A stretch of 64,000 bases of DNA from Lysobacter helvus (GTDB lineage: Bacteria > Pseudomonadota > Gammaproteobacteria > Xanthomonadales > Xanthomonadaceae), in contig NZ_AP024546.1 of the NCBI RefSeq assembly GCF_018406645.1, forward strand, positions 558,001 through 622,000, in the 5' to 3' direction. Positions 1 through 64,000 of the stretch are shown here, piece after piece; within the stretch, counting starts at the first letter, position 1; each line of letters starts with the position of its first letter. The notes beneath the pieces were generated by a model. The model worked only from the letters and a program-made list of their open reading frames with translations. It was not told the origin of the DNA and searched no databases. A program made the position numbers and the translations under genes.

Positions 1-2756
1 TTGGAGCCGACTTTGTTGCGCGGGGTGACCTTGCCGTTGGTGTACGGGGCCTGGAACAGTGGATCGCTGCACTCGGCCGTGTAGGTGCACGCTTCGGTGA
101 TCGACGAGTAGTGGCGCAGGCCCCAGCGCACGCCGTAGTTGCCCATGCTCCAGTCCGCCGAGAGGTTGGAACGCATGCGGAACGTGCCCGCCGTGCCCGC
201 GTACTGCACCGGCACGGATGCGCTGTTCGTGGACTTCTGCTCGTAGTAGTCGACGTACGTCGTATCCCAGGTGAAACCCAGACGGCCCCAGCGCTGCTCC
301 GGCAGGTGATACGTGGCCAGCAGGTCGTAGCCGGCGGTTTCCACGTAGCCCAGGTTGACGAGCGCGAAGTCGAGCGTGGATATCGCACCGGTCGTCGGAT
401 TGCGCGTGAACTTGCTGCAGCGCTCTGCGATCCCACGCACGTAGCAATCGTCGAGGATTTCGTTCGGCGCGTCGGTGACAATCGCGTCATCCACGCGCAC
501 CTTCCACCAATCCAGGCCGATGCTCAGGCCATCGACCTGCTGGGGGCTGTAGACGAAGCCCACGGTCATGTTGCGCGACAGTTCCGGCTGAAGGTTCGGG
601 TTGGAGCCGGAAAGGAACGGCACGTTGGACTGCGAGTTCGGACCGTCCGCTGGAACGCCACCGGACATTTCCTGACGGAATCCCGGCGGGACGACGGCCG
701 TGCAGGCAGGCGAGGTACTTGCGGGACCGAACGACGTGTCGCAAGGATCGGTGTAGTCCTCGAACGATTGATTCTGCGGCCCGTAGAGGTCATCGATCGT
801 TGGCGCGCGAAAGCCTTGGCCCCAAGTACCGCGCACCAGCAGGTCCGCGATCGGGCGCCACTCAACGCTCGCCTTACTTCGCGTGGTCGAGCCAAAGGTG
901 CTGTAGTTCGAATAGCGCGACGCAAGATTCAACGCGAGCGCATTGGCGAACGGCTTGTCGCGGAGCAACGGGATGTTCACTTCGGCGTAGAGCTCGTCGA
1001 GATGATACTGACCGCCGCTGTTGCCCGAACCCAGGTCCGTCGACAAACGCGACTGGCGCAGCGCATCGGGCGAGAAGAAGCCCTTCTCCTGGCGATGCTC
1101 GTAGCCAGCCGCGAAACCAAGTTCACCCGCATCAAGTTCAGCGAGTACGCCGGAAACGTTCGCGAAAATCGAATTCGTTTCGGTCTCGCCAACGTCGTGA
1201 CCGATGGGAAACAAGAACTTCTGCAGTTCAGGATCAGACAGCGATCCGGCGGCATCGCTGCCGTACGGCGCGAGCGGATTCCATGGAATGCACTGACCGT
1301 TGCCGAAGTCGGAACCATAGGCGATCGGCTTGGCCGCGGAACCGCACTCGTAACGGTTGGTAGCTACGTTGAACCACGACGCTCCCGCGGCCTTCTGCGC
1401 GGCCGGCAAGAACAGGTTGCCCGTCCCGTCCTTCACCGTTCGGAACTGGCTCTGGAAGGCACCGGCCTCCCAGTCCCACGGCAGACCGCCGAGATCGAAC
1501 GGTTGCGAAAGTTTCGCACCGATGCGATAGGTGGTTGCCTTGTTCATCGTCACGCGCGGCACTTCCCACGTACGGCGGAAGTACTCGGTCTTCTGGCCGG
1601 GCAAGGGATTGAACGCGCTGTCTGGGGCAAGGCGCGGATCCCAGTCGCGCCACAGGGGATCGTTCGGGGACGGGTCTGCGACTGGGCCTCCGGAACGGAA
1701 CGGATAGCCTGCGATCTGCTGCATCGTGTCACGCTGGTTGTACAGCGCATCAACGTGGAGCGTGAGGGAATCGGTCAACTTACGTCCTGCATCCAGGTAC
1801 AGCGCACGACGTTCCTGACCTGTTTGCAGTGTCATCTGCGCATTGGGATTGGAACTATCGGTCGCGCCGACGTACGGCCTGAAATCCGCGAAGTCCGCAG
1901 GATTGCCGCCATCCTTCAACGTGTAGCGGTCATAGACGACCTTGCCGTCTGTGGTGGTTCGCGGAACGAACAGCACGCCCTTCTCCGTGATCGAGCTGCG
2001 CCCATCCAACGGATGCAACGGCCCGTTGCCGCTGGCGCTGTACTCCCGGTCCTTCGCCCACACCGGATCTTCCTTCGCGTACTGCATCGACGCCGTCAGC
2101 CACCCGAGGTCGCTCGTGAGGCCGAACGTTGCGTCGTACGTCTGTTTCTTGCCATCGCCTTCGTCGAACTGGCCGAAGTACACGTTGGCTTCCGCGCCCT
2201 CGACGTTGCGGCGCGTGATGATGTTGACGACGCCGGCGATCGCATCGGAGCCGTAGTTCGCCGAACCGCCATCCTTCAGCACCTCGATCCGCTCCACCGC
2301 CGACGTCGGGATCTGGCTCACGTCCGCGAGGCCGCCGGTGGTCACGCCCAGGCGCTGCCCGTTGACCAGGACCAGCGTGCGCGCGGCGCCGAGGTTGCGG
2401 ATGTCGACGTACGAGCCGCCGACCGCTTCGCCCGACGACAACGCATCCGCGCGGCTGATCGCCGGCGAACCCATCACCACGAGGTTCTGCAGCACGTCGG
2501 CGACGGACTGCACGCCGCTGCGTTCCATGTCCTGGCGCGTCAGCACGGTCACGGGCTGCACGGTTTCCACGTCCACCGCGCGCGAAATGCGCGAGCCGGT
2601 CACGGTGATGCGATCAAGGGTGGTGGGCGCTGGCGCCGCGCCTGCATCGCCGGCCGCATCGGCGACGTCCTGGGCCTGCAACGGCAACGCCACCGCCGCG
2701 ATGGCGCCCGCAAACAACGCGCGACGAATCGCGTCGCGCAACAAGGTCCTGCTCAT
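1..2756 (-). CDS. TonB-dependent outer-membrane receptor, C-terminus cut by window edge
   Basis: Open frame from ATG at 2756 through the left edge (about 918 codons visible, no stop). A signal peptide ends near LPLQAQ. A TonB-box/linker region (LDRITVTGSRI) follows, then a plug domain with QSVADVLQNL, DIRNLGAARTLVLVNGQR, VERIEVLKDG and SDAIAGVVNIIT, all typical of TonB-dependent receptors. The rest is a beta-barrel rich in aromatic and Asn/Gly residues, including RGTWGQGFRAPTIDDLYGPQ. The N-terminus (GSRI, YVDIRNLGA, NGQRL) resembles the large Xanthomonadaceae receptors thought to import carbohydrates, peptides or siderophores. The substrate cannot be read from the sequence. It is transcribed leftward with no visible operon partner inside the window. 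Confidence 0.93.
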   Translation of the reverse strand, partial: MSRTLLRDAIRRALFAGAIAAVALPLQAQDVADAAGDAGAAPAPTTLDRITVTGSRISRAVDVETVQPVTVLTRQDMERSGVQSVADVLQNLVVMGSPAISRADALSSGEAVGGSYVDIRNLGAARTLVLVNGQRLGVTTGGLADVSQIPTSAVERIEVLKDGGSANYGSDAIAGVVNIITRRNVEGAEANVYFGQFDEGDGKKQTYDATFGLTSDLGWLTASMQYAKEDPVWAKDREYSASGNGPLHPLDGRSSITEKGVLFVPRTTTDGKVVYDRYTLKDGGNPADFADFRPYVGATDSSNPNAQMTLQTGQERRALYLDAGRKLTDSLTLHVDALYNQRDTMQQIAGYPFRSGGPVADPSPNDPLWRDWDPRLAPDSAFNPLPGQKTEYFRRTWEVPRVTMNKATTYRIGAKLSQPFDLGGLPWDWEAGAFQSQFRTVKDGTGNLFLPAAQKAAGASWFNVATNRYECGSAAKPIAYGSDFGNGQCIPWNPLAPYGSDAAGSLSDPELQKFLFPIGHDVGETETNSIFANVSGVLAELDAGELGFAAGYEHRQEKGFFSPDALRQSRLSTDLGSGNSGGQYHLDELYAEVNIPLLRDKPFANALALNLASRYSNYSTFGSTTRSKASVEWRPIADLLVRGTWGQGFRAPTIDDLYGPQNQSFEDYTDPCDTSFGPASTSPACTAVVPPGFRQEMSGGVPADGPNSQSNVPFLSGSNPNLQPELSRNMTVGFVYSPQQVDGLSIGLDWWKVRVDDAIVTDAPNEILDDCYVRGIAERCSKFTRNPTTGAISTLDFALVNLGYVETAGYDLLATYHLPEQRWGRLGFTWDTTYVDYYEQKSTNSASVPVQYAGTAGTFRMRSNLSADWSMGNYGVRWGLRHYSSITEACTYTAECSDPLFQAPYTNGKVTPRNKVGS

Positions 2757-2910
2757 TCGTGCTGACTCCGGTCTGGGAAATGAAATCCGCGTGCTTAAAA
2801 AAGCGTTAGCGGTGACCGGGGACGTTAACGACGCGCCTCACGTGCAAATAGCTGCGAATTGCGCACATTTGCGCCGAGCATTCGCAGGGTGGAAAGGAAA
2901 CCTCCGATAT

Positions 2911-2944
2911 AAAAAACCCGCCGCGTCCGAAAGACGGCGGCGGG
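2911..2944 (-). terminator. Rho-independent terminator after ahpD
   Basis: GC-rich stem 2917-2927 pairs with 2933-2944 (one bulge, short GAAA-like loop). Read on the minus strand it is followed by six T (2911-2916). It lies 33 bp past the ahpD stop and also separates ahpD from the receptor gene. Confidence 0.8.
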
Positions 2945-2976
2945 CTTTCATCAAGCGCGCAACGATTCGAAGGCGC

Positions 2977-3510
2977 TCAGGCCGCGGATTGCTCCAGCGT
3001 CACCGCCACCGCATGCACCACGGCGGCGATCTTCAGTGCGCTCTGCACGCCCTGCGCGCTCACGTCGTGCTGGCGCAGCGTGCGCTCGTGCGAATCCATG
3101 CACGCGCCGCAGCCATTGATGGCCGACACCGCGAGCGACGCCAGTTCGAACGTCATCTTGTCGACGCCCGGGCTGCTCATCACGTTCATGCGCAGGCCGG
3201 CGCGCATCGTGCCGTATTCGTCGTTGTGGATCAGGTGCGTGGCGCGGTAATAGATGTTGTTCATCGCCATGATCGCGGCCGCGGCGCGCGCACCGTTCAT
3301 TTCTTCCGGCGACAGCTGTTCGGCGGCGAAGCCTTCGATGCCGGCCACCAGCGGGGCGTGGCGCGCGGCGATCGCGCAGGCCAGCGCGATCACGCGGATC
3401 TGCTTCGCATCCAGGCCCGCGGCGCCGGTCTCGCTCAGCACCGAGTCGAGGTTGAGCTTGAGGTCCTTCGCGTAGTCGGGCAGCGCATTGCGCAAGTCCT
3501 GCAGGTTCAT
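2977..3510 (-). CDS. ahpD: Alkylhydroperoxidase AhpD
   Basis: 177 aa, cytosolic, one AhpD/CMD domain. AhpD reduces the disulfide of the peroxiredoxin AhpC, taking electrons from lipoylated dehydrogenase E2 subunits in the characterised mycobacterial system. The active site INGCGACMDSHE gives Cys134, Cys137 and His141, with Glu122 upstream. All four sit at a constant offset of +4 from the Mycobacterium tuberculosis proton-relay residues (Glu118, Cys130, Cys133, His137, from memory). Total length also matches the family. A good AAGGAG ribosome site precedes the ATG. It lies 147 bp downstream of ahpC on the same strand, but a strong terminator sits between them, so expression depends on readthrough or its own promoter. 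Confidence 0.95.
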   Translation of the reverse strand: MNLQDLRNALPDYAKDLKLNLDSVLSETGAAGLDAKQIRVIALACAIAARHAPLVAGIEGFAAEQLSPEEMNGARAAAAIMAMNNIYYRATHLIHNDEYGTMRAGLRMNVMSSPGVDKMTFELASLAVSAINGCGACMDSHERTLRQHDVSAQGVQSALKIAAVVHAVAVTLEQSAA

Positions 3511-3538
3511 TCGAAACTCCTTGGGATTCGGGCCCCTG

Positions 3539-3570
3539 AAAAAATCGTGGCCGGGAAAGACCCGGCCACG
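3539..3570 (-). terminator. Rho-independent terminator between ahpC and ahpD
   Basis: A perfect 10-bp stem (3546-3555 with 3561-3570), 5-nt loop, and a run of six T on the minus strand (3539-3544). It lies about 90 bp after the ahpC stop and 29 bp before the ahpD start, so it should uncouple or attenuate ahpD relative to ahpC. Confidence 0.8.
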
Positions 3571-3657
3571 AGGGCTCCGCGCTGAGGGGAGGGAGCGGAT
3601 CTCGCGGAGGGGGACGGCGAGTCGCAGGCGCGGAACGAAATGGAACGTGTGGGTGGC

Positions 3658-4194
3658 TTAGGCGACCTTCAACGTCTGCTCGCCCTTGTGCCAGTTGCAC
3701 GGGCACAGCTCGTCGGTCTGCAGCGCATCGAGGACGCGCAGCACTTCCTCCGGGTTGCGGCCGACGGAACCGGCGGTCACGTACACGAACTGGATCTCGC
3801 CGTTCGGATCGACGATGAACGTCGCGCGCTGCGCCACGCCGTCGCTGCCGAGGATGCCCAGCGCCGAGGTGAGCTCGCGCTTGATGTCGGCCAGCATCGG
3901 GAACGGCAGGCTGTTGAGGTCCTTGTGGTGCGTGCGCCAGGCGTGGTGCACGAACTCGCTGTCGGTCGAGCCGGTCAGCAGCTGCGCGTCGCGGTCCTTG
4001 AAGGCCTGGTCGAGCTTGGCGAAGCCGGTGATCTCGGTCGGGCAGACGAAGGTGAAGTCCTTCGGATAGAAGAACACCACGAGCCACTTGCCCTTGTAGG
4101 TCTCGTTGGTGATGTCGACGAACGCGTTGTTCAGGTCGTTCGAGACGGTGGCCTTGAGGTTGAACTGGGGAAACTTGTCGCCGACGGTCAGCAT
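3658..4194 (-). CDS. ahpC: Peroxiredoxin AhpC (three-cysteine, AhpD-dependent type)
   Basis: 178 aa, AhpC/Prx1-type peroxiredoxin that reduces H2O2, organic peroxides and peroxynitrite in the cytosol. The peroxidatic site FTFVCPTEI gives Cys51; the C-terminal DELCPCNWHKGEQ gives Cys164 and Cys166. This double Cys-x-Cys end matches M. tuberculosis AhpC (Cys61, 174, 176, uniform offset of 10, from memory) and differs from the single resolving Cys of AhpF-dependent enterobacterial AhpC. The start at 4194 has an AAGGAG site 8-9 nt upstream; a longer reading to 4314 would lack one. No ahpF is in the window. Divergent from oxyR, with an OxyR box in the shared upstream region. Confidence 0.95.
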   Translation of the reverse strand: MLTVGDKFPQFNLKATVSNDLNNAFVDITNETYKGKWLVVFFYPKDFTFVCPTEITGFAKLDQAFKDRDAQLLTGSTDSEFVHHAWRTHHKDLNSLPFPMLADIKRELTSALGILGSDGVAQRATFIVDPNGEIQFVYVTAGSVGRNPEEVLRVLDALQTDELCPCNWHKGEQTLKVA

Positions 4195-4312
4195 CGAGGA
4201 GCTCCTTGCAGGGGGGATCGGGAAGGGTCGCGCCGGGGTCGTTGCCCGGCGATGAGGAGGAAGTCTGGTCCTCGCGCGGGGATGCAGCAAGTCGATTGTT
4301 TTGATCCAGCCC

Positions 4313-4327
4313 ATAGGAGTAGGCTAT
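4313..4327. promoter_or_regulatory. OxyR-binding half-site in the ahpC/oxyR intergenic region
   Basis: ATAG-N7-CTAT (4313-4316, 4324-4327), the exact OxyR half-operator. A second, degenerate half may lie to the left (partial match around 4291-4305). It lies 9-22 bp before the oxyR ATG and about 120 bp upstream of ahpC, consistent with oxyR autorepression and ahpC activation. Confidence 0.75.
4320..4325 (+). promoter_or_regulatory. Putative oxyR -10 element overlapping the OxyR box
   Basis: TAGGCT lies inside the OxyR site and 10 nt before the oxyR ATG, so the transcript would have only a 3-4 nt leader. The hexamer resembles other putative -10 elements in the window. No clear -35 is seen. Confidence 0.4.
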
Positions 4328-4335
4328 CGCCGGCC

Positions 4336-5301
4336 ATGAACCTCCGCGACCTCCGCTACTTCGTCGCCCTCGCCGACCACAAGCATTTCGGCCGCGCCGC
4401 CGCGGCCAGCTTCGTCAGCCAGCCCACCCTGTCCACGCAGATCCGCAAGCTCGAGGAAGAGTTGGGCGTCGCGCTGGTCGAACGGGCCCCGCGCAAGGTG
4501 ATGCTCACCCCCGCCGGCCGCGACATCGCCGAACGCGCGCGCCGCATCGTCGGCGAGGTGGAACAGATGCGCGAAGCCGCGCGGCGTTCGCAGGATCCCG
4601 AAGCCGGCACCGTGCGCCTGGGCCTGTTCCCCACGCTCGGCCCGTACCTGTTGCCGCATGTCGTGCCCGGCATCCGCGCGCGTTTCCCGAAGCTCGAGTT
4701 GCTGCTGGTCGAGGAAAAGAGCGACGTCATCCTGTCGCGCCTGCGCGAAGGCAGGCTCGACGCCGGCCTGCTCGCGCTGCCGATCCACGACGACCAGCTG
4801 CACGCCGAATTCCTGTTCGAAGAACCCTTCCTGCTTGCCGTACCCGAATCGCATCCCTTCGCGAAGCGCGATTCGCTGTCGATCAAGGACCTGGCCGACC
4901 AGCGCCTGCTGCTGCTGGAAGACGGCCACTGCCTGCGCGACCAGGCGCTCGACGTGTGCCAGCTCGCGGGCGCCGGCGAAATGCGCGACTTCCAGGCAAC
5001 GAGCCTGGAAACGCTGCGGCAGATGGTGGCGGCCGACGTCGGCATCACGCTGCTGCCGACGCTCGCGGTGAAGCCACCGGTCGCGCGCTCCAACGACATC
5101 CATCTGCTCGGCTTCCGTGATTCGCATCCGAGCCGGCAGATCGCGATGGTGTGGCGGCGCAGTTCGGCGATGGCGGAATTCCTGCAGAAACTCGCGAGCG
5201 TGTTCCGCGCGTTGCCGGAAGAACTGTTCACGCCGACGGCGGACTTCAACAAGCTCCCCGCGCCCGCCGCGAAGGCGAAGAAGACGGGCAAGCGCGCATG
5301 A
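4336..5301 (+). CDS. oxyR: LysR-family hydrogen peroxide sensor/regulator OxyR
   Basis: 321 aa. The N-terminal LysR helix-turn-helix (MNLRDLRYFVALADHKHFGRAA, then SQPTLSTQIRKLEEELG) matches OxyR orthologues closely. The redox cysteines are present: DGHCLRDQALDVCQLAGAGE, the counterparts of E. coli Cys199 and Cys208, whose disulfide activates the protein. OxyR switches on peroxide-defence genes. It diverges from ahpC over an OxyR box, the expected target. The start at 4336 places the conserved helix at residue 1; the longer in-frame extension into the intergenic region would read through the operator. Its stop overlaps the next gene (ATGA). Confidence 0.96.
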   Translation: MNLRDLRYFVALADHKHFGRAAAASFVSQPTLSTQIRKLEEELGVALVERAPRKVMLTPAGRDIAERARRIVGEVEQMREAARRSQDPEAGTVRLGLFPTLGPYLLPHVVPGIRARFPKLELLLVEEKSDVILSRLREGRLDAGLLALPIHDDQLHAEFLFEEPFLLAVPESHPFAKRDSLSIKDLADQRLLLLEDGHCLRDQALDVCQLAGAGEMRDFQATSLETLRQMVAADVGITLLPTLAVKPPVARSNDIHLLGFRDSHPSRQIAMVWRRSSAMAEFLQKLASVFRALPEELFTPTADFNKLPAPAAKAKKTGKRA

Positions 5302-5930
5302 GCCTGCGCACGTTGCTGCTCATCGGCGTGCTCGCGGTGTTCGGCGCGTGGTGGTTCTCGCGACCCTCCGAGGCGCCCGCGCCCATCGATGGCGCCAGCG
5401 TGCAATGCCCGCAACCGCCGCACGTGATCGCCGGCGAAGCGCCTCTGCAATCGCCGGTGCCCGCCGGATTCGACGAGATCCGCCTGCAGCCCGCCACGCT
5501 GCATCCGCTGGCCGGTTTCAGCCTCGATGCGCGCGTGTTGTCGCGCGAGGACTATTCGATGGGCCGCGAAGCCGACCTCTCGCCCACCGACCTCGCGTTG
5601 GGCTGGGGCCGCATGCGCGACGACGCCGTGCTCGACAAGCTCGACATCTCGCAATCGGGCCGCTGGTACCACTATCGCTGGCGCGACAACCCGCCCATCG
5701 CGCCGGCCGAGATCATCCGCTCCAGCGCCAACATGCACATGATCCCCGCCGACGCGGCCGCCGCGGCGCAACTCAAGCGCGTGCGCGAAGGCGATCGCGT
5801 GCGCATCGACGGATGGCTCGTGCAGGCGCAGGCGCCGGACGGCTGGCACTGGAGCAGTTCGTTGTCGCGCGAAGACAGCGGCAACGGCGCGTGCGAACTG
5901 GTGTACGTGTGTTCGATCGTGCGCGAGTGA
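5298..5930 (+). CDS. Membrane-anchored protein of unknown function, coupled to oxyR
   Basis: 210 aa. The start at 5298 gives a 4-nt ATGA overlap with oxyR, so translation is probably coupled. Residues about 4-18 (LRTLLLIGVLAVFGAWWF) form one transmembrane helix or uncleaved signal; the rest is predicted periplasmic. The C-terminal half reads RWYHYRWRDNPPIAPAEIIRSSANMHMIPADA, then RVREGDRVRIDGWLVQAQ, ending with a Cys pair (GACELVYVCSIV). This recalls a compact beta-barrel/OB-type fold, but I do not recognise a named family with confidence. Xanthomonas oxyR is known to be followed by a small gene called orfX; whether this is its homologue is not established here. Confidence 0.85.
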   Translation: MSLRTLLLIGVLAVFGAWWFSRPSEAPAPIDGASVQCPQPPHVIAGEAPLQSPVPAGFDEIRLQPATLHPLAGFSLDARVLSREDYSMGREADLSPTDLALGWGRMRDDAVLDKLDISQSGRWYHYRWRDNPPIAPAEIIRSSANMHMIPADAAAAAQLKRVREGDRVRIDGWLVQAQAPDGWHWSSSLSREDSGNGACELVYVCSIVRE

Positions 5931-5945
5931 TATGCGCAGCGTGAT

Positions 5946-6848
5946 TCAGGCTTCTCGGCGCGCCCCGCGCGTCAGCCCCAGGAAGATGCCCGCCAGCGAC
6001 AACGCCAATCCCACCATGCCCGCCGCATCGAGCCGCGTGCCGAACAACGTCGCGTCCCACACGTAGGCCAGCAACGGCTGCAGCAACAGGCACAACCCGA
6101 GCGCCCCGGCGGACAAGCGCGGCATCGCGCGCCCGATCACCAGCCAGCCGCACACCTGCGCGATGAACGCGTACGCCAGCAGCGACGCCCAATCGGTCGC
6201 GCCGTGCGGCGACAAGCCTTCGCCGCCCACGAGCGCCATCGGCAACAAGAGCAGCGACGTGCCCACGCACATCCACCACAGCAGCGCTTCGTTCCCCGCT
6301 TCGCCGCGCAAGGCCTGCGCGCGCCGGAAACACAACAGGAACCCCGCATACGCGGCCGCGGTGCCCAGCCCGAACCCGATGCCCACGCGGAAGCGCGCAT
6401 CGAACCCGCCCCACCCCGGCACCAGCATCAGCGCCAGCCCCGCGATCGCGAGCAGCAACCCGACCCACAACCGCCAGCCGCCGCGTTCGCGCAACACGAG
6501 CGCGCCGTAGGCCGCGAGCACGAATACCTGGAAGTTGCCAAGCAGCGTGGCCATGCCCACGCCGACGTACAGGATGCTCCGGTGCCACATCCACAGGTCG
6601 AGCGCGAAGAACACCGCCGCCACGCCGACCAGCAGCGCCACGCGCGACGACATCCCGGTCCAGCGCGCGCGCAGCGCGAACGGCAGCAACATCCCCGCCG
6701 CCAGCGCCATGCGCCAGAACGCCGACACCGTCGGCCCGACGTGCACCCACTTCACGAACACCGCCGAGGTGCTGATCAGCACCGCGCCGAGCAGCATCGT
6801 GGCGAGCGCGCCCCGTGCGTCGTGGTGGACGCGCGCGGCTTCAGGCAC
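5946..6848 (-). CDS. EamA/DMT-superfamily transporter
   Basis: 300 aa from GTG 6848, ten predicted membrane helices in two EamA repeats, the size and topology of RhaT/YdcZ-like drug/metabolite transporters. Helix 1 starts MLLGAVLISTSAVFVKW and the last ends MVGLALSLAGIFLGL. The substrate is unknown. The GTG start overlaps the glutathione transferase stop by 8 nt, suggesting coupling. An alternative ATG at 6797 would start exactly at helix 1. The extended reading to 7013 runs out of frame through the transferase gene and is unlikely. Its stop lies 15 bp from the stop of the convergent oxyR-partner gene. Confidence 0.88.
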   Translation of the reverse strand: MPEAARVHHDARGALATMLLGAVLISTSAVFVKWVHVGPTVSAFWRMALAAGMLLPFALRARWTGMSSRVALLVGVAAVFFALDLWMWHRSILYVGVGMATLLGNFQVFVLAAYGALVLRERGGWRLWVGLLLAIAGLALMLVPGWGGFDARFRVGIGFGLGTAAAYAGFLLCFRRAQALRGEAGNEALLWWMCVGTSLLLLPMALVGGEGLSPHGATDWASLLAYAFIAQVCGWLVIGRAMPRLSAGALGLCLLLQPLLAYVWDATLFGTRLDAAGMVGLALSLAGIFLGLTRGARREA

Positions 6849-7497
6849 GCGCGTGGTCCGGGTTTTCCAGGGCTTCGACTTCGGCGTCCGCATCCGCGCG
6901 CCAGGCTTGCCACGCCGGAAGTGCCTGGATTGCATTCGCGAAGGCTTGCGCGGTGTCGTCCATCGGCACGCCGTAGGACAGGAAGCGCGACACCACCGGC
7001 GCGAACATCGCATCGACGATACCGAATTCGCCGCACAGGAAATCGCCGCCCTGCCCGTGCCACGCGCGCAGGTCGCGCCAGAGTTGCTGGACGCGGGCGA
7101 TGTCGGCGTCGGCCGCCGCGTCCCAGCAGTAATCGTCCGGCGTGCGCCGCATGTTCATCGGGCACTGCTTGCGCAGCGCGGCGAAGCCCGAATGCATCTC
7201 CGCCACCGCTGCGCGGGCGTGCGCGCGCACCGCGATGTCCGCCGGCCAGCCGCGGCCGTCGAGGTAGCGTTCGTTGATGTATTCGCAGATCGCGAGCGAG
7301 TCCCACACCATCAGGTCGCCGTCGCGCAGTGCCGGCACGCGGCCATTCGGCGTCCACGGCGCGATCTGCGCCAGGAACTCCGGCGTATCCAGCAGCACGC
7401 CCACTTCCTGGAACGGAATGCCGAAGTGCCGCAGCAGCAGCCAGGGGCGCAGCGACCAGGAGGAGAGATTCTTGTTGCCGATGACGAGGGTGAGCAT
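6841..7497 (-). CDS. Glutathione S-transferase family protein
   Basis: 218 aa. N-terminal thioredoxin-like domain (LVIGNKNLSSWSLRPWLLLRHFGIPF) with the Ser-rich active-site loop, then the cis-Pro glutathione-binding segment NGRVPALRDGDLMVWDSLAICEYI. The all-helical C-terminal domain follows (residues about 95-215). GSTs conjugate or reduce electrophiles and peroxides with glutathione in the cytosol. The start at 7497 puts the beta1 strand at residue 2; the longer ATG at 7527 adds ten non-conserved residues. First gene of a pair with the EamA transporter. Confidence 0.92.
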   Translation of the reverse strand: MLTLVIGNKNLSSWSLRPWLLLRHFGIPFQEVGVLLDTPEFLAQIAPWTPNGRVPALRDGDLMVWDSLAICEYINERYLDGRGWPADIAVRAHARAAVAEMHSGFAALRKQCPMNMRRTPDDYCWDAAADADIARVQQLWRDLRAWHGQGGDFLCGEFGIVDAMFAPVVSRFLSYGVPMDDTAQAFANAIQALPAWQAWRADADAEVEALENPDHARA

Positions 7498-7556
7498 GGT
7501 GGAGGCAAGCGTCGACGTGGGACGCAAAGCCTAGCCGAAGACGCCGCCCGCGCGAC

Positions 7557-9689
7557 CTACGTGAACACCGCCGGCGCCACGTTCACCCGGTTCCGGCCGC
7601 TGCGCTTGGCCGCGTACAAGGCTTGGTCGGCGCGCGACACCGCGGCCGCCGGATCGCTTTCGCGCGCCAGCCGCGTCGCCACGCCCACGCTCACCGTCAG
7701 GCGGATCGGCTTGTCTTCGTATTCCAGGCGCACCAGTTCCACCGCCGCGCGGATGCGCTCGCCCAGCTGGCGCGCGTCGTCGCCGTTGCGCCCGGGCAGC
7801 ACGATCACGAATTCCTCGCCGCCGTAACGGCCCAGCAGGTCCGAGGGCTGCAACTGCCGACGCAGCACCTCCGAGATCTGCCGCAGGCACGCATCGCCCG
7901 CGGCGTGCCCGTGCGTGTCGTTGATCGACTTGAAGTGGTCGATGTCCACGAACAGCACCGACAGCAACCCATCCTCGCGATGCGCTTCGCTGAAGCACCG
8001 CGACAACCACAGGTCGATCGTGCGCCGGTTGAACGTGCCGGTCAGCGCATCCAGTTCCGCCGACTTGCGCAGGGTCAGCGCGGCGGCGGCTTCGTCCGCG
8101 TGCTGCACGGCCAGGCGCCCGAAGTCGGTGACCAGCGCCAGTTCTTCATCGCTGAAGCTGGAGCCGTCCGCGCGCCGCAGCAACAACACGCCCCAGCCCG
8201 GCGCGCGGATCGGCAGCGGCACCACCGCGTGCGACAGGTGCAGCGCATCGCCGTTGCCGAGTTGCAGTTGCACCGGCGCCTGCGTGCGCGCCAGGCCTTT
8301 CATCATGCCCAGGCGCGAGGACAGCAGGTCCGTGTAATGCGGCTTGCTCGAAATCGGTTCGGCGAGCAGCAGGTCGAAGCCGTGGAAGCCGTACGCCACC
8401 AGCGCCGCCGATTCCAGTTGCAGCAGCGGCAGCAGGCGTTCGAACACGCTGCGGAACGCGGCCCATTCCAGGTCGCCGGGCGGCAGTTCGCGCAGGCGGC
8501 GCTGGAGTTGCTGCACCAGGTCCACGCGCGCCGCTTCGCGTTCCAGGCGGCGTTCGCTGTCGCCGCGCGCGAGGCGTTCGCGGTCGCGTTCGTCGCGCAC
8601 GTGCGCGATGCGCCCGATCATCCCGATCGTCACCAGCAGCACGCACGCCAGCAGCGCGAGCTGCATCCCCGAGCGCACCCAGAACCCCGACAGCACCATC
8701 GGCGCCCACGCGCGCAGCAGGCACGCGCCGGCGAGCACCAGCACGATGGTGAACACCGACGGGCTGTTCCAGATGCGATGGCGCACCGCGATGAACGTGG
8801 CCGCCACGCCGTAGGCCAGGGTCAGCGCGCCGGCGATGAGCACCGCCCAGTCGAGGATCGGCACCAGCGCGTCGAGGCGCACCAGCGCCACCGCGGCCAG
8901 GCCAAGGGTTGCGAAGCGCAACGAATCGCCGAGCCGCGCCAGCTTCGGCGAGGTATCGGCCAGGGCCGCGTAATGCTGCGCGAGCCAGGCCGCCGCTGCG
9001 CAATGCAGCATCGCCAGGGCCCAGATCCCCTGCACGCCCCACAACGCGATCCACGACGCCCATGGCCACGCATACGCATGCCCGCTGAGCGCGGCGAGCC
9101 ACGCCAGCGCGCTGGCCCCGAAGGCAAGCAACGACAGGTACACGCGATCGCGCACCGCCGCGAACAACGACAGCGCCACGATCGCCAGCATCAGCAGCCC
9201 GGCGTAGGTCGCCCCCGACATCACCGCCCAGCGCTCGCGCGCCTGCGCCACCACGGTGTCGGTGCGCACCTGCGGACGCAGGGTCACCGGGGCGCGGGAG
9301 CGCACCAGCAGGTCGATGCCGGTCTTGTTGGCGTCGGCCGGGAGGTCGAAGACGAAGCCGGAGGGAAACGCCGGGCCCTCGGCCTCGGGCTTGAAGAAGC
9401 CTTGCGAGGCCGAGCGCCAGGCCCCCTGTTCGATCCACACCTCGTCGACCGGGGCGCGTTGCACCCACAACGAGGCGCCGGAATCGGCCGCGGTCGGCAC
9501 CGCCAGGCGGATGCGCACCGGGATCCGCGAGGCGGGGACGTGGAGGGCTTCCCCCTCCGGAATGCGGGACGGCGCCGGCCGCTGCGCCACGGCAGCGGCC
9601 AGCAACGGCGAGAGCAGCAGCGCGGCGAAGAGGCAGAACCCCGTCGCCCGTTGCCATGCGCCCGCCCAGTCCCCCTGGCCGTCCCGCAT
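7557..9689 (-). CDS. 7TM-DISM membrane diguanylate cyclase (GGDEF)
   Basis: 710 aa. A signal-like helix (residues 13-35), a periplasmic 7TMR-DISMED2-type beta domain (about 50-160), seven transmembrane helices (about 175-370), an Arg/Glu-rich coiled coil (about 370-400), a GAF-like segment and a C-terminal GGDEF domain (about 545-705). The active site is GRYGGEEF near residue 618-625, so cyclic-di-GMP synthesis is expected. The allosteric RxxD I-site upstream is replaced by QPSD, so product inhibition may be lost. 7TM-DISM proteins sense extracellular carbohydrates or other ligands and relay the signal to an output domain. Strong GGGAGG ribosome site before ATG 9689. Monocistronic by spacing. 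Confidence 0.93.
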   Translation of the reverse strand: MRDGQGDWAGAWQRATGFCLFAALLLSPLLAAAVAQRPAPSRIPEGEALHVPASRIPVRIRLAVPTAADSGASLWVQRAPVDEVWIEQGAWRSASQGFFKPEAEGPAFPSGFVFDLPADANKTGIDLLVRSRAPVTLRPQVRTDTVVAQARERWAVMSGATYAGLLMLAIVALSLFAAVRDRVYLSLLAFGASALAWLAALSGHAYAWPWASWIALWGVQGIWALAMLHCAAAAWLAQHYAALADTSPKLARLGDSLRFATLGLAAVALVRLDALVPILDWAVLIAGALTLAYGVAATFIAVRHRIWNSPSVFTIVLVLAGACLLRAWAPMVLSGFWVRSGMQLALLACVLLVTIGMIGRIAHVRDERDRERLARGDSERRLEREAARVDLVQQLQRRLRELPPGDLEWAAFRSVFERLLPLLQLESAALVAYGFHGFDLLLAEPISSKPHYTDLLSSRLGMMKGLARTQAPVQLQLGNGDALHLSHAVVPLPIRAPGWGVLLLRRADGSSFSDEELALVTDFGRLAVQHADEAAAALTLRKSAELDALTGTFNRRTIDLWLSRCFSEAHREDGLLSVLFVDIDHFKSINDTHGHAAGDACLRQISEVLRRQLQPSDLLGRYGGEEFVIVLPGRNGDDARQLGERIRAAVELVRLEYEDKPIRLTVSVGVATRLARESDPAAAVSRADQALYAAKRSGRNRVNVAPAVFT

Positions 9690-9774
9690 CCGACCCTCCC
9701 CGCATTACTGTGGTGACTATCACGCAACTTCCGTGCCAGAGAACGCATTCCCGCGCCGCAACAGGCCGCTCGGC

Positions 9775-9780
9775 TAAACT
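9775..9780 (+). promoter_or_regulatory. Putative -10 element for glnS
   Basis: TAAACT in GGCTAAACT, 36 nt before the glnS GTG. The same GGCTAAACT string precedes apaG at 25074-25082. No convincing -35, so this rests on recurrence. Confidence 0.35.
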
Positions 9781-9816
9781 CGCGGCCCGAAATCGCCATC
9801 GCAGCGCACCCCCACC

Positions 9817-11577
9817 GTGTCCATCCAGCACTCCGTTCCGGGCGACACCGTCGCCGACGACGCCACCCCCGTCCGGCAGGACTTCATCCGCCAGATCGTC
9901 CGCGACGATCTGGCCGCCGGCCGCCAGCAGGCGATCAAGACGCGCTTCCCGCCGGAGCCCAACGGGTACCTCCATATCGGCCACACCCGGGCGATCTGGA
10001 CCGACTTCGGCATCGCCGCGGAATTCGGCGGCGTGTGCAACCTGCGCCTGGACGACACCAACCCGGCGAAGGAAGACCCCGAATACGTCGCCGCCATCCA
10101 GGACGACGTGCGCTGGCTCGGCTACGACTGGCACGACCTGCGCCACGCCTCCGATTACTTCGACGTGCTGTACCTGGCCGGCGAAAAACTGATCAAGCAG
10201 GGCGACGCCTTCGTCTGCGACCTCACGGCCGAACAGGTGCGCGAGTACCGCGGCACGCTGACCGAGCCGGGCCGCAATTCGCCGTACCGCGATCGCAGCG
10301 TGGAGGAAAACCTGGACCTGTTCCGCCGCATGCGCGCGGGCGAGTTCCCGGACGGCGCGCGCACCCTGCGCGCCAAGATCGACATGGGCAGCGGCAACAT
10401 CAACCTGCGCGACCCCGCGCTGTACCGCATCAAGCACGTCACGCACCAGAACACCGGCGATGCCTGGCCGATCTACCCGATGTACGACTACGCGCATTCG
10501 CTGAGCGACGCGGTCGAAGGCATCACGCATTCGCTGTGCACGCTGGAGTTCGAAGACCATCGCCCGCTGTACGACTGGTGCGTGGACAAGGTGGACCTGG
10601 CGCACCACCCGGAACTCGTTGCACCCCTGCAGGCCAAGGGTTTGCCGTTCGAAGCGAGCAAGCCGCGCCAGATCGAATTCTCGCGCCTCAACATCAACTA
10701 CACGGTGATGAGCAAGCGCAAGCTGATGGCGCTGGTGCAGGAAAACCTGGTCGATGGCTGGGACGATCCGCGCATGCCGAGCCTGCAGGGCATCCGCCGC
10801 CGCGGCTACACGCCGGGTGCGCTGAAGTTGTTCGTCTCGCGCCTCGGCTTGTCGAAGCAGAACTCGATGATCGACTTCTCGGTGCTCGAGAACACGCTGC
10901 GCGAAGACCTCGACGCCGCCGCGCCGCGCCGCATGGCGGTGCTCTCGCCGCTGAAGTTCGTGCTCACCAATTTGCCGGAGGGTCACGAAGAATCGTTGCG
11001 CTTCTCCAACCATCCGAAGGATGCGTCCTTCGGCGAGCGCGACATCCCGTTCTCGCGCGAGTTGTGGATCGAGCGCGACGACTTCGCAGAAGTCCCGCCG
11101 AAGGGCTGGAAGCGCCTGGTCCCCGGCGGCGACGTGCGCCTGCGCGGCGCGGGCATCGTGCGCTGCGATGAAGTCATCAGGGACGCGAACGGCGAGATCG
11201 TCGAACTGCGCGGCACGCTCGATCCCGAGTCGCGCCCCGGCATGGCCGGCGCCGACCGCAAGGTGAAGGGCACGATCCACTGGGTCAGCGCGCAGCACGC
11301 GGTGCCGGCGGAAGTGCGCCTGTACGACCGCCTGTTCTCGGTGGCCGATCCCGACGACGACGCCGACGGCAAGACCTACCGCGACCACCTCAACCCGGCC
11401 TCCCGCACCACCGTGCAGGGCTGGGTGGAACCGGCCGCCGCGACCGCTGCGCCGGAGCAGAGCTTCCAGTTCGAGCGCATCGGGTATTTCGTGGCGGACC
11501 GCAAGGACCACCGCGCGGACAAGCCGGTTTTCAACCGCAGCGTGACGCTGCGCGACACATGGAGTGCAGGGGCATGA
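9817..11577 (+). CDS. glnS: Glutaminyl-tRNA synthetase
   Basis: 586 aa class I aminoacyl-tRNA synthetase charging tRNA-Gln. The HIGH signature is PEPNGYLHIGHTRAI near residue 47-61 and the KMSKS loop is VMSKRKL near residue 298. The GlnRS-specific segments DDTNPAKED and PIYPMYDYAHSLSDA are present, and the C-terminal anticodon-binding beta-barrels run from about residue 340 onwards. Slightly longer than E. coli GlnRS (554 aa) because of an N-terminal extension of about 20 residues and a lengthened C-terminal loop. GTG start at 9817. First gene of a chain with the lipoprotein, deaminase and rlmM genes. Confidence 0.97.
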   Translation: MSIQHSVPGDTVADDATPVRQDFIRQIVRDDLAAGRQQAIKTRFPPEPNGYLHIGHTRAIWTDFGIAAEFGGVCNLRLDDTNPAKEDPEYVAAIQDDVRWLGYDWHDLRHASDYFDVLYLAGEKLIKQGDAFVCDLTAEQVREYRGTLTEPGRNSPYRDRSVEENLDLFRRMRAGEFPDGARTLRAKIDMGSGNINLRDPALYRIKHVTHQNTGDAWPIYPMYDYAHSLSDAVEGITHSLCTLEFEDHRPLYDWCVDKVDLAHHPELVAPLQAKGLPFEASKPRQIEFSRLNINYTVMSKRKLMALVQENLVDGWDDPRMPSLQGIRRRGYTPGALKLFVSRLGLSKQNSMIDFSVLENTLREDLDAAAPRRMAVLSPLKFVLTNLPEGHEESLRFSNHPKDASFGERDIPFSRELWIERDDFAEVPPKGWKRLVPGGDVRLRGAGIVRCDEVIRDANGEIVELRGTLDPESRPGMAGADRKVKGTIHWVSAQHAVPAEVRLYDRLFSVADPDDDADGKTYRDHLNPASRTTVQGWVEPAAATAAPEQSFQFERIGYFVADRKDHRADKPVFNRSVTLRDTWSAGA

Positions 11578-11861
11578 CGCTGCCGGGCATGCAGGTGCGG
11601 GGAATCCTGGTCGCGTGTTGCACTGCGGCGATCCTGGTCGCGTGCGCGCCCGTCGACAGCCAGACGCCGTCCCGGCCGCAGCCCGCCGTCCCCGTCCAGC
11701 CCGGTCCCACGTGCCGCGTGGATGCCGATTGCGCGGTGGACACGCACTGCACCGCCCTCCCCGGCGGCTGCCGCTGCGCCAACGGGCATTGCATCGCGCC
11801 GCGCGCCGCGGTGGACCCGGTGATCGATCCGGCGCCCGCGCCGACGGCGACGGTGCGCTGA
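11574..11861 (+). CDS. Small cysteine-rich lipoprotein, unknown function
   Basis: 95 aa, start at 11574 overlapping the glnS stop by 4 nt (ATGA). A signal sequence (GILVACCTAAILVAC) ends in a lipobox LVAC, with Cys predicted as the lipidated residue. The mature part has a Pro/Gln stretch, then six Cys in a compact block (TCRVDADCAVDTHC followed by GGCRCANGHC) that could form three disulfides, then a Pro/Ala tail. The Cys block resembles small Cys-rich domains of secreted proteins; no specific family is claimed. It overlaps the deaminase start by 1 nt. Confidence 0.75.
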   Translation: MTLPGMQVRGILVACCTAAILVACAPVDSQTPSRPQPAVPVQPGPTCRVDADCAVDTHCTALPGGCRCANGHCIAPRAAVDPVIDPAPAPTATVR

Positions 11862-12436
11862 TGCTGTATGCGCAGGTCCACCTCACCCTGCCCGCGTGGG
11901 TGCACGACGCGGTCGACACCACGCGCGTGTATGCGCGCGACGAAGACAAGGTGGCGCTCGCGATCGACCTGTCGCGCCGCAACATCGAAGCGAACAGCGG
12001 CGGTCCGTTCGGCGCTGCGGTGTTCGGGCCGGACGATCGCGTGGTCGCGGTCGGCGTCAATCGCGTGCTGCCGCACAGCTGTTCGCTCGCGCACGCCGAA
12101 ACGATGGCGTACATGCTCGCGCAGCAACGCCTGCAGCGCGCGCGCCTCAACGAATCCGCACCGGGCCAGGGCGCCGGCCCGATGGTGCTGGCCACCTCCG
12201 CGCAACCGTGCTGCCAGTGCTACGGCGCGACGTTCTGGGCGGGCGTGGATGCCTTGCTGATCGGCGCGCGCGCCGAAGACGTGATGCGCCTGACCGAATT
12301 CGACGAAGGCCCGCTGCCCGCCGACTGGGTGGGCGAACTGGAACGCCGCGGCATCGCGGTGACGCGCGACCTGCACCGCGACGCCGCGTGCGATGTCCTG
12401 CGCACGTACGGCGAGCGCGGCGGCACCTTCTATTGA
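11861..12436 (+). CDS. Nucleoside/guanine deaminase family protein
   Basis: 191 aa, cytidine-deaminase fold. The zinc and catalytic motif is SLAHAETMAY (His-Ala-Glu) and the second zinc motif is QPCCQCYGATFW (Pro-Cys-x-x-Cys), as in the guanine-deaminase/tRNA-adenosine-deaminase-like superfamily. The N-terminal half (RRNIEANSGGPFGAAVF) is the usual substrate-pocket strand-helix. It probably deaminates a free base or nucleoside; which one cannot be decided here. It begins 1 nt before the lipoprotein stop ends and its own stop lies 8 bp before the rlmM GTG, so all four genes from glnS look co-transcribed. Confidence 0.85.
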   Translation: MLYAQVHLTLPAWVHDAVDTTRVYARDEDKVALAIDLSRRNIEANSGGPFGAAVFGPDDRVVAVGVNRVLPHSCSLAHAETMAYMLAQQRLQRARLNESAPGQGAGPMVLATSAQPCCQCYGATFWAGVDALLIGARAEDVMRLTEFDEGPLPADWVGELERRGIAVTRDLHRDAACDVLRTYGERGGTFY

Positions 12437-12444
12437 GCACGGGC

Positions 12445-13509
12445 GTGAGCGATGCCCGCGCCAACGGCCTGCTCTGCTACTGCCGGCCCGGCTTCGAACC
12501 CGAACTGGCGGCGGAACTCGGCGAACGTGCTGCGCAAGCAGGCGATGCGGGCTGGGCGCGCGCCGAACGCAACACCGGCTACGTGCAATTCTTCAGCACG
12601 CAGGGCCATGCGCTCGCGCAACTGCTGCCGCTGCAGGCGTTGATCTTCGCGCGCCAGAAACTGCGCCTGCTCGCCGAACTGCGCGACCTCGACGCGAAGG
12701 ACCGCATCACGCCGATCCTCGCGGCGTTGTTCGAACAACCGGCGTTCGGCGACCTGATCGTCGAGCATCCCGATTCGGATGAAGCGCGTCCGCTCGCGGG
12801 GCTGGCGCGCAGCTTCGGCAATGCGTTGCGGCCTGCGTTGCGCAAGGCGGGTTTGCTGACAGCGAGCGCGGATCCGCACCTGCCGCGCCTGCACGTGTGT
12901 TTCCTTTCGGGCGACCACGCATTGCTGGCGAGCGGCCATCCGCGCGATGCGTCGCCGTGGCCGAGCGGCATCCCGCGCCTGCGCACGCCGCCGGATGCGC
13001 CGTCGCGCAGCGCGCTGAAGCTCGAGGAAGCGCTCGTCGTGATGCTCGATCCGGAAGAACGCGCGCGCCTGGTCCAGCCCGGCATGCGCGCCGCGGACCT
13101 CGGCGCCGCGCCGGGCGGCTGGACCTGGGTGCTCGCGCGCAACGGCGTGCGCGTCACCGCGATCGACAACGGCCCGCTGCGGCAGCACGTGCTCGATACG
13201 GGGCTGGTGGAACACCTGCGTGCCGATGGCTTCCAGTGGTCGCCGCCGAAGCCGCTCGACTGGATGGTGTGCGACATGGTCGAGTCGCCGAAGAAAGTCA
13301 CCGCGCGCATGGCGCAGTGGTTCCGCGAAGGCTGGTGCCGCCACGCGATCTTCAACCTCAAGCTGCCGATGAAGAAGCGCTGGGACGAGACGCGCGAGTG
13401 CCTGGCGATGTTCGAGGAACAAGCGCAGCGTCCGCTGCGCGTGCGCGCCCGGCAGCTGTACCACGACCGTGAAGAGATCACGGTGCTCGCGATGTCGACG
13501 GCGCATTGA
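12445..13509 (+). CDS. rlmM: 23S rRNA 2'-O-ribose methyltransferase RlmM
   Basis: 354 aa (E. coli RlmM about 366). An N-terminal THUMP-like part (LLCYCRPGFEPELAAELGER) leads to a Rossmann SAM-dependent domain with AADLGAAPGGWTWVLARNGV at about residues 215-234 and the catalytic-region motif DWMVCDMVESPKKV. RlmM methylates C2498 of 23S rRNA. The start is uncertain: GTG 12445 is listed; TTG 12433 would give a 4-nt overlap with the deaminase stop and four extra residues. Neither has a clear ribosome site, consistent with translational coupling. Confidence 0.93.
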   Translation: MSDARANGLLCYCRPGFEPELAAELGERAAQAGDAGWARAERNTGYVQFFSTQGHALAQLLPLQALIFARQKLRLLAELRDLDAKDRITPILAALFEQPAFGDLIVEHPDSDEARPLAGLARSFGNALRPALRKAGLLTASADPHLPRLHVCFLSGDHALLASGHPRDASPWPSGIPRLRTPPDAPSRSALKLEEALVVMLDPEERARLVQPGMRAADLGAAPGGWTWVLARNGVRVTAIDNGPLRQHVLDTGLVEHLRADGFQWSPPKPLDWMVCDMVESPKKVTARMAQWFREGWCRHAIFNLKLPMKKRWDETRECLAMFEEQAQRPLRVRARQLYHDREEITVLAMSTAH

Positions 13510-13562
13510 CGACTTATGGCTGAGCTTGCCGCCTGAATGGTGGCGATCGGCGGTCGCGTGAA

Positions 13563-13592
13563 TTGACGCTTGTTTGATCGCATCGCTTCTAC
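13563..13592 (+). promoter_or_regulatory. Putative promoter of the EF-hand gene
   Basis: TTGACG (13563-13568) and TTCTAC (13587-13592) separated by 18 bp, ending 34 bp before the ATG; a GGGAG ribosome site follows. The -10 match is modest. Confidence 0.35.
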
Positions 13593-13626
13593 GGTCCGGG
13601 CTTCCCCCGCAGGGAGTGCCCGCACC

Positions 13627-14223
13627 ATGGTTCGCAATACCTTCGTTCGTTCCAGGCTTTTCCACGCACTGCTCGGCGCGTGCGCCGCATTGGCGATGAC
13701 GTCCGCATTCGCGCAGGACGCCAGCCAGACCACGCCGCCGGCCGATCCGCAGACGCAGATGCCACCGACGCCCCCCACGCCGCCGACGCCGCCGACGCCG
13801 CCGGTCCCGCCGGTCCCGCCGGTCCCGCCGGTGCCGCCGACCGACATGCCGCCTCCGCCGCCCCCGCCGCCGGGCGCCCCGATGCCGCCCAATCCCCCGT
13901 CGCCGCCGCCGATGCCGCCGGAAGCCCCGCCCCCGGGTGCCCCGATGCCGCCCATGCCGCCGACGCCGCCGACGGGTGAACCCACCGGCACCGCGATGCC
14001 GCCGGCCGCTAATCCGACGAGCGTCACTTCGCACGCGCCGGACTCGATCTCGTCGAACTACCACGTCGACTGGTCGGCGCTCGACAAGAACGGCGACGGC
14101 AACATCAGCCGCGCGGAAGTGAAGGCCAGCGGCAACGCCGACCTGATGCGCGAATTCCGTGTCGTCGACGCCAACCACAACGGGCGCCTGTCGAAGGAAG
14201 AGATGAAGGGCTGGATCGACTGA
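13627..14223 (+). CDS. Secreted proline-rich protein with two EF-hands
   Basis: 198 aa. Signal peptide with likely cleavage after SAFA (residue 29). Residues about 45-128 are a low-complexity PPTPP/PPVPP/PPPGAPM tract expected to form an extended polyproline helix. The C-terminus has two canonical calcium-binding loops, DKNGDGNISRAE (153-164) and DANHNGRLSKEE (181-192). It probably acts in the periplasm or at the surface as a calcium-binding module on a rigid stalk; its partner is unknown. No operon neighbour on the plus strand, and it is closed by a strong terminator. Confidence 0.9.
   Translation: MVRNTFVRSRLFHALLGACAALAMTSAFAQDASQTTPPADPQTQMPPTPPTPPTPPTPPVPPVPPVPPVPPTDMPPPPPPPPGAPMPPNPPSPPPMPPEAPPPGAPMPPMPPTPPTGEPTGTAMPPAANPTSVTSHAPDSISSNYHVDWSALDKNGDGNISRAEVKASGNADLMREFRVVDANHNGRLSKEEMKGWID
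13761..13845 (+). repeat. 9-bp tandem repeats encoding Pro-Pro-Thr and Pro-Pro-Val
   Basis: Consecutive CCGACGCCG-like then CCGGTCCCG-like 9-mers inside the proline-rich gene. Near-identical codons suggest recent slippage expansion, so copy number may vary between strains. Confidence 0.8.
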
Positions 14224-14247
14224 TCCCACCCGCGCACGTCGTGAATC

Positions 14248-14280
14248 GAAACGCCGGCCGAAGGGCCGGCGTTTCCTTTT
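14248..14280 (+). terminator. Rho-independent terminator of the EF-hand gene
   Basis: 12-bp perfect stem (14248-14259 with 14264-14275), GAAG loop, then CTTTT. It sits 24 bp past the EF-hand stop and 4 bp before the stop of the convergent minus-strand hydroxylase, which it may also serve. Confidence 0.85.
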
Positions 14281-14283
14281 CGG

Positions 14284-15474
14284 TCAGACGCCCGCCGCGT
14301 GGCGCCACAACGCGCGGGCGACTTCCGGCATCTTGCCTGCAAGCCCGAGCAGCGGGCCGCGCAGCAGCGTCGGCGCCATGTCGTCGTTGCTGAAGAGCGC
14401 GTTGATCGCGCCGAAGGCGTGCGCCGAGGTGGCGTTCTCGCTGCGACGCGTGCGCGCCCAGCGTGCGATGCGCGAGGCGGACGCGAAATCGCCGCGCCGC
14501 TGCTGCGCTTCGTCCACCAGTTGCGCGAACGCATGCGCATCGCGCAGGCCCAGGTTCACGCCCTGCCCGGCGAGCGGATGCACCACGTGCGCGGCATCGC
14601 CGAGCAGCAGCACGCGGCCTTGCGCGTACGCAGACGCGAGCTGGCGTCGCAGCGGGAACGCGGCGCGCTTCGAATGCAAGGACAACGCGCCGAGGCGACG
14701 ACCGAAGGCGCGTGTGAGTTCGTCGCCGAAGCCGTTGTCCGGCAAGGCGAGGACGCGATCGGCTTCGTCGTTCGGCAACGTCCACACGATCGAACTGACC
14801 TGCGCGTTGCCATCGCCCACGAACGGCAGCAACGCGAGCGGCCCCGTCGGCAGGAAGCGCTGCCACGCCGTGTCCTCGTGCGGCTGCTCGCTCGCGATGA
14901 ACGCGACGACGCCCTTCTGTTCGTAGTCGCGGCGCTCCACCTCGATGCCCGCGAGCGCGCGCACCGCGGAGTCGGCGCCGTCCGCCGCGAGCACGAGCCG
15001 CGCATCGATCTGCGTGCCGTCGTCCAGGCGCACGCGCACGCCGTCGTCGTGCGGCTCCAGCGCAGCCGCGCGCGCAGGCGCGACCACGTGCACGCCGGCG
15101 CGGGGCAAGGCCGACCACAACCGATCGACGAGCAAAGAATGCTCGATGATCCAGCCGAGTTCGGCGCGCGCCAGGCGATCGGCGTCGAACGCAAGCGCTT
15201 CACCGCCCGCGGCATCCCACACGCGCATGCGGCGATACGGTTGAACGCGTGCGTCGCGGATCGCCGGCCACACGCCCAGCGCATCGAGCCACGCCGCGTT
15301 GTCGGGCGCGAAGGCATACACGCGCAGGTCGCGTTTTTCCGGTGACCACGGCGCGGGCGGCTGCGCTTCGATCAGCGCAACGTCCAGCCCCGCCTGCGCG
15401 AGCGACAACGCCGCGGCGCAGCCGACCACGCCGCCACCGACGACCAGCGCATCCCGCCGACCGCGCCGGCTCAT
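14284..15474 (-). CDS. UbiI/UbiF-type ubiquinone biosynthesis FAD monooxygenase
   Basis: 396 aa flavoprotein hydroxylase of the UbiH/COQ6 family, acting on the benzoquinol ring during ubiquinone synthesis at the inner membrane. Motifs: Rossmann ALVVGGGVVGCAAALSLAQAG at the N-terminus, the NADPH-related LVLAADGADSAVR, and the FAD ribityl motif LLLGDAAHVVHPLAGQG followed by VNLGLRDA. HPLAGQGVNLG is the form I associate with the UbiI/UbiF branch. The start ATG 15474 overlaps the upstream ubiH stop by 4 nt. Which ring carbon it hydroxylates is not decidable from sequence alone. Confidence 0.9.
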   Translation of the reverse strand: MSRRGRRDALVVGGGVVGCAAALSLAQAGLDVALIEAQPPAPWSPEKRDLRVYAFAPDNAAWLDALGVWPAIRDARVQPYRRMRVWDAAGGEALAFDADRLARAELGWIIEHSLLVDRLWSALPRAGVHVVAPARAAALEPHDDGVRVRLDDGTQIDARLVLAADGADSAVRALAGIEVERRDYEQKGVVAFIASEQPHEDTAWQRFLPTGPLALLPFVGDGNAQVSSIVWTLPNDEADRVLALPDNGFGDELTRAFGRRLGALSLHSKRAAFPLRRQLASAYAQGRVLLLGDAAHVVHPLAGQGVNLGLRDAHAFAQLVDEAQQRRGDFASASRIARWARTRRSENATSAHAFGAINALFSNDDMAPTLLRGPLLGLAGKMPEVARALWRHAAGV

Positions 15475-16697
15475 GCGTCGCCCCGGCACAGCCGCGGCAC
15501 GTCGCCGCGATATCCGAGTGCGCCACCGACGAGGTGCGCGCGCAACGCCGGCAGGCGCGCAACGGCGGCGAACCCGAGGCTGCGCAGCGGACGCAACGTG
15601 GCGTCGTCGCCTGCGGTCAGTGTGGCGAGGCCACCGGAGAATTGCAGCGTCGCATTGCGATCGTCTTCGCGGCGACGCGCGTGTTCGCCGAGCAACGTCG
15701 CGTTGCCGGGATCGTCGTGGCCTTCGATCAGTTCGGCCAACGTGAGCGCATCGCGCAAGCCGAGGTTGAAGCCCTGCGCGCCGATCGGATGCAGCGTCTG
15801 CGCAGCATTGCCCACGATCGCCGCGCGATCGGCGACAAGCGCGCGCGCCACGACCTGCACGATCGGATACGCACTGCGCGGGCCGGTGGCGAGCAGGCGC
15901 CCGACACGCCAGCCGAAGGCCGCCTGGATGCGCGCGAGCCACGCGGCATCGTCGAGCGCGGCCACGGCGTCCGCGTCCGCGCGCGCCACGCCATGCACGA
16001 CACCGAAATGGCCGTCGCCGCGCGGCAACAACGCCGTCGGGCCGTCGGGGCCGAAGCGTTCGTATGCCGTGCCGTCGGGGGCACGTTCCGCACGCACGCG
16101 CGCCACGAACAGGGTCTGCCCGAAATCGCGTTCGTCCGCGCCGATGCCGAGCGATTCGCGCACGCCGCTGCGCGTGCCGTCGGCGCCGACCAGCAGGCGC
16201 GCCGCGATCGTCTTCTCCTGTCCGTCGGCATCGCGCAGGCGCAAGGTGCGCGCGCCGTCGCCCGGGTCGCTGCCTTCGAACCGCATCGGCCGGTATCGCG
16301 TGACGCGCGTGCATTCCGACAAGCGTGCTTCCAGGGCCTGGCCGAAGTCGCGCGCGACGACCACCTGGCCGAACGCCTCGCGCCCATGCTCCTTCGCGTC
16401 CAGCACCACGCGGCCGAAATCGCCCTGCCGGCTCACGTGGATGCGGCGGATCGCACCGGCCGGCGCACGCAGCTTCTGCAAGACGCCGAGCGCGCGCAGG
16501 CCGTGCACGGTCGCTTCGGCGAAGCTGAGGTTGCGTTCGTCGAACACCGCGGGCAGCGCGCCGGGCGGCGCGGCTTCGACCAGCGCGACGTGGCGGCCGA
16601 TGCGGTCCAGCGCGATGGCGAGGCTCGCGCCGACGAGGCCGCCGCCGATGATGGCGACGTCGTGTCGGGCGTCTGCGGGGTGATCCGGGGGCTGCAT
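15471..16697 (-). CDS. ubiH: 2-octaprenyl-6-methoxyphenol hydroxylase UbiH-like
   Basis: 408 aa FAD monooxygenase of ubiquinone synthesis. N-terminal FAD site DVAIIGGGLVGASLAIALDR (residues 14-33), middle LLVGADGTRSGVRESLGI, and C-terminal IVGNAAQTLHPIGAQGFNLG. The HPIGAQGFNLGLRD form is characteristic of the UbiH branch, distinguishing it from its downstream neighbour. The start at 16697 is chosen because the dinucleotide-binding strand begins 13 residues later; the longer reading to 16874 runs antisense through the divergent gene. Forms an operon with the next hydroxylase through an ATGA overlap. Confidence 0.9.
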   Translation of the reverse strand: MQPPDHPADARHDVAIIGGGLVGASLAIALDRIGRHVALVEAAPPGALPAVFDERNLSFAEATVHGLRALGVLQKLRAPAGAIRRIHVSRQGDFGRVVLDAKEHGREAFGQVVVARDFGQALEARLSECTRVTRYRPMRFEGSDPGDGARTLRLRDADGQEKTIAARLLVGADGTRSGVRESLGIGADERDFGQTLFVARVRAERAPDGTAYERFGPDGPTALLPRGDGHFGVVHGVARADADAVAALDDAAWLARIQAAFGWRVGRLLATGPRSAYPIVQVVARALVADRAAIVGNAAQTLHPIGAQGFNLGLRDALTLAELIEGHDDPGNATLLGEHARRREDDRNATLQFSGGLATLTAGDDATLRPLRSLGFAAVARLPALRAHLVGGALGYRGDVPRLCRGDA

Positions 16698-16769
16698 CGC
16701 GTGACCGGGCGTGGGGGACGGGTGGAGTATGCTAGCGCCCCGCTCCCGCCGACCCATGACGCACGCCCG

Positions 16770-17354
16770 ATGAACCGCGCCCCGTCGAACCCCACCGCCC
16801 CCACCCTCGCGCCCGGTCCGGTCGCGCTTGCCGGCCTGATCTTCATCGCGGCCCTGACGCGCCTGCTGCCGCATCCGCCGAATTTCTCGCCGGTGGAAGC
16901 GATCGCATTGTTCGGTGGTGCGTACTTCGCCGCGCGCCAGTGGGCGCTGGTCGTCCCGCTCGTCGCGATGTTCGTGTCCGACCTAGCGCTGGGCCTGGTC
17001 AACGGCGGCGTGTACTTCGAATACTTCGCCAGCGCCGGCTTCTGGCTGGTGTATGCGTGCATCGCGCTGTCGACGGTGCTGGGCTTCGGCCTGCGCGGCC
17101 GCGTCACCGGCGGCCGCGTGCTCGGCTATTCGCTGCTGGGCTCGGTGCTGTTCTTCCTCGTGACCAACTTCGGCACGTGGTTCGGCGGCACGATGTATCC
17201 GCAGAACGCGCAGGGCCTGGTGGCCGCGTACGTCGCGGGCATCCCCTTCTTCAAGTGGACGCTGCTCGGCACGCTGGCGTACTCGGCGCTGCTGTTCGGC
17301 GGCTTCGCGCTGTTGCGCCGCCACGTGCCGGCGCTGCGCGAACAGACGGTCTGA
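16770..17354 (+). CDS. DUF6580-like integral membrane protein
   Basis: 194 aa with about five transmembrane helices. The N-terminal ALTRLLPHPPNFSPVEAIALFGGAYF resembles substrate-binding subunits of ECF-type vitamin transporters and the DUF6580 putative transport family (recalled, not searched). A TATGCT -10-like hexamer lies about 40 bp upstream in the region shared with divergent ubiH. The next gene encodes a corrinoid adenosyltransferase, so a role in cobalamin or metal uptake is possible but only inferred from position. ATG 16770 is the only in-frame start before helix 1. Confidence 0.82.
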   Translation: MNRAPSNPTAPTLAPGPVALAGLIFIAALTRLLPHPPNFSPVEAIALFGGAYFAARQWALVVPLVAMFVSDLALGLVNGGVYFEYFASAGFWLVYACIALSTVLGFGLRGRVTGGRVLGYSLLGSVLFFLVTNFGTWFGGTMYPQNAQGLVAAYVAGIPFFKWTLLGTLAYSALLFGGFALLRRHVPALREQTV

Positions 17355-17378
17355 CCGTCCGCCGGCACGCCGCACCGC

Positions 17379-17945
17379 GTGGGTAACCGCCTCAGCAAGA
17401 TCTACACGAAGACCGGCGACGACGGCACGACCGGTCTCGGCGATGGCACGCGCGTGGCGAAGGATTCGGCGCGCGTCGCCGCCTACGGCACCGTCGACGA
17501 AGCCAATTCCACGATCGGCCTGCTGCTCGCAAGCGCGCCCTTGCCCGGTCCGCAGGGCGAGGCGATCGCCGCGCTGCTCACCACGATCCAGCACCAGTTG
17601 TTCGACCTGGGCGGCGAGTTGTGCATCCCCGGCCATGCGGCGATCCACGAAGCCGACGTCAAGGCGCTCGAAGACCAGCTCGATGCCTACAACGACCCGC
17701 TGCCGCCGCTGAAGGATTTCATCCTGCCCGGCGGTGGTGAAGCCGCGGCACGCTGCCACGTCGCGCGCACCGTGGTCCGTCGCGCGGAGCGCGAGACCGT
17801 GACGCTCGCGCGCCACGATGCCGTGCGGCCCGAAGCGATCCGCTACCTCAACCGTCTCTCCGACTTGCTGTTCGTGCTGGCGCGCGTGCTCGCGCGCGAC
17901 TCGGGCCATGGCGAAGTGCTGTGGAAACACGAGCGCCGCACATGA
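17379..17945 (+). CDS. PduO-type cob(I)alamin adenosyltransferase
   Basis: 188 aa. The N-terminus SKIYTKTGDDGTTGLGDGTRVAKDS is the ATP-binding signature of PduO/CobO-type adenosyltransferases. The C-terminal helical part has RTVVRRAERETVTLA and RYLNRLSDLLFVLARVLAR, typical of the trimeric five-helix bundle. It transfers adenosyl from ATP to cob(I)alamin, making coenzyme B12. GTG start at 17379, 24 bp after the upstream membrane-protein stop; its stop overlaps the next gene by 4 nt. Confidence 0.95.
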   Translation: MGNRLSKIYTKTGDDGTTGLGDGTRVAKDSARVAAYGTVDEANSTIGLLLASAPLPGPQGEAIAALLTTIQHQLFDLGGELCIPGHAAIHEADVKALEDQLDAYNDPLPPLKDFILPGGGEAAARCHVARTVVRRAERETVTLARHDAVRPEAIRYLNRLSDLLFVLARVLARDSGHGEVLWKHERRT

Positions 17946-18886
17946 GCCGCGGCGTCGCGACCCAGTTGTGGACGCATCCCGCCTGCTTGCTGCACGACAC
18001 CGGCCCAGGCCACGCCGAACGCCCCGAACGCCTGTCCGCCGTGCTCGAAGCGCTGCAGGGCGCATTCCCGTCGCTGTCGTTGCATGACGCGCCGCGCGCG
18101 TCGCGCGGCCAGCTGCTGCGTGTGCACGACGCCAGCCTGCTGGCCACCGTGCTCGAAACGAAATCGCCGGACCGCGTGCAGCTGGATCCCGACACGATCC
18201 TCTCGCCCGCCTCCGCCGAAGCCGCACTGCGCGCCGCGGGCGCGGGCATCGCCGCCACCGATGCGGTGCTGCACGGCCACGCACGCCGCGCGTTCTGCGC
18301 CGTGCGTCCGCCGGGCCACCACGCGACCATCGACGTCGCGATGGGCTTCTGCCTGTTCAACAACATCGCGGTCGCCGCGGCGCACGCGCGTGACCACGGC
18401 GGCCTGGAACGCATCGCGATCGTCGACTTCGACGTGCACCACGGCAACGGCACGCAGGCGATCTTCGAAACCGATCCGCGCGTGCTGTACCTGAGTTCGC
18501 ACCAGATGCCGCTGTATCCCGACACGGGCCGGCGCGACGAACACGGCGCGGGCAACATCCTCAATGCACCGCTGCCGCCGGGCGCGGGCGGCGACGCCTT
18601 CCGCGCGACGTGGTCGCGCGACCTGCTCCCCGCGCTGGACACCTTCCGCCCGCAGATCGTCTTCATTTCCGCGGGCTTCGACGCGCACTGGCGCGATCCC
18701 CTGGCGCAACTGCAGCTGCAGGCGGGCGACTACGCCTGGCTCACGCAGGCGCTGGTCGACATCGCGCAACGCCATGCCGACGGGCGCGTCGTGTCGATGC
18801 TCGAAGGCGGGTACGACCTGCAGGCCTTGCGCGAAGCCAGCGTCGCGCACGTGGCGGCGCTGTCGGGACTTGCGCCCGCGGGTTAA
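17942..18886 (+). CDS. Histone-deacetylase-family (acetylpolyamine-type) amidohydrolase
   Basis: 314 aa, arginase/deacetylase fold. Active-site motifs: [20 protein letters not shown] (tandem His), [14 protein letters not shown] (zinc Asp/His), [14 protein letters not shown], and [15 protein letters not shown] (second zinc Asp). This is the class II HDAC-like group of bacteria that remove acetyl groups from lysines, polyamines or small amides; the substrate is unknown. ATGA overlap with the adenosyltransferase. Its TAA stop is shared, on opposite strands, with the msrB stop. Confidence 0.93.
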
Positions 18887-19314
18887 CCGCCGCCGACTTC
18901 GGCGACCGGATGGAAATCCAGCGAGGCCGAATTGATGCAGTAGCGCAGGCCCGTGGGCGGCGGACCGTCGGGGAACACGTGCCCCAGGTGCGATTCGCAG
19001 CTGGCGCAGCGGATTTCCACGCGGCGCATGCCGTGGGTTTCGTCGACGTGTTCGGTCACCGCGCTCGGCGAGACCGGTTCGAAGAAGCTCGGCCAGCCGC
19101 TGCCGGAGTCGTACTTCGCATCCGACAGGAACAGCGGCGTGCCGCAGGCGACGCACGTGTACACGCCATCGGCCTTGTGGTCCCAGTACTTGCCGGTGAA
19201 CGCGCGCTCGGTGGCCGAGCATCGGCAGATCGCGTACTGCTCCGGCGTGAGCTGGTCGCGCCATTCGGCATCGCTCTTCGCGGTGGCGGGCGCGGTGGCG
19301 GGCGTCTTGTCCAT
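18883..19314 (-). CDS. msrB: Peptide-methionine (R)-S-oxide reductase MsrB
   Basis: 143 aa, complete SelR domain. Two zinc CxxC pairs (TCVACG and [13 protein letters not shown]) and the catalytic Cys in [11 protein letters not shown]. It reduces R-methionine sulfoxide in oxidised proteins. No signal peptide, so cytosolic. The conserved [19 protein letters not shown] sits 17 residues after the chosen start at 19314; the longer reading to 19461 adds a non-conserved leader. Convergent with the HDAC-like gene, both using the same TTAA for their stops. Confidence 0.95.
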
Positions 19315-19478
19315 CGTTGACCTCGTGATGCGGGGGATGCCTTCCAGATGGGGGCGTGGCCGGGAAAACCACGGCCGTGCGGAGTGTGGACAAAGCCCGC
19401 GGCCGGGATGTTCAGGGGAAGTGAACGTACGAATTTCGTTATGCTGCCCGCCGATCTTCACCGACCACGGATGTTCGC

Positions 19479-21857
19479 GTGCGTGCCAGCCTCAGACTGA
19501 CCCCCCTCGCCCTGTGCATCGGCCTCTCCTTGTCCGCGCACGTGCGGGCACAGAAGATGCAGGACGATTTCAGCCTGTGCCCGCTGACCCAGGCGGTGCC
19601 CGAGTTCGAGGACGTGCCGGCCACCGGAATCACGCTGGGCAAGACGCCGCTGGACCGCGCCCAGTCGCCCACCGACATCGAAGGCGACACCCTCAGCGGC
19701 ACGGACGTGGCGCCGCAGTTCCAGGGCAACGTCGCGCTGCGCCGCGGCGACCAGTTCCTGGGCGCCGACCGGCTGACCTACGACAGCGAGCAGGAGCACT
19801 ACGTCGCCGACGGCAACATCCGCTACCAGGACAGCAGCATGCGCCTGACCGCGGAACACGCCGAGGGCAACCAGGCGGCCGACGAACACCAGATCGACGA
19901 CCTGAAATACCAGCTGGTCTCGCGCCGCGGCAACGGCGAGTCCTCGCGCATCAACCTGCACGGCGCGCAGGGCAGCCTGCACGATTCGACGTACTCCACG
20001 TGCGATCCCGAAGATCGCCACTGGGAACTGAAAGCCAAGCGCATCGACGTGGATTCGGCCGAAGGCTTCGCGGTCGCGCACAACGCGGTGCTGCGGATCG
20101 GCCGCATCCCGGTGCTGTACGTGCCGTGGTTCGAGTTCCCGATCGACGAGCGCCGCCACACCGGCCTGCTGTTCCCGTCGGCGTCCAACTCCAGCCGCAA
20201 CGGCTTCGACTACAAGCAGCCGATCTACCTCAACCTGGCGCCCAACTACGACGCCACGCTGTATCCGCGGATCATGACCGCGCGCGGCATCCAGCTCGGC
20301 GGCGAATTCCGCTACCTGGGCACCAAGGGGCAGGCGTCGGTGTCGGGCGCGTACATGCCGCACGACGACCTGCGCGACGACGAGGGTTACGACAAGCGCT
20401 ACTTCGGCGCCTTCAACGGGTTCCAGAACCTCTCGCGCAGCTGGCAGGCGCGCGTGAACCTGCTGCACATCAGCGATCCGCGGTACTTCGAGGATTTCAA
20501 CAGCAGCATCAACGGCATCTCGGTGTACGCGGCGTACAGCGACGCCGGCCTGTACGGACGCGGCCGCCACTGGAGCGCCGGCCTCATGGCCGACCACTGG
20601 CAGCTCGCCGACTACACGCTCAGCGAAGTCAGCCTCGCCTACAACCGCATGCCGCGCGCGTTCTTTTCGTGGGACCAGCGCCTGCGGCCGTGGTTGTCCG
20701 CGGGCGTGGACGCCGAAGCGGTGCGCTTCCAGAAGGACGAGGCCGTGTTCGAGGCGCCGCCGCCGGGCGCGCCGTTCGGCACGCAGGGCCGGTTCGTGGG
20801 CGCCGCCGGTTCGCGCCTGGACATCAAGCCCTACGTCTCGCTGCCGCTGGAGGGCGCGAGCTGGTTCGTGCGCCCGACGCTGGCGTGGCGCTACACCGCC
20901 TACCAGCTGGACGACCAGCTCGCGGCCGTCGTGAAAGCCAAGTCGCCCTCGCGCAGCCAGCCGATCGGCAGCGTCGATGCCGGCCTGTATTTCGACCGCA
21001 GCACGCGCCTGCACGGGCAGTCGTTCCTGCAGACGCTCGAACCGCGCATGTTCTACCTGTACAGCCCGTTCCGTAACCAGGACACGCTGCCGGCGTTCGA
21101 CACCGGCGCGCTCACCTTCAGCTGGGGCCAGATGTTCCGCGACAACCGGTATTCCGGCGCGGACCGCCAGGCCGATGCGAACCAGCTGACGATCGCGCTG
21201 ACCTCGCGCCTGATCCGCGAATCCGACGGCCGCGAGCGCTTCAGCGCGAGCATCGGCCAGATCAAGTACTTCGACGATTCCCGGGTCGTGCTCCCCGGCG
21301 AACAGCCCATCCTCGCGGGCAAGTCGGCGTGGGTGGCGGACGTGGGCTGGGCGCCGACCGACCGCTGGACCTTCGGCGGTTCGTACCAGTACAACCCGAA
21401 GCTGCGCCAGAAGGACCTGGTCAGCGTGCGCGGCCGCTACCTGCTGCCCGACGACGGCGTGGTCAACCTCGCCTACCGCTTCCGCCGCGACGTCTCGGAC
21501 CAGGTGGACTTCTCCTTCCTGTACCCCGTCAACGACACCTGGAGCGTGGTCGGGCGCGACTATTACTCGATCCTCGACCGCAAGCCGCTGGAACAGGTCC
21601 TCGGCGTCCAGTGGGACAGCTGTTGCATCGCGGTTCGGCTTGTCGGCCGGCGCTACGTGCACAATCGCGAGGGCGAGCTGAGCCGCGGCATCATGCTCGA
21701 GATCGAACTGAAAGGCCTCGGCTCGGCCGGGCAGGACACCCGCAAGACGCTGCGCCGGGCCATCCTTGGCTACAATCGCGGCGATCTCTACTTGGTGCCG
21801 CCCGAAACAGCCACGGCCCAGCCCTCAACGGATTCGGATCCGGACCCCACGCCATGA
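19479..21857 (+). CDS. lptD: LPS-assembly outer-membrane protein LptD
   Basis: 792 aa. Signal peptide ends at AHVRAQ. A periplasmic OstA/LptA-like beta-jellyroll (about residues 65-180: [23 protein letters not shown]) is followed by a 26-strand barrel (about 200-770) with [20 protein letters not shown] and aromatic strand ends. LptD with LptE inserts lipopolysaccharide into the outer leaflet. Cysteines at FSLCPL and STCDPED plus DSCCIAV near the C-terminus are the expected disulfide-forming positions. GTG start at 19479; a TATGCT -10-like element lies about 37 bp upstream. Heads the surA-pdxA-rsmA-apaG-apaH series. Confidence 0.96.
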
Positions 21858-23239
21858 CCTTTGCTTCCCGTTTCGCCGGCCATGCGCTCGCCGGCGCCCT
21901 CGCCATCGCGCTGCCCGCCGGCGTGCTGCTTGCCGTGCCCGCGCCCGCCCGCGCCCAGGCGCTCGTCCCGATCGACCACCCGGTGGCGATCGTCGACGAA
22001 GACGTCGTGCTGCACAGCGAGCTCGACCGCGCGGTGCGCAACATCACCAACCAGTACGCCGGCAAGGAAGACCAACTCCCGCCGGCCGACGTGCTGGAGC
22101 GCCAGGTGCTCGAGCGCCTGATCCTCAACAAGCTGCAGGTCGCGCGCGCCGAGTCCAACGGCCTGAAGGCGACCGAGGAAGACATCGACGCCGCCATCGG
22201 CCGCATCGCCCAGGGCAACAGCCTCACGCCGGCGCAGATCCGCCAGCAGGTCGAGCAGGGCGGGCAGACGTGGGAAGAATTCCGCCGCTCGATCCACGAC
22301 GAAATCCTGATCCAGCAGTTGCGCCAGAGCTTCGCGCAGGGCCGCATCCAGGTCAGCGATTCGGAAGTGGAAGCCGCGATGGCCGCGCAGGCCAACACCA
22401 CGCAGTACCACCTGGCGCACATCCTCGTGGCGCTGCCGGACGGCGCCACGCCGGAACAGATCGGCGTCGCGCAGAAGAAGATCGAAGGCGTCAAGGCGCT
22501 GCTCGACAAGAACGAAATGGATTTCGCGGCCGCGGCCGTGCGCTATTCCGACAGCCAGAACGCGCTGGAAGGCGGCGACCTGGGCTGGCGCGCCCTCGAT
22601 GAAATCCCCGGCACGTTCGCCAACGTCATCCGCACCATGCAGGTCGGCCAGGTCATCGGCCCCGTGCGCGGCCCGAGCGGCTTCCAGCTGCTGAAGCTGG
22701 TGGAAACGCGCGACGCCGCCGGCGACGCCGCCGCCCCGGTCACCGAATTCAACGCGCGCCACATCCTCGTGCGCGTGGATGCCACGCATCCGGAAGCCGA
22801 AGCGCGCGCCAAGGTCGACACGATCGCCGCGCGCCTGGCCGGCGGCGCCGATTTCCAGGCGCTGGCCAAGTCCGATTCCGAAGACGAAGGCACCAAGGCC
22901 TCCGGCGGCGACCTGGGCTGGTTCCCGGCCGACCAGTTCGGCACGACGTTCGGCGCGCAGGTCGCTTCGCTCGCCGACGGCGCGGTGTCCAAGCCGTTCC
23001 GCAGCGATGCGGGCTGGCACATCGTGCAGCGCATCGGCACGCGCCAGGGCACGGCGGACAAGTCGCGCAAGGCGCAGATGCGCGAAGCGATCGGCCGTCG
23101 CAAGCTGGAAGACGAATACAACCGCTTCCTGCGCGAAATGCGCGGCGAGGCCTACGTCGAAATGCGCATGGCCGGCGCCGCGCCTGCAGCCCCTGCAGCG
23201 CCCGCCGCGCAGCCGCAGGCGCCTGCAAGCGGCGGCTGA
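21854..23239 (+). CDS. surA: Periplasmic chaperone / peptidyl-prolyl isomerase SurA
   Basis: 461 aa. Signal peptide ends at ARAQA. The SurA N-terminal chaperone domain (about 35-170: LERQVLERLILNKLQVARAE) is followed by two parvulin domains, the first around YHLAHILVALPDGATPEQ and GGDLGWRALDEIPGTF, the second around FNARHILVRVDATHPE and GGDLGWFPADQFGTTF. An Ala/Pro-rich tail ends the protein. SurA escorts outer-membrane beta-barrels, including LptD, to the Bam complex, which fits the 4-nt overlap with lptD. Slightly longer than E. coli SurA (428 aa) because of the tail. Confidence 0.96.
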   Translation: MTFASRFAGHALAGALAIALPAGVLLAVPAPARAQALVPIDHPVAIVDEDVVLHSELDRAVRNITNQYAGKEDQLPPADVLERQVLERLILNKLQVARAESNGLKATEEDIDAAIGRIAQGNSLTPAQIRQQVEQGGQTWEEFRRSIHDEILIQQLRQSFAQGRIQVSDSEVEAAMAAQANTTQYHLAHILVALPDGATPEQIGVAQKKIEGVKALLDKNEMDFAAAAVRYSDSQNALEGGDLGWRALDEIPGTFANVIRTMQVGQVIGPVRGPSGFQLLKLVETRDAAGDAAAPVTEFNARHILVRVDATHPEAEARAKVDTIAARLAGGADFQALAKSDSEDEGTKASGGDLGWFPADQFGTTFGAQVASLADGAVSKPFRSDAGWHIVQRIGTRQGTADKSRKAQMREAIGRRKLEDEYNRFLREMRGEAYVEMRMAGAAPAAPAAPAAQPQAPASGG

Positions 23240-23240
23240 G

Positions 23241-24221
23241 ATGTCGCCGCCGCGGCTGGCGCTGGTGCCGGGCGAACCGGCCGGCATCGGTCCCGAACTC
23301 TGCGTGCGCCTGGCGCAGCAGCCGCGTGGTGATTGTTCGCTCGTCGCCTTCGGCGACGGCGACACGCTGGTGGCCGCGGCCCGCGCGTTGTCGTTACCGC
23401 TGCAGTTGCTGCCTGCCGACGCGGTTGCCACGCGTCCCGGCGACCTGCCGTTGCACGCCATCCCGAATGCAGTCGCGGTCGAATTCGGCCGCGCCGATCC
23501 GCGAAACGCACGCGCCGTCATCGCCGCGCTCGAAACCGCCGCACGCGCGTGCCTCGACGGCGCGTTCGATGGCCTCGTCACCGGCCCGGTGCACAAGGCC
23601 GCGATCAACGACGGCGGCATCGCCTACACCGGCACCACCGAACTGCTCGCGCGGCAAGCAGGCTGCGACGTGGTGATGATGCTGGCCAACGCCATCGTCC
23701 GCGTCGCGCTCGCCACCACGCACCTGCCATTGCGCGACGTGCCGGATGCGATCAACGCCGATTCGCTCGCGCGCACGCTGCGCATCGTCGACGCCGCGCT
23801 GCGCACGCGCTTCGGCATCGTGGCACCGCGCATCGCCGTCCTCGGACTCAATCCGCATGCGGGCGAAGACGGGCACATGGGACGCGAAGAACTCGACGTC
23901 ATCGCGCCGGTCATCGCCGCGTTGCGCGCGCAAGGCCTGCACCTCGAAGGCCCGCTGCCCGCGGACACCGCGTTCCTGCCCGCGAAACTCCGCGACGTCG
24001 ACGCAGTGCTGGCGATGTACCACGACCAGGGATTGCCGGTGCTCAAGTACAGCGGATTCGAAAGCGCCGTGAACCTCACGCTCGGCCTGCCCTACCCGCG
24101 CGTGGCCGTCGACCATGGCACCGCGTTGTCGATCGCCGGTCGCGGCATCGCCGATCCGTCGAGCCTGTTCGCCGCCGTCGACACCTGCGCGCGCATGGCG
24201 CGCAAGGCAGTCGCGGCATGA
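23241..24221 (+). CDS. pdxA: 4-hydroxythreonine-4-phosphate dehydrogenase PdxA
   Basis: 326 aa, pyridoxal phosphate biosynthesis. N-terminal LALVPGEPAGIGPEL, metal-ligand segments TGPVHKAAIN, GLNPHAGEDGHMG and MYHDQGLPVLKY, and the C-terminal DHGTALSIAGRGIADPSSL are all diagnostic. It oxidises 4-phosphohydroxy-L-threonine with NAD(P). One base after the surA stop; ends in an ATGA overlap with rsmA. Confidence 0.96.
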   Translation: MSPPRLALVPGEPAGIGPELCVRLAQQPRGDCSLVAFGDGDTLVAAARALSLPLQLLPADAVATRPGDLPLHAIPNAVAVEFGRADPRNARAVIAALETAARACLDGAFDGLVTGPVHKAAINDGGIAYTGTTELLARQAGCDVVMMLANAIVRVALATTHLPLRDVPDAINADSLARTLRIVDAALRTRFGIVAPRIAVLGLNPHAGEDGHMGREELDVIAPVIAALRAQGLHLEGPLPADTAFLPAKLRDVDAVLAMYHDQGLPVLKYSGFESAVNLTLGLPYPRVAVDHGTALSIAGRGIADPSSLFAAVDTCARMARKAVAA

Positions 24222-25030
24222 GCGAGGCGCGCCCCGGCTTCCAGCGCGAAGCGAAGAAACACCTCGGCCAGCACTTCCTGCACGAGAAGGGCGTCATCAA
24301 CAAGATCGTGCAGGCGGTGGATCCCAAGCCCGGCGATCGCCTGGTGGAAATCGGCCCCGGCCAGGGCGCGATCACCTTCCCGCTGCTCGATCGCCACGGC
24401 GCGCTGACGGTGATCGAGTTCGACCGCGACCTCATCGCCCCGCTCACCGAAGCGGCGCAGGCGCACGGCCGGCTCACGATCGTGCATCGCGACGTGCTGC
24501 AGGTGGATTTCACCGCGCTGGCCAAGGACGTCGAAGGCACGGACGGACAAATCCGCCTCGTCGGCAACCTGCCCTACAACCTCTCCTCGCCCATCCTCTT
24601 CCACGCCCTCGAACATGCGGGCGCGATCCGCGACATGCACTTCATGCTGCAGAAGGAAGTGGTGGACCGCATGGCCGCCGAACCCGGCAGCAAGGTGTAC
24701 GGGCGGCTGAGCGTGATGCTGCAGGCCTACTGCCGCGTCGTGCCGCTGTTCAAGGTGCCGCCGGGGGCGTTCCGTCCGCCGCCGAAGGTCGATTCGGCGG
24801 TCGTGCGGATGGTGCCGCGCGCGCCCGGCGAGATGGGCGTGCAGGATCCGGTGCGGTTCACGCACGTGGTCCGCGCCGCGTTCGGCCAGCGCCGCAAGAC
24901 CTTGCGCAATGCGCTGCAGGGCGTGGCCGACACCGCGATGATCGAAGCCGCGGGCCTGCGCCCGGACGCGCGCGCCGAACAGATCGACGTCGCCGGCTTC
25001 GTGCGCCTGGCGAACCTGCCCACGCCCTGA
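24218..25030 (+). CDS. rsmA: 16S rRNA dimethyladenosine transferase RsmA (KsgA)
   Basis: 270 aa SAM-dependent enzyme that dimethylates A1518 and A1519 in 16S rRNA during 30S maturation. Motifs: KKHLGQHFL, the SAM loop VEIGPGQGAITFPLL, the catalytic NLPYNLSSPI, and the RNA-binding C-terminus with AFRPPPKVDSAVV and FGQRRKTLRNAL. Start overlaps the pdxA stop by 4 nt. Confidence 0.97.
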   Translation: MSEARPGFQREAKKHLGQHFLHEKGVINKIVQAVDPKPGDRLVEIGPGQGAITFPLLDRHGALTVIEFDRDLIAPLTEAAQAHGRLTIVHRDVLQVDFTALAKDVEGTDGQIRLVGNLPYNLSSPILFHALEHAGAIRDMHFMLQKEVVDRMAAEPGSKVYGRLSVMLQAYCRVVPLFKVPPGAFRPPPKVDSAVVRMVPRAPGEMGVQDPVRFTHVVRAAFGQRRKTLRNALQGVADTAMIEAAGLRPDARAEQIDVAGFVRLANLPTP

Positions 25031-25076
25031 GCGCCCGCCCGCACGGGCCTTCGCGCGACATCCAACGGCTTGCGGC

Positions 25077-25082
25077 TAAACT
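25077..25082 (+). promoter_or_regulatory. Putative -10 of a leaderless apaG promoter
   Basis: TAAACT ends only 6 nt before the apaG ATG, which would place the transcription start at or next to the start codon. The same GGCTAAACT string precedes glnS. No -35 is evident. Confidence 0.4.
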
Positions 25083-25088
25083 GCACGC

Positions 25089-25472
25089 ATGACGGACACC
25101 GCTGCCTATGCGTTCGACATCGATGTCGACACCCGCTTCCTGGACGAAGAATCCGCGCCCGATGAAGGCCGCTACGTCTTCGCCTACACCATCAGCATCC
25201 GCAACCGCGGCACCGTGCCGGCGCGCCTGCTCGGCCGCCACTGGGTGATCACCGACGCCAACGGCAAGGTCGAGGAAGTCGTGGGCGAAGGCGTGGTGGG
25301 CGAGCAACCGTGGCTCCGGCCCGGCGAAGATTTCCAGTACACCTCCGGCGCCATCCTCGAAACCAGCCTCGGCACCATGCGCGGCAGCTACGACATGCTG
25401 GCGGACGACGGCACGCGCTTCGCCGCGCCCATCCCGCCGTTCACGCTGACCACCCCGCGCACGCTGCACTGA
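25089..25472 (+). CDS. apaG: ApaG protein (Co2+/Mg2+ efflux-associated, FN3-like fold)
   Basis: 127 aa single ApaG domain, an immunoglobulin-like beta-sandwich of unsettled biochemical function. Diagnostic stretches: [40 protein letters not shown] and [19 protein letters not shown] with GTMRGSYDM. Always beside apaH and rsmA in many Gammaproteobacteria, as here. No ribosome site before the ATG and a -10-like element 6 nt upstream suggest a leaderless transcript. Confidence 0.95.
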
Positions 25473-25487
25473 CGGGCACGCGCGCGC

Positions 25488-26378
25488 ATGGCCACCTACG
25501 CGATCGGCGACCTGCAAGGCTGCTACGACCCGTTGCAGCGCCTGCTCGAACGCCTGCGCTTCGACCCCGCGCAGGATCGCCTGTGGTTCTGCGGCGACCT
25601 CGTGAACCGCGGCGGCCAGTCGCTCGAAACATTGCGCCTCGTGCATTCGCTGCGCGCGCAGAGCGTGGTGGTGCTCGGCAACCATGACCTGTCGCTGCTC
25701 GCGATCGGCGAACGCCGTCCCGACGAACAACGCAAGGTCAACCCCGACCTGCAACGCGTGCTGTTCGCCGACGACGCGCGCGAACTCCTCGATTGGCTGC
25801 GCCTGCAACCGCTGCTGCACGCCGACCGCGCGCTCGGCTGGATGATGGTGCACGCGGGCCTCGCGCCGAAGTGGACCACCACGCTCGCGGAAAAACACGC
25901 CAGCGAAGTCGAGCGCAAGCTGCGCAGCGAGGGCTACCGCAAGCTGCTGAAGAACATGTACGGCGACAAGCCGGCGTGGTCGCCGGGCCTCGGCGGCATC
26001 GAGCGCGAGCGCGCGATCATCAATGTGTTCACGCGACTGCGCTATTGCTCGCCCCGCGGGCGCATCGCGTTCGAAGAGAAAGGCGCGCCGGGCACGCAGC
26101 AACCGGGCCTGTATCCCTGGTACGAAGTGCCGGGCCGTGCGGAGCGCGATCTCAAGATCGTATGCGGGCACTGGTCGACGCTGGGCCTGTTCCTCGGCCA
26201 CGGCGTGCATGCGATCGATACCGGCGCGGTGTGGGGCGGCAAGCTCACCGCGTTGCAGCTGGACACTGACGAACTGCGCGTCATCCAGGTGCCGGGCCGC
26301 GACGTGCCCGCCAATCCGCCGCAGCCGCGTCCGCCGTACCACCGTCCGCTCCCGGCGGTGCCCGCGCGCGACGAGTGA
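25488..26378 (+). CDS. apaH: Symmetrical bis(5'-nucleosyl)-tetraphosphatase ApaH
   Basis: 296 aa metallophosphoesterase that cleaves Ap4A to two ADP and also decaps Np4-capped RNA. Metal-binding motifs are intact: AIGDLQGCYDPL, WFCGDLVNRGGQSLE, VVLGNHDLSLLAIG, MVHAGLAPKW and CGHWSTLGLF. About 15-20 residues longer than E. coli ApaH through a Pro-rich tail. Fifteen bp after apaG; last gene of the plus-strand block, facing folA. Confidence 0.96.
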   Translation: MATYAIGDLQGCYDPLQRLLERLRFDPAQDRLWFCGDLVNRGGQSLETLRLVHSLRAQSVVVLGNHDLSLLAIGERRPDEQRKVNPDLQRVLFADDARELLDWLRLQPLLHADRALGWMMVHAGLAPKWTTTLAEKHASEVERKLRSEGYRKLLKNMYGDKPAWSPGLGGIERERAIINVFTRLRYCSPRGRIAFEEKGAPGTQQPGLYPWYEVPGRAERDLKIVCGHWSTLGLFLGHGVHAIDTGAVWGGKLTALQLDTDELRVIQVPGRDVPANPPQPRPPYHRPLPAVPARDE

Positions 26379-26380
26379 GG

Positions 26381-26872
26381 TTACGCGCGGTCGTAGTCGA
26401 TGAATTCGAACGCGAACGCATGCCGTTCGTCGGCCGCGTGCGCTTCGCGATGGGTCACGCGCCACGCCGCGGCATCGAACGCCGGGAAGAACGCATCGGC
26501 GCCTGCCACGATCGTGTCGACGTGCGTGAGGTGCAACCGATCCGCGCGCGGCAGGCACAGCGCGTAGACTTCGCCGCCGCCGATCACGCTGAGTTCGTCG
26601 TCGGCGAGCGCCAGCGCCGCATCGATCGAGTCCACCGCTTCCATCCCGTCGAACGGCACGCGTCCGCTGCGCGTCAGCACGAGGTTGCGACGCCCCGGCA
26701 ACGCGCGGCCGATCGATTCGGCCGTCTTGCGCCCCATCAGCACGGGCTTGCCGAGCGTGAGCGCCTTGAAGCGTTTCAGGTCCGCGGGCAGGTGCCACGG
26801 CAAGGCATTGCCGCGTCCGATCGCGCGGTGGCGATCGAGCGCGGCGACGAGGCTGAGGATCGGCTTGGGCAT
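26381..26872 (-). CDS. folA: Dihydrofolate reductase
   Basis: 163 aa, DHFR fold. N-terminal PILSLVAALDRHRAIGRGNALPWHLPADLKRF with the catalytic acidic residue of the substrate pocket (LPADLK), then PVLMGRKTAESIGRALPGR and SVIGGGEVYAL for NADPH binding. It makes tetrahydrofolate, used with the thymidylate synthase encoded 3 kb away. The start at 26872 puts the first beta-strand at residue 4. Convergent with apaH; only 2 bp separate the stops. Confidence 0.96.
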   Translation of the reverse strand: MPKPILSLVAALDRHRAIGRGNALPWHLPADLKRFKALTLGKPVLMGRKTAESIGRALPGRRNLVLTRSGRVPFDGMEAVDSIDAALALADDELSVIGGGEVYALCLPRADRLHLTHVDTIVAGADAFFPAFDAAAWRVTHREAHAADERHAFAFEFIDYDRA

Positions 26873-26901
26873 GCGGCGAGTATCGCTTACGTGCGCCACG
26901 A

Positions 26902-29175
26902 TCAGAACGGTTTGCCGATCTCCAGGAATAGCACGCCGTTGCCGCCTTCGCGCCAGCCGTACCCGAACAGCATGGGCCCCACCCACGAATCGAAGCCGAT
27001 GTAGAGGCTCGCGTTCCAGATGCCGTCGGCCCAGTCCATGTCGCTGCGTTTTTCCCACGCGTTGCCGTATTCCAGCGTGCCGCCCACCAGCGCCGAACGC
27101 CCGAACACCTCCGCCAGCTGCCACGTGTAACCGCCGTACACCACCGCGTAGTCCTGGCCGGTCAGTTCGAACTGGCGGAACCCCACGAGTTGCCCGCGCC
27201 CGCCGAGGCGATAGCGGTCCTGCACGGGCAGCGTGCCCTGCGTGGTGGCGTGGTAGCCCACGCCGCCCTGGATGGCGCTGCGGCCGAAGGACTTCGCGGC
27301 GAGCACGTCGAAATCCAGCTGCGCGTATTCGCTGTCGCTGCCGAGCCAGTCGCGCGCGATCGTGTACGCCAGGTTGGTGCCATAGCCGTTGCGCGGGAAG
27401 AACAGGCTGTCGAGGCGATCGATCGACACGAAGGCGGACAGGCGCCCGGTGTCGAAGTTGAACGGTACCGCGGGGTCGCCGGTCTGCACGCTCGCGTGTC
27501 CGCTGCCGCGCTCCAGGCCGAAGCCGGCGGTGCCGTAGTTGCCGAATTCGCGCGCCACCTGCAGTTCGACGCCGAGCGTGGCGACGTCGTACGTGGCCGT
27601 GTTGTGGCCATTGCTGTCGTACACGCGGATGTTCGGGTTGGCGTAAGCGGCCTCGGCGTGGAGGAGGTAGCGGTTGGCGATGTCGAACGGGTGGTAGTAC
27701 TCCGCCGACAGGCCCGGTTCGCTGCCGATCTGCAACACGACGCGCGCCTCGGCGCCGAACGGCGACAGCGGCGCGAACAGCAGGCCCATGCGCAGGTTGC
27801 TGTCGTAGCCGCCCTGGAAATCGTTGCTCAGCGTGAGGCCCAACTGGAGGTAATTCGGGCCCTGCGGTTTCGGGCGCGCGCTCACCACGATGCCCGTGCG
27901 GCCGTTTTCCTCCACCACTTCGTACGTCACGCTGGCCATCGTGCCGAAGCCGTACACGCGCAGCACGTGTTCTTCCACCTTCGCCGCGTCCAGCGGCTTG
28001 CCGATGTCGATGTCCAGTTGCGCGAGCAGCATCGCGTCGGCGTAGTCGGTCTGGTTGTCCAGGCGCACGAACTCGATGATCGGCGGCTGGTTGTCGAACA
28101 CGGGCCGTTGCGCGATCGCGGTGCGATACGCCGCGTCGTCCTTCGCGGCCAGGCGCGCCAGGCGCGGTCGCGCTGCTTCCGCGGCGCGCGCGCCGATCGC
28201 GAGCGCTTCCTTCGCCTTGTCGAAATCGCTGGTGGCCACGTCCGTGCCGAGGTCCGGCACGATGAGCACGTCGCCTTCGCCCATCGTGGCGAGCATGCGG
28301 CGCGTGTTGCCGGTGGTGAGCATGCCGGTCATCTGCGAAACGACCTGCAGCAGGCTGGCGTCGCGATCGAGTTTCTCGAGCGGCGTGCCCACGTCCACCG
28401 CGATCAGCACGTCCGCGCCCATCGTGCGCAACACATCGATCGGCACCTGGTCGGCGACACCACCATCGATCAGCACGTGCCCGCCGATTTCCACCGGCTG
28501 GAAGATGCCGGGCAGCGACATGCTCGCGCGCATCGCCATCGCCAGGCTGCCGTGGTCCAGCACCACGGGGTCGCCGGTGTTGAGGTCGGTGGCCACCGCG
28601 CGGAACGGGATCGGCAATTGGTCGAAGTGTTCGACGCGGCTCACGCCCAGCGTGGCCTGTTCGAACATCGCCAGGATGCGTTCGCCCTGCAGCACGCCGG
28701 GCGAGAGCTTCAGCCCGCGCGGTCCACCGATGCCGACGCCGACGGTGGCGAGGGCATCGCGGTCGTCCTGCTTGCGCCGGTAGGTGCGCTCGGGGCGTTC
28801 GATGGAATCGTCGAACAGGCGTTTCCAGTCGGTCGAGGTGACGAGGTGTTCCATGTCGTCGACCGACATGCCCGACGCGTACAAGCCGCCGACCAGCGCG
28901 CCCATGCTGGTGCCGGCGATGCAGTCGATCGGGATGTGCCGCGCTTCGATCTCGCGCAGGATCGCGACGTGCGCGATGCCGCGCGCGCCGCCGCCGCCGA
29001 GGGCCAGGCCGATGCGCGGGCGCGTGTCGCCGGGGGCGCGCGTGCCGCAGGCGGGGGTGGCCGGCGCCGTCGCAGGCGCGGGGGTGGTCGTGGTGGAAGT
29101 CGACTGCGCAAAGGCGGCCGATGTGAACAGGCCGCCCAGGAGGAGCATCGACCACGCTGCGTGCCTGCATCCCAT
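26902..29175 (-). CDS. Patatin-like phospholipase with C-terminal beta-barrel (PlpD/type Vd-like)
   Basis: 757 aa. Signal peptide (to AFAQS), Thr/Pro-rich linker, patatin domain (about residues 52-330) with oxyanion motif GGGGARG, nucleophile elbow GTSMGAL and catalytic DGGVADQVP. A POTRA-like segment follows (about 345-430), then a 16-strand Omp85/BamA-type barrel (about 440-757) ending LFLEIGKPF with a terminal Phe. This architecture matches Pseudomonas PlpD, a type Vd autotransporter whose lipase crosses the outer membrane through its own barrel. It probably acts on membrane phospholipids at the surface. Stop lies 29 bp from folA. Confidence 0.94.
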   Translation of the reverse strand: MGCRHAAWSMLLLGGLFTSAAFAQSTSTTTTPAPATAPATPACGTRAPGDTRPRIGLALGGGGARGIAHVAILREIEARHIPIDCIAGTSMGALVGGLYASGMSVDDMEHLVTSTDWKRLFDDSIERPERTYRRKQDDRDALATVGVGIGGPRGLKLSPGVLQGERILAMFEQATLGVSRVEHFDQLPIPFRAVATDLNTGDPVVLDHGSLAMAMRASMSLPGIFQPVEIGGHVLIDGGVADQVPIDVLRTMGADVLIAVDVGTPLEKLDRDASLLQVVSQMTGMLTTGNTRRMLATMGEGDVLIVPDLGTDVATSDFDKAKEALAIGARAAEAARPRLARLAAKDDAAYRTAIAQRPVFDNQPPIIEFVRLDNQTDYADAMLLAQLDIDIGKPLDAAKVEEHVLRVYGFGTMASVTYEVVEENGRTGIVVSARPKPQGPNYLQLGLTLSNDFQGGYDSNLRMGLLFAPLSPFGAEARVVLQIGSEPGLSAEYYHPFDIANRYLLHAEAAYANPNIRVYDSNGHNTATYDVATLGVELQVAREFGNYGTAGFGLERGSGHASVQTGDPAVPFNFDTGRLSAFVSIDRLDSLFFPRNGYGTNLAYTIARDWLGSDSEYAQLDFDVLAAKSFGRSAIQGGVGYHATTQGTLPVQDRYRLGGRGQLVGFRQFELTGQDYAVVYGGYTWQLAEVFGRSALVGGTLEYGNAWEKRSDMDWADGIWNASLYIGFDSWVGPMLFGYGWREGGNGVLFLEIGKPF

Positions 29176-29244
29176 GCAATCACCTCGCTGGCGCCCCTGC
29201 GCGCCAGCGCATTCTGGCCCGGTTCGCGGGCCGGTGTCAGTCCG

Positions 29245-29634
29245 TCATTGCACCGTGTAGCCCTTGCCCGACATGCACGCGCCCCAGGCCCGCCAGTAGG
29301 TGTCGATGGATTGCGCCTTGGCGGTCTGCTGCTGTTGCACCTGCGCGGCCTGGCTGCGGCGCGAGCGCGCGCCGCCGGCGATCACGCCCGCCGCGGCGCC
29401 GGTCTTCGCGCCCTGCGAGGAATCGCCGTGCGCCACCTCGCCGATCACCGCGCCGGCCGCCGCGCCGCGCACCGCGCCGCGGGCGCGCTGGCCCTGCGGT
29501 CCGGTGGTGGTGGTCGGGGCCGCGGCGACGGCCGCCGGGTCGATGCCCGTGTCGGTCTTCGCCCAGGCCTGGCAACTGCCATCGTCCTTGGCCTTCTGGT
29601 CGGCTGACTGGTCGTCGGCGATGAGGATTCGCAT
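29245..29634 (-). CDS. Glycine-zipper (YMGG-like) small protein
   Basis: 129 aa. A central Ala/Gly-rich glycine zipper (ARGAVRGAAAGAVIGEVAHG and GAKTGAAAGVIAGGA, residues about 53-87) resembles two-helix Gly-zipper domains that insert in or line membranes. It is flanked by a Cys-Gln-x-Trp motif (SCQAWAKTDTGIDP) and a C-terminal YWRAWGACMSGKGY with a second Cys. Unlike most family members I know, no signal peptide or lipobox is visible; the start (MRILIADDQ) looks cytosolic, so either the start or the localisation is unusual. Between the PlpD-like gene and thyA. Confidence 0.75.
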   Translation of the reverse strand: MRILIADDQSADQKAKDDGSCQAWAKTDTGIDPAAVAAAPTTTTGPQGQRARGAVRGAAAGAVIGEVAHGDSSQGAKTGAAAGVIAGGARSRRSQAAQVQQQQTAKAQSIDTYWRAWGACMSGKGYTVQ

Positions 29635-29737
29635 GGCAGATCCCGGCGGCCCGCGTTGGGATCGGAGGATACGCCCGGTGACCGGAAGTCACCTAGCGGC
29701 CTTTCGTGCACGCGCCCCGGATGCGGCCCGACCTGCG

Positions 29738-30571
29738 TCAGACGGCGATGGGCGCCTTGATGGCCGCATGCGGCGTGTAACCGGTGATCTCGAAGTCGTC
29801 GAAGCGGTAGTCGAACAACGACGGCGGCCGGCGCTTGATCGTGAGCTGCGGCAAGGGCCTCGGCTCGCGCGCAAGCTGCGTGCGCGCCTGTTCGAGGTGG
29901 TTGTTGTACAGGTGCACGTCGCCGCCCACCCACACGAACTCGCCCACGTCGAGGTCGCATTGCTGCGCCACCATGTGCACGAGCAAGGCGTAGCTGGCGA
30001 TGTTGAACGGCGTGCCGAGCAGGAAATCCTGGCTGCGCGCCATCAACATGCACGAGAGCCTTCCGTCGGCGACATAGAACTGGAACAGCGTGTGGCACGC
30101 GGCCAGCGCCATGCGCCCGTCGCGCACGTTGTTTTGCGGGCTGCGCGATTCGTCCGGCAGGTATTCGACGTTCCAGGCGCTGACGATGTGGCGGCGCGAA
30201 TTCGGCTTCGCCTTCAATGCAGCGATCAGCCCCGACATCTGGTCGATCGTGCCGCCGTCGCGCGTGGGCCAGCTGCGCCACTGCGCGCCGTACAACGGGC
30301 CGAGACTGCCGTCTTCGGTCGCCCATTCGTCCCAGATGCTGACGCCGTTGTCCTGCAGATAGCGCACGTTGGTGTCGCCGGCGAGGAACCACAGCAGCTC
30401 GTGGATCACCGACTTCAGGTGCAGCTTCTTCGTCGTGACGAGCGGGAACCCCTCGCGCAGGTCGAACCGCATCATCCGCCCGAACACGCTCAGCGTGCCC
30501 GTGCCGGTGCGGTCGCCCTTGGGGGTGCCGTGTTCCAGGATCTCGCGCATCAGGTCGAGGTATTGGCGCAT
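29738..30571 (-). CDS. thyA: Thymidylate synthase
   Basis: 277 aa. It methylates dUMP with methylene-tetrahydrofolate. Signature segments: [39 protein letters not shown], the catalytic Cys in [13 protein letters not shown] (near residue 158), [23 protein letters not shown] and [13 protein letters not shown]. The usual Pro before the catalytic Cys (PCH in E. coli) is Ala here, a tolerated variant in some bacteria. Seventeen bp after lgt, the classical lgt-thyA pair. Confidence 0.96.
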
Positions 30572-30587
30572 GTGACGCTCCGTGCGG

Positions 30588-31466
30588 TCAGGCGACGCGC
30601 GGCTGCAGCGTCGGCGCGCTGCGCGAACACCACAACCAGAACAGGCCCAGCAGGATCAGCGGCACGCTCAGCAACTGGCCCATCGTGAGCCAGCCGAAGG
30701 CGATGTAATCGAGTTGCTGGTCGGGCACGCGCACGAACTCCACGAGGAAGCGGAACACGCCGTACAACAGCACGAACAGGCCCGCCACCGAATAGCGCGG
30801 CCGCGGCTTGCGCGAATACAGCCACAGCACCAGGAATAGCACCAGGCCTTCGAGGAACGCCTGGTACAGCTGCGAAGGATGGCGCGCGAACACATCCAGT
30901 GCGCCGGCTTCGAACTGCGCGCGCAACGCCTGCGGATCCATGCTGGCGTACGGCTGCGGCAGCGCGTTCGGGAACACCACGCCCCAGTGCGCGTCGGTGG
31001 GCTTGCCCCACAGCTCGCCGTTGATGAAGTTGCCCAGGCGCCCGAAGCCCAGCCCCGGCGGCACCAGCGGCGCGATGAATTCCATCGTGTCCATCACGTG
31101 CAGGCCGTGCTTGCGCGACCACCACCACGTGGCCACCACCACGCCGATCAGGCCGCCGTGGAAGCTCATGCCGCCTTCCCACAGTTTCAGCATCTGCAGC
31201 GGATGGGCGATGTAGGTGTGCAGGTCGTAGAACAGGATGTAGCCCAGCCGCCCGCCGAGCACCACGCCGACCATCGCGTAGAACATCAGGTCGCCGAAGC
31301 CGTGGCCGTCGACGCCGGGCAGCCGCCCTGCGCGGATGCGGCGATTGCCGAGCCACCATGCAACGGCGAACCCGAGCAGGTACATCAGGCCGTACCAGTG
31401 GATCTTCAGCGGGCCGAGCGCGAGTGCGATCGGGTCGATCTGGTGCAGGTACGTCAAATCGTGCAA
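30588..31466 (-). CDS. lgt: Prolipoprotein diacylglyceryl transferase
   Basis: 292 aa inner-membrane enzyme with seven helices. It attaches diacylglycerol to the lipobox Cys of prolipoproteins such as those in this window. Signature [15 protein letters not shown] at about residues 141-155, [11 protein letters not shown] with the essential His, and [12 protein letters not shown]. Length equals the E. coli enzyme. The start at 31466 precedes the first helix correctly. Confidence 0.96.
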
Positions 31467-31517
31467 GGCGTTGTCCAGGCGATGGCGCGTGGCGGCATTG
31501 TGCCCCAGCGTCGCGCG

Positions 31518-32003
31518 TCAGAGGAGGCGCGGGCGGTTCGGCAATTCGTCGCGGTCCGGGGTGCCCGCGACCAGCGGCGCGTGCTCGGCGAGCAGGTCGG
31601 AAATCGCCGCCACGCCTTCGACGATCGCCGCTTCCGGCTCCCCGGCGCGCAGGCGCGCCTGCATCGCATCGGACACTGCGCGCCAGCGCGCGGGATCCAC
31701 GTTGCGCAGGCCGCGGTCGGCCACGATTTCGAGGCGATGGTCGGCGAGCAACAGGTACACCAGCACGCCCGTGTTGCCTTCGGTGTCCCACACGCGCAGC
31801 CGCGCGAACGCGTCCTCGGCACGGGTGCGCGCGTCGACGCCGCGCAGCACGTCGAGCCAGTGCAGCGCAGGCTCCACCGCGAAACAGATCTCGCCGCTGT
31901 GGCGCAGTTCGCTGGCGTCGATCGCGGCCGTGATGCGGTCCATCGCGTCCTCGGGGAACCAGGCGCGGGCAGGACGTGCGAGCAGGTGTCGGAACAGGCG
32001 CAT
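31518..32003 (-). CDS. TPM-domain protein, soluble
   Basis: 161 aa from ATG 32003. A TPM (TLP18.3/Psb32/MOLO-1) domain spans about residues 20-140, with SGEICFAVEPAL, FARLRVWDTEGNTGVLVYLLLADHRLEIVADRG and the acidic exit loop AAIVEGVAAISDLLAEHAP. No signal peptide, one weak hydrophobic stretch only. Small TPM proteins of this kind usually follow lemA and a YgcG-like TPM gene, as here. Function is poorly known; roles in envelope stress or membrane complex repair have been proposed for relatives. Confidence 0.88.
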   Translation of the reverse strand: MRLFRHLLARPARAWFPEDAMDRITAAIDASELRHSGEICFAVEPALHWLDVLRGVDARTRAEDAFARLRVWDTEGNTGVLVYLLLADHRLEIVADRGLRNVDPARWRAVSDAMQARLRAGEPEAAIVEGVAAISDLLAEHAPLVAGTPDRDELPNRPRLL

Positions 32004-32014
32004 GGTCGCGATCC

Positions 32015-32917
32015 TCACCAACTGCCGGAGGCGCCACCGCCCCCGCTCATGCCGCCGCCGCCCGACCAGCCGCCACCGCCGCCGCCGAACCCGCCGCCGC
32101 CCCCGAATCCGCCACCGCCGAACCCGCCCCAGCCGCCATGGCGCGCGGCGCGCCCGGTGGGCGCCGCCGACAGCCCGACGAACAGGCCGACCAGTGCGCC
32201 GAGCCCGCCGACCAGCACGAGCGACGACACCAACCACGCCACGAATCCGGCTGCGCCCGCCCCCACCACGCCGCGCAGGGCGGCCGGCAGCCAGCGGAAC
32301 ATCCCGCGCACGAACGTGGCGATGATGAAAGACAGGAACAACGCGAAGACCCACTGCCCGCCATCGCGCCCGCCGCTGCTGCCCTTGTTGTCGGCCATCG
32401 GCGGCGGCAGTTCCTCGCCGTCGATCAGCTTGGCCAGCGCCGCCGTGCCGTCGGTCAGCCCGCCCGCGTAATCGCCCGCGCGGAACTTCGGCACCAGGTA
32501 TTCCTGGATCACGCGGTTGGCGATCGCATCGGGGATCGCGCCTTCCAGGCCATAGCCCGGTTCGATGCGCACGCGCCGGTCGTTCTTGGCCACGACCACC
32601 AGCACGCCATCGTCCACGCCCTTGCGCCCGAGCTTGTACTGCTCGAACGCGCGCACGGTGTATTGCTCGATGGTTTCCGGCTGCGTGGTGGGCACCATCA
32701 GCACCTGCAGCTGGCTGCCCTTGCGCTGCTGCAGCGCGCGCGCCTGTTGTTCCAGCGACGCGATGGCTGCCGCATCGAGCGTGCCGGTGGTGTCGATCAC
32801 CGGGCGATCGAGTTTCGGGATCGGCGCGTTGGCCTGCGCGAACGCCGACGCGCTGGCGATCACCAGCGCGAAGGCGAAGCAGACCGTGCGCGCGAAACGC
32901 GGCAGCGCGTTGTGCAT
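32015..32917 (-). CDS. YgcG/TPM-domain membrane protein with Gly-rich tail
   Basis: 300 aa. Signal peptide ends at SAFAQA. The TPM domain (about 38-165) has DTTGTLDAAAIASLEQQ and KGVDDGVLVVVAKNDRRVRIEPGYGLEGAIPD. Two to three transmembrane helices (about 185-255) follow, then a GGGGFGG/SGGGGM tail typical of the YgcG family. Eleven bp upstream of the smaller TPM gene and 7 bp downstream of lemA, so one operon. The tail ends GASGSW. Confidence 0.92.
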   Translation of the reverse strand: MHNALPRFARTVCFAFALVIASASAFAQANAPIPKLDRPVIDTTGTLDAAAIASLEQQARALQQRKGSQLQVLMVPTTQPETIEQYTVRAFEQYKLGRKGVDDGVLVVVAKNDRRVRIEPGYGLEGAIPDAIANRVIQEYLVPKFRAGDYAGGLTDGTAALAKLIDGEELPPPMADNKGSSGGRDGGQWVFALFLSFIIATFVRGMFRWLPAALRGVVGAGAAGFVAWLVSSLVLVGGLGALVGLFVGLSAAPTGRAARHGGWGGFGGGGFGGGGGFGGGGGGWSGGGGMSGGGGASGSW

Positions 32918-32924
32918 CAGCGCG

Positions 32925-33560
32925 TCAGTACGCCGGGGCGCGCGCGGCGGTGGTCGCCGGCGCCGTCGTCGGCGGGTTGAATTCCACGGTCGGCGCGTTG
33001 GAGATCTGCGCTTCGTTCTCCACGGAGAAGTTCGGCTTTTCCTTGTGGCCGAACATCTTCGCGGTGAAGTTCTGCGGGAACTGGCGGATGTAGGTGTTGT
33101 AGTCCTGCACGGTCGTGATGTAACGGCCGCGCGCGACGGTGATCCGGTTCTCCGTGCCTTCCAGTTGCGCCTGCAGGTCGCGGAAGGACTGGTCGGACTT
33201 GAGGTTCGGATAGTTCTCGGTCACCACCATCAGGCGGGACAACGCCTGCGAGAGGTCGCCCTGCGCTTTCTGGAACTGCGCCAGCGAAGCCGCGTCTTCC
33301 GCGTTGACCTGGATCTGCCCGACCTTGGCGCGCGCCTCGGTCACGCGGATCAGCACGTCGCGTTCCTGCGCGGCGTAGCCCTTCACGGTGTTGACGAGGT
33401 TGGGGATGAGGTCGGCGCGGCGCTTGTACTGGTTGAGCACTTCCGACCATGCGCCCTTGACGGCCTGGTCCTTCGCCTGGATCTGGTTGTAGCCGCAGCC
33501 GGACAGCAGCGCGATGGCGAGCCCGAGGAGCAGCGCGCGCAGGAAGGTGTTCGGACGCAT
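32925..33560 (-). CDS. lemA: LemA family lipoprotein
   Basis: 211 aa. Signal with lipobox LLSGCGYN, predicted outer or inner membrane lipoprotein (many LemA proteins are merely anchored). The LemA core is VLNQYKRRADLIPNLVNTVKGYAAQERDVLIRVTEARA, then YPNLKSDQSFRDLQAQLEGTENRI and YNTYIRQFPQNFTAKMFG, forming a helical bundle. A Pro/Ala/Thr tail follows. First gene of the lemA-TPM-TPM operon. LemA-YgcG pairs occur widely but their activity is not settled. Confidence 0.95.
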   Translation of the reverse strand: MRPNTFLRALLLGLAIALLSGCGYNQIQAKDQAVKGAWSEVLNQYKRRADLIPNLVNTVKGYAAQERDVLIRVTEARAKVGQIQVNAEDAASLAQFQKAQGDLSQALSRLMVVTENYPNLKSDQSFRDLQAQLEGTENRITVARGRYITTVQDYNTYIRQFPQNFTAKMFGHKEKPNFSVENEAQISNAPTVEFNPPTTAPATTAARAPAY

Positions 33561-33649
33561 GGGGTTGGCTCCGCGGTGGGGGACGCGCGGCATTCCAGCA
33601 TCGAAGGGGGTAGGACGCAATGAAGGCGCGTCCCGGGCCCCGCGGGGCG

Positions 33650-34384
33650 CTACTGCGCGAGCTGTCGCGCGCTGGCCTTGCGCCGCGCCCAGAGGTTCAG
33701 GCACTCCACCGCGGCGGAGAAGCCCATCGCGCCGTAGAGGTAGCCCTTCGGGATGTGCAGTTCGAAGCCATCCAGGAGCAGGTACACGCCCACCAGCACG
33801 ATGAAGGCCAGGGCCAGCATCTTGATGGTCGGGTTGCGCTCGATGAAATGGCCCAGGGGCGTGGCGGCCAGCAGCATCACGCCCACCGCCAGCAGGATCG
33901 CGCCGACCATGATCGTCACGTGGTTGGCCATGCCGACCGCGGCGATCACCGAATCCAGCGAGAACACGATGTCGATGATCGCGATCTGCGCGATCACCAT
34001 GCCGAAGGAGACCAGCGGCTTGGTGTGGATGTCCTCGGCTTCGTCCTCGCCCATCAGCAGGTCGCGGATCTCCATGATCCCCTTCACCACCAGGAACACG
34101 CCGCCCAGGATCAGCACCAGGTCGCGCACCGAGATGCCCTGGCCGAACAGGCGGAACAGGTCCTGGGTGAGGCCGGCGAGCCACGCCAGCGTGAGCAGCA
34201 ACCCGATGCGCGTGATGCACGCCACCGCGATGCCGAACTTGCGCGCGCGCTCCCGCTTCTCCTGCGGCAGCTTGCTGACCGCGATCGCGATGAACACCAG
34301 GTTGTCGATGCCCAGCACGATCTCGATCGCACTGAGGGTCACCAGGGTGAGCCAGGCCTGGGGATCGGCCAACCAATCCAGCAT
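33650..34384 (-). CDS. TerC family integral membrane protein
   Basis: 244 aa with about seven helices. TerC signatures: LSAIEIVLGIDNLVFIAIA with the acidic metal-site residues, and IAIIDIVFSLDSVIAAVGM in the second repeat. A cytosolic loop contains GEDEAEDIHTKPL. TerC/Alx proteins are linked to manganese efflux and metal loading of secreted enzymes. Twenty bp after dgkA, likely co-transcribed. Confidence 0.93.
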   Translation of the reverse strand: MLDWLADPQAWLTLVTLSAIEIVLGIDNLVFIAIAVSKLPQEKRERARKFGIAVACITRIGLLLTLAWLAGLTQDLFRLFGQGISVRDLVLILGGVFLVVKGIMEIRDLLMGEDEAEDIHTKPLVSFGMVIAQIAIIDIVFSLDSVIAAVGMANHVTIMVGAILLAVGVMLLAATPLGHFIERNPTIKMLALAFIVLVGVYLLLDGFELHIPKGYLYGAMGFSAAVECLNLWARRKASARQLAQ

Positions 34385-34404
34385 CGCGCGGGAATCCTAA
34401 GGGG

Positions 34405-34785
34405 TCAGAAGAAATGCGGGACCAAGATGCAGCCCCACACCAGCAATACGTTGAGCATCGTCAGGAACACCGCGGCTGAACCCATGTCCTTGGCGCGCCC
34501 GGCCAATTCGTGGAATTCGGGGCCGTAGCGCTCGATCACCGCTTCGATCGCGGAATTGAGCAGCTCGACCGCCATTACCAGCAGGCAACTGCCCACCAGC
34601 AACGCGCGCTCCACCCCCGTCGCCCCGAGCCACAGCCCCAGCGGGCAGAACACGAGGAACAGGTACACCTCGAGCCGGAACGAGGACTCGTGCAACCACG
34701 CCGCACGCAGCCCCTGCATCGACCACACGGTCGCCTTGAGGATTCGGCCGGGGTGGCGGGGCAGGTGTCCGAACTGGTCAGCCAT
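34405..34785 (-). CDS. dgkA: Diacylglycerol kinase (prokaryotic DgkA)
   Basis: 126 aa, three transmembrane helices. It phosphorylates diacylglycerol to phosphatidate, recycling lipid from envelope glucan synthesis. Conserved LKATVWSMQGLRAAWLHESSFRLEV and catalytic VELLNSAIEAVIERYGPEFHELAGRAKDMGSAAV. Start 34785 chosen because the family begins about here; the longer 165-residue reading adds a non-conserved leader overlapping the VOC promoter region. Confidence 0.94.
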   Translation of the reverse strand: MADQFGHLPRHPGRILKATVWSMQGLRAAWLHESSFRLEVYLFLVFCPLGLWLGATGVERALLVGSCLLVMAVELLNSAIEAVIERYGPEFHELAGRAKDMGSAAVFLTMLNVLLVWGCILVPHFF

Positions 34786-34983
34786 GGGCGCCGCCGCGAT
34801 CGGTGCGCAGGTGCTTGGACGGCATGGCTTGGACGAGGACCGGCTCCCGAGGAGCGGCGATTCTGCCACACCGCGGCGCCCGACCCATGTGCATGAGGAC
34901 ACGCCGCGCGGTCACCGGCGCATAACGAATCCCGGCGCAACGTCCCGCTTTCCGGCTCCCCCCGCCCCCGCGAGCGTCCCGCC

Positions 34984-35481
34984 ATGGCCGTCAGCCCCGT
35001 CCCCGAGGGTTACCACACCGTCACCGCCTACCTCATCGTCGAGGACGCCGCCCGCGCCATCGATTTCTACACCCGGGCGTTCGGCGCGAAGGAACAGTTC
35101 CGCCTGCCGGTCCCCGGCCCCGACGGACGCGAGCGCGTCGGCCACGCCGAGGTCCGCATCGGCGACACCCAGCTGATGCTCTCGGACGAGTGGCCCGACA
35201 TGGGCGCGCTGGGCCCGCTCAAGCGCGGCGGCGGCACCGTGAGCTTCGTGATCTACGGGCCCGACTGCGACGCGGCGCTGGCGCGCGCCGTCCAGGCCGG
35301 CGCCACCATCACCAAGCCGGTCGCCGACCAGTTCTGGGGCGACCGCATGGGCACGGTGACCGATCCCTTCGGCCACAAGTGGACGCTGGGCACGCACATC
35401 GAGGACGTGGCGCCCGAAGCGCTCACCGAACGGATGGCGCAATGGGCGAAGGGCCAGGCCTCGCAGGCCGAGGTGCCCTGA
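34984..35481 (+). CDS. VOC-family (PhnB/glyoxalase-like) protein
   Basis: 165 aa, two beta-alpha-beta-beta-beta modules of the vicinal-oxygen-chelate fold. N-terminal TVTAYLIVEDAARAIDFYTRAFGAKEQFRLPVP, then VGHAEVRIGDTQLMLSDEWPD, and C-terminal DRMGTVTDPFGHKWTLGTHIEDV. The pattern fits PhnB-like members that bind metal or bleomycin-like ligands; no substrate can be assigned. Divergent from dgkA; convergent with the isoaspartyl peptidase gene, 13 bp between stops. Confidence 0.9.
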   Translation: MAVSPVPEGYHTVTAYLIVEDAARAIDFYTRAFGAKEQFRLPVPGPDGRERVGHAEVRIGDTQLMLSDEWPDMGALGPLKRGGGTVSFVIYGPDCDAALARAVQAGATITKPVADQFWGDRMGTVTDPFGHKWTLGTHIEDVAPEALTERMAQWAKGQASQAEVP

Positions 35482-35494
35482 GCGCCGCGACGGG

Positions 35495-36508
35495 TTACTT
35501 CGCTTCGTCGCGATAGATCGCCGTGCCGCGCGCACCGTCGGGCTTCAGCCAAGCGCGATACATGCCCGAGGTGTTGAACGGCATCGCGATGTTGCCGTCC
35601 TTGTCCAGCGCGATCGCGCCGCCGTCGCCGCCCATCCCGGGCACGATCTTGTCGACCACCTCTTCCGCGGCGACCGCGAGCGCATCGCCGCGATACGCCA
35701 CGCGCGCACAGATGTCGTGCGCCACCGCGTTGCGGATGTAGAACTCGCCCCAGCCGGTGCCCGACACGCCGCAGCGTTCGTCGGCCCACGTGCCGGCGCC
35801 GATGATCGGCGAATCGCCGACGCGCCCGTAGCGCTTGTTGGTCATGCCGCCGGTGCTGGTGGCCGCGGCGATGTGGCCGTCGGCGTCGAGCGCCACCGCG
35901 CCGACGGTGCCGAAATACGTGCCGGGCAGGTCGAGGCCGGCATTCGCCTTCTCCTTCGCCTGCGCGTCTTCAAGCTGCTTGCGCCGACGATCGGTGTCGA
36001 ACCAGCTGTTGGGCACGCGTTCGATGTCCGGCAGCGAGTCGGCGAATTTCTCCGCGCCCTGCCCCGCCAGCATCACGTGCTTGGACCGCTCCATCACCGC
36101 GCGCGCCAGCAGGATCGGGCTGCGCACCGTCATCACGCCGGTCACCGCGCCCGCGCGATGCGTGTGGCCTTCCATGATCGACGCATCGAGTTCGTGCTTG
36201 CCGTCGGCGTTGAACACCGCGCCCTTGCCGGCGTTGAAGCGCGGTGATTCCTCCAGCACGCGGATCGCGTCGACGACGGCATCCAGTGCGGTGCCGTGCT
36301 TGGCGAGGATGGCGTTGCCCGCGTCGAGCGCCTGGTCGAGGTCGGCGCGCACCAGTTTTTCTTCCTCCGGCGTCATCGACCCGCGCTCGATCACGCCCGC
36401 GCCGCCATGGATGACGAGCGCGGTCTTCGGCCTGGGCGGATCAGCCGCGAAGGCCGGCATGGCGATCGCGCAACACAACAGGGCGGCAAGCAATCGATGC
36501 GGGCGCAT
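35495..36508 (-). CDS. Periplasmic isoaspartyl peptidase / L-asparaginase (Ntn type)
   Basis: 337 aa. Signal peptide cleaved near PAFAADPP. N-terminal KTALVIHGGAGVIERGSM and RFNAGKGAVFNADGKHELDASIMEG, then the autocatalytic nucleophile Thr in YFGTVGAVALDADGHIAAATSTGG (near residue 200). DGGAIALDKDGNIAMPFNTSGMYRAW closes the beta-subunit. The precursor self-cleaves before that Thr. It hydrolyses isoaspartyl dipeptides and asparagine. The clear signal peptide implies periplasmic action; E. coli IaaA, from memory, lacks one. Confidence 0.94.
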   Translation of the reverse strand: MRPHRLLAALLCCAIAMPAFAADPPRPKTALVIHGGAGVIERGSMTPEEEKLVRADLDQALDAGNAILAKHGTALDAVVDAIRVLEESPRFNAGKGAVFNADGKHELDASIMEGHTHRAGAVTGVMTVRSPILLARAVMERSKHVMLAGQGAEKFADSLPDIERVPNSWFDTDRRRKQLEDAQAKEKANAGLDLPGTYFGTVGAVALDADGHIAAATSTGGMTNKRYGRVGDSPIIGAGTWADERCGVSGTGWGEFYIRNAVAHDICARVAYRGDALAVAAEEVVDKIVPGMGGDGGAIALDKDGNIAMPFNTSGMYRAWLKPDGARGTAIYRDEAK

Positions 36509-36551
36509 GGCGGTCTCCGGCGGACATGCCGCGCAGGATACCGCCGCCCGC

Positions 36552-37787
36552 CTATTGCTGGCGCAACGCTTCGATCGGATCCAGCAAGGACGCCTTGCGC
36601 GCCGGGTAATACCCGAAGAACAGGCCCGTGGCGATCGAGAACGCCGCGGCCAGGCCGACGACGTTGGCGTTCACCTGCACCGGCAATTCGCTGAACTTGC
36701 CGACCAGCAACGCGCCCACGATCCCGATCGCGATCCCGATGACGCCGCCGATCATCGAGATCAGCATCGCTTCGGCGAGGAACTGACGGCGCACGTCGCG
36801 CGGCCCCGCACCCACCGCCATGCGCAAGCCGATTTCGCGGATGCGCTCGGTCACCGACACCAGCATGATGTTCATGATGCCGATGCCGCCGATGATCAGG
36901 CAGATCGTCGCCACCGCGCCGAGCAACTTGGACATCAGGTTGGTCGTGGCCGTGCGCGTGCTGATGATCTCGGCGATGTTGCGCACGTTGAAATCGTCTT
37001 CCGCGCCGGGCTGGATCTTGTGGCGCTGGCGCAGCAACGCTTCCACTTCGCCCTGCACGTAGTCGAGGTCGTCGGCGTTGGCCACGCCCAACGCGATCTG
37101 CATCACCGCGCCCGGCGGCAGGCCCATCGCGCCCATCAGGCGGCGGCGCGCGGTTTCCAGCGGCACCACCACGATGTCGTCCTGGTCCTGCCCGAACCCG
37201 CCCTGGCCCTTCGGCTTCAACGTGCCCACCACCGTGAACGGCACGCGCCCGATGCGCACGACCTGGCCGAGCGGATCGTCGTCGCCGAACAATTCGCGCC
37301 GCACCGTTTCGCCGAGGATCACGGACTTCGACGCACCGCCGTAATCGCGCGCGTCGAATCCCGCGCCGCTGGCGAGCGTCCAGCCGTTGATGTCGAACCA
37401 GTCGGCCTGCACGCCCTGCCAGTTGCTCGACCAATTGTTTTCCGCGTACACGAACTGGCTGCTGCCGCGCAGGCTGCCCGCGACGTACTGCACGTCGGGC
37501 AACTCGGTGCGGATGGCCGTGGCGTCGTCTTCGGTCAGCGTGAAGTTGTTCGCGCCGCCGACGCGGATGCCGCCGAAACCGCGGCCGGAACCGGGGCTGA
37601 TGTCCAGGCGGTTGGAGCCCAGGCCCGAGACGAGCTTGTCGATCTCCGCCTGCGTGCCCTGCCCGACCGAAACCATCACGATCACCGCCGCGATGCCGAT
37701 GATCACGCCCAGCGAGGTCAGCGCGCTGCGCATCCAGTTGCCGCGCAATGCGTAGATCGCCGTGCGCAGGACTTCCATCGGGTTCAT
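36552..37787 (-). CDS. MacB-like ABC transporter permease (FtsX fold)
   Basis: 411 aa. One N-terminal helix (about 20-42: MRSALTSLGVIIGIAAVIVMV), a large periplasmic MacB_PCD domain (about 50-270), and three C-terminal FtsX helices (GGIGIMNIMLVSVTERIREIGLRMAVG etc.) ending in DPIEALRQ. The stretch SVGQGTQAEI is typical of MacB permeases. MacB enzymes are mechanotransmission exporters of toxins, siderophores or macrolides; here the ATPase is a separate gene. ATGA overlap with the ATPase gene upstream. Confidence 0.94.
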   Translation of the reverse strand: MNPMEVLRTAIYALRGNWMRSALTSLGVIIGIAAVIVMVSVGQGTQAEIDKLVSGLGSNRLDISPGSGRGFGGIRVGGANNFTLTEDDATAIRTELPDVQYVAGSLRGSSQFVYAENNWSSNWQGVQADWFDINGWTLASGAGFDARDYGGASKSVILGETVRRELFGDDDPLGQVVRIGRVPFTVVGTLKPKGQGGFGQDQDDIVVVPLETARRRLMGAMGLPPGAVMQIALGVANADDLDYVQGEVEALLRQRHKIQPGAEDDFNVRNIAEIISTRTATTNLMSKLLGAVATICLIIGGIGIMNIMLVSVTERIREIGLRMAVGAGPRDVRRQFLAEAMLISMIGGVIGIAIGIVGALLVGKFSELPVQVNANVVGLAAAFSIATGLFFGYYPARKASLLDPIEALRQQ

Positions 37788-38503
37788 GCGCGCGCCTCCT
37801 CGGTGAGTTCGCCGTCGCGCATGACGAAGATGCGGTCGCAGTGGTGGGCGACGTCGGGATCGTGCGTGATCAGCACGACGGTGTGGCCGTCGCGTTGCAA
37901 CTGCTTGAACAGCGCCAGGATTTCCTCGCCCGTCCTGGAATCCAGCGCGCCCGTGGGTTCGTCGGCGAGCAGGATCGGCGGGCGGTTGATGAGTGCGCGC
38001 GCGATTGCCACGCGCTGCTGCTGGCCGCCGGACATTTCGCTGGGCTTGTGGCCTTCGCGATTGCCGAGGCCGACGGACGCGAGCGCCTCGTGCGCACGCT
38101 TGAGGCGCTCGCCGCGGTGCACGTTGGCGTAGCCCATCGGCATCGAGACGTTCTCGAGCGCCGACATGCGCGGCAACAGGTTGAACCCCTGGAACACGAA
38201 GCCGATCTTGTCCAGGCGCAGGCGCGCGCGTTCTTCCGCGTCCAGCGTGGCGACATCGACGCCGTCGCAGCGGTACACGCCGGCGCTGGGCGTATCCAGG
38301 CATCCGAGCAAATTCATCAGCGTCGACTTGCCCGAGCCCGACGGCCCCATGATCGCGACGAACTCGCCCTGCAGGATGCGCAGGTTCACGCCGCGCAACG
38401 CGACGACCTCCGCTTCCGTGCCCTGCGCGTAGACCTTGTCGAGCGCCTGCGTTTCGATCACCGCCTCGCGGGCGGCGACCTGGGCCTGTGCGACGGCGCT
38501 CAT
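37784..38503 (-). CDS. ABC transporter ATPase (MacB/LolD type)
   Basis: 239 aa. Walker A GPSGSGKST, Q-loop VFQGFNLLP, ABC signature MSGGQQQRVAIARAL, Walker B ILLADEPTGALD, and H-loop VLITHDPDVAHHCD. It energises the MacB-like permease encoded immediately downstream. Four-nt overlaps on both sides tie adaptor, ATPase and permease into one translationally coupled operon. Confidence 0.95.
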   Translation of the reverse strand: MSAVAQAQVAAREAVIETQALDKVYAQGTEAEVVALRGVNLRILQGEFVAIMGPSGSGKSTLMNLLGCLDTPSAGVYRCDGVDVATLDAEERARLRLDKIGFVFQGFNLLPRMSALENVSMPMGYANVHRGERLKRAHEALASVGLGNREGHKPSEMSGGQQQRVAIARALINRPPILLADEPTGALDSRTGEEILALFKQLQRDGHTVVLITHDPDVAHHCDRIFVMRDGELTEEARA

Positions 38504-40041
38504 TGCGTGGCCTTGGCCGTCGCTGCGCGTTCGGCGCCCGTGATCACGAGGTCGCCCGCATGCACGTCGCCGGACACTTCGGTGCTGGTGCCGTCCGACA
38601 CGCCGATGCGCACGACCGCCGGCTGCGGCTGGCCGTCGACCAGCTTGTAGATCGGCGCGCGACGCGCACTGACGAGCGCGGTGACACCCGCATCCCATTG
38701 CGTGCGCTGCGTGTCGTCGAGCGATGCGCGGAACGCGGCGAACTGCTGGTTGAAACGTTCCATCAATCGCTGGCGCATCGCACCGCTGGCGGCGCCGGTA
38801 TTCGCGTTGCCGCCCGACGACGGACCACCCCCCGGCCCGCGCCCGAACAGCGCGCTGCCGCCCTGTCCCTGCTGCGCCGCCGCCGGCGCCGCGCGCGCGG
38901 CCATGCGTTCCTTCATCTGCGCAAGCGCGGTGTCGAAGGCGTCCTGCTGCGACGCGTTCAAGTGCAGCGACTGCGCCAGCTTCGGCAACTCCGACGCCAT
39001 CCCGCCGCCACGCTGCTGCGGCTGCGCATTGGCGGTGCCGCCCGTCGCATCGTCGGCCGGCTTGAAGCGCAATGCCGCGTTCGGCACCTTCAACACGTTG
39101 TCGCGACGGCTCACTTCGATTTCCGCGTTGACGGTCATGCCGGGCAGCAGCACCTGGTCGCGGTTGTCGACGGTGACCACCACCGGATACGTGATCACGT
39201 TGTTGGTGTTCGTCGCCGACAGGCGCACCTGCTGCACCTTGCCGCGGAAGCTGCGCTCGGGGAACGCATCGACTGTGAAGTTGACCGACTGCCCCGCCTT
39301 GACCTGGCCGATGTCGGCCTCGTCGATGGCGAGCACGATCTTCATCTGCGACAGGTCTTCTGCGATCTGGAACAGCACCGGCGCCTGCAGGCTGGCCGCC
39401 ACCGTCTGGCCCGGTTCGATCGTGCGCGTGAGCACCACGCCGTCGACGGGCGAGCGGATCACCGTGCGGTCGAGGTTGAGGCGCGTGGTCTGCGTGGAGG
39501 CCTGCTGCTGCGTGATCTGCGCCTGCGCGGCGTTGACCTGCGCGCGCGCCTGGTCGCGCGCGGCGCGGGCCAGGTCCACGTCGCTCTTCGCGATCAGCTG
39601 CTGGCCGGAGAGCGAGGCCTTGCGGTCGTAATCGATCTCCGCGTTGCGCAGCGTGGCCTGCGCGGTGGCGAGCGACGCGCGCGCGCTGGCGATCTGCGCC
39701 GCGCCCTGCGCGATCTGCGCCTGGTACGTGCTCGGATCGATGCGCGCGATCACCTGGTCCTTCCTGACGCGATCGTTGAAGTCCACCAGCACGTCGGTGA
39801 CCTGGCCGGAAATCTGGCTGCCCACGTCCACCGTCGAGATCGCGCTGAGCGTGCCCGTGGCGGAGATCGACACGCGGATGTCGCCGCTTTCGACGGCGGC
39901 CGTGCGGAACCCGCTGTCGGCCGCTTTCGCTTCATGGTGCGTCCACCACCACGCCAGCCCCGCCAGGGCGACGACGGCAACGCCGATGGCGACAACACGC
40001 GGACGGGACGAACGAGCGGGGGCGGATCGGGTCTGGGCCAT
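38500..40041 (-). CDS. MacA-like periplasmic adaptor with LTxxQ-like helical insertion
   Basis: 513 aa. N-terminal membrane anchor (residues 15-34), barrel-sandwich half (about 50-105: SGDIRVSISATGTLSAI, ISGQVTDVLVDFND), coiled-coil hairpin (about 108-187), second barrel half (190-230, VIRSPVDGVVLTRTIEPGQTV) and beta-barrel (235-325). A 134-residue insertion follows (about 328-461): two Ala/Gln-rich helices (LNASQQDAFDTALAQMKERM and AFRASLDDTQRTQWDAGV) around a Gly/Ser linker, recalling the LTxxQ motif of Spy/CpxP chaperones. The membrane-proximal strands then resume (APIYKLVDGQPQ to DLVITGAE). Relatives without the insert are about 370-390 aa. Confidence 0.93.
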   Translation of the reverse strand: MAQTRSAPARSSRPRVVAIGVAVVALAGLAWWWTHHEAKAADSGFRTAAVESGDIRVSISATGTLSAISTVDVGSQISGQVTDVLVDFNDRVRKDQVIARIDPSTYQAQIAQGAAQIASARASLATAQATLRNAEIDYDRKASLSGQQLIAKSDVDLARAARDQARAQVNAAQAQITQQQASTQTTRLNLDRTVIRSPVDGVVLTRTIEPGQTVAASLQAPVLFQIAEDLSQMKIVLAIDEADIGQVKAGQSVNFTVDAFPERSFRGKVQQVRLSATNTNNVITYPVVVTVDNRDQVLLPGMTVNAEIEVSRRDNVLKVPNAALRFKPADDATGGTANAQPQQRGGGMASELPKLAQSLHLNASQQDAFDTALAQMKERMAARAAPAAAQQGQGGSALFGRGPGGGPSSGGNANTGAASGAMRQRLMERFNQQFAAFRASLDDTQRTQWDAGVTALVSARRAPIYKLVDGQPQPAVVRIGVSDGTSTEVSGDVHAGDLVITGAERAATAKATQ

Positions 40042-40099
40042 GAAGGGGAATGCCGGGAAAGATGGGTCGAGGATGCCGCAAACGCGCGCACCGTCGCCA

Positions 40100-40124
40100 C
40101 GTTGACCGCGCAGCGCGGCCAACG
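40100..40124. promoter_or_regulatory. 11-bp inverted repeat upstream of the MacA-like gene
   Basis: CGTTGACCGCG (40100-40110), CAG spacer, CGCGGCCAACG (40114-40124), one mismatch. It lies 59 bp before the adaptor ATG and 16 bp after the kinase stop. No T-run follows, so an operator is as likely as a stem-loop. Confidence 0.45.
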
Positions 40125-40139
40125 TTCAGCACTTGAATG

Positions 40140-41414
40140 TCAGCGCACGAACTGGATCGTGGCGAGCGTGCCGCTGCCGGGCACGCTTTCGAGGACCACC
40201 GGCCAGCCGAAGCGTTCGCCGAGGCGGCGCACGACCGACAGGCCCAGGCCCATGCCGCCGGCGTCCTGGTCGGCGCGGTAGAACGGATCGAAGGCGCGCT
40301 GCAGCGTTTCGCGCGACATGCCGATGCCGGTGTCGCGGACGCTGACGCGGTCGTTCTCGATGCGCACTTCGATGTCGCCGCTGTCGGTGTACTGGCAGGC
40401 GTTGCTGAGCAGGTTGCCCACCATCACCGCCAGCACGCGCGAGGGCGCATGCAGTTCCGGCTCGGCGTGCTTCACCACGTGCAGGTGCACGGGCTTGCCG
40501 TCGAGCAGCGGCTGCACCTTGTCCACTTCCTCGTCCACGATGTCGGCGACGGAGAAATGTTCGCGCGGCGGTTCGATGTCGCCTTCGCGCGCGAGGATCA
40601 GGAACGCATCGATCACCGCTTCCATGTCGCGGCTCGCGCTCTGGATGCGCCGCAACGAACGCTCGCCGCGGCTGCTGAGGCCGTGTTCGGTTTCCAGCAG
40701 GTCGGCGGCGACGCGGATCACGGTGAGCGGCGTGCGCAGTTCATGGCTGGCGTCGCGCGTGAAGTTGCGCTCGCGCGTGACGAAGGCTTCCACGCGTTCG
40801 CCGAGGCGATGCAAGGCCTGCGCCAGTTGTCGCGCTTCGCCGCTGCCGATGTCCGGCGGCAAGCGATGCGGCGCCAATGCATCGATGTCGGGCGCGCGCG
40901 GGTCCCATCCTGCGACCTGCCGCGCCAGCCAGTTCACCGGCGTCACCAGCCGCTTCGACACGCGGTAACTCAACGCGGACACGGCCAGCACCGCGAGCAA
41001 CCCCATCACGATCGGCAGCACCGCGAAGGCGAACATCAGCCGGTCGATGCGGTCCTGGTCGTAGGCCAGGTACAAGGTGCCCGACGGCCGCTTCTCCACG
41101 CGCACCTGCAGCGCGCGTTCGTCCATCGGGTGGAAGCCCGGCGACAGCGTGGCGATGTACGCCGGCACGCCCGTGGCGGCTTGCCCGGCCGGCACGAACC
41201 AGCCGTCGAAGTTGCGTCCGTGCGGCACGTCGTAGTCGGAATCCACCGCGCGACGGGCAAAGAAGTTCGAAGCCTCCGATTCCGAAAGCTTGCGGACGAA
41301 TCCCATCTGGATCACGAGTGAGACGAGCCAGCCCGCGGCAATCACCGCGAGGCTGACCATCACCACCTGGAGCAGGAAGGCGACCCGGATCTTGCGTGGC
41401 AACCCCTGTGGCAC
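40140..41414 (-). CDS. Sensor histidine kinase (OmpR-system partner)
   Basis: 424 aa. Helix 1 (about 10-32), periplasmic loop (about 35-125), helix 2 (about 127-149), HAMP-like linker, HisKA with RDASHELRTPLTVIR (phospho-His near residue 223), and HATPase_c with N-box VGNLLSNACQYT, G1 VRDTGIGM, G2 GGMGLGLSV and VPGSGTLATI. GTG start at 41414, 12 bp after the response regulator stop. It probably senses an envelope signal and controls the exporter operon immediately downstream, an inference from position. Confidence 0.93.
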   Translation of the reverse strand: MPQGLPRKIRVAFLLQVVMVSLAVIAAGWLVSLVIQMGFVRKLSESEASNFFARRAVDSDYDVPHGRNFDGWFVPAGQAATGVPAYIATLSPGFHPMDERALQVRVEKRPSGTLYLAYDQDRIDRLMFAFAVLPIVMGLLAVLAVSALSYRVSKRLVTPVNWLARQVAGWDPRAPDIDALAPHRLPPDIGSGEARQLAQALHRLGERVEAFVTRERNFTRDASHELRTPLTVIRVAADLLETEHGLSSRGERSLRRIQSASRDMEAVIDAFLILAREGDIEPPREHFSVADIVDEEVDKVQPLLDGKPVHLHVVKHAEPELHAPSRVLAVMVGNLLSNACQYTDSGDIEVRIENDRVSVRDTGIGMSRETLQRAFDPFYRADQDAGGMGLGLSVVRRLGERFGWPVVLESVPGSGTLATIQFVR

Positions 41415-41426
41415 GAAGGTCGGGTC

Positions 41427-42140
41427 TCAGGCCGGGGGCTGTTCGATGTCGGCGATCCTGTAGCCCGCGCTCTGCACGGTGTGCAGCAGGGGCTTTTCGA
41501 ACGGCTTGTCGATGGTCTTGCGCAGGTTGTACAGGTGGCTGCGCAGCGTGTCGGAGTCCGGCAGGCCGTTGCCCCAGATCTCGCGCTCGATTTCCTGGCG
41601 GCTCACCACGCGCGGCGATTCGCGCATCAGGATGGTGAGCAGCTTCAGGCCGATCGGCGAGAGCTGCAGTTCGCTGCCGGCGCGCGTGGCGCGGAGCGAG
41701 GCGGGATCGAGCACCAGGTCGGCCACCTTCAGCACCTCGGCGCCCACCTGGCGGCGCTCGCGGCGGATCAGGGCGCGCAGGCGCGCTTCCAGTTCCTGGA
41801 TCGCGAACGGCTTGGTGAGGTAGTCGTCGGCGCCGGCGCCCAGGCCGGTGAGCTTCTCGTCCAGCGTGTCGCGCGCGGTCAGCATCAGGACCGGCGTGGA
41901 CTTGCGCGCTTCCTCGCGCAGCCGCTTGCACACTTCCAGGCCATCCAGGCGTGGGAGCATGAGGTCGAGCACGATCACGTCGTAGCTGTTCTCGGCGGCC
42001 AGGCGGTAACCGTCCAGGCCATCGGAGGCGTAGTCGACTTCGAACCCCCGGCCTTCGAGGTATTCGCCGACCATTTCGGAGATGTTGCGGTTGTCCTCCA
42101 CGATGAGGACGAGGCCGGCGGGTTCTTCACTGCTACGCAT
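41427..42140 (-). CDS. OmpR/PhoB-family response regulator
   Basis: 237 aa. Receiver domain with acidic pair (VEDNRN), phospho-acceptor Asp59 (VIVLDLMLPRLDG), Thr (LMLTARD) and Lys (DDYLTKPF). The C-terminal winged helix (about 135-232) has IGLKLLTILMRESPRVVSRQEIEREIWG and LRSHLYNLRKTID. Forms an operon with the histidine kinase. A dyad and repeated GTGAAG lie in its upstream region, possible autoregulatory sites. Confidence 0.95.
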   Translation of the reverse strand: MRSSEEPAGLVLIVEDNRNISEMVGEYLEGRGFEVDYASDGLDGYRLAAENSYDVIVLDLMLPRLDGLEVCKRLREEARKSTPVLMLTARDTLDEKLTGLGAGADDYLTKPFAIQELEARLRALIRRERRQVGAEVLKVADLVLDPASLRATRAGSELQLSPIGLKLLTILMRESPRVVSRQEIEREIWGNGLPDSDTLRSHLYNLRKTIDKPFEKPLLHTVQSAGYRIADIEQPPA

Positions 42141-42160
42141 GGAGTGGGCTCCTGTCTGGG

Positions 42161-42176
42161 CTTCAGGTTCGTGAAG
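42161..42176. promoter_or_regulatory. CTTCA-N6-TGAAG dyad upstream of the response regulator
   Basis: Perfect 5-bp dyad (42161-42165, 42172-42176), 21 bp before the regulator start. GTGAAG recurs at 42202-42207, 31 bp away. Could be a binding site for this or another regulator; short enough to be chance. Confidence 0.3.
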
Positions 42177-42279
42177 GTGCCGACCGACCGGTGCAGGCTC
42201 CGTGAAGACGCCGAAAGCGTCAACAATGGCGTCAAATCACGCCCTTCTCCGCCCATCTCCCCCCAAGGACCAAACCCGG

Positions 42280-42624
42280 ATGCCCATGGAACGCCTGCTC
42301 CCCATCCTCCTGCTGCTGGGTTCGAACATCTTCATGACCTTCGCCTGGTACGGGCACCTGAAGTACAAATCCGCGCCGCTGGCGCTGGCGATCTTCGCCA
42401 GCTGGGGCATCGCCCTGTTCGAGTACACGCTGATGGTGCCGGCCAACCGCTGGGGCAGCGCGGTCTATTCCGCGCCGCAGCTCAAGGGCCTGCAGGAAGT
42501 GATCACGCTGGTGGTCTTCGCGGGCTTTTCGATCTGGTACCTGGGCCAGCCGCTGCGCTGGAACCACTGGGCCGGCTTCGCGCTGATCGCGGTGGCGGCG
42601 TGGCTGATTTTCCTGGAGCCGTGA
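42280..42624 (+). CDS. DUF486-like small membrane protein (DMT type)
   Basis: 114 aa, four transmembrane helices. LLLGSNIFMTFAWYGHLKYKSAP and SWGIALFEYTLMVPANRWGS match the DMT-family DUF486 proteins, small relatives of EmrE-like transporters. AAGGA ribosome site 10 nt before ATG 42280 (a second ATG at 42286 is possible). Its stop lies 4 bp from the convergent Doc gene stop. Confidence 0.9.
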   Translation: MPMERLLPILLLLGSNIFMTFAWYGHLKYKSAPLALAIFASWGIALFEYTLMVPANRWGSAVYSAPQLKGLQEVITLVVFAGFSIWYLGQPLRWNHWAGFALIAVAAWLIFLEP

Positions 42625-42627
42625 TCG

Positions 42628-43011
42628 TCAGGCGACGGCGCAGGAGCGTAGCCATGCTGCCAACGCATCTTGCGTCATCGTTCCAGCCGCCACGGCTTCG
42701 ACGGCGCGTACCGTGCTGATGGGGTCGACACGAACGCGGACGCCGTGATCGGCGAGGAAGATGCGCGCAAGCAACCATCCGGTGCGCTTGTTGCCATCGA
42801 CGTAGCCATGGTTTCGCGCGATGCCCCAGCAGTACGCGGCCGCCAGGTCGAACACATCAGGCTCGCCGTAGTGCGCGAGTTGTTCGGGGCGCGCGAGTGC
42901 GGATTCGATGACACCGAGATCACGAATGCCTTCAGGACCGCCGTGTTCCGCGAGTTGGCGCTCGTGCACCACATGCGCGAGCTCTGCCGAAATCCATTTC
43001 CATTCCGTCAT
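42628..43011 (-). CDS. doc: Doc/Fic-type toxin of a toxin-antitoxin pair
   Basis: 127 aa, death-on-curing family. The Fic loop reads HGYVDGNKRTG (residues 68-78). The Lys following Asn (GNKR, not GNGR) is the Doc variant, which makes the enzyme a kinase that phosphorylates EF-Tu, rather than an AMP-transferase; this is established for P1 Doc. The N-terminal LAHVVHERQLAEHGGPEGIRDLGVIESALARP is typical of Doc. Start overlaps the antitoxin stop by 4 nt, so antitoxin is translated first. Confidence 0.93.
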   Translation of the reverse strand: MTEWKWISAELAHVVHERQLAEHGGPEGIRDLGVIESALARPEQLAHYGEPDVFDLAAAYCWGIARNHGYVDGNKRTGWLLARIFLADHGVRVRVDPISTVRAVEAVAAGTMTQDALAAWLRSCAVA

Positions 43012-43232
43012 TTCGCGAGCGCCCGGAGGATCTCCTTGTCCTCGTGCATGATCTCTTCGGCGAGCGACATCTGGCGAACGAAATCGGGGTTGTATGCGCT
43101 GATGTGCGCACCCGTCGGCGTTTCGACCAGGTAGAGCGTGTCGCCTTTTTTCACGCGCAGGAGCGCCTGCGCCTCCTTCGTGAGGATGACGCCGGCGGAC
43201 GAGCCGATCGTGGTGACCTTGAGCGAAACCAT
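43008..43232 (-). CDS. AbrB/MazE-type antitoxin partner of Doc
   Basis: 74 aa. N-terminal swapped-hairpin AbrB fold: MVSLKVTTIGSSAGVILTKEAQALLRVKKGDTLYLVE. A short acidic/hydrophobic tail (MSLAEEIMHEDKEILRALAK) should wrap the toxin. Doc in phage P1 pairs with Phd, so an AbrB-type partner is a different combination. A perfect 8-bp inverted repeat overlaps the promoter and should be its operator. A longer reading upstream to 43523 runs antisense through the methyltransferase and is rejected. Confidence 0.9.
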   Translation of the reverse strand: MVSLKVTTIGSSAGVILTKEAQALLRVKKGDTLYLVETPTGAHISAYNPDFVRQMSLAEEIMHEDKEILRALAK

Positions 43233-43251
43233 GGCAGGGACCTCAGCGGGT

Positions 43252-43269
43252 ATATAACGAACGTTATAT
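43252..43269 (-). promoter_or_regulatory. Palindromic operator/-10 region of the antitoxin-doc pair
   Basis: ATATAACG-AA-CGTTATAT, a perfect 8-bp inverted repeat with 2-bp spacer, strikingly AT-rich in a GC-rich region. It starts 20 bp upstream of the antitoxin ATG and contains -10-like hexamers, fitting autorepression by an AbrB-type dimer. Confidence 0.75.
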
Positions 43270-43287
43270 TGCACCCGCCCAGGCGCC

Positions 43288-44199
43288 CTACGCAACCGCC
43301 TTGGCCTTGCGCGTCCACTCGGCGAGCAACACCGCCGTGGCGGCCGCGACGTTGAGGCTTTCGACTTTCCCGCTGCCGGGGATCGAGACGCGCAGGTCGC
43401 ACGCGGCGGCGAGTTCCTGCGACATGCCTTCGCCTTCCGCGCCGAGCACGTAAACCAACCGCTGCGGCAGTTGCGCATCGAACACGCTTGCACCGTCGCG
43501 CACGACGGTCGCCGCGAGCGCAAATCCCGCGCCGCGCAATTGGGCCAGCGAATTGTCTTCGCGGCCCAGCCGGATGAACGGCACCGCTTCCGCGCCGCCT
43601 TCGGCCACGCGCGCGGCGGCGCCGGACAGGCTCAGCGTCGAATGCTTCGGCAACAGGATCGCCGCGACGCCGAAATGCGCGGCCGAGCGCAGGACGGCGC
43701 CGAGGTTGTGCGGATTGCCCACGCCGTCGAGCCACAGCACGCACACCGGACCCTGCGGCACGTGCTGCAACCACGTCGTCAACGTCTGCGGCGTTTCGCG
43801 CTGGAAATCGGCGACCACGCCTTCGTGGTGCGTGCTCGACGCGAGGCGCTGCAGGTCGGCCTCATCCTCGACCACGCGATAACCGACGCGATGCGCGACG
43901 CACCAGCGCAGCATCGGTTGCAGTTGCGGGATGCGTTCGGAGACCAGGTACAACTTGCGCAGCGCATCGGGACGGCGATGGAACGCGGCGCGCACGGCGT
44001 TGACGCCGTACAGGCGCAACTCGAGCTCACGATGTTCGCGGACGTGCTGGTGCTCGGCCGTGGCGATGTCGCGCGGCGACGGCGCACGCGAAGGATGTTC
44101 GCGCTTCGGGCCGTCGGGGCGGCGCGGTCCATTCGCCTGCGGACCGCGCGAGGGCGGGCCTTTCGGCGGTCCTTTCGACTTCCACGGCGAATCGCTCAC
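43288..44199 (-). CDS. TrmH/SpoU-family RNA 2'-O-methyltransferase
   Basis: 303 aa. A basic Pro/Arg-rich tail (residues 1-48), substrate-binding L30-like domain (about 60-135: LYGVNAVRAAFHRRPDALRKLYLVSER), and a knotted SPOUT domain with LWLDGVGNPHNLGAVLRSAAHFGV, VYVLGAEGEGMSQEL and SIPGSGKVESLNVAAATAVLL. It probably methylates a ribose in rRNA or tRNA; closest in layout to RlmB/YfiF, exact target unknown. Start overlaps the efflux permease stop by 4 nt, so it is translated from the RND operon message. Confidence 0.93.
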   Translation of the reverse strand: MSDSPWKSKGPPKGPPSRGPQANGPRRPDGPKREHPSRAPSPRDIATAEHQHVREHRELELRLYGVNAVRAAFHRRPDALRKLYLVSERIPQLQPMLRWCVAHRVGYRVVEDEADLQRLASSTHHEGVVADFQRETPQTLTTWLQHVPQGPVCVLWLDGVGNPHNLGAVLRSAAHFGVAAILLPKHSTLSLSGAAARVAEGGAEAVPFIRLGREDNSLAQLRGAGFALAATVVRDGASVFDAQLPQRLVYVLGAEGEGMSQELAAACDLRVSIPGSGKVESLNVAAATAVLLAEWTRKAKAVA

Positions 44200-47100
44200 G
44201 CATGTTCTCCCAGGCGGTCGCCCGCCGGACGCACGGTGGCTTCGAGTTCCTTCAGTTCATGCGCCACCGCTTCGGGCGAACGCGTGTACGGCGCCAGCAA
44301 CGCATAGAACGCAGGCACGACGAACAACGACAGCAACGTCGAGAAACCGACACCGAAGATCACGACCACACCGATCGTCGAACGACTCGCCGACCCCGGC
44401 CCGCCCGCGAGCACCAGCGGCACCGCGCCGACCATCGTGGCGATCGAGGTCATCAGGATCGGGCGCAGGCGCACGCCGGCCGATTCGACGATCGCCTCGC
44501 GCACGCTGCGCCCTTCGTCGCGCAGCTGGTTGGCGAACTCGACGATCAGGATGCCGTTCTTCGCCGCCAGGCCCACCAGCATGACGATGCCGATCTGGCT
44601 GAAGAGGTTCAGCGTTCCGCCCGTGACCCACAGGCCGAGCAGCGCACCGAGCACGCCCAGCGGCACCGTCAGCATGATCACGAAGGGATGGATGAAGCTT
44701 TCGAACTGCGCGGCGAGCACGAGGTACACGACGAGCAACGCGAGCGCGAAGGTGAGCAGCACCGCGCCGCCCGCGCGCTGGTATTCGCGCGATTCGCCCT
44801 TCCAGTCGATCTGCGCGTGTTCCGGCAATTCCGCCTTCACCGCGTCCTGCAGCCACGTGATCGCATCGCCCATGCGATAGCCCGGCGAGAGGCCCGCGCT
44901 GATGGTGATCGAACGCAGGCGGTTGAAGCGGTTGAGGCTGCCGGCCTCGGCCACGTCGTGCAGCGTGACGAGGTTGGACAACGGGATCAGCGCGCCATCG
45001 CGTGCGCGCACCTGGATGGCTTCCAGGTCCGCGGGCGTCGCGCGGCCGGCCTTCGTGGATTGCACGACGACATCGTATTCCTCGCCGCCGCGCACGAACG
45101 TGGTCACGCGGCGCGAACCCATCATCGTCTCGAGCGCATGGCCGATGTCTTCCACGCTCACGCCCAGGTCCGACGCACGCTTGCGGTCGATCTGCACGCG
45201 CATCTGCGGACGCGTTTCCTTGTAGTCCGAATCCGCGCCGGTCAGGCCCGGGTTGGTCTCGATGCGCGCGAGCAGGCGATCGCGCCAGGCCGCAAGTTCC
45301 GTGTAGTCGGGGCCTTCGATGACGATCTGCACCGGCTGGCCGCGCGTGCGCACCAGGCCGCCGCCGACCTGCGTGGAGACGCGCATGCCGGGCAACGCAT
45401 CCAGTTCGGACTTGAGCTGCTTGGCGACGTCCAGCGTGTTCTCGGAGCGCTTGTCCCAATCCTTCAGGAACACGCTGAAGCGCGCGGTGTGCATTTCTTC
45501 GCTGGCGCCGAAGCCGCCCGGAACGCGCGCGTTGGCGCGTTCGATCGGGCCCTTGCCCTGGATCTGCGGCGCGATCATCTTCTCGGCCTGCTGCACCTGC
45601 TGCACGGTGTAGTCGTAGCCGGCGCCTTCCGGGCCCGTCAGGCTCACCTGGAACGACCCGCGATCTTCCGGCGGCGCCAGTTCCGACGGCACGAGCTTGA
45701 ACAGCACGGCGCTCGCGCCGAGCGCGACGAGCATGAGCGCACCGAACCACAGCGGCCGCCCGACGTTGCCCTGCAGGAAGCGGCGATAGCGCGCGGTCAC
45801 GCCATCCAGGCGCGCGTTGACCCAGCGGTTGACCGGATTGGATTTCTCTTCGCGATGCGGGCGCACGAGCTTGGACGACAGCATCGGCGTGAGCGTCAGC
45901 GCGACGAACGCCGACAACGCCACGGCGCCCGCCAACGCGACGGACAACTCGCGGAACAAGCGCCCCGTGTTGCCCTCCATGAAGCCGATCGGCAGGAACA
46001 CGGCGACCAGCACCGCGGTGGTCGCGATCACCGCGAACGCCACCTGGCGCGTGCCGCGCGCGGCCGCCACGAGCTTGGGTTCGCCGAGGTCCGCGCGACG
46101 CTGGATGTTCTCCAGCACGACGATCGCATCGTCCACCACCAGCCCGATGCACAGCACCAGCGCGAGCAAGGTCAGCAGGTTGATCGAATAGCCGAACACG
46201 TACAGCGGCACGAAGGCCGCGATCAGGCACACGGGCACCGTCACCGCGGGAATCAGCGCCGCGCGCAGGCTGCCCAGGAACAGCCAGATCACGATCAGCA
46301 CCAGCACGATCGCCTCGATGAGCGTGTGGTACACGCGTTCGACCGAGGCATCAATGAAGGTGGTGGTGTCGAAGGCGACGAAGATCTTCGTGCCGGCCGG
46401 CAGCGTCGGGCGGATGCGGTCGGCTTCGGCGCGCACGGCGTTGGCCACGTCCAGCGCGTTCGCCGTCGAGGTGCGCGCGACGCCCAGGCCGATGTTCGGT
46501 TCGCCGTTGCTGCGGTAGTACGAACGACGCTCGGCGGAGGCCAGCTCCACCTTCGCGACGTCGCCCAGCCGCACGACATACCCGTCCGGGCCCTTGCCCA
46601 GCGGGATCTGCGCGAAATCCTCGGGCTTTTCGTAACCGCGCGCGACGCGCAAGGTGAAGTCGCGCGATTCGGATTCGATGCGGCCAGCGGGGAGCTCGAC
46701 GTTTTCGGCGCGCAGGGCGTTCTCGACATCGATCGCGGTGAGGCCGCGCGCGGCGAGCGCATCGCGATCCAGCCAGACGCGCATCGCGTAACGCTGCTGG
46801 CCGCCGATGCGCACCTGCGCAACGCCGTCGATGCTCGACAGGCGATCGACGATGTAACGCTCGGCGTAGTCGCTCAGCTCGAGCGTCGACATCTTCGTCG
46901 AGCTCATGTTGAGCCAGATGATCGGATCCGAATCGCTCTCGACCTTGCTGACCTGCGGCGGATCGGCTTCGTCCGGCAGGCGGTTCGACACGCGGCTCAC
47001 GGCGCTGCGCACGTCGTTGGCGGCGCCTTCGATGTCGCGCGACAGACTGAATTCCAGGGTGATGCGCGACTGGCCGTTGACGCTGCTCGACTCGATCGTC

Positions 47101-47333
47101 TCCACGCCTTCGATGCCCGACAACGCGTCTTCGAGCACCTGCGTCACGCGGCTTTCGACCACCGACGCCGATGCGCCGGCATACGCGACTTCGACCGACA
47201 CCACTGGGGGATCGATCGCGGGCAGCTCGCGCAGCGTGAGACGCGAATACGCCATCACGCCCAGTACGATCAGCAGCAGGCTCAGGACGGTCGCGAAGAC
47301 CGGACGTTCGATCGAAAGGTCGGACAGGCGCAT
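44196..47333 (-). CDS. RND multidrug efflux permease (HAE-1 family)
   Basis: 1045 aa, twelve helices with two large periplasmic loops. N-terminal RPVFATVLSLLLIVLGVMAYSRLTLRELPAIDPP. The proton-relay pair lies in helix 4 (GLVVDDAIVVLENIQ) and the Lys in helix 10 (GLAAKNGILIVEFANQ). Family motif ALTLTPMLSSKLVRP-like. It exports drugs or lipophilic compounds with the adaptor encoded 1 bp upstream and an outer-membrane channel not present in the window. It has long soluble-domain segments typical of MexK/MexW-like members; substrate not assignable. Confidence 0.96.
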   Translation of the reverse strand: MRLSDLSIERPVFATVLSLLLIVLGVMAYSRLTLRELPAIDPPVVSVEVAYAGASASVVESRVTQVLEDALSGIEGVETIESSSVNGQSRITLEFSLSRDIEGAANDVRSAVSRVSNRLPDEADPPQVSKVESDSDPIIWLNMSSTKMSTLELSDYAERYIVDRLSSIDGVAQVRIGGQQRYAMRVWLDRDALAARGLTAIDVENALRAENVELPAGRIESESRDFTLRVARGYEKPEDFAQIPLGKGPDGYVVRLGDVAKVELASAERRSYYRSNGEPNIGLGVARTSTANALDVANAVRAEADRIRPTLPAGTKIFVAFDTTTFIDASVERVYHTLIEAIVLVLIVIWLFLGSLRAALIPAVTVPVCLIAAFVPLYVFGYSINLLTLLALVLCIGLVVDDAIVVLENIQRRADLGEPKLVAAARGTRQVAFAVIATTAVLVAVFLPIGFMEGNTGRLFRELSVALAGAVALSAFVALTLTPMLSSKLVRPHREEKSNPVNRWVNARLDGVTARYRRFLQGNVGRPLWFGALMLVALGASAVLFKLVPSELAPPEDRGSFQVSLTGPEGAGYDYTVQQVQQAEKMIAPQIQGKGPIERANARVPGGFGASEEMHTARFSVFLKDWDKRSENTLDVAKQLKSELDALPGMRVSTQVGGGLVRTRGQPVQIVIEGPDYTELAAWRDRLLARIETNPGLTGADSDYKETRPQMRVQIDRKRASDLGVSVEDIGHALETMMGSRRVTTFVRGGEEYDVVVQSTKAGRATPADLEAIQVRARDGALIPLSNLVTLHDVAEAGSLNRFNRLRSITISAGLSPGYRMGDAITWLQDAVKAELPEHAQIDWKGESREYQRAGGAVLLTFALALLVVYLVLAAQFESFIHPFVIMLTVPLGVLGALLGLWVTGGTLNLFSQIGIVMLVGLAAKNGILIVEFANQLRDEGRSVREAIVESAGVRLRPILMTSIATMVGAVPLVLAGGPGSASRSTIGVVVIFGVGFSTLLSLFVVPAFYALLAPYTRSPEAVAHELKELEATVRPAGDRLGEHA

Positions 47334-47334
47334 G

Positions 47335-48429
47335 TCAGCGCGTCGCCGTGCGCGCGTTTGCGGCGTCGGCGATCTTCGCGCCCGGGCGCAGCTTGCCCGT
47401 GCCGTCGACGATCACGCGGTCGCCGGCTTTCACGCCGTCGAGGATTTCCGCGCGGCCATCGCGGCGCGTGCCGACCTTGACGTCCACCTGCTGCACCGTG
47501 CCGTCGTTGCCGACGCGATACACGAACGTGCGCTCACCCACCTGCACTACCGATATCTCCGGCAGCAGCAGTGCATTGCGCTCGCCGTGGCGCAGGTCGA
47601 CGTTGATCAGCATGCCGGGGCGCAGGCGGTGGTCCGGATTGGGGAAGTCGGCGCGCACGTTCACCGAACGCGTGGTCGGATCGATGCGCGTGTCGATGGT
47701 GCTGACGACGCCATCGAACGCCGTGCCCGGATACGCCGCCGCGCGCCCGTACACGCGCTGGCCCTGCGCGAGCTGCGCGAGTTCGCCTTCGGGCATCGGG
47801 AAGTCGACGTACACGCGCGACAGATCATCGAGCGTGGCGATCACGGTGCCCGGCGTCACCAGCGCGCCCGGGCTCACCTGGCGGATGCCGAGCACCCCAC
47901 CGAACGGCGCGCGGATCGTGCGGTCGCTGATCTGCGCGCGCACTTGCGCGGCCTGGGCATTGGCCTGGTCGCGCGCGGCGCGCTGCGTGTCGAGCTGCGA
48001 GGTCGCGATCAACTGCTGCTTCGCCAGTGCGTCCTGGCGATCGAGCAACTGCTGCGCTTCCTTCGCCGCCGCTTCGGCCTGGCGCAACGCGGCCTGCTGC
48101 TGCTGGCCCGACAAGGTGACGAGCACCGCGCCCTTGCCGACTTCATCGCCGCTGTCGAAATGCACCTGCTGCACGATCTCGCTCACCTTCGCGGTGACGG
48201 TCACCGATTCGCGCGCGCGCGCCGTGCCGATGGCCGTGAGTGCGTCGGAGAAATCGCTGGCGCGCACGATGGTGGTCGTCACCGCAACGGGTGCATTGCC
48301 GCCGCCGCGCGCGTCGCGATTGTTGGCGGCCGCCGCCTGGTCGCGGCCGCAGGCCGACAAGGTGGCGCACAGCGCGCAGGCGAGGAGGAAGGTGGACTTG
48401 GTGAACTTGGAGCGTGGGAAAGGCGTCAT
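47335..48429 (-). CDS. RND efflux periplasmic adaptor lipoprotein
   Basis: 364 aa. Signal with lipobox LSACGRD, so anchored to the inner membrane. Barrel-sandwich halves (VTVTAKVSEIVQQVHFDSGDEVGKG and TIRAPFGGVLGIRQVSPGALVTPG) around a coiled-coil hairpin (about 118-170). The beta-barrel and membrane-proximal parts end with ILDGVKAGDRVIVDGTGKLRPGAKI. Pairs with the permease gene one base downstream. Promoter expected in the 198-bp gap before divergent cysM. Confidence 0.95.
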   Translation of the reverse strand: MTPFPRSKFTKSTFLLACALCATLSACGRDQAAAANNRDARGGGNAPVAVTTTIVRASDFSDALTAIGTARARESVTVTAKVSEIVQQVHFDSGDEVGKGAVLVTLSGQQQQAALRQAEAAAKEAQQLLDRQDALAKQQLIATSQLDTQRAARDQANAQAAQVRAQISDRTIRAPFGGVLGIRQVSPGALVTPGTVIATLDDLSRVYVDFPMPEGELAQLAQGQRVYGRAAAYPGTAFDGVVSTIDTRIDPTTRSVNVRADFPNPDHRLRPGMLINVDLRHGERNALLLPEISVVQVGERTFVYRVGNDGTVQQVDVKVGTRRDGRAEILDGVKAGDRVIVDGTGKLRPGAKIADAANARTATR

Positions 48430-48627
48430 TCGTGAATTCTAGGCCGGTTGGCGTGGCAGTACGGTCACGGCGCGGGGCCGGAAGGCCACGAAAGGGCATC
48501 AACGCCCCATCCGCGCACGCGTTGACCCGGCGGACCCATGACCAACGACAGTGGCGCGCGCGTCCTGCCCGCGTCCTGCACACTCCGCGGACTGCGTTGT
48601 TCCCCTCGTCCCCCCGGAGAACGCCCC

Positions 48628-49581
48628 ATGCGCCACGACAGCATCCTCGACACCATCGGCCGCACGCCGGTCGTCCGCCTCAACCGCATCGCGCCATCGC
48701 ACGTGACGATGTACGCGAAGGTCGAATCCTTCAATCCGGGCGGCTCGGTCAAGGATCGCCTCGCGATCGCGATCATCCTCGACGCGGAAGCGAAGGGCCT
48801 GCTCAAGCCGGGCGATACGGTGATCGAAGCCACGTCGGGCAACACTGGCGTTGCGCTGGCGATGGTGTGCGCGGCGCGGGGTTACAAGTTCGTCGCGACG
48901 ATGGCCGATTCGTTCTCGATCGAACGCCGCAAGCTGATGCGCGCGTACGGCGCGAAAGTGATCCTGACGCCCGCCGCCGAACGCGGCAGCGGCATGGTGC
49001 GCCGCGCGGAAGAACTCGCGAAGCAGCATGGCTGGTTCCTCGCGCGCCAGTTCACCAATCCCGCCAATCCCGCGTACCACCGGCAGACGACCGCAGCGGA
49101 AATCCTGCGCGACTTCGCCGGCGATCGCCTCGATCATTTCGTCACCGGCTGGGGCACCGGCGGCACGCTCACCGGCGTGGCCGAAGTGCTGCGCGTCGCG
49201 CGCCCCGAAACGAAGATCACCACGTGCGAACCAGCGGGCGCGGCGTTGCTGTCGGGCGCGGAATTCGTGCCGCACAAGATCCAGGGCTGGACGCCGGACT
49301 TCGTGCCGGAAGTGCTCAATCGCGACGTCGCGGGCACGCTGCTCAAGATCGACGAGATGGTGGCGCGCGACACCGCGCGACGCCTTGCGCAGGAAGAAGG
49401 CCTGTTCGTCGGCATCTCCGCGGGCGGAACGGTGGCCGGCGCGCTGGAAGTGGCGAAGACCGCGAAGGAAGGCGACGTGATCCTGGCGATGCTGCCCGAC
49501 ACGGGCGAACGCTACTTCTCCACGATCCTGTTCGAAGGCGTCAACGAAGGCTCGGACGACGAGTGGCTCGCCGGCTTGTGA
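48628..49581 (+). CDS. cysM: Cysteine synthase B-type PLP enzyme
   Basis: 317 aa fold-type II PLP enzyme. PLP-Lys in FNPGGSVKDRLAIA; the GGSVKDR form points to CysM rather than CysK. Substrate loop EATSGNTGVALAM, phosphate loop GWGTGGTLTGVAEV, and SAGGTVAGALEVA near the C-terminus. It makes cysteine from O-acetylserine and sulfide or thiosulfate. GGAGA ribosome site before ATG 48628; a longer start at 48538 adds a non-conserved 30 residues. Confidence 0.94.
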   Translation: MRHDSILDTIGRTPVVRLNRIAPSHVTMYAKVESFNPGGSVKDRLAIAIILDAEAKGLLKPGDTVIEATSGNTGVALAMVCAARGYKFVATMADSFSIERRKLMRAYGAKVILTPAAERGSGMVRRAEELAKQHGWFLARQFTNPANPAYHRQTTAAEILRDFAGDRLDHFVTGWGTGGTLTGVAEVLRVARPETKITTCEPAGAALLSGAEFVPHKIQGWTPDFVPEVLNRDVAGTLLKIDEMVARDTARRLAQEEGLFVGISAGGTVAGALEVAKTAKEGDVILAMLPDTGERYFSTILFEGVNEGSDDEWLAGL

Positions 49582-49587
49582 GGCAAC

Positions 49588-49608
49588 GCGCCGGCACGCA
49601 GCCGGCGC
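49588..49608. other. GC stem-loop between convergent genes
   Basis: Perfect 8-bp stem GCGCCGGC (49588-49595) with GCCGGCGC (49601-49608), 5-nt loop, between the cysM stop and the convergent membrane-protein stop. No T-run, so at best a weak terminator. Confidence 0.4.
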
Positions 49609-49610
49609 CG

Positions 49611-50150
49611 TCAGGCGACGAAGGTGCCGTCTTCGTGGGCGTGCGGATCCAGCCGGCCGTGGCAGATCTGCATCACGCGGTTGTGCAGGCGGCGCGGATT
49701 GTCGAAGGACTGGATGGCCAGCGCCGCCATGCTGATGGTGACCGTGAGGTTGCCCAGCGTGGTCTCGCCGCTGGCGGCCAGCATGCTCGGCGCCAGCGCG
49801 GCGGCCACGGTGAGCGCGACCGACACGAAGATGTAGGACCGGATCTGCGACCAGGCGTTCTGGTCGAGCCCGCGCGCATGGAAGCCATGGCGCACCGGCA
49901 GGCCCATCACCTTCGAGAGGGAATCGGCCAGGCGGATCTCGTGCAGCGTGCCGGCGGCCTTGATGGCGAAGGCGAGCAGCGTGGCGCCCAGGCCCGCGAT
50001 CGGCACCCAGGCGGGCAGCCCGGAGCGCGGCAGCGCGACGCACGTGCAGGCGAGCACGAACAGGATCAGGCCGAGGCGGTGCAGCCAGGTGGCGCGATCG
50101 ACGGTCGACTGCAGGCGGTCGACGTTACCGAGGGTGATGCGGGGCTTCAT
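49611..50150 (-). CDS. Four-helix membrane protein of unknown function
   Basis: 179 aa, predicted helices at about 25-42, 46-64, 104-122 and 128-146. N-terminal cytosolic ITLGNVDRLQSTVDRATWLHRLG and C-terminal QSFDNPRRLHNRVMQICHGRLDPHAHEDG with two His. I do not recognise the family. The C-terminal Cys/His cluster might bind metal, but this is speculation. Divergent from the macro-domain gene across a 187-bp region. Confidence 0.75.
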   Translation of the reverse strand: MKPRITLGNVDRLQSTVDRATWLHRLGLILFVLACTCVALPRSGLPAWVPIAGLGATLLAFAIKAAGTLHEIRLADSLSKVMGLPVRHGFHARGLDQNAWSQIRSYIFVSVALTVAAALAPSMLAASGETTLGNLTVTISMAALAIQSFDNPRRLHNRVMQICHGRLDPHAHEDGTFVA

Positions 50151-50324
50151 GGAAAGACTGACGTATCTGGGGTGCGCGCGGTTGCACGTTGGCGGGACGC
50201 ATGGTGCCTGCGAGCGCCGCGCGGAACGCGGCTGCGCGTCACAGGGTGGCCACGAAGGGTGCGCATTTCACCATGCTTTCACGCGCCCGCGGTGAATGCG
50301 CGCGCACCCGCGCGCAAGCGGCAG

Positions 50325-50330
50325 TAGGCT
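50325..50330 (+). promoter_or_regulatory. Putative -10 of a near-leaderless macro-domain promoter
   Basis: TAGGCT, 7 nt before the ATG; the following GGCACGCATG parallels the GCACGCATG before apaG. The start site would fall at the start codon. No clear -35. Confidence 0.35.
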
Positions 50331-50337
50331 GGCACGC

Positions 50338-50853
50338 ATGGAAATCGAAGTGATCGAAGGCGACATCACGCAGTTGCAGGTCGACGCGATCGTCAACGCC
50401 GCCAATCCCACGCTGCTGGGCGGCGGCGGCGTCGACGGCGCCATCCACCGCGCCGCCGGCCCCGGCCTGCTGCAGGAATGCCGGGACCTGCCGGAAACCG
50501 CCCCCGGCGTGCGCTGCCCGACCGGCGAGGCCCGCCTCACCGGCGGCCATGCCCTGCCCGCGCGCTGGGTGATCCACACCGTCGGGCCGGTCTGGCATGG
50601 CGGCCACCAGGGCGAACCCGGCCTGCTGGCCGCGTGCTATCGCAACGCGATGTCCCTGGCCGCGGTGCACGGTGTCGAATCGATCGCGTTCCCGGCGATC
50701 AGCTGCGGCGTGTTCGGGTATCCGGTCGAACTCGCGGTGCCCATCGCGGTGCGCACGGTGCGTGCCTCAAGCGGTGGACGGCCGGCGCGCGTCGTGTTCG
50801 CCTGCTTCGATGCGGCCATGGCGAATCGCTACCGGGTGATGCTCGCGCTATGA
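50338..50853 (+). CDS. Macro-domain protein (O-acetyl-ADP-ribose deacetylase type)
   Basis: 171 aa, complete macro domain. [39 protein letters not shown] contains the ADP-ribose-binding Asp and Asn and the [10 protein letters not shown] loop of the MacroD/YmdB class. The second phosphate loop is [11 protein letters not shown]. Such enzymes hydrolyse O-acetyl-ADP-ribose or remove ADP-ribose from proteins. Four-nt overlap with the next membrane-protein gene. Confidence 0.95.
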
Positions 50854-51473
50854 CACCGTCGGCCCGCAACCTGCTGCTGTCGAACGCCGCGACGCTGGCG
50901 GCCGCGCTCGTCTTCCACTGGCCCGCGGGCTGGTTGTTGTGGACGTACTGGATCCAGAGCGTGGTGATCGGCTGGTATGCGCGCAAGCGGATGTTGAACC
51001 TGCGGCGCTTCAGCACGACGGGCTTCACGTCGAACGACCAGCCCGTGCCGGAGAACGAACAGGGCAAGCGCTCCACCGCGAATTTCTTCGCGCTGCATTA
51101 CGGTTTCTTCCACCTGTGTTATTTCCTGTTCCTGTGCGCCGAGCATCGCGTGACCGCAGGCTGGGACCTGCTGGTGCTGGCTGCGTGCGGCGTGTCGTTC
51201 GTGTTGTCGCAACAGCAGACCTACGCCGCGCAACACGCCGCCGACCTGCGCGGCAAGCCCAATCTCGGCACGCTGATGTTCACGCCTTACCTCCGCATCA
51301 TCCCGATGCACCTGGCGATCCTGGTCGGCGCGGGCCTGGATGGCGGCGCCGGCTTGCTGGTGTTGTTCACCGTGTTGAAGACGGCGAGTGACCTGGGGCT
51401 GGATGCGATCGACAGGAATATGGCGCTGAAGCACGCGGAAAAGTTTGCGAGTGAGGGCCAACCGGAACACTGA
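50850..51473 (+). CDS. DUF6498-like membrane protein coupled to the macro-domain gene
   Basis: 207 aa, about five transmembrane helices. Start ATG 50850 lies within the macro-domain stop (ATGA). [44 protein letters not shown] and [17 protein letters not shown] match the DUF6498 pattern as I recall it. Cytosolic segment [17 protein letters not shown]. Function unknown. Coupling to an ADP-ribose hydrolase is suggestive but may be incidental. Confidence 0.85.
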
Positions 51474-51478
51474 GTTGA

Positions 51479-51517
51479 CGATCCGGTCAGTGACGAAAGT
51501 CGCCTCGAACCGGATCG
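51479..51517 (+). promoter_or_regulatory. 9-bp inverted repeat just before the 168-aa gene
   Basis: CGATCCGGT (51479-51487) and ACCGGATCG (51509-51517), 21-nt spacer, ending 4 nt before the ATG at 51522. A hairpin here would enclose the region where a ribosome site should be; alternatively it is an operator. Confidence 0.5.
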
Positions 51518-51521
51518 ACGC

Positions 51522-52028
51522 ATGCAATGGGCTGCCTATGTCAGTTGCCACGGAAAGCGATACTCGCTGCAGCATTTCCACGGCCGCCGCCAGACCTACC
51601 GACTTCCGCCCACCGCCACGCGACCGCGTGCGCGCGATGTCACCGTCGGCGTCAAGTTCGGCCTGCACTGCTTTACGCGGCGCGCTGCGGCGAACGAATC
51701 CGCAGAACCTTGCGCGATCTATCACGCAAACCCCGAAGGCCGGATCTTCTGCGAGACCCGGCATGCCATGGGCGAGGAATTGCCACGCATCGTCGCCACG
51801 ATGCTCGACCGCAATTGTTACCTCACCGACCGCCGCAACCACGTGTTGTTCAGCACGGTGCGTACCGAAGCCGGAGAGGACTACGCCGTGTTCTTCGCGT
51901 TGCGGCGCGCTTCGCCGAAGACAGGGCTCGACGCCAACCTGATGGTGCTGAGCGCGCATCCGCGCCGGGGCTTCCGGCCCGGCGGCAAGCCCGACAAGTT
52001 CAGGCACTTGCTGCGCGCACTGCTCTGA
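51522..52028 (+). CDS. Orphan 168-aa soluble protein, uncharacterised family
   Basis: 168 aa, basic, no signal or membrane segment. Visible landmarks: SCHGKRYSLQHFHGR, VGVKFGLHCFTRR, CETRHAMGEELPRIVATMLDRNCYLT, DYAVFFALRRAS and the C-terminal LSAHPRRGFRPGGKPDKFRHLLRALL. The order FSLHCFTR, then a Cys-rich middle, then VFFxxxR and RP..F resembles, from memory, a small family of uncharacterised proteins scattered on genomic islands; this is not verified. Forty-eight bp after the DUF6498-like gene and preceded by an inverted repeat. Function unknown. Confidence 0.75.
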   Translation: MQWAAYVSCHGKRYSLQHFHGRRQTYRLPPTATRPRARDVTVGVKFGLHCFTRRAAANESAEPCAIYHANPEGRIFCETRHAMGEELPRIVATMLDRNCYLTDRRNHVLFSTVRTEAGEDYAVFFALRRASPKTGLDANLMVLSAHPRRGFRPGGKPDKFRHLLRALL

Positions 52029-52033
52029 AAAAG

Positions 52034-52059
52034 CGAAACCCCCGCAAGCGGGGGTTTCG
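52034..52059. terminator. Bidirectional terminator between the 168-aa gene and aldolase
   Basis: 12-bp perfect stem (52034-52045 with 52048-52059) with a 2-nt loop in the pairing as written, effectively a 4-nt loop. Followed on the minus strand by CTTTTT, and on the plus strand by a weak TGTT. Serves the plus-strand gene 6 bp upstream and probably the aldolase on the minus strand. Confidence 0.75.
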
Positions 52060-52199
52060 TGTTCCGGGAGACTCTTGGTTATCCCTACCGTGGGGTGGGG
52101 ACCGCTTGCGCGGTGGCCGGGCGCTTGCACCCGTCGGCGCGACCTGGGAGCGGACTCTACGCCGCTCCCCGAACCGGATCAAACCTGAAACGTCCTGCC

Positions 52200-53210
52200 T
52201 CAGGCCACCTTCTTCCACTGCCCCAGCGCCGCCAGGCCGTTGTCGCGCGCACGCGCGAACACCGTCTGCTGCGCCTTGGCCACGTTGTTGACCAGGTCCT
52301 GCGACCAGATCTTCAGCGCGGCGGACTGCATCGCGCGGCCGTAGGAGAACGACAGCGGCCACGGGTGCGGGCCCATCTTGTTCATCGCGTCGAGGTGCGC
52401 GGTGGCGTCTTCGTCGCTCTGGCCGCCGGAGAGGAACACGATGCCCGGCAGGATCGCCGGCACGGCGGTCTTCAGGCACATCAGGGTGTTCTCGGCGACG
52501 TCGTCGACCGACACGCGCTCGCCGCTCTTGTTGCCCGGCACGATCATCGATGCCTTGAGGATGGTGCCCTCGAGCATGACGTTCTGGTTGAACAGCGCGT
52601 CGAACAGCGAACGCAGCACGACTTCGGTGACTTCGTAGCAGGTCTGGATGTCGTGCGAGCCATCCATCAGCACTTCCGGCTCCACCATCGGCACCAGGCC
52701 CTGTTCCTGGCACAGCGCCGCGTAGCGCGCGAGCGCGTGCGAGTTGGCCTCGATGCAGGTGCCCGACGGGATGTCGTCGCCGATGTTGATCACCGCGCGC
52801 CACTTCGCGAAGCGGGCGCCGAGCTTGTAGTACTCCTCCAGGCGCGCGCGCAGGCCGTCGAGGCCTTCGGTGACGACTTCGCCCTGGAAGCCGGCCAGCG
52901 GCTGCGGGCCCTTGTCGACCTTGATGCCCGGGATGATGCCGTTGTCGGACATGTACTTCGCGAACGGCACGCCGGACTTGGTGGACTGGCGCAGCGTTTC
53001 GTCGAACAGGATGGCGCCGGAGATGTAGTCGCCGAGCTTCGGCGTGGTCAGCAGCATCTCGCGGTAGGCGCGGCGGTTCTCTTCGGTGTTCTCGATGCCC
53101 ACGCCCTGGAAGCGCTTGGCGATGGTCGTGGTGGACTCATCGATCGCGATGATGCCCTTGCCGGCGGCCACCATGGCCTGTGCGGTTTCTGCAAGCTGTT
53201 CGATGCTCAT
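52200..53210 (-). CDS. fba: Class I (animal-type) fructose-bisphosphate aldolase
   Basis: 336 aa TIM barrel. It splits fructose-1,6-bisphosphate into two trioses through a Schiff base. N-terminal GKGIIAIDESTTTIAKRFQGVGIENTEENRRAYREMLL is very close to vertebrate muscle aldolase. VEPEVLMDGSHD carries the acid-base Glu, and ILKASMIVPG the Schiff-base Lys. FLSGGQSDEDATAHL completes the active site. This is distinct from both class II Fba and the archaeal-type FbaB. AGGA ribosome site and a TATAAT -10 upstream. Lies in a glycolytic group with pyk and pgk on the same strand. Confidence 0.96.
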   Translation of the reverse strand: MSIEQLAETAQAMVAAGKGIIAIDESTTTIAKRFQGVGIENTEENRRAYREMLLTTPKLGDYISGAILFDETLRQSTKSGVPFAKYMSDNGIIPGIKVDKGPQPLAGFQGEVVTEGLDGLRARLEEYYKLGARFAKWRAVINIGDDIPSGTCIEANSHALARYAALCQEQGLVPMVEPEVLMDGSHDIQTCYEVTEVVLRSLFDALFNQNVMLEGTILKASMIVPGNKSGERVSVDDVAENTLMCLKTAVPAILPGIVFLSGGQSDEDATAHLDAMNKMGPHPWPLSFSYGRAMQSAALKIWSQDLVNNVAKAQQTVFARARDNGLAALGQWKKVA

Positions 53211-53241
53211 TGGCGTCCTGGGGGCGATGGGAAAGGGCGCG

Positions 53242-53247
53242 ATTATA
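53242..53247 (-). promoter_or_regulatory. Consensus -10 of the aldolase promoter
   Basis: TATAAT on the minus strand, an exact sigma-70 -10 and the only AT-rich stretch in this gap, 31 bp before the aldolase ATG. It lies in a small GGGCG...CGCCC dyad. No good -35. Confidence 0.5.
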
Positions 53248-53289
53248 CGCCCCTCCCCCGCTCGGCCCGCCCCTGCAACGCCCCCCGCC

Positions 53290-53895
53290 TCAGCGGATCG
53301 GCCGGCCCTGCGCCGCGCCGGGATCGTTGATCATCGCGCCCGACGAGACCCCCTGGCGCGCGGCCCGCTCCATGTCGCGGCGCGTGTGGTCGCGGTCGGT
53401 GGCGTCGTGCTTGGCGTTCTGGATCGCCGCGGCCAGGTCAGAGACCTGGCAGTGGGAACGCAGCGCGGCGATGTCCATCGCCTGCTTGCCCATGAAGTGC
53501 ATCGTGGCCACGGTGACGGTGCGCTGCGGCTCGGTCACTTCCGGGCGCGGCTTGAACTTCCACTGCGCCAGCGCGCCGGCGCCGGCTTGCGCGAACGCGT
53601 CGAAATACCCCTTCGTCGTGCCGGCGTCCTCGGCGCTGCTCCATTCCTTCACCACGGCGAAGTCGGACGTCGTGCCGTCGGGCTTGATCGCATAGGCCAC
53701 CGCGACGCAGACGTTGTCGCCGCGCTCCTTGTAGGCAGCCGGATAGCCCGGCGCGGCGAGCTTGATCCCGTCGGCCAGCATCCACTGGTCGCGGATCCCG
53801 CCCTCGTTGACGATCCGGGTGCGGTCGCCGGCCTGTGCGGCGACGACGACGGTGCACAACGACAGCGCGAGCAAGGCAACGCGGGTGCGGGTCAT
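53290..53895 (-). CDS. Secreted TonB C-terminal-like protein, copy 1
   Basis: 201 aa. Signal peptide (ALLALSLCTVVVAAQAG). The TonB C-terminal-like domain (about 40-130) reads LAAPGYPAAYKERGDNVCVAVAYAIKPDGTTSDFAVVKEWSS, then ALAQWKFKPRPEV. The segment NEGGIRDQWMLADGI before it is shared with the next gene. A hydrophilic tail with a Cys (SHCQVSDLAA) follows. It lacks the membrane anchor and Pro-rich spacer of true TonB, so it is unlikely to energise receptors by itself. One of two tandem paralogues between pyk and fba. Confidence 0.88.
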   Translation of the reverse strand: MTRTRVALLALSLCTVVVAAQAGDRTRIVNEGGIRDQWMLADGIKLAAPGYPAAYKERGDNVCVAVAYAIKPDGTTSDFAVVKEWSSAEDAGTTKGYFDAFAQAGAGALAQWKFKPRPEVTEPQRTVTVATMHFMGKQAMDIAALRSHCQVSDLAAAIQNAKHDATDRDHTRRDMERAARQGVSSGAMINDPGAAQGRPIR

Positions 53896-54003
53896 GGGGC
53901 GGCTCCTGGGCCTGGGTGCTTGGGGTGCGCGCCGATCCTAAGCGAACGGCCGCTTCCCGTGCATGTGCAAGCCGGTGAATGTCGGGCGCGGGGTGACGGC
54001 GCC

Positions 54004-54582
54004 TCAGCGCTGCATGCCGCCCGGGGCGTTGTCGCGCTGGTAGCCGCCGGCCGCCGGCGTCAGGTCCAGCGAGTCCAGCATCACGTTGCGACGCGCGCCG
54101 CTTTTCAGCTCCCGCAGGCGGGCCGCCAGGTCGGGCACGCTGCACCGCTGGCGCAGGTCGTTCCGCAGGCCGCGCATGCCGAACACGAACGTGCCGACGG
54201 TGTAGACCTTCGTCGGCGCCGTCACTTCGGGCCGCGGCTTGAAGCGCCATTGCTTCAATGCGTCGGCGGCGGCCTCGGCGAAGGCGCTCCAGTAGCCGGG
54301 CGCGGGTTCGCTGGTGGCGCCGGCGCTGCTCCACGCCTTGACCAACGCGTAATCGGACGTGGTGCCGTCCGGATTCACGAGGTACCCCACGGCCACGCAC
54401 ACCTCGTCGCCGCGGCGCACGAAGGCCTGGGGGTACGCGGGCGCGGCGAGCGTCACCCCGTCGGCCAGCATCCAGCGATCGCGGATGCCGCCTTCATTGG
54501 TCACGGGGATGCGGTTGGCCGCGCGCGCCGTGGTCGCGCACGCCAGGGCGCAGCAGAGAAGCAAGGGCAAGCGGCTGTCCAC
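54004..54582 (-). CDS. Secreted TonB C-terminal-like protein, copy 2
   Basis: 192 aa from GTG 54582, which gives a clean signal peptide (RLPLLLCCALACATTARA). ATG 54624 or TTG 54648 are alternatives, none with a clear ribosome site. It shares with copy 1 NEGGIRDRWMLADGVTLAAP, YPQAFVRRGDEVCVAVGYLV, NPDGTTSDYALVKAWSSAG and QWRFKPRPEV, plus the later Cys-x-VxDLAA. A divergent tail ends GGYQRDNAPGGMQR. Clearly a tandem duplicate that has since diverged. Function unknown; periplasmic by its signal. Confidence 0.86.
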   Translation of the reverse strand: MDSRLPLLLCCALACATTARAANRIPVTNEGGIRDRWMLADGVTLAAPAYPQAFVRRGDEVCVAVGYLVNPDGTTSDYALVKAWSSAGATSEPAPGYWSAFAEAAADALKQWRFKPRPEVTAPTKVYTVGTFVFGMRGLRNDLRQRCSVPDLAARLRELKSGARRNVMLDSLDLTPAAGGYQRDNAPGGMQR

Positions 54583-54669
54583 GGCGCCGGAATACACCCA
54601 CGGCAGCACGACCGCAACGACCATTGGTCGGCGCCGCGCAGGCGCCAATCCGGCCGCAGTGCAGCAATC

Positions 54670-56139
54670 TCAGAGGTCGCCGAGGCCCTCGGCGCGCCCG
54701 CCGGCGCCGACCTGCAGCAGGCGCAGCGTGTTGGTCGCGCCGTGGTGTTCCATGTGGTCGCCGCTGGTGAACATCACGCGGTCGCCCACGTCGAGGAACC
54801 CGCGGTCGTACAGCAATTTCAACGCCTGCCGGGCGGCGTCGCGCGAGGCCATGCCGCGGCTGTCGAAATCCACCGGGAACACGTCGCGCATCATCGCCAT
54901 CCGCCGGCGCGCACCGTCGTAGCGCGACAGGCCGTAGATCGGCACCGAGGAACGGAAGCGCGACAGGAAGCGCGCGGTGCCGCCGGATTCGGTCATCGCC
55001 ACGATCGCGCGCACGCCGATGTGCTCGGACAGGAACATCGCCGACATCGCGATCGCCTGGTCCACGCGCTCCAGGTTGCGCGGCGCCTTCTCGAAATCGG
55101 TGTCCATCTCGAACTGGCGCTCGGCGCCCAGGCAGATGCGCGTCATCGCTTCCACCGCCTTCACCGGATAGCTGCCGGCGGCGGTTTCCTGCGACAGCAT
55201 CACCGCATCGGTGCCGTCGATGACGGCGTTGGCGACGTCCAGCACTTCGGCGCGCGTGGGGATCGGGTTGTCGACCATCGACTGCAACATCTGCGTCGCC
55301 GTGATCACCACTTTGTTGCGCAGCAGCGACTCGCGGATGATCTTCTTCTGCAGGCCCGGCAGCTCGGCGTCGCCGATCTCCACGCCCAGGTCGCCGCGCG
55401 CGACCATCACCACGTCGCTGGCGTCCACGATCTCGGCCAGGTTTTCGATCGCTTCCGCGCGCTCGACCTTCGCCACCATCGCCGCTTCGCTGCCGGCGGC
55501 GCGCGCGATGGACCGCGCTTCTTCCATGTCGGCGGCGTTGCGGCAGAACGACACGGCGATGAAATCCGCATCGATCTGCGCGGCCACCTTGATGAGTTCG
55601 CGATCGCGATCGGTCAGCGCGCCGAGCGACAGGCCGCCGCCGAGGCGATTGAGGCCCTTGCGATCGGACAGCGCGCCATCGTTGAGCACGGTGGTGTGGA
55701 TGCGTTCGCCGTCCACGTGCTCCACGCGCAGTTGCAGCAGGCCATCGTCGAGCAGCAGCGTGTCGCCGGGGCGCACGTCGTCGGGCAGGCCCAGATAGCT
55801 GATGCCCACTTCGCGCGCGGTGCCCGGCGCGGCGTCGGCGCGCGCGACCAGGTCGAAGGGATCGCCGGCCTTCAGGTACACCTTGCCTTCGGCGAAGCGC
55901 TCGATGCGCAGCTTCGGGCCGGGCAGGTCGGCGAGGATGCCTACCTCGACGTTGGCGCGCTGCGCGGCTTCGCGCACGGCCTGCGCGCGCGCCATCTGCC
56001 CGGCCGGATCGCCGTGCGAAAAGTTGAGGCGCACCACGTCCACGCCCGCCTGGATGAGCGCGTCGAGCACGCCGGGCGGATCGGTGGCGGGGCCGAGGGT
56101 GGCGACGATGCGGGTGCGGCGGCGTTGCGGCGTGGTCAT
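54670..56139 (-). CDS. pyk: Pyruvate kinase
   Basis: 489 aa. It makes pyruvate and ATP from phosphoenolpyruvate and ADP. N-terminal RIVATLGPATDPPG and DVVRLNFSHGDP. Catalytic Lys and metal site at MVAKVERAEAIENL and VMVARGDLGVEIG. SVDNPIPTRAEVLDVANAVIDGTDAVMLSQETAAG is diagnostic, and the C-terminal domain has ESGGTARFLSRFR. Complete, usual length. Same strand as pgk and fba. Confidence 0.97.
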   Translation of the reverse strand: MTTPQRRRTRIVATLGPATDPPGVLDALIQAGVDVVRLNFSHGDPAGQMARAQAVREAAQRANVEVGILADLPGPKLRIERFAEGKVYLKAGDPFDLVARADAAPGTAREVGISYLGLPDDVRPGDTLLLDDGLLQLRVEHVDGERIHTTVLNDGALSDRKGLNRLGGGLSLGALTDRDRELIKVAAQIDADFIAVSFCRNAADMEEARSIARAAGSEAAMVAKVERAEAIENLAEIVDASDVVMVARGDLGVEIGDAELPGLQKKIIRESLLRNKVVITATQMLQSMVDNPIPTRAEVLDVANAVIDGTDAVMLSQETAAGSYPVKAVEAMTRICLGAERQFEMDTDFEKAPRNLERVDQAIAMSAMFLSEHIGVRAIVAMTESGGTARFLSRFRSSVPIYGLSRYDGARRRMAMMRDVFPVDFDSRGMASRDAARQALKLLYDRGFLDVGDRVMFTSGDHMEHHGATNTLRLLQVGAGGRAEGLGDL

Positions 56140-56193
56140 GGCAATCTGTTGTCCCGGTCTCCACGAAACCTAACACAGGGCCCGCGCGCGCCC

Positions 56194-56742
56194 ATGCCGC
56201 TGCATACGATTTCCGTCGACCAGGCCTTCGCCGCACTGCCGGGCTTCCCCGCGTTGCGCGGCGTGCGCACGCGCCTGCGCGCGCCGGTGGCGGAGGATGC
56301 CGCGGCCGTGTTCGCGCTGTATGCGGATCCGCGCGTGATGCGCTACTGGCCGCGCGCGCCGATGGTGGAGCTGCGCGAAGCGCAACGCTGGATCGACGAA
56401 GTCCTGGCCTCGTTCGACGACCGCACGCGCATCGAATGGATCGTCACCGCGCGCGACGACGACCGCGCGCTGGGAACGTGCACGTTGTTCAACTTCGTCG
56501 GCCGCGCGCATGCCGCGTGGGTGGGTTACGCGCTGCATCCCGATGCCTGGGGACGCGGGCTTGCGCGCGACGCGGTGTCGCGCGCGCTGGCGTGGGGCCA
56601 CGACACGCTGGGATTGCAGCGCTTCGACGCGAACGCCGACCCGCGCAACGATGCCTCCCTGCGCCTGCTGCGCGACCTCGGCTTCAAGCCCGGGGATTCG
56701 CCGCAACACCACTGGCGCGAACTCCCGCGCCAGGATCGCTGA
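56194..56742 (+). CDS. GNAT N-acetyltransferase
   Basis: 182 aa. N-terminal VRTRLRAPVAEDAAAVFALYADPRVMRYW, acetyl-CoA loop GYALHPDAWGRGLARDAVSRALAWGHDTLGLQRFDANADPRNDASLRLL with the R/Q-x-x-G-x-G/A element (WGRGLA), and ending GFKPGDSPQHHWRELPR. It belongs to the RimJ/RimL-like subgroup that acetylates protein or small-molecule amines. Inserted on the opposite strand between pyk and pgk; its stop abuts the pgk stop. Confidence 0.92.
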   Translation: MPLHTISVDQAFAALPGFPALRGVRTRLRAPVAEDAAAVFALYADPRVMRYWPRAPMVELREAQRWIDEVLASFDDRTRIEWIVTARDDDRALGTCTLFNFVGRAHAAWVGYALHPDAWGRGLARDAVSRALAWGHDTLGLQRFDANADPRNDASLRLLRDLGFKPGDSPQHHWRELPRQDR

Positions 56743-57918
56743 TCAACCGCGCGCGTCGAGCGCAGCGACCGCCGGCAGCGTCTTGCCTTCGAGGAATTCG
56801 AGGAACGCGCCACCGCCCGTGGAGATGTAGCCCACGTCATCGGCGATGCCGTACTTGTCGACCGCGGCCAGCGTGTCGCCGCCGCCGGCGATCGAGAACG
56901 CCTTCGACGCCGCGATCGCATGCGCCAATGCCTCGGTGCCTTTCCCGAACGCATCGAACTCGAACACGCCGACGGGCCCGTTCCACACCACGGTGCCCGC
57001 CTTCGCGATCAGCGCCGAATAGGCCTTCGCCGTCTCCGGGCCGATGTCGAGGATCAGGTCGTCCGCGCCCACCGCATCGATGCGCTTCACGGTGGCAGGC
57101 GCATCGGCCGCGAACGCGGGCGCGACCACCACGTCGGTCGGCAACGGAATCTCGGCACCACGCGCCTTCGCGTCCGCCATGATCTTGCGCGCCGTGTCGA
57201 CGAGGTCGGCTTCGTACAACGACTTGCCGACGTCGTGGCCCAGCGCCGCGATGAACGTGTTGGCGATGCCGCCGCCGACGATCAGCTGGTCCACCTTGCC
57301 CACCAGCGAGCCCAGCAGTTCCAGCTTGGTCGACACCTTGCTGCCCGCGACGATCGCCAGCAGCGGACGCGCCGGCGTTTCCAGCGCGAGCGCGAGCGCA
57401 TCGAGTTCGGCCATCAGCAACGGACCGCCCGCGGCGACCTTCGCGAACTTGATGACGCCATGCGTGGAGGCCTGCGCGCGATGCGCGGTGCCGAACGCGT
57501 CCATGACGAACACGTCGCACAGGCCCGCGTACTTCTTCGCGAGCGCTTCGTCATCCTTGCCCTCGCCCATGTTCATGCGGCAGTTCTCGAGCAGCACGAT
57601 CTGGCCGGGCTGCACGTCGAAATCGTCGCTGAGCCAGTCGCGCACCAGCGGCACGTCGCGGCCGAGGTGGTGCGCCAGGCGTTGCGCGACCGGCGCGAGC
57701 GAATCGGCCGCGCTCCACTGGCCTTCGGTCGGGCGGCCCAAGTGCGACATCACCATCACCGCGGCGCCCTGGTCCAGCGCGCGCACGAGCGTCGGCAGCG
57801 CGGCGAGGATGCGTTGCTCCGAGGTCACCTTGCCGTCCTTCACCGGCACGTTGAGATCCTCGCGGATCAGCACGCGCTTGCCGTGCAGGTCGAGGTCGGT
57901 CATGCGGAGGATGGCCAT
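56743..57918 (-). CDS. pgk: Phosphoglycerate kinase
   Basis: 391 aa two-domain kinase, ATP-forming step of glycolysis. [33 protein letters not shown] and [18 protein letters not shown]-terminal [19 protein letters not shown] and the nucleotide loop [13 protein letters not shown] with [18 protein letters not shown]. Complete. Stop codons of pgk and the GNAT gene meet at the palindrome TGATCA. Confidence 0.97.
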
Positions 57919-57970
57919 CGGGCGGGCGCCTGGATGAAAAAGGGGCCCGGATTCTAGCCCGGCAGGCGTT

Positions 57971-57990
57971 GGCCCCGCATGCGCGGGGCC
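57971..57990. other. GC stem-loop downstream of chpC
   Basis: Perfect 8-bp stem GGCCCCGC/GCGGGGCC (57971-57978, 57983-57990), 4-nt loop, just past the chpC stop. No adjacent T-run, so terminator activity is doubtful. Confidence 0.35.
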
Positions 57991-57994
57991 GGGG

Positions 57995-58486
57995 TCAGGC
58001 GGCTTGCGCGGCCTGCTGCAACGCGTCGTTGATCATCTGCTCGATGCGTTCCAGGTCCGGCAGCAGCGCCTGGTCCTGGTTGAGCAGCACGCGCGCGTGC
58101 ACGCCGGTCGGCAGCGTGTCGCCGTCGGCGACGGCGTCTTCGACGAGCGTGTCGTGCGCCACCGTCACCAGGCGCGGGAAGCCCTGGGTCAGCAGCGCGA
58201 AGTACGGGAACTTGGCGTCGCCGCCGAGCGCCTTGAGCACGATCACCTTGCTGCCGAGGCCACCGGCTTCTTCGGCGATGGCGGCGAGCTTGGAGAACGC
58301 GATCAGCGGCAACTGCCAACCGCGCCAGCGGATGCGGCCGAGCAGCCAGTCGGGCGTGCCTTCGACGGGTTCGGGATCGGCGTAGGACAGCACTTCGGCG
58401 ATCGTCGCGTTCGGCAGCAGCAGGCGCGCGCCGGCGATCTGGATCAGCACGCCTCGGATGTCTTGATTGAGTTGGGGTGCGGACAT
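57995..58486 (-). CDS. chpC: CheW-like protein ChpC of the pilus chemotaxis system
   Basis: 163 aa single CheW domain. [57 protein letters not shown], with the [14 protein letters not shown] core of CheW folds. In Pseudomonas ChpC is an optional adaptor coupling additional receptors to ChpA. Here it follows the CheB-like gene by 11 bp, the same order (chpA-chpB-chpC) as in Pseudomonas and Xanthomonas. Named by order and size. Confidence 0.85.
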
Positions 58487-58497
58487 CGTTGCGTTAC

Positions 58498-60279
58498 TCA
58501 GGCGGGCCAGCGCAGCAGCAGGCGGTTGACGAGGTCGTGCGGGGTGGAGGCTTCGCCACCGCGCGCGGTAAGGGCCATCGGCGCCGCAGCGTCGTAGCAG
58601 CCGTCGGGCGACTGGCCGGCGACCAGCGCGCCCTTCGCCGCATGCGCGAGCGCAGGATCGACCAACGCAGGATCGGCGCCGCTGAGCAGCAGCACGGCGC
58701 TGTCGGCCGGGGGCAGCGCGGCGAGCAACGTCGCATTCGACGCGAAGCGCAGGCCGTTGACGGATTCCAGCCCGAGTTCGGGCGGCACGATGTACACGTG
58801 CCCGGGCTCGAGCACCGTCGCGGCTTCGGCGAGCGTCACCGGCAGCGAGGCGGCGCGCGCCATCTGCTGCACGAGGCGATCGTAGCGGCCGCCGTCGAGG
58901 CGCTGGCTGATGAGCACGGGGCGCGCGAAGCCGGTCGGCAACGCGGTGAGGATCTGGCGCACTGCATCGGGTCCGCCGATGCCGGCGAGGATCAGCACGG
59001 CGCCGCGCGACACCGCGGCTTCGTCGACCAGCGCGAGCGTGGCGATTTTTTCGTCGAGCGCATCCAGGTGCTGGCGGAACTGCGGCGCGGCGGCTTCGTC
59101 GATCGCCATCGGCGTGGCGACGTGCGGTTCGTCGGTGACGTCGGCGAGCGACAGCGACGAGAAGTCGAGCTTCGCCGGCCTGGCGGTGCTCGCCGCAGCG
59201 GCGGGCGCTTCGATCGGCGCGATGTCGAAGTCGAGGTTCGGCAGTTCCGCCGGCGCGGCGCGCACGGGCGCGACGGCTTCGAGCACGTCGGATTCGGTTT
59301 CGTTCGCGGCGTGCGCACCGAGGTCGCGCATCATCGCGTCGAAGTCGTGCGCCTCGCCTGCATCGTGGCGGAACGACGGGCGCGGCTGGTCCGACAGGCC
59401 TTCCTCGGCCTCGAAGTCCAGCGCGTTGACGTCGTCGGTGAACGCGATGCCGCCGAACGCCGGGGCGTCGGTGGGCGCGTGCTGCACGGTGTCGTGCACC
59501 GGCAATTCGGCGAAGGTCATGTCGCCGAAGGAGATTTCGTCGAGCGCGGTCTCGCCGAAGGCGGGCTCGCTGGCGGGCGTTGCATCGGAAGACGATTGCG
59601 CCACCGAGTCGTCGAACGCGATGTCGTCGAGCGACACCGATTCCATCGACACCGCTTCCATCGACATGTCGGCGGACTGCAGGTCGTCGAGCGACAGCTC
59701 GTCCAGCGCCAGGCCGTCGAGTTCGACGCCTTCCATCACGATCTCGCCGCCCAGGTCGGCGTCGAAGGCCGGCAGTTCGAGCGCCGCTTCGCCGATCACC
59801 GGCTCGCGCGGCACGTCGACGGCGACCGCATCGGCTTCCGCGGCGAACGTGGCGATATCGGCATCCGCGTGGCGCGCTTCCGGCGCTTCGGGACGCCCCG
59901 GCACCAGCAACGCATCGCTTTCGGGTTCGCGCCCCGGCGGCAGCACGTCGGCATGGCGATTCAACTTCGCGGACAGATGGCGCACCCAGCGCGCCGCATC
60001 CCAGCCTTCGCGGCGCGCGGCCAGTTCGGCCTCGTCGAAGATCACGGCCAGCGACGGATCGGACAGCACTTCGTCGAACTTTTCCAGCGCGTCTTCCACC
60101 GCCGGATCCAGCGCGATGAGGATCGTCTGCGCGCGCGCATCGGCGAGCGCGCTGGGTTCGATCATCGCGGGATCGGCTTCGAGCACGATTTCGCCGCCGG
60201 CTTCCTGCAACGCCGAACGCAGGCGTTCGCAGGCTTCACCGGGACGGGCCAGCAGCGCGACGCGACGGGACTCACCCAT
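58498..60279 (-). CDS. chpB: CheB-like protein ChpB with apparently inactive methylesterase domain
   Basis: 593 aa. N-terminal receiver-like segment (about 1-125: [32 protein letters not shown]) lacks a recognisable phospho-Asp motif. A long acidic low-complexity linker (about 130-400, rich in [28 protein letters not shown]). C-terminal CheB-like domain (about 420-593). The region matching the catalytic Ser strand (GASTGGPEA in CheB) reads LAGIGGPDA without Ser; the QHM His region reads SQRLDGG; the Asp motif (LTGMGxDG) reads [12 protein letters not shown]. It therefore looks enzymatically dead. Overlaps the chpA stop by 8 nt. Confidence 0.85.
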
Positions 60280-63200
60280 TCACGCGGACTCCGTCGGCCA
60301 TCTTCTCGGCGATCAGTTCGAACACGTTGCGCAGCAATTCGTGCTCCTGGTACGGCTTGCCCAGGTAACGCTCCACGCCGATGTCGAACGCGCGCTGGCG
60401 ATGCTTCTCGCCGGTACGCGAGGTGATCATCATGATCGGCACGTTGCGGAAGCGCGGGTCGGCCTTCATCGCGGTCGCGAGTTCGTAACCGTCCATGCGC
60501 GGCATTTCGATGTCGAGCAGCATCAGGTCGGGCACGCGCTCTTCCAGGCGTTCCAGGGCGTCCACGCCATCCTTCGCGGTGGTGACTTCGAAGTTGTGGC
60601 GCTCCAGCACGCGGCCGGTGACCTTGCGCATCGTGACCGAGTCGTCGACCACCATGACCAGCGGCACGTGGCGCTTTTCGGGCTGCGGCGCCGGCACGGT
60701 GTCACGCGGCAACGCGGCCTGGCGGCGCACGAGCGGAGCGACGTCGAGGATCACGACGACGGAGCCGTCGCCCATGATCGTCGCGCCGAAGATGCCCGGC
60801 ACCGAACCCACCTGCGGACCCACCGGCTTCACCACGATTTCGCGATTGCCGAGCACCTGGTCGATGCTGACCGCCGCGCGCAGTTCACCGGCGCGGATCA
60901 GCAGCAGCGGCATCTGCAGCTGGCCTTCGGCCTTCGCGGCCGCGTGGCCGAGCAGCAGGCCGAGATCGTGCAGTGCGTACTCTTCGCCGCCGTACGCGTA
61001 CGTGGCGTCGTTCTTCGCCAGCGCTTCGCGCGTCACGCGGCCCACGCCGCGCACCGAGGCGATCGGCACGGCATACGTGGTTTCGCCGATCTTGACGAAC
61101 ACCGCCTGCGTGACCGCGAGCGTCTGCGGCAGGCGCAGGGTGAACGTGGTGCCTTCGCCCTGCTTCGACTTGATGTCCAGCGCGCCGCCGAGCTGGCGGA
61201 CTTCGCTGGCGACCACGTCCATGCCCACGCCGCGGCCGGCGAGGCGGCTGACGGTGTCGGCGGTGGAGAAGCCCGGCTCCATGATCAGCGCGTCGAGGTC
61301 GGCGTCGGCCAGCACCGCATCGCTGCGGATCAGGCCGCGCTCTTCGGCGCGTTTGCGGATGGCGTTGCGGTTGAGGCCCGCGCCGTCGTCGCCGACTTCC
61401 AGCACGACTTCCGACCCTTCGCGGCGCACCGCGATGCGGATCGTGCCTTCTTCGCTCTTCTTGTGCTTCCTGCGGTCGCCCGGCGATTCCAGGCCGTGCG
61501 CGACCGCGTTGCGCAGCATGTGTTCCAGCGGCGCGGTCATGCGCTCGAGCACGTTGCGATCGAGTTCGCCCTGCGCACCGTCCAGCTTCAGCTGCACGTT
61601 CTTGCCGGTGTCGGCCGCCGCCTGGCGGACGACGCGGCGCAGGCGCGGCACGAGCGCATCGAACGGCACCATGCGCGTGCGCATGAGGCCTTCCTGCAGT
61701 TCCGAGCTCACGCGCGACTGCTGGAGCAGCAGCGTTTCGTACTGGCGCGTCAGGTCTTCCAGCGACCCCTGCAGCGACGACATGTCCGCCGCGGACTCGG
61801 CCAGGCCTCGGCTGAGCTGCTGCAGCGTGGAGAAGCGGTCGAGTTCCAGCGGATCGAACGTCTGGTCCGCGGTGTCGTGCTCGCGCTGGTAGCGCGCGAT
61901 GATCTGCGCTTCGGTTTCGATGTCCAGGCGGCGCAGCTGGTCGCGGAGGCGCTGGTTGGTCGCTTCCATTTCGCCCATGGCGCCGCGGAAGTTGCCGAGC
62001 TGCTGTTCCAGGCGCGACCGGTAGATCGCGACTTCGCCCGCGTAGTTGACGAGGCGGTCCAGCAGGTCGGCGCGGATGCGCACCTGTTCCTGCGGGGCGC
62101 GCACGCCGATGTCGTCGTCGTCGCCGGCGCCCGCGTCCATGATCGGCGCGGACAGCGGCTTGAGTTCCGCCTTCGGCGCGGCCCACGTCTGGCGCGTGTC
62201 GACTTCCGCCGCCGGCTCGTACGTGCGGCCCTTGGCGCGCGCGTCGAACTGGGCGATCAGCTGTTCCGGCATCGCGATCGCGCGGCGTTCGCCGACGCGG
62301 GTGACCATCGCGTGCAGGCGGTCGAAACCGCGCTCGAGCAGCGGAATGCCATCGCGTCCCAGCTCGCTGCGGTGTTCGACCACCGCTTCGAGCAGCGACT
62401 CCATCGCGTGGCCGAGTTCGCCCACGGCCATGATGCCGGCCATGCGCGCACCGCCCTTGAGCGTGTGCAGGTCGCGCTGCAGGCCGACCAGGTGTTCGCG
62501 TTCGCCCGGTGCGTTGCGCAGCTGCGCGAGCAGGCCGTCGGAATGGTCGAGCAGGTCGACGCCTTCCTCGACGAAGATGTCGACGAGTTCGGGGTCGAGG
62601 TCGGTGAGGTCGAGCGCTTCGTCCGGATCGTTGGCCGAGGCCACGGCGTCGGCCAGCATCTGGGCGACGGCGGGTTCGGCGTCTTCGGATTCGGCGACGG
62701 TGGCTTCGACGGCGGGTTCTTCGACGACGGGTTCTTCGACCGCAGGTGCTTCGGCTTCAGGCTGCGGCGCCGCGGCGTCCTCGGCGAGCTTCGCGGCCTC
62801 GGCGGCCGCGTGTTCGCGGGCCAGGCGCTCGGCTTCGTATTCCGCTTCCAGCGCGGCGTATTCGGCTTCCTCGGCGAGGCGGACGCGTTCGGCTTCGGCT
62901 TCGGCGGCGACGCGTTCGGATTCGACGCGTTCTGCTTCGGCGCGTTCGGCTTCGGCGCGTTCGGCTTCGGCGCGTTCGGCTTCGGCGCGCTGGGCCTCGA
63001 GGCGTTCGGCTTCGAGGCGTTCCGCTTCGACGCGTTCGGTCTCGGCGCGCTCGGCGTCGAGGCGTTCGGCTTCGATGCGCTCGGCTTCGAGGCGTTCGGC
63101 TTCCAGCAGCAAGGCTTCCACGCGCTGGGCTTCGGCGCGCTCGGACTCGGCGCGTTCGGCTTCCAGGCGCTCGGATTCGATGCGTTCGAATTCGGCACGT

Positions 63201-64000
63201 TCCGCTTCGAGGCGCTGCGCTTCGGCGTGTTCGGCTTCCGCACGCGCCGCTTCGGCGCGTTCGGCCTCCGCACGATCGGCTTGCGCACGCTCGGCGTCGA
63301 GGCGTTGCGTTTCCAGGCGCTCGGCTTCGACGCGCTCGGCTTCGAGCAACGACGCTTCCAGGCCCGCCTGCGCTTCGATCGCCGCGGCGTCGGCCGCATC
63401 GCCTTCGAGTTCGAACTCTTCCAGCGCCAGGCCGTCGCTGCCGACGTCGAACGACGCGGCATCCAGCGACGCGGTGTCCAGCGTGCCGTCGAGCACGATG
63501 TCTTCGACGACGACGTGGTCGGCGCCACCTTCGGCGGCTTCGTTGATCGGCAGCCCGGCATCGACCGGGATCGCATCGGACAGGTCGAGGAACGCCGACA
63601 GGTCTTCGCCCTGCAGCGTGACTTCCTCGACGGCGTGGTCCGACGTGTCCTGCAACGCAAGGCCGGTGTCGACCGGCGTGGCTTCGGCGAGGTCGGTGAA
63701 TTCGCGCAGGTCGGCGACGCCGGCCAGTTCGAGGTTCGCGTGTTCCAGCGCGTCGAGGTCGGCTTCGACCGGTTCGGTCGGCAGCAGCGGCGTCTTCGCT
63801 TCCGGCAGTTCGTCGCGCAGCGCGACGACCTGGCGGGCCAGCGCTTCGAACACCGGCACGCGCGGCGCGTCGGTCTGCAACGCGGTGACGGTGCGGCGGA
63901 TGGCTTCCGCCGTGGCGGCCAGCGCGGCCACGCCCTGCGCCGTCGGCAATGCATGCGCGGCGAGCAGACGCTTGATGTAGGTCTCGGCCGGACCGGTGAC
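60272..64000 (-). CDS. chpA: ChpA-type chemotaxis histidine kinase, N-terminus cut by window edge
   Basis: The frame is open from the right edge (about 1,242 codons visible). From N to C: acidic Hpt-like segments, a 29-fold pentapeptide repeat (62912-63346), a Pro/Glu linker, an Hpt domain with [24 protein letters not shown] (phospho-His near 62464), a dimerisation segment, HATPase with N-box [33 protein letters not shown] and [11 protein letters not shown], a CheW domain ([23 protein letters not shown]), and a receiver ([11 protein letters not shown], phospho-Asp in [12 protein letters not shown], Lys in YLGKPYQ). It controls type IV pilus twitching and surface sensing. The left 3' end is complete; more Hpt domains are expected beyond the edge. 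Confidence 0.93.
62912..63346 (-). repeat. 29 tandem 15-bp repeats encoding (A/L)EAER pentapeptides
   Basis: Exactly 435 bp, or 29 units of five residues, variants of [10 protein letters not shown] with the last four AEAER units identical in protein. Alternating Glu and Arg at i/i+3 and i/i+4 should make a stable single alpha-helix about 145 residues long. DNA units are similar but diverged, so expansion is partly old. It separates the N-terminal Hpt region from the kinase part of ChpA. Confidence 0.9.

Follow-up and report, generated by a model that had tools for sequence, protein, structure and literature searches.

The end of the window, as we call the whole stretch of 64,000 nucleotides analysed here, holds the 3′ part of chpA (60272..64000, minus strand; open frame and Pfam), which encodes a CheA-type hybrid kinase of a type IV pilus system. 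The start of the gene lies outside the window; in full it spans G000:C1:618275-624637, encoding 2121 residues (frame P0001). The presence of Hpt, H-kinase_dim, HATPase_c, CheW and REC domains in one chain (Pfam) bears out the ChpA-like identity proposed in the preliminary description. Four Hpt domains are recognised by Pfam. The C-terminal part of the upstream Hpt that adjoins the linker (aa 825–915, E 3.7e-07) occupies 63893..64000 on the minus strand, and its remainder lies beyond the window. The last Hpt (aa 1351–1448, with the His at aa 1391; 62294..62587, minus strand, E 1.7e-13) lies between the helix described below and the kinase core. It is followed by the kinase core and receiver (60326..62089, minus strand), made up of H-kinase_dim (aa 1517–1572), HATPase_c (1703–1839), CheW (1844–1972) and REC (1994–2104).

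The neighbours of the gene are of the pil/chp type expected for ChpA. Upstream lie genes for an MCP protein (MCPsignal 144.1 bits; 23.1 bits against the PilJ N-terminal model, below the cut-off of 26.6), a CheW-like protein and a response regulator, and downstream there are CheB_methylest and CheW-like genes. Multiple Hpt domains, a kinase core, a CheW domain and a C-terminal receiver, with MCP, CheW-like, response-regulator and CheB-like genes alongside, are shared with CheA/ChpA proteins of the Tfp class. ChpA kinases of type IV pilus systems govern twitching by way of PilG and PilH. Pseudomonas aeruginosa ChpA is described in parts of PMC12632253, PMC10782961 and PMC5812489 as carrying eight or nine Xpt domains, whereas four Pfam-recognised Hpt domains are found here.

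The pentapeptide array

The linker between the upstream Hpt and the last Hpt contains 29 in-register pentapeptides with the consensus [ALVI]EAER (62912..63346, minus strand), which correspond to ChpA residues 1098–1242. The coordinates given for this array in the preliminary description are exact to the base, and so are its 29 units in a single register, but the regularity of the units was overstated, with strict matches in 14 of the 29. The five positions match in 29 (A/L/V/I), 26 (E; 28 if D is allowed), 23 (A), 22 (E) and 27 (R) units; VEALL is a unit without Arg. In 10,000 shuffles of residues 1081–1290 the best register reached 3 exact units. Tandem Repeats Finder reports a 15-bp array at 62882–63345 (31.1 copies, 73% matches). 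Long plus-strand frames overlie the array; despite these, an antisense or chance frame was rejected, as the Pfam domains and the conservation belong to the minus-strand frame.

The dN/dS between copies of the window array is 0.33, or 0.18 when the first codon is excluded, both values being biased downward because the units were picked by pattern. Twelve of the 16 loci entered gave values (0 to 0.44); L011, L141, L022 and L120 yielded no array by pattern.

Within its own genome the array has no second match at E ≤ 0.001 among the scored candidates (150 of 218 from a first look). A class-wide search, which scored at most 17 candidates per genome and was not exhaustive, found matches at E 1e-12 in at least 3 of 229 genomes, the window's own included. 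One of the other two matches is a TolA and the other is a PEAET/AEAET repeat, a different array. TolA, whose middle domain is helical, is an envelope protein that spans the periplasm. A long LEAER run, the same unit as in the ChpA array, is present in a TolA from a different family (P0002, TIGR02794 over cut-off), and common descent of the two arrays is not claimed. The letter sequence of the repeat has no match in the open-licence PMC literature, and no ChpA repeat or helix rod was found among the titles and abstract openings listed there. In the passages on CheA architectures in the main text of PMC10782961, the words 'repeat', 'coiled', 'low complexity' and 'disordered' are absent.

The predicted helix and its relatives

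AlphaFold2, run on the monomer, draws residues 1080–1282 (62792..63400, minus strand) as one unbroken α-helix. The predicted helix is 203 residues and about 30 nm long and replaces the 145-residue, 22-nm helix proposed earlier. The pLDDT of this block is 83–96 over model residues 211–380 and 65–77 nearer the ends; AlphaFold2 tends to render charged low-complexity sequence as helix. The helix is flanked by an acidic N-terminal tether (aa 980–1079; 63401..63700, minus strand), with pLDDT below 50 at model residues 101–134 and 143–200, and by a C-terminal tether (aa 1280–1322; 62672..62800, minus strand), with pLDDT below 50 at model residues 401–411, 415–418 and 427–443. Both tethers are probably flexible, so the modules on either side would be separated without having their orientation fixed. 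The idea that the N-terminal Hpt modules are held away from the kinase thus stands insofar as the predicted helix separates modules, but one Hpt (aa 1351–1448) remains on the kinase side. The helix segment contains no Pfam domain and has no match among solved structures at E 0.001. A Foldseek search with the model returned Hpt/CheA P1 and designed four-helix folds, none at E 0.001 or better, and these matches are uninformative on the rod.

The same site was compared in 156 loci, kept from 183 with a core. Those dropped were L001 and L007 (pieces of the gene in the window itself), 20 with duplicate cores, and L055, L096, L097, L157 and L183, in which the last Hpt was not found. The named relatives are the best 80 of 188, and sampling took in 100 of the 112 other genomes that gave a match. 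Helix-like runs were defined by 25-residue windows that hold 6 or more E, 3 or more R/K and 15 or more A/E/R/K and are free of P and G, and a linker was scored as helix-bearing if their total was at least 50 residues; L074 (47), L100 (36) and L065 (28) fall just under this rule. It yielded 96 helix-bearing linkers and 52 complete linkers without a helix, among which the label of L054 is unsafe because its unreadable linker holds a run of X.

On the sequences compared, the helix is a clade trait and not peculiar to this genome: it is found in 91 of 91 readable rows of a Lysobacter/Luteimonas/Thermomonas clade. Repeat number differs widely among species, and the longest helix-like run varies ninefold across the 96 helix-bearing linkers, from 54 to 506 residues. 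Two Luteimonas with nearly equal cores have helices of 506 and 313 residues. For the longest relative, L121, AlphaFold2 predicts helices of 212 and 253 residues with a low-confidence break between them. Length drifts while the charge pattern stays. A fixed ruler is ruled out by this range of lengths, which also counts against a tuned distance.

The helix-less relatives have acidic, Arg-poor linkers at the same site, some made of other simple repeats. Ten of the 51 readable ones are strongly repetitive (local self-match 0.75 or more; L040, L044, L057, L059, L077, L082, L086, L091, L100 and L106), e.g. with (EP)n in L106, (EA)n in L091 and (AETE)n in L059. Linker length is similar whether or not the helix is present (medians 283 and 328.5 aa, ranges 94–550 and 129–589 aa). 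The preliminary description had named, as a point against its reading, a spacing common to all orthologues with unrelated sequence; residue counts are indeed similar and the sequences unrelated, but spacing is constant in neither group. Since the 52 helix-less linkers presumably still join modules, stiffness is not generally needed.

These alternative repeats and the drifting length, as in the two Luteimonas, are what would be expected of the main rival explanation, in which the linker readily gains tandem repeats, any soluble charged low-complexity sequence serves, and the helix is just one of a set of interchangeable fillers, itself without function. We regard this as possible but rather doubtful. 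It sits poorly with the retention of a charge-balanced helix throughout one clade while units and length turn over, with the difference in mean Arg content (11.8% in helix-bearing and 1.5% in other linkers), and with the protein-level constraint between array copies, even though the choice of units by pattern lowers that ratio.

Charge pairs, periodicity and the Tyr island

A single charged helix, as put forward in the preliminary description, fits better than a coiled coil. The hydrophobic heptad power of the window array is not raised (z −1.2), and across the 96 relatives its median z is −0.84, whereas coiled-coil controls from the same genome are clear (PilJ z 9.3; five SMC windows z 2.6–13.3). 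Opposite charges at i+3/i+4 exceed those in shuffled sequences in the window array (z 4.4) and in 95 of the 96 linkers (z above 2, median 4.5). The controls show some excess too (SMC z 1.9–2.9, PilJ z 2.4), so that only its size distinguishes the array. The absence of a heptad stripe, together with this excess of opposite charges three to four residues apart, favours a single α-helix. In 89 of the 96 linkers the repeat period that fits best is a multiple of 5; the others give 6, 12, 13 or 26, and 7, 11 or 18 comes first in none of the 96. The helices are Ala-rich and contain Arg almost without Lys (on average, K makes up 0.3% of helix residues).

A two-stranded coiled coil, in which the helices of both subunits of a ChpA dimer pair lengthwise, is very unlikely. 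CheA-type kinases do dimerise nearby (H-kinase_dim, aa 1517–1572), designed Ala-rich helices did dimerise according to part of PMC5347031, the Y, L and Y of the Tyr island described below have heptad spacing (i, i+3, i+7), and a mild heptad signal appears in L016 (z 2.7). But 3.5-residue hydrophobic periodicity is absent from the window array and from 95 of the 96 linkers (no z above 2 for periods of 3.45–3.7), and units of 5, 10, 12, 13 or 15 residues spread the hydrophobic positions over all sides of the helix. Association between the two chains of a dimer may nonetheless occur.

The array shares with the ER/K single α-helix (SAH) domains of myosins and other proteins a charged, Glu/Arg-rich composition, a predicted uninterrupted helix, a position linking two functional parts and the lack of a heptad stripe. 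It differs from them in its regular 5-residue unit, in having Arg almost without Lys and in its bacterial kinase host. Helix-like runs in ChpA also reach 506 residues, against a stated 40 to about 200 in putative SAHs (PMC5347031, in part) and about 200 in the longest SAH of myosins (PMC5378345, in part). Designed Arg-rich or Ala-rich helices with 7-residue repeats aggregated or dimerised, as stated in part of PMC5347031, which counts against a lone helix in ChpA, itself rich in Ala and with Arg almost to the exclusion of Lys. The Arg-only pentad pattern may, on the other hand, be a natural answer to the aggregation of the Arg-rich designs.

The helix also carries a Tyr island (aa 1256–1276; 62810..62872, minus strand) with the core EYAALEAEY at aa 1259–1267. 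The island pattern (EYARLEAEY) is matched in 52 of the 96 helix-bearing linkers, 46–302 residues ahead of the linker end, and accounts for 115 of the 122 Tyr in 20,745 helix residues. The pattern itself fixes most core positions, and hence only the remaining ones argue for conservation independently; in 58 islands these are E at −3 (95%), R at +3 (84%), A at +6 (95%) and A at +9 (88%).

The concentration of Tyr, the placement of the island and its presence beyond the main clade, on the branches of L061 and L062, could mean that the helix chiefly carries a site where another pole or pilus protein binds, with the repeats merely placing it. This is improbable. The pattern is unmatched in 44 of the 96 helix-bearing linkers (L010 among them being a near match), a tree count over 84 complete helix linkers gives 14 changes, and the island may be no site at all but the ancestral sequence from which the arrays grew. 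The tree was built by a quick method and flags L061 and L107 as long branches of unsure placement; L048, L075, L078, L098, L101–L103 and L139 were left unlabelled in the count.

A possible role in the phosphorelay

The array appears to form an Arg/Glu-stabilised single α-helix whose role in the ChpA phosphorelay is that of a stiff spacer, a reading we consider somewhat probable. Each Arg could pair with a Glu three residues before it and a Glu four residues after it, which would allow salt bridges along the rod. The repeat unit is 5 (or 10, 12, 13 or 15) residues and not 7, 11 or 18, so Ala and Leu positions would wind about the helix without lining up into a continuous sticky seam. Flexibly tethered at both ends, the rod would part the upstream Hpts from the last Hpt, the kinase and the receiver.

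In P. aeruginosa ChpA, as described in part of PMC5812489, autophosphorylation takes place on the kinase-proximal Hpts, phosphate transfer by the receiver is reversible, and PilG and PilH are fed by the upstream Hpts 2 and 3; our upstream and last Hpts are equated with these by order only. A 30-nm rod would therefore be expected to make the receiver and the upstream Hpts of the same chain effectively less concentrated for one another. Transfer in cis would then be slowed, and transfer between neighbouring ChpA molecules favoured. The repeat, its position, its persistence as a pattern and its drift in length are observed here, whereas the helix is predicted and the effect on phosphotransfer inferred.

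A close parallel is with the engineered ER/K linkers of SPASM sensors. There the effective concentration at which two tethered partners meet depends on the length of the helix, and over 10 to 30 nm it fell from 10 µM to 100 nM (PMC5552854, in part). Those linkers are designed and work in cell sensors, whereas the ChpA helix is natural and its effect would be analogous. If the proposed role is correct, ChpA would be a natural counterpart of the engineered linkers, and a bacterial signalling kinase would use a rod between its phosphate-receiving and phosphate-passing modules. A more speculative and rather unlikely extension is that the linkers form an evolvable, stiffness-encoded control, in which the charge-balanced single helix fixed in one clade changes in length by repeat units and thereby sets the balance of cis and trans transfer, while the conserved Tyr island docks a partner. 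The many species with differing rod lengths constitute a ready-made series on linker length and stiffness in a phosphorelay.

The chpA gene and its pentapeptide array

The array lies in a large open frame of 2121 aa on the minus strand of the window (G000:C1:618275–624637), which was recovered whole by adding the genome sequence adjoining the window. Pfam identifies Hpt (four stretches), H-kinase_dim (aa 1517–1572), HATPase_c (aa 1703–1839), CheW (aa 1844–1972) and REC (aa 1994–2104) domains. With the protein searched piecewise, the Hpt domains map to about aa 19–115, 653–742, 825–915 and 1351–1448, and aa 250–600 have no Pfam match. The upstream neighbours encode an MCP signalling protein, a CheW-like protein and a response regulator; those downstream encode a second CheW-like protein and one with a CheB methylesterase domain. 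Since a pil-chp cluster has this set of genes, the protein can fairly be called ChpA. The CheB-like neighbour has its own acidic pentad-like stretch with two 15-bp repeats (window 59632–59721, minus strand), and similar acidic pentads occur in the ChpA linker directly before the helix.

The 29 pentapeptides run in a single register (aa 1098–1242, window 62912–63346), and 14 of them are exact [ALVI]EAER units, of which a shuffled sequence gives at most three. The protein pattern is maintained despite diverged DNA copies (73% matches, 25 distinct DNA units among 29). Across all copy pairs pS is 0.469, pN 0.208 and dN/dS 0.33, or 0.18 when the variable first codon is left out, the ratios being biased somewhat downward by the loose pattern with which units were chosen. 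The ratio between copies was obtained for 12 of 16 loci and ranges from 0 to 0.44. Some species carry young arrays, e.g. locus L017, whose 19 units comprise two distinct DNA units.

A predicted single-helix rod

The window ChpA segment, aligned with 13 relatives, was modelled by AlphaFold2 as one helix of 203 residues (model residues 201–403, aa 1080–1282), with pLDDT of 83–96 at model residues 211–380, 65–77 towards both ends, and below 50 in stretches flanking the helix on both sides. The model thus predicts a rod of about 30 nm between probably flexible tethers. A disordered chain of equal residue count would span about 8–12 nm (computed with chain-scaling constants), against about 23 nm for the helix. 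The latter is a computed root mean square span and takes the persistence length of a single α-helix as 15 nm, the value in an excerpt of PMC5347031. For the longest array, that of L121, the prediction is a pair of helices, 212 and 253 residues long, with a low-confidence break between them.

The array lacks the hydrophobic signature of a coiled coil. Its hydrophobic power at 3.45–3.7 residues is not raised (z −1.2); among controls from the same genome, the cytoplasmic part of PilJ gives a strong signal (z 9.3), and five SMC windows are raised as well (z 2.6–13.3). Across 96 helix-bearing linkers of relatives the median z is −0.84, exceeding 2 in one (L016, 2.7). Pairs of opposite charge at i+3/i+4 are more frequent than in composition shuffles, with z >2, in 95 of the 96 (median 4.5); since the controls also show an excess, albeit smaller (SMC z 1.9–2.9, PilJ 2.4), this test discriminates by how large the excess is rather than by whether there is one. 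In 89 linkers the best self-match falls at a multiple of 5 residues, and in the remaining seven at 6, 12, 13 or 26. At 100 degrees per residue, unit lengths of 5, 10, 12, 13 and 15 were computed to leave no seam, 18 a full seam, and 7 and 11 a partial one.

Both ChpA and single α-helices are already known. The latter occur in bacteria, according to part of PMC5378345, and putative ones are typically 40 to about 200 residues long (excerpt of PMC5347031). A paper on the architectures of CheA (PMC10782961) nowhere uses the words ‘repeat’, ‘coiled’, ‘low complexity’ or ‘disordered’ in its main text.

Distribution and drift of the helix among relatives

Of 119 genomes, 113 (counting that of the window) have the kinase core at E 1e-60. 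Of 156 distinct genes read, 96 have a helix-like run (25-residue windows with at least 6 E, 3 R/K and 15 A/E/R/K and no P/G, totalling at least 50 residues) and 60 have none or are unreadable. On a quick tree built from the core alone, helix presence changes six times, gain and loss not being distinguished by the tree. The helix is present in all 91 readable rows of a 92-row clade (Lysobacter, Luteimonas, Thermomonas, Vulcaniibacterium and the window's genus; support by SH-aLRT 94, slightly below the starred level; truncated row L139 not counted) and in none of the 13 labelled rows of the adjacent 14-row clade. The unlabelled row there, L048 (G021), has a ChpA frame of only 1064 aa in a region that could hold a full gene, possibly through a frameshift or assembly error. 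Five more helix rows lie outside the large clade (L042, L061, L062, L064 and L107), L061 and L107 on long branches of unsure placement.

Complete linkers have a median length of 328.5 aa with the helix (n = 84) versus 283 aa without (n = 52). Arg content is 11.8% versus 1.5%, Pro plus Gly 4.8% versus 12.5%, and acidic residues 30.7% versus 28.4%. Ten of 51 readable helix-less linkers are strongly repetitive (local self-match ≥0.75), for example with (EP)n, (EA)n, (AETE)n, (EAAAA)n, (EAIEA)n or (ELTEPV)n repeats, and the other 41 are less so or not at all; the linker site therefore acquires Glu-rich repeats in several lineages. The predicted helix is the Arg-balanced form of a Glu-rich linker repeat, fixed in one clade. 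Extreme simple repeats precede the last Hpt in L106, L091, L059, L077, L057, L040 and L082.

The longest run per gene measures 54–506 residues (n = 96; quartiles 143, 185 and 234 in the 84 complete linkers). Within 20 sister pairs the difference in total helix length ranges from 0 to 193 residues: it is 15 in the closest, L022/L120 (core distance 0.009), whose whole linkers differ by 10 in the opposite direction, 193 in L121/L122 (0.039), and 0 in L149/L155 (0.22). The ninefold spread in the longest run makes a tuned distance less likely; the main rival to a spacer role is then that the helix is tolerated filler. In nine loci (L034, L117, L140, L147, L158, L162, L163, L166 and L170) the run and the open frame begin with the same residue, at a contig end, so the array seems split by assembly, and draft genomes may not give reliable numbers of repeats.

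A Tyr-rich island resembling EEAEYARLEAEYAEADRIAREQ is present in 52 of the 96 linkers (L010 is a near match), and its pattern occurs in none of the 60 other genes (eight without a readable linker). In window ChpA the island is a 21-residue stretch. It holds 115 of the 122 Tyr among 20,745 helix residues and lies 46–302 residues ahead of the linker end, which was placed 45 residues N-terminal to the last Hpt's His. Two copies of the island occur in L062, L143, L152, L158, L162 and L177. Because Y, L and Y stand at heptad spacing, the island may serve as a short contact site, or it may be the ancestral sequence that seeded the arrays.

The predicted rod and its possible effect on phosphotransfer

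In P. aeruginosa ChpA, according to a review (PMC5812489), Hpt 4–6 undergo autophosphorylation, the receiver draws phosphate from Hpt 5 and 6 and exchanges it with Hpt 2–6, and PilG and PilH receive phosphate mainly from Hpt 2 and 3. In window ChpA the last Hpt is next to the kinase, and the other Hpts lie on the far side of the predicted rod. Phosphate bound for these upstream Hpts would therefore need to cross the rod, either in cis or in trans. When an ER/K helix is extended from 10 to 30 nm, effective concentration drops from 10 µM to 100 nM (PMC5552854); a rod of about 30 nm would therefore be expected to weaken cis phosphotransfer.

A TolA-like protein (L196:1180–2472, minus strand) also carries LEAER units in a long, nearly pure run. 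Since this protein belongs to an unrelated family and has the same unit as the ChpA array, the LEAER motif has arisen or been used elsewhere.
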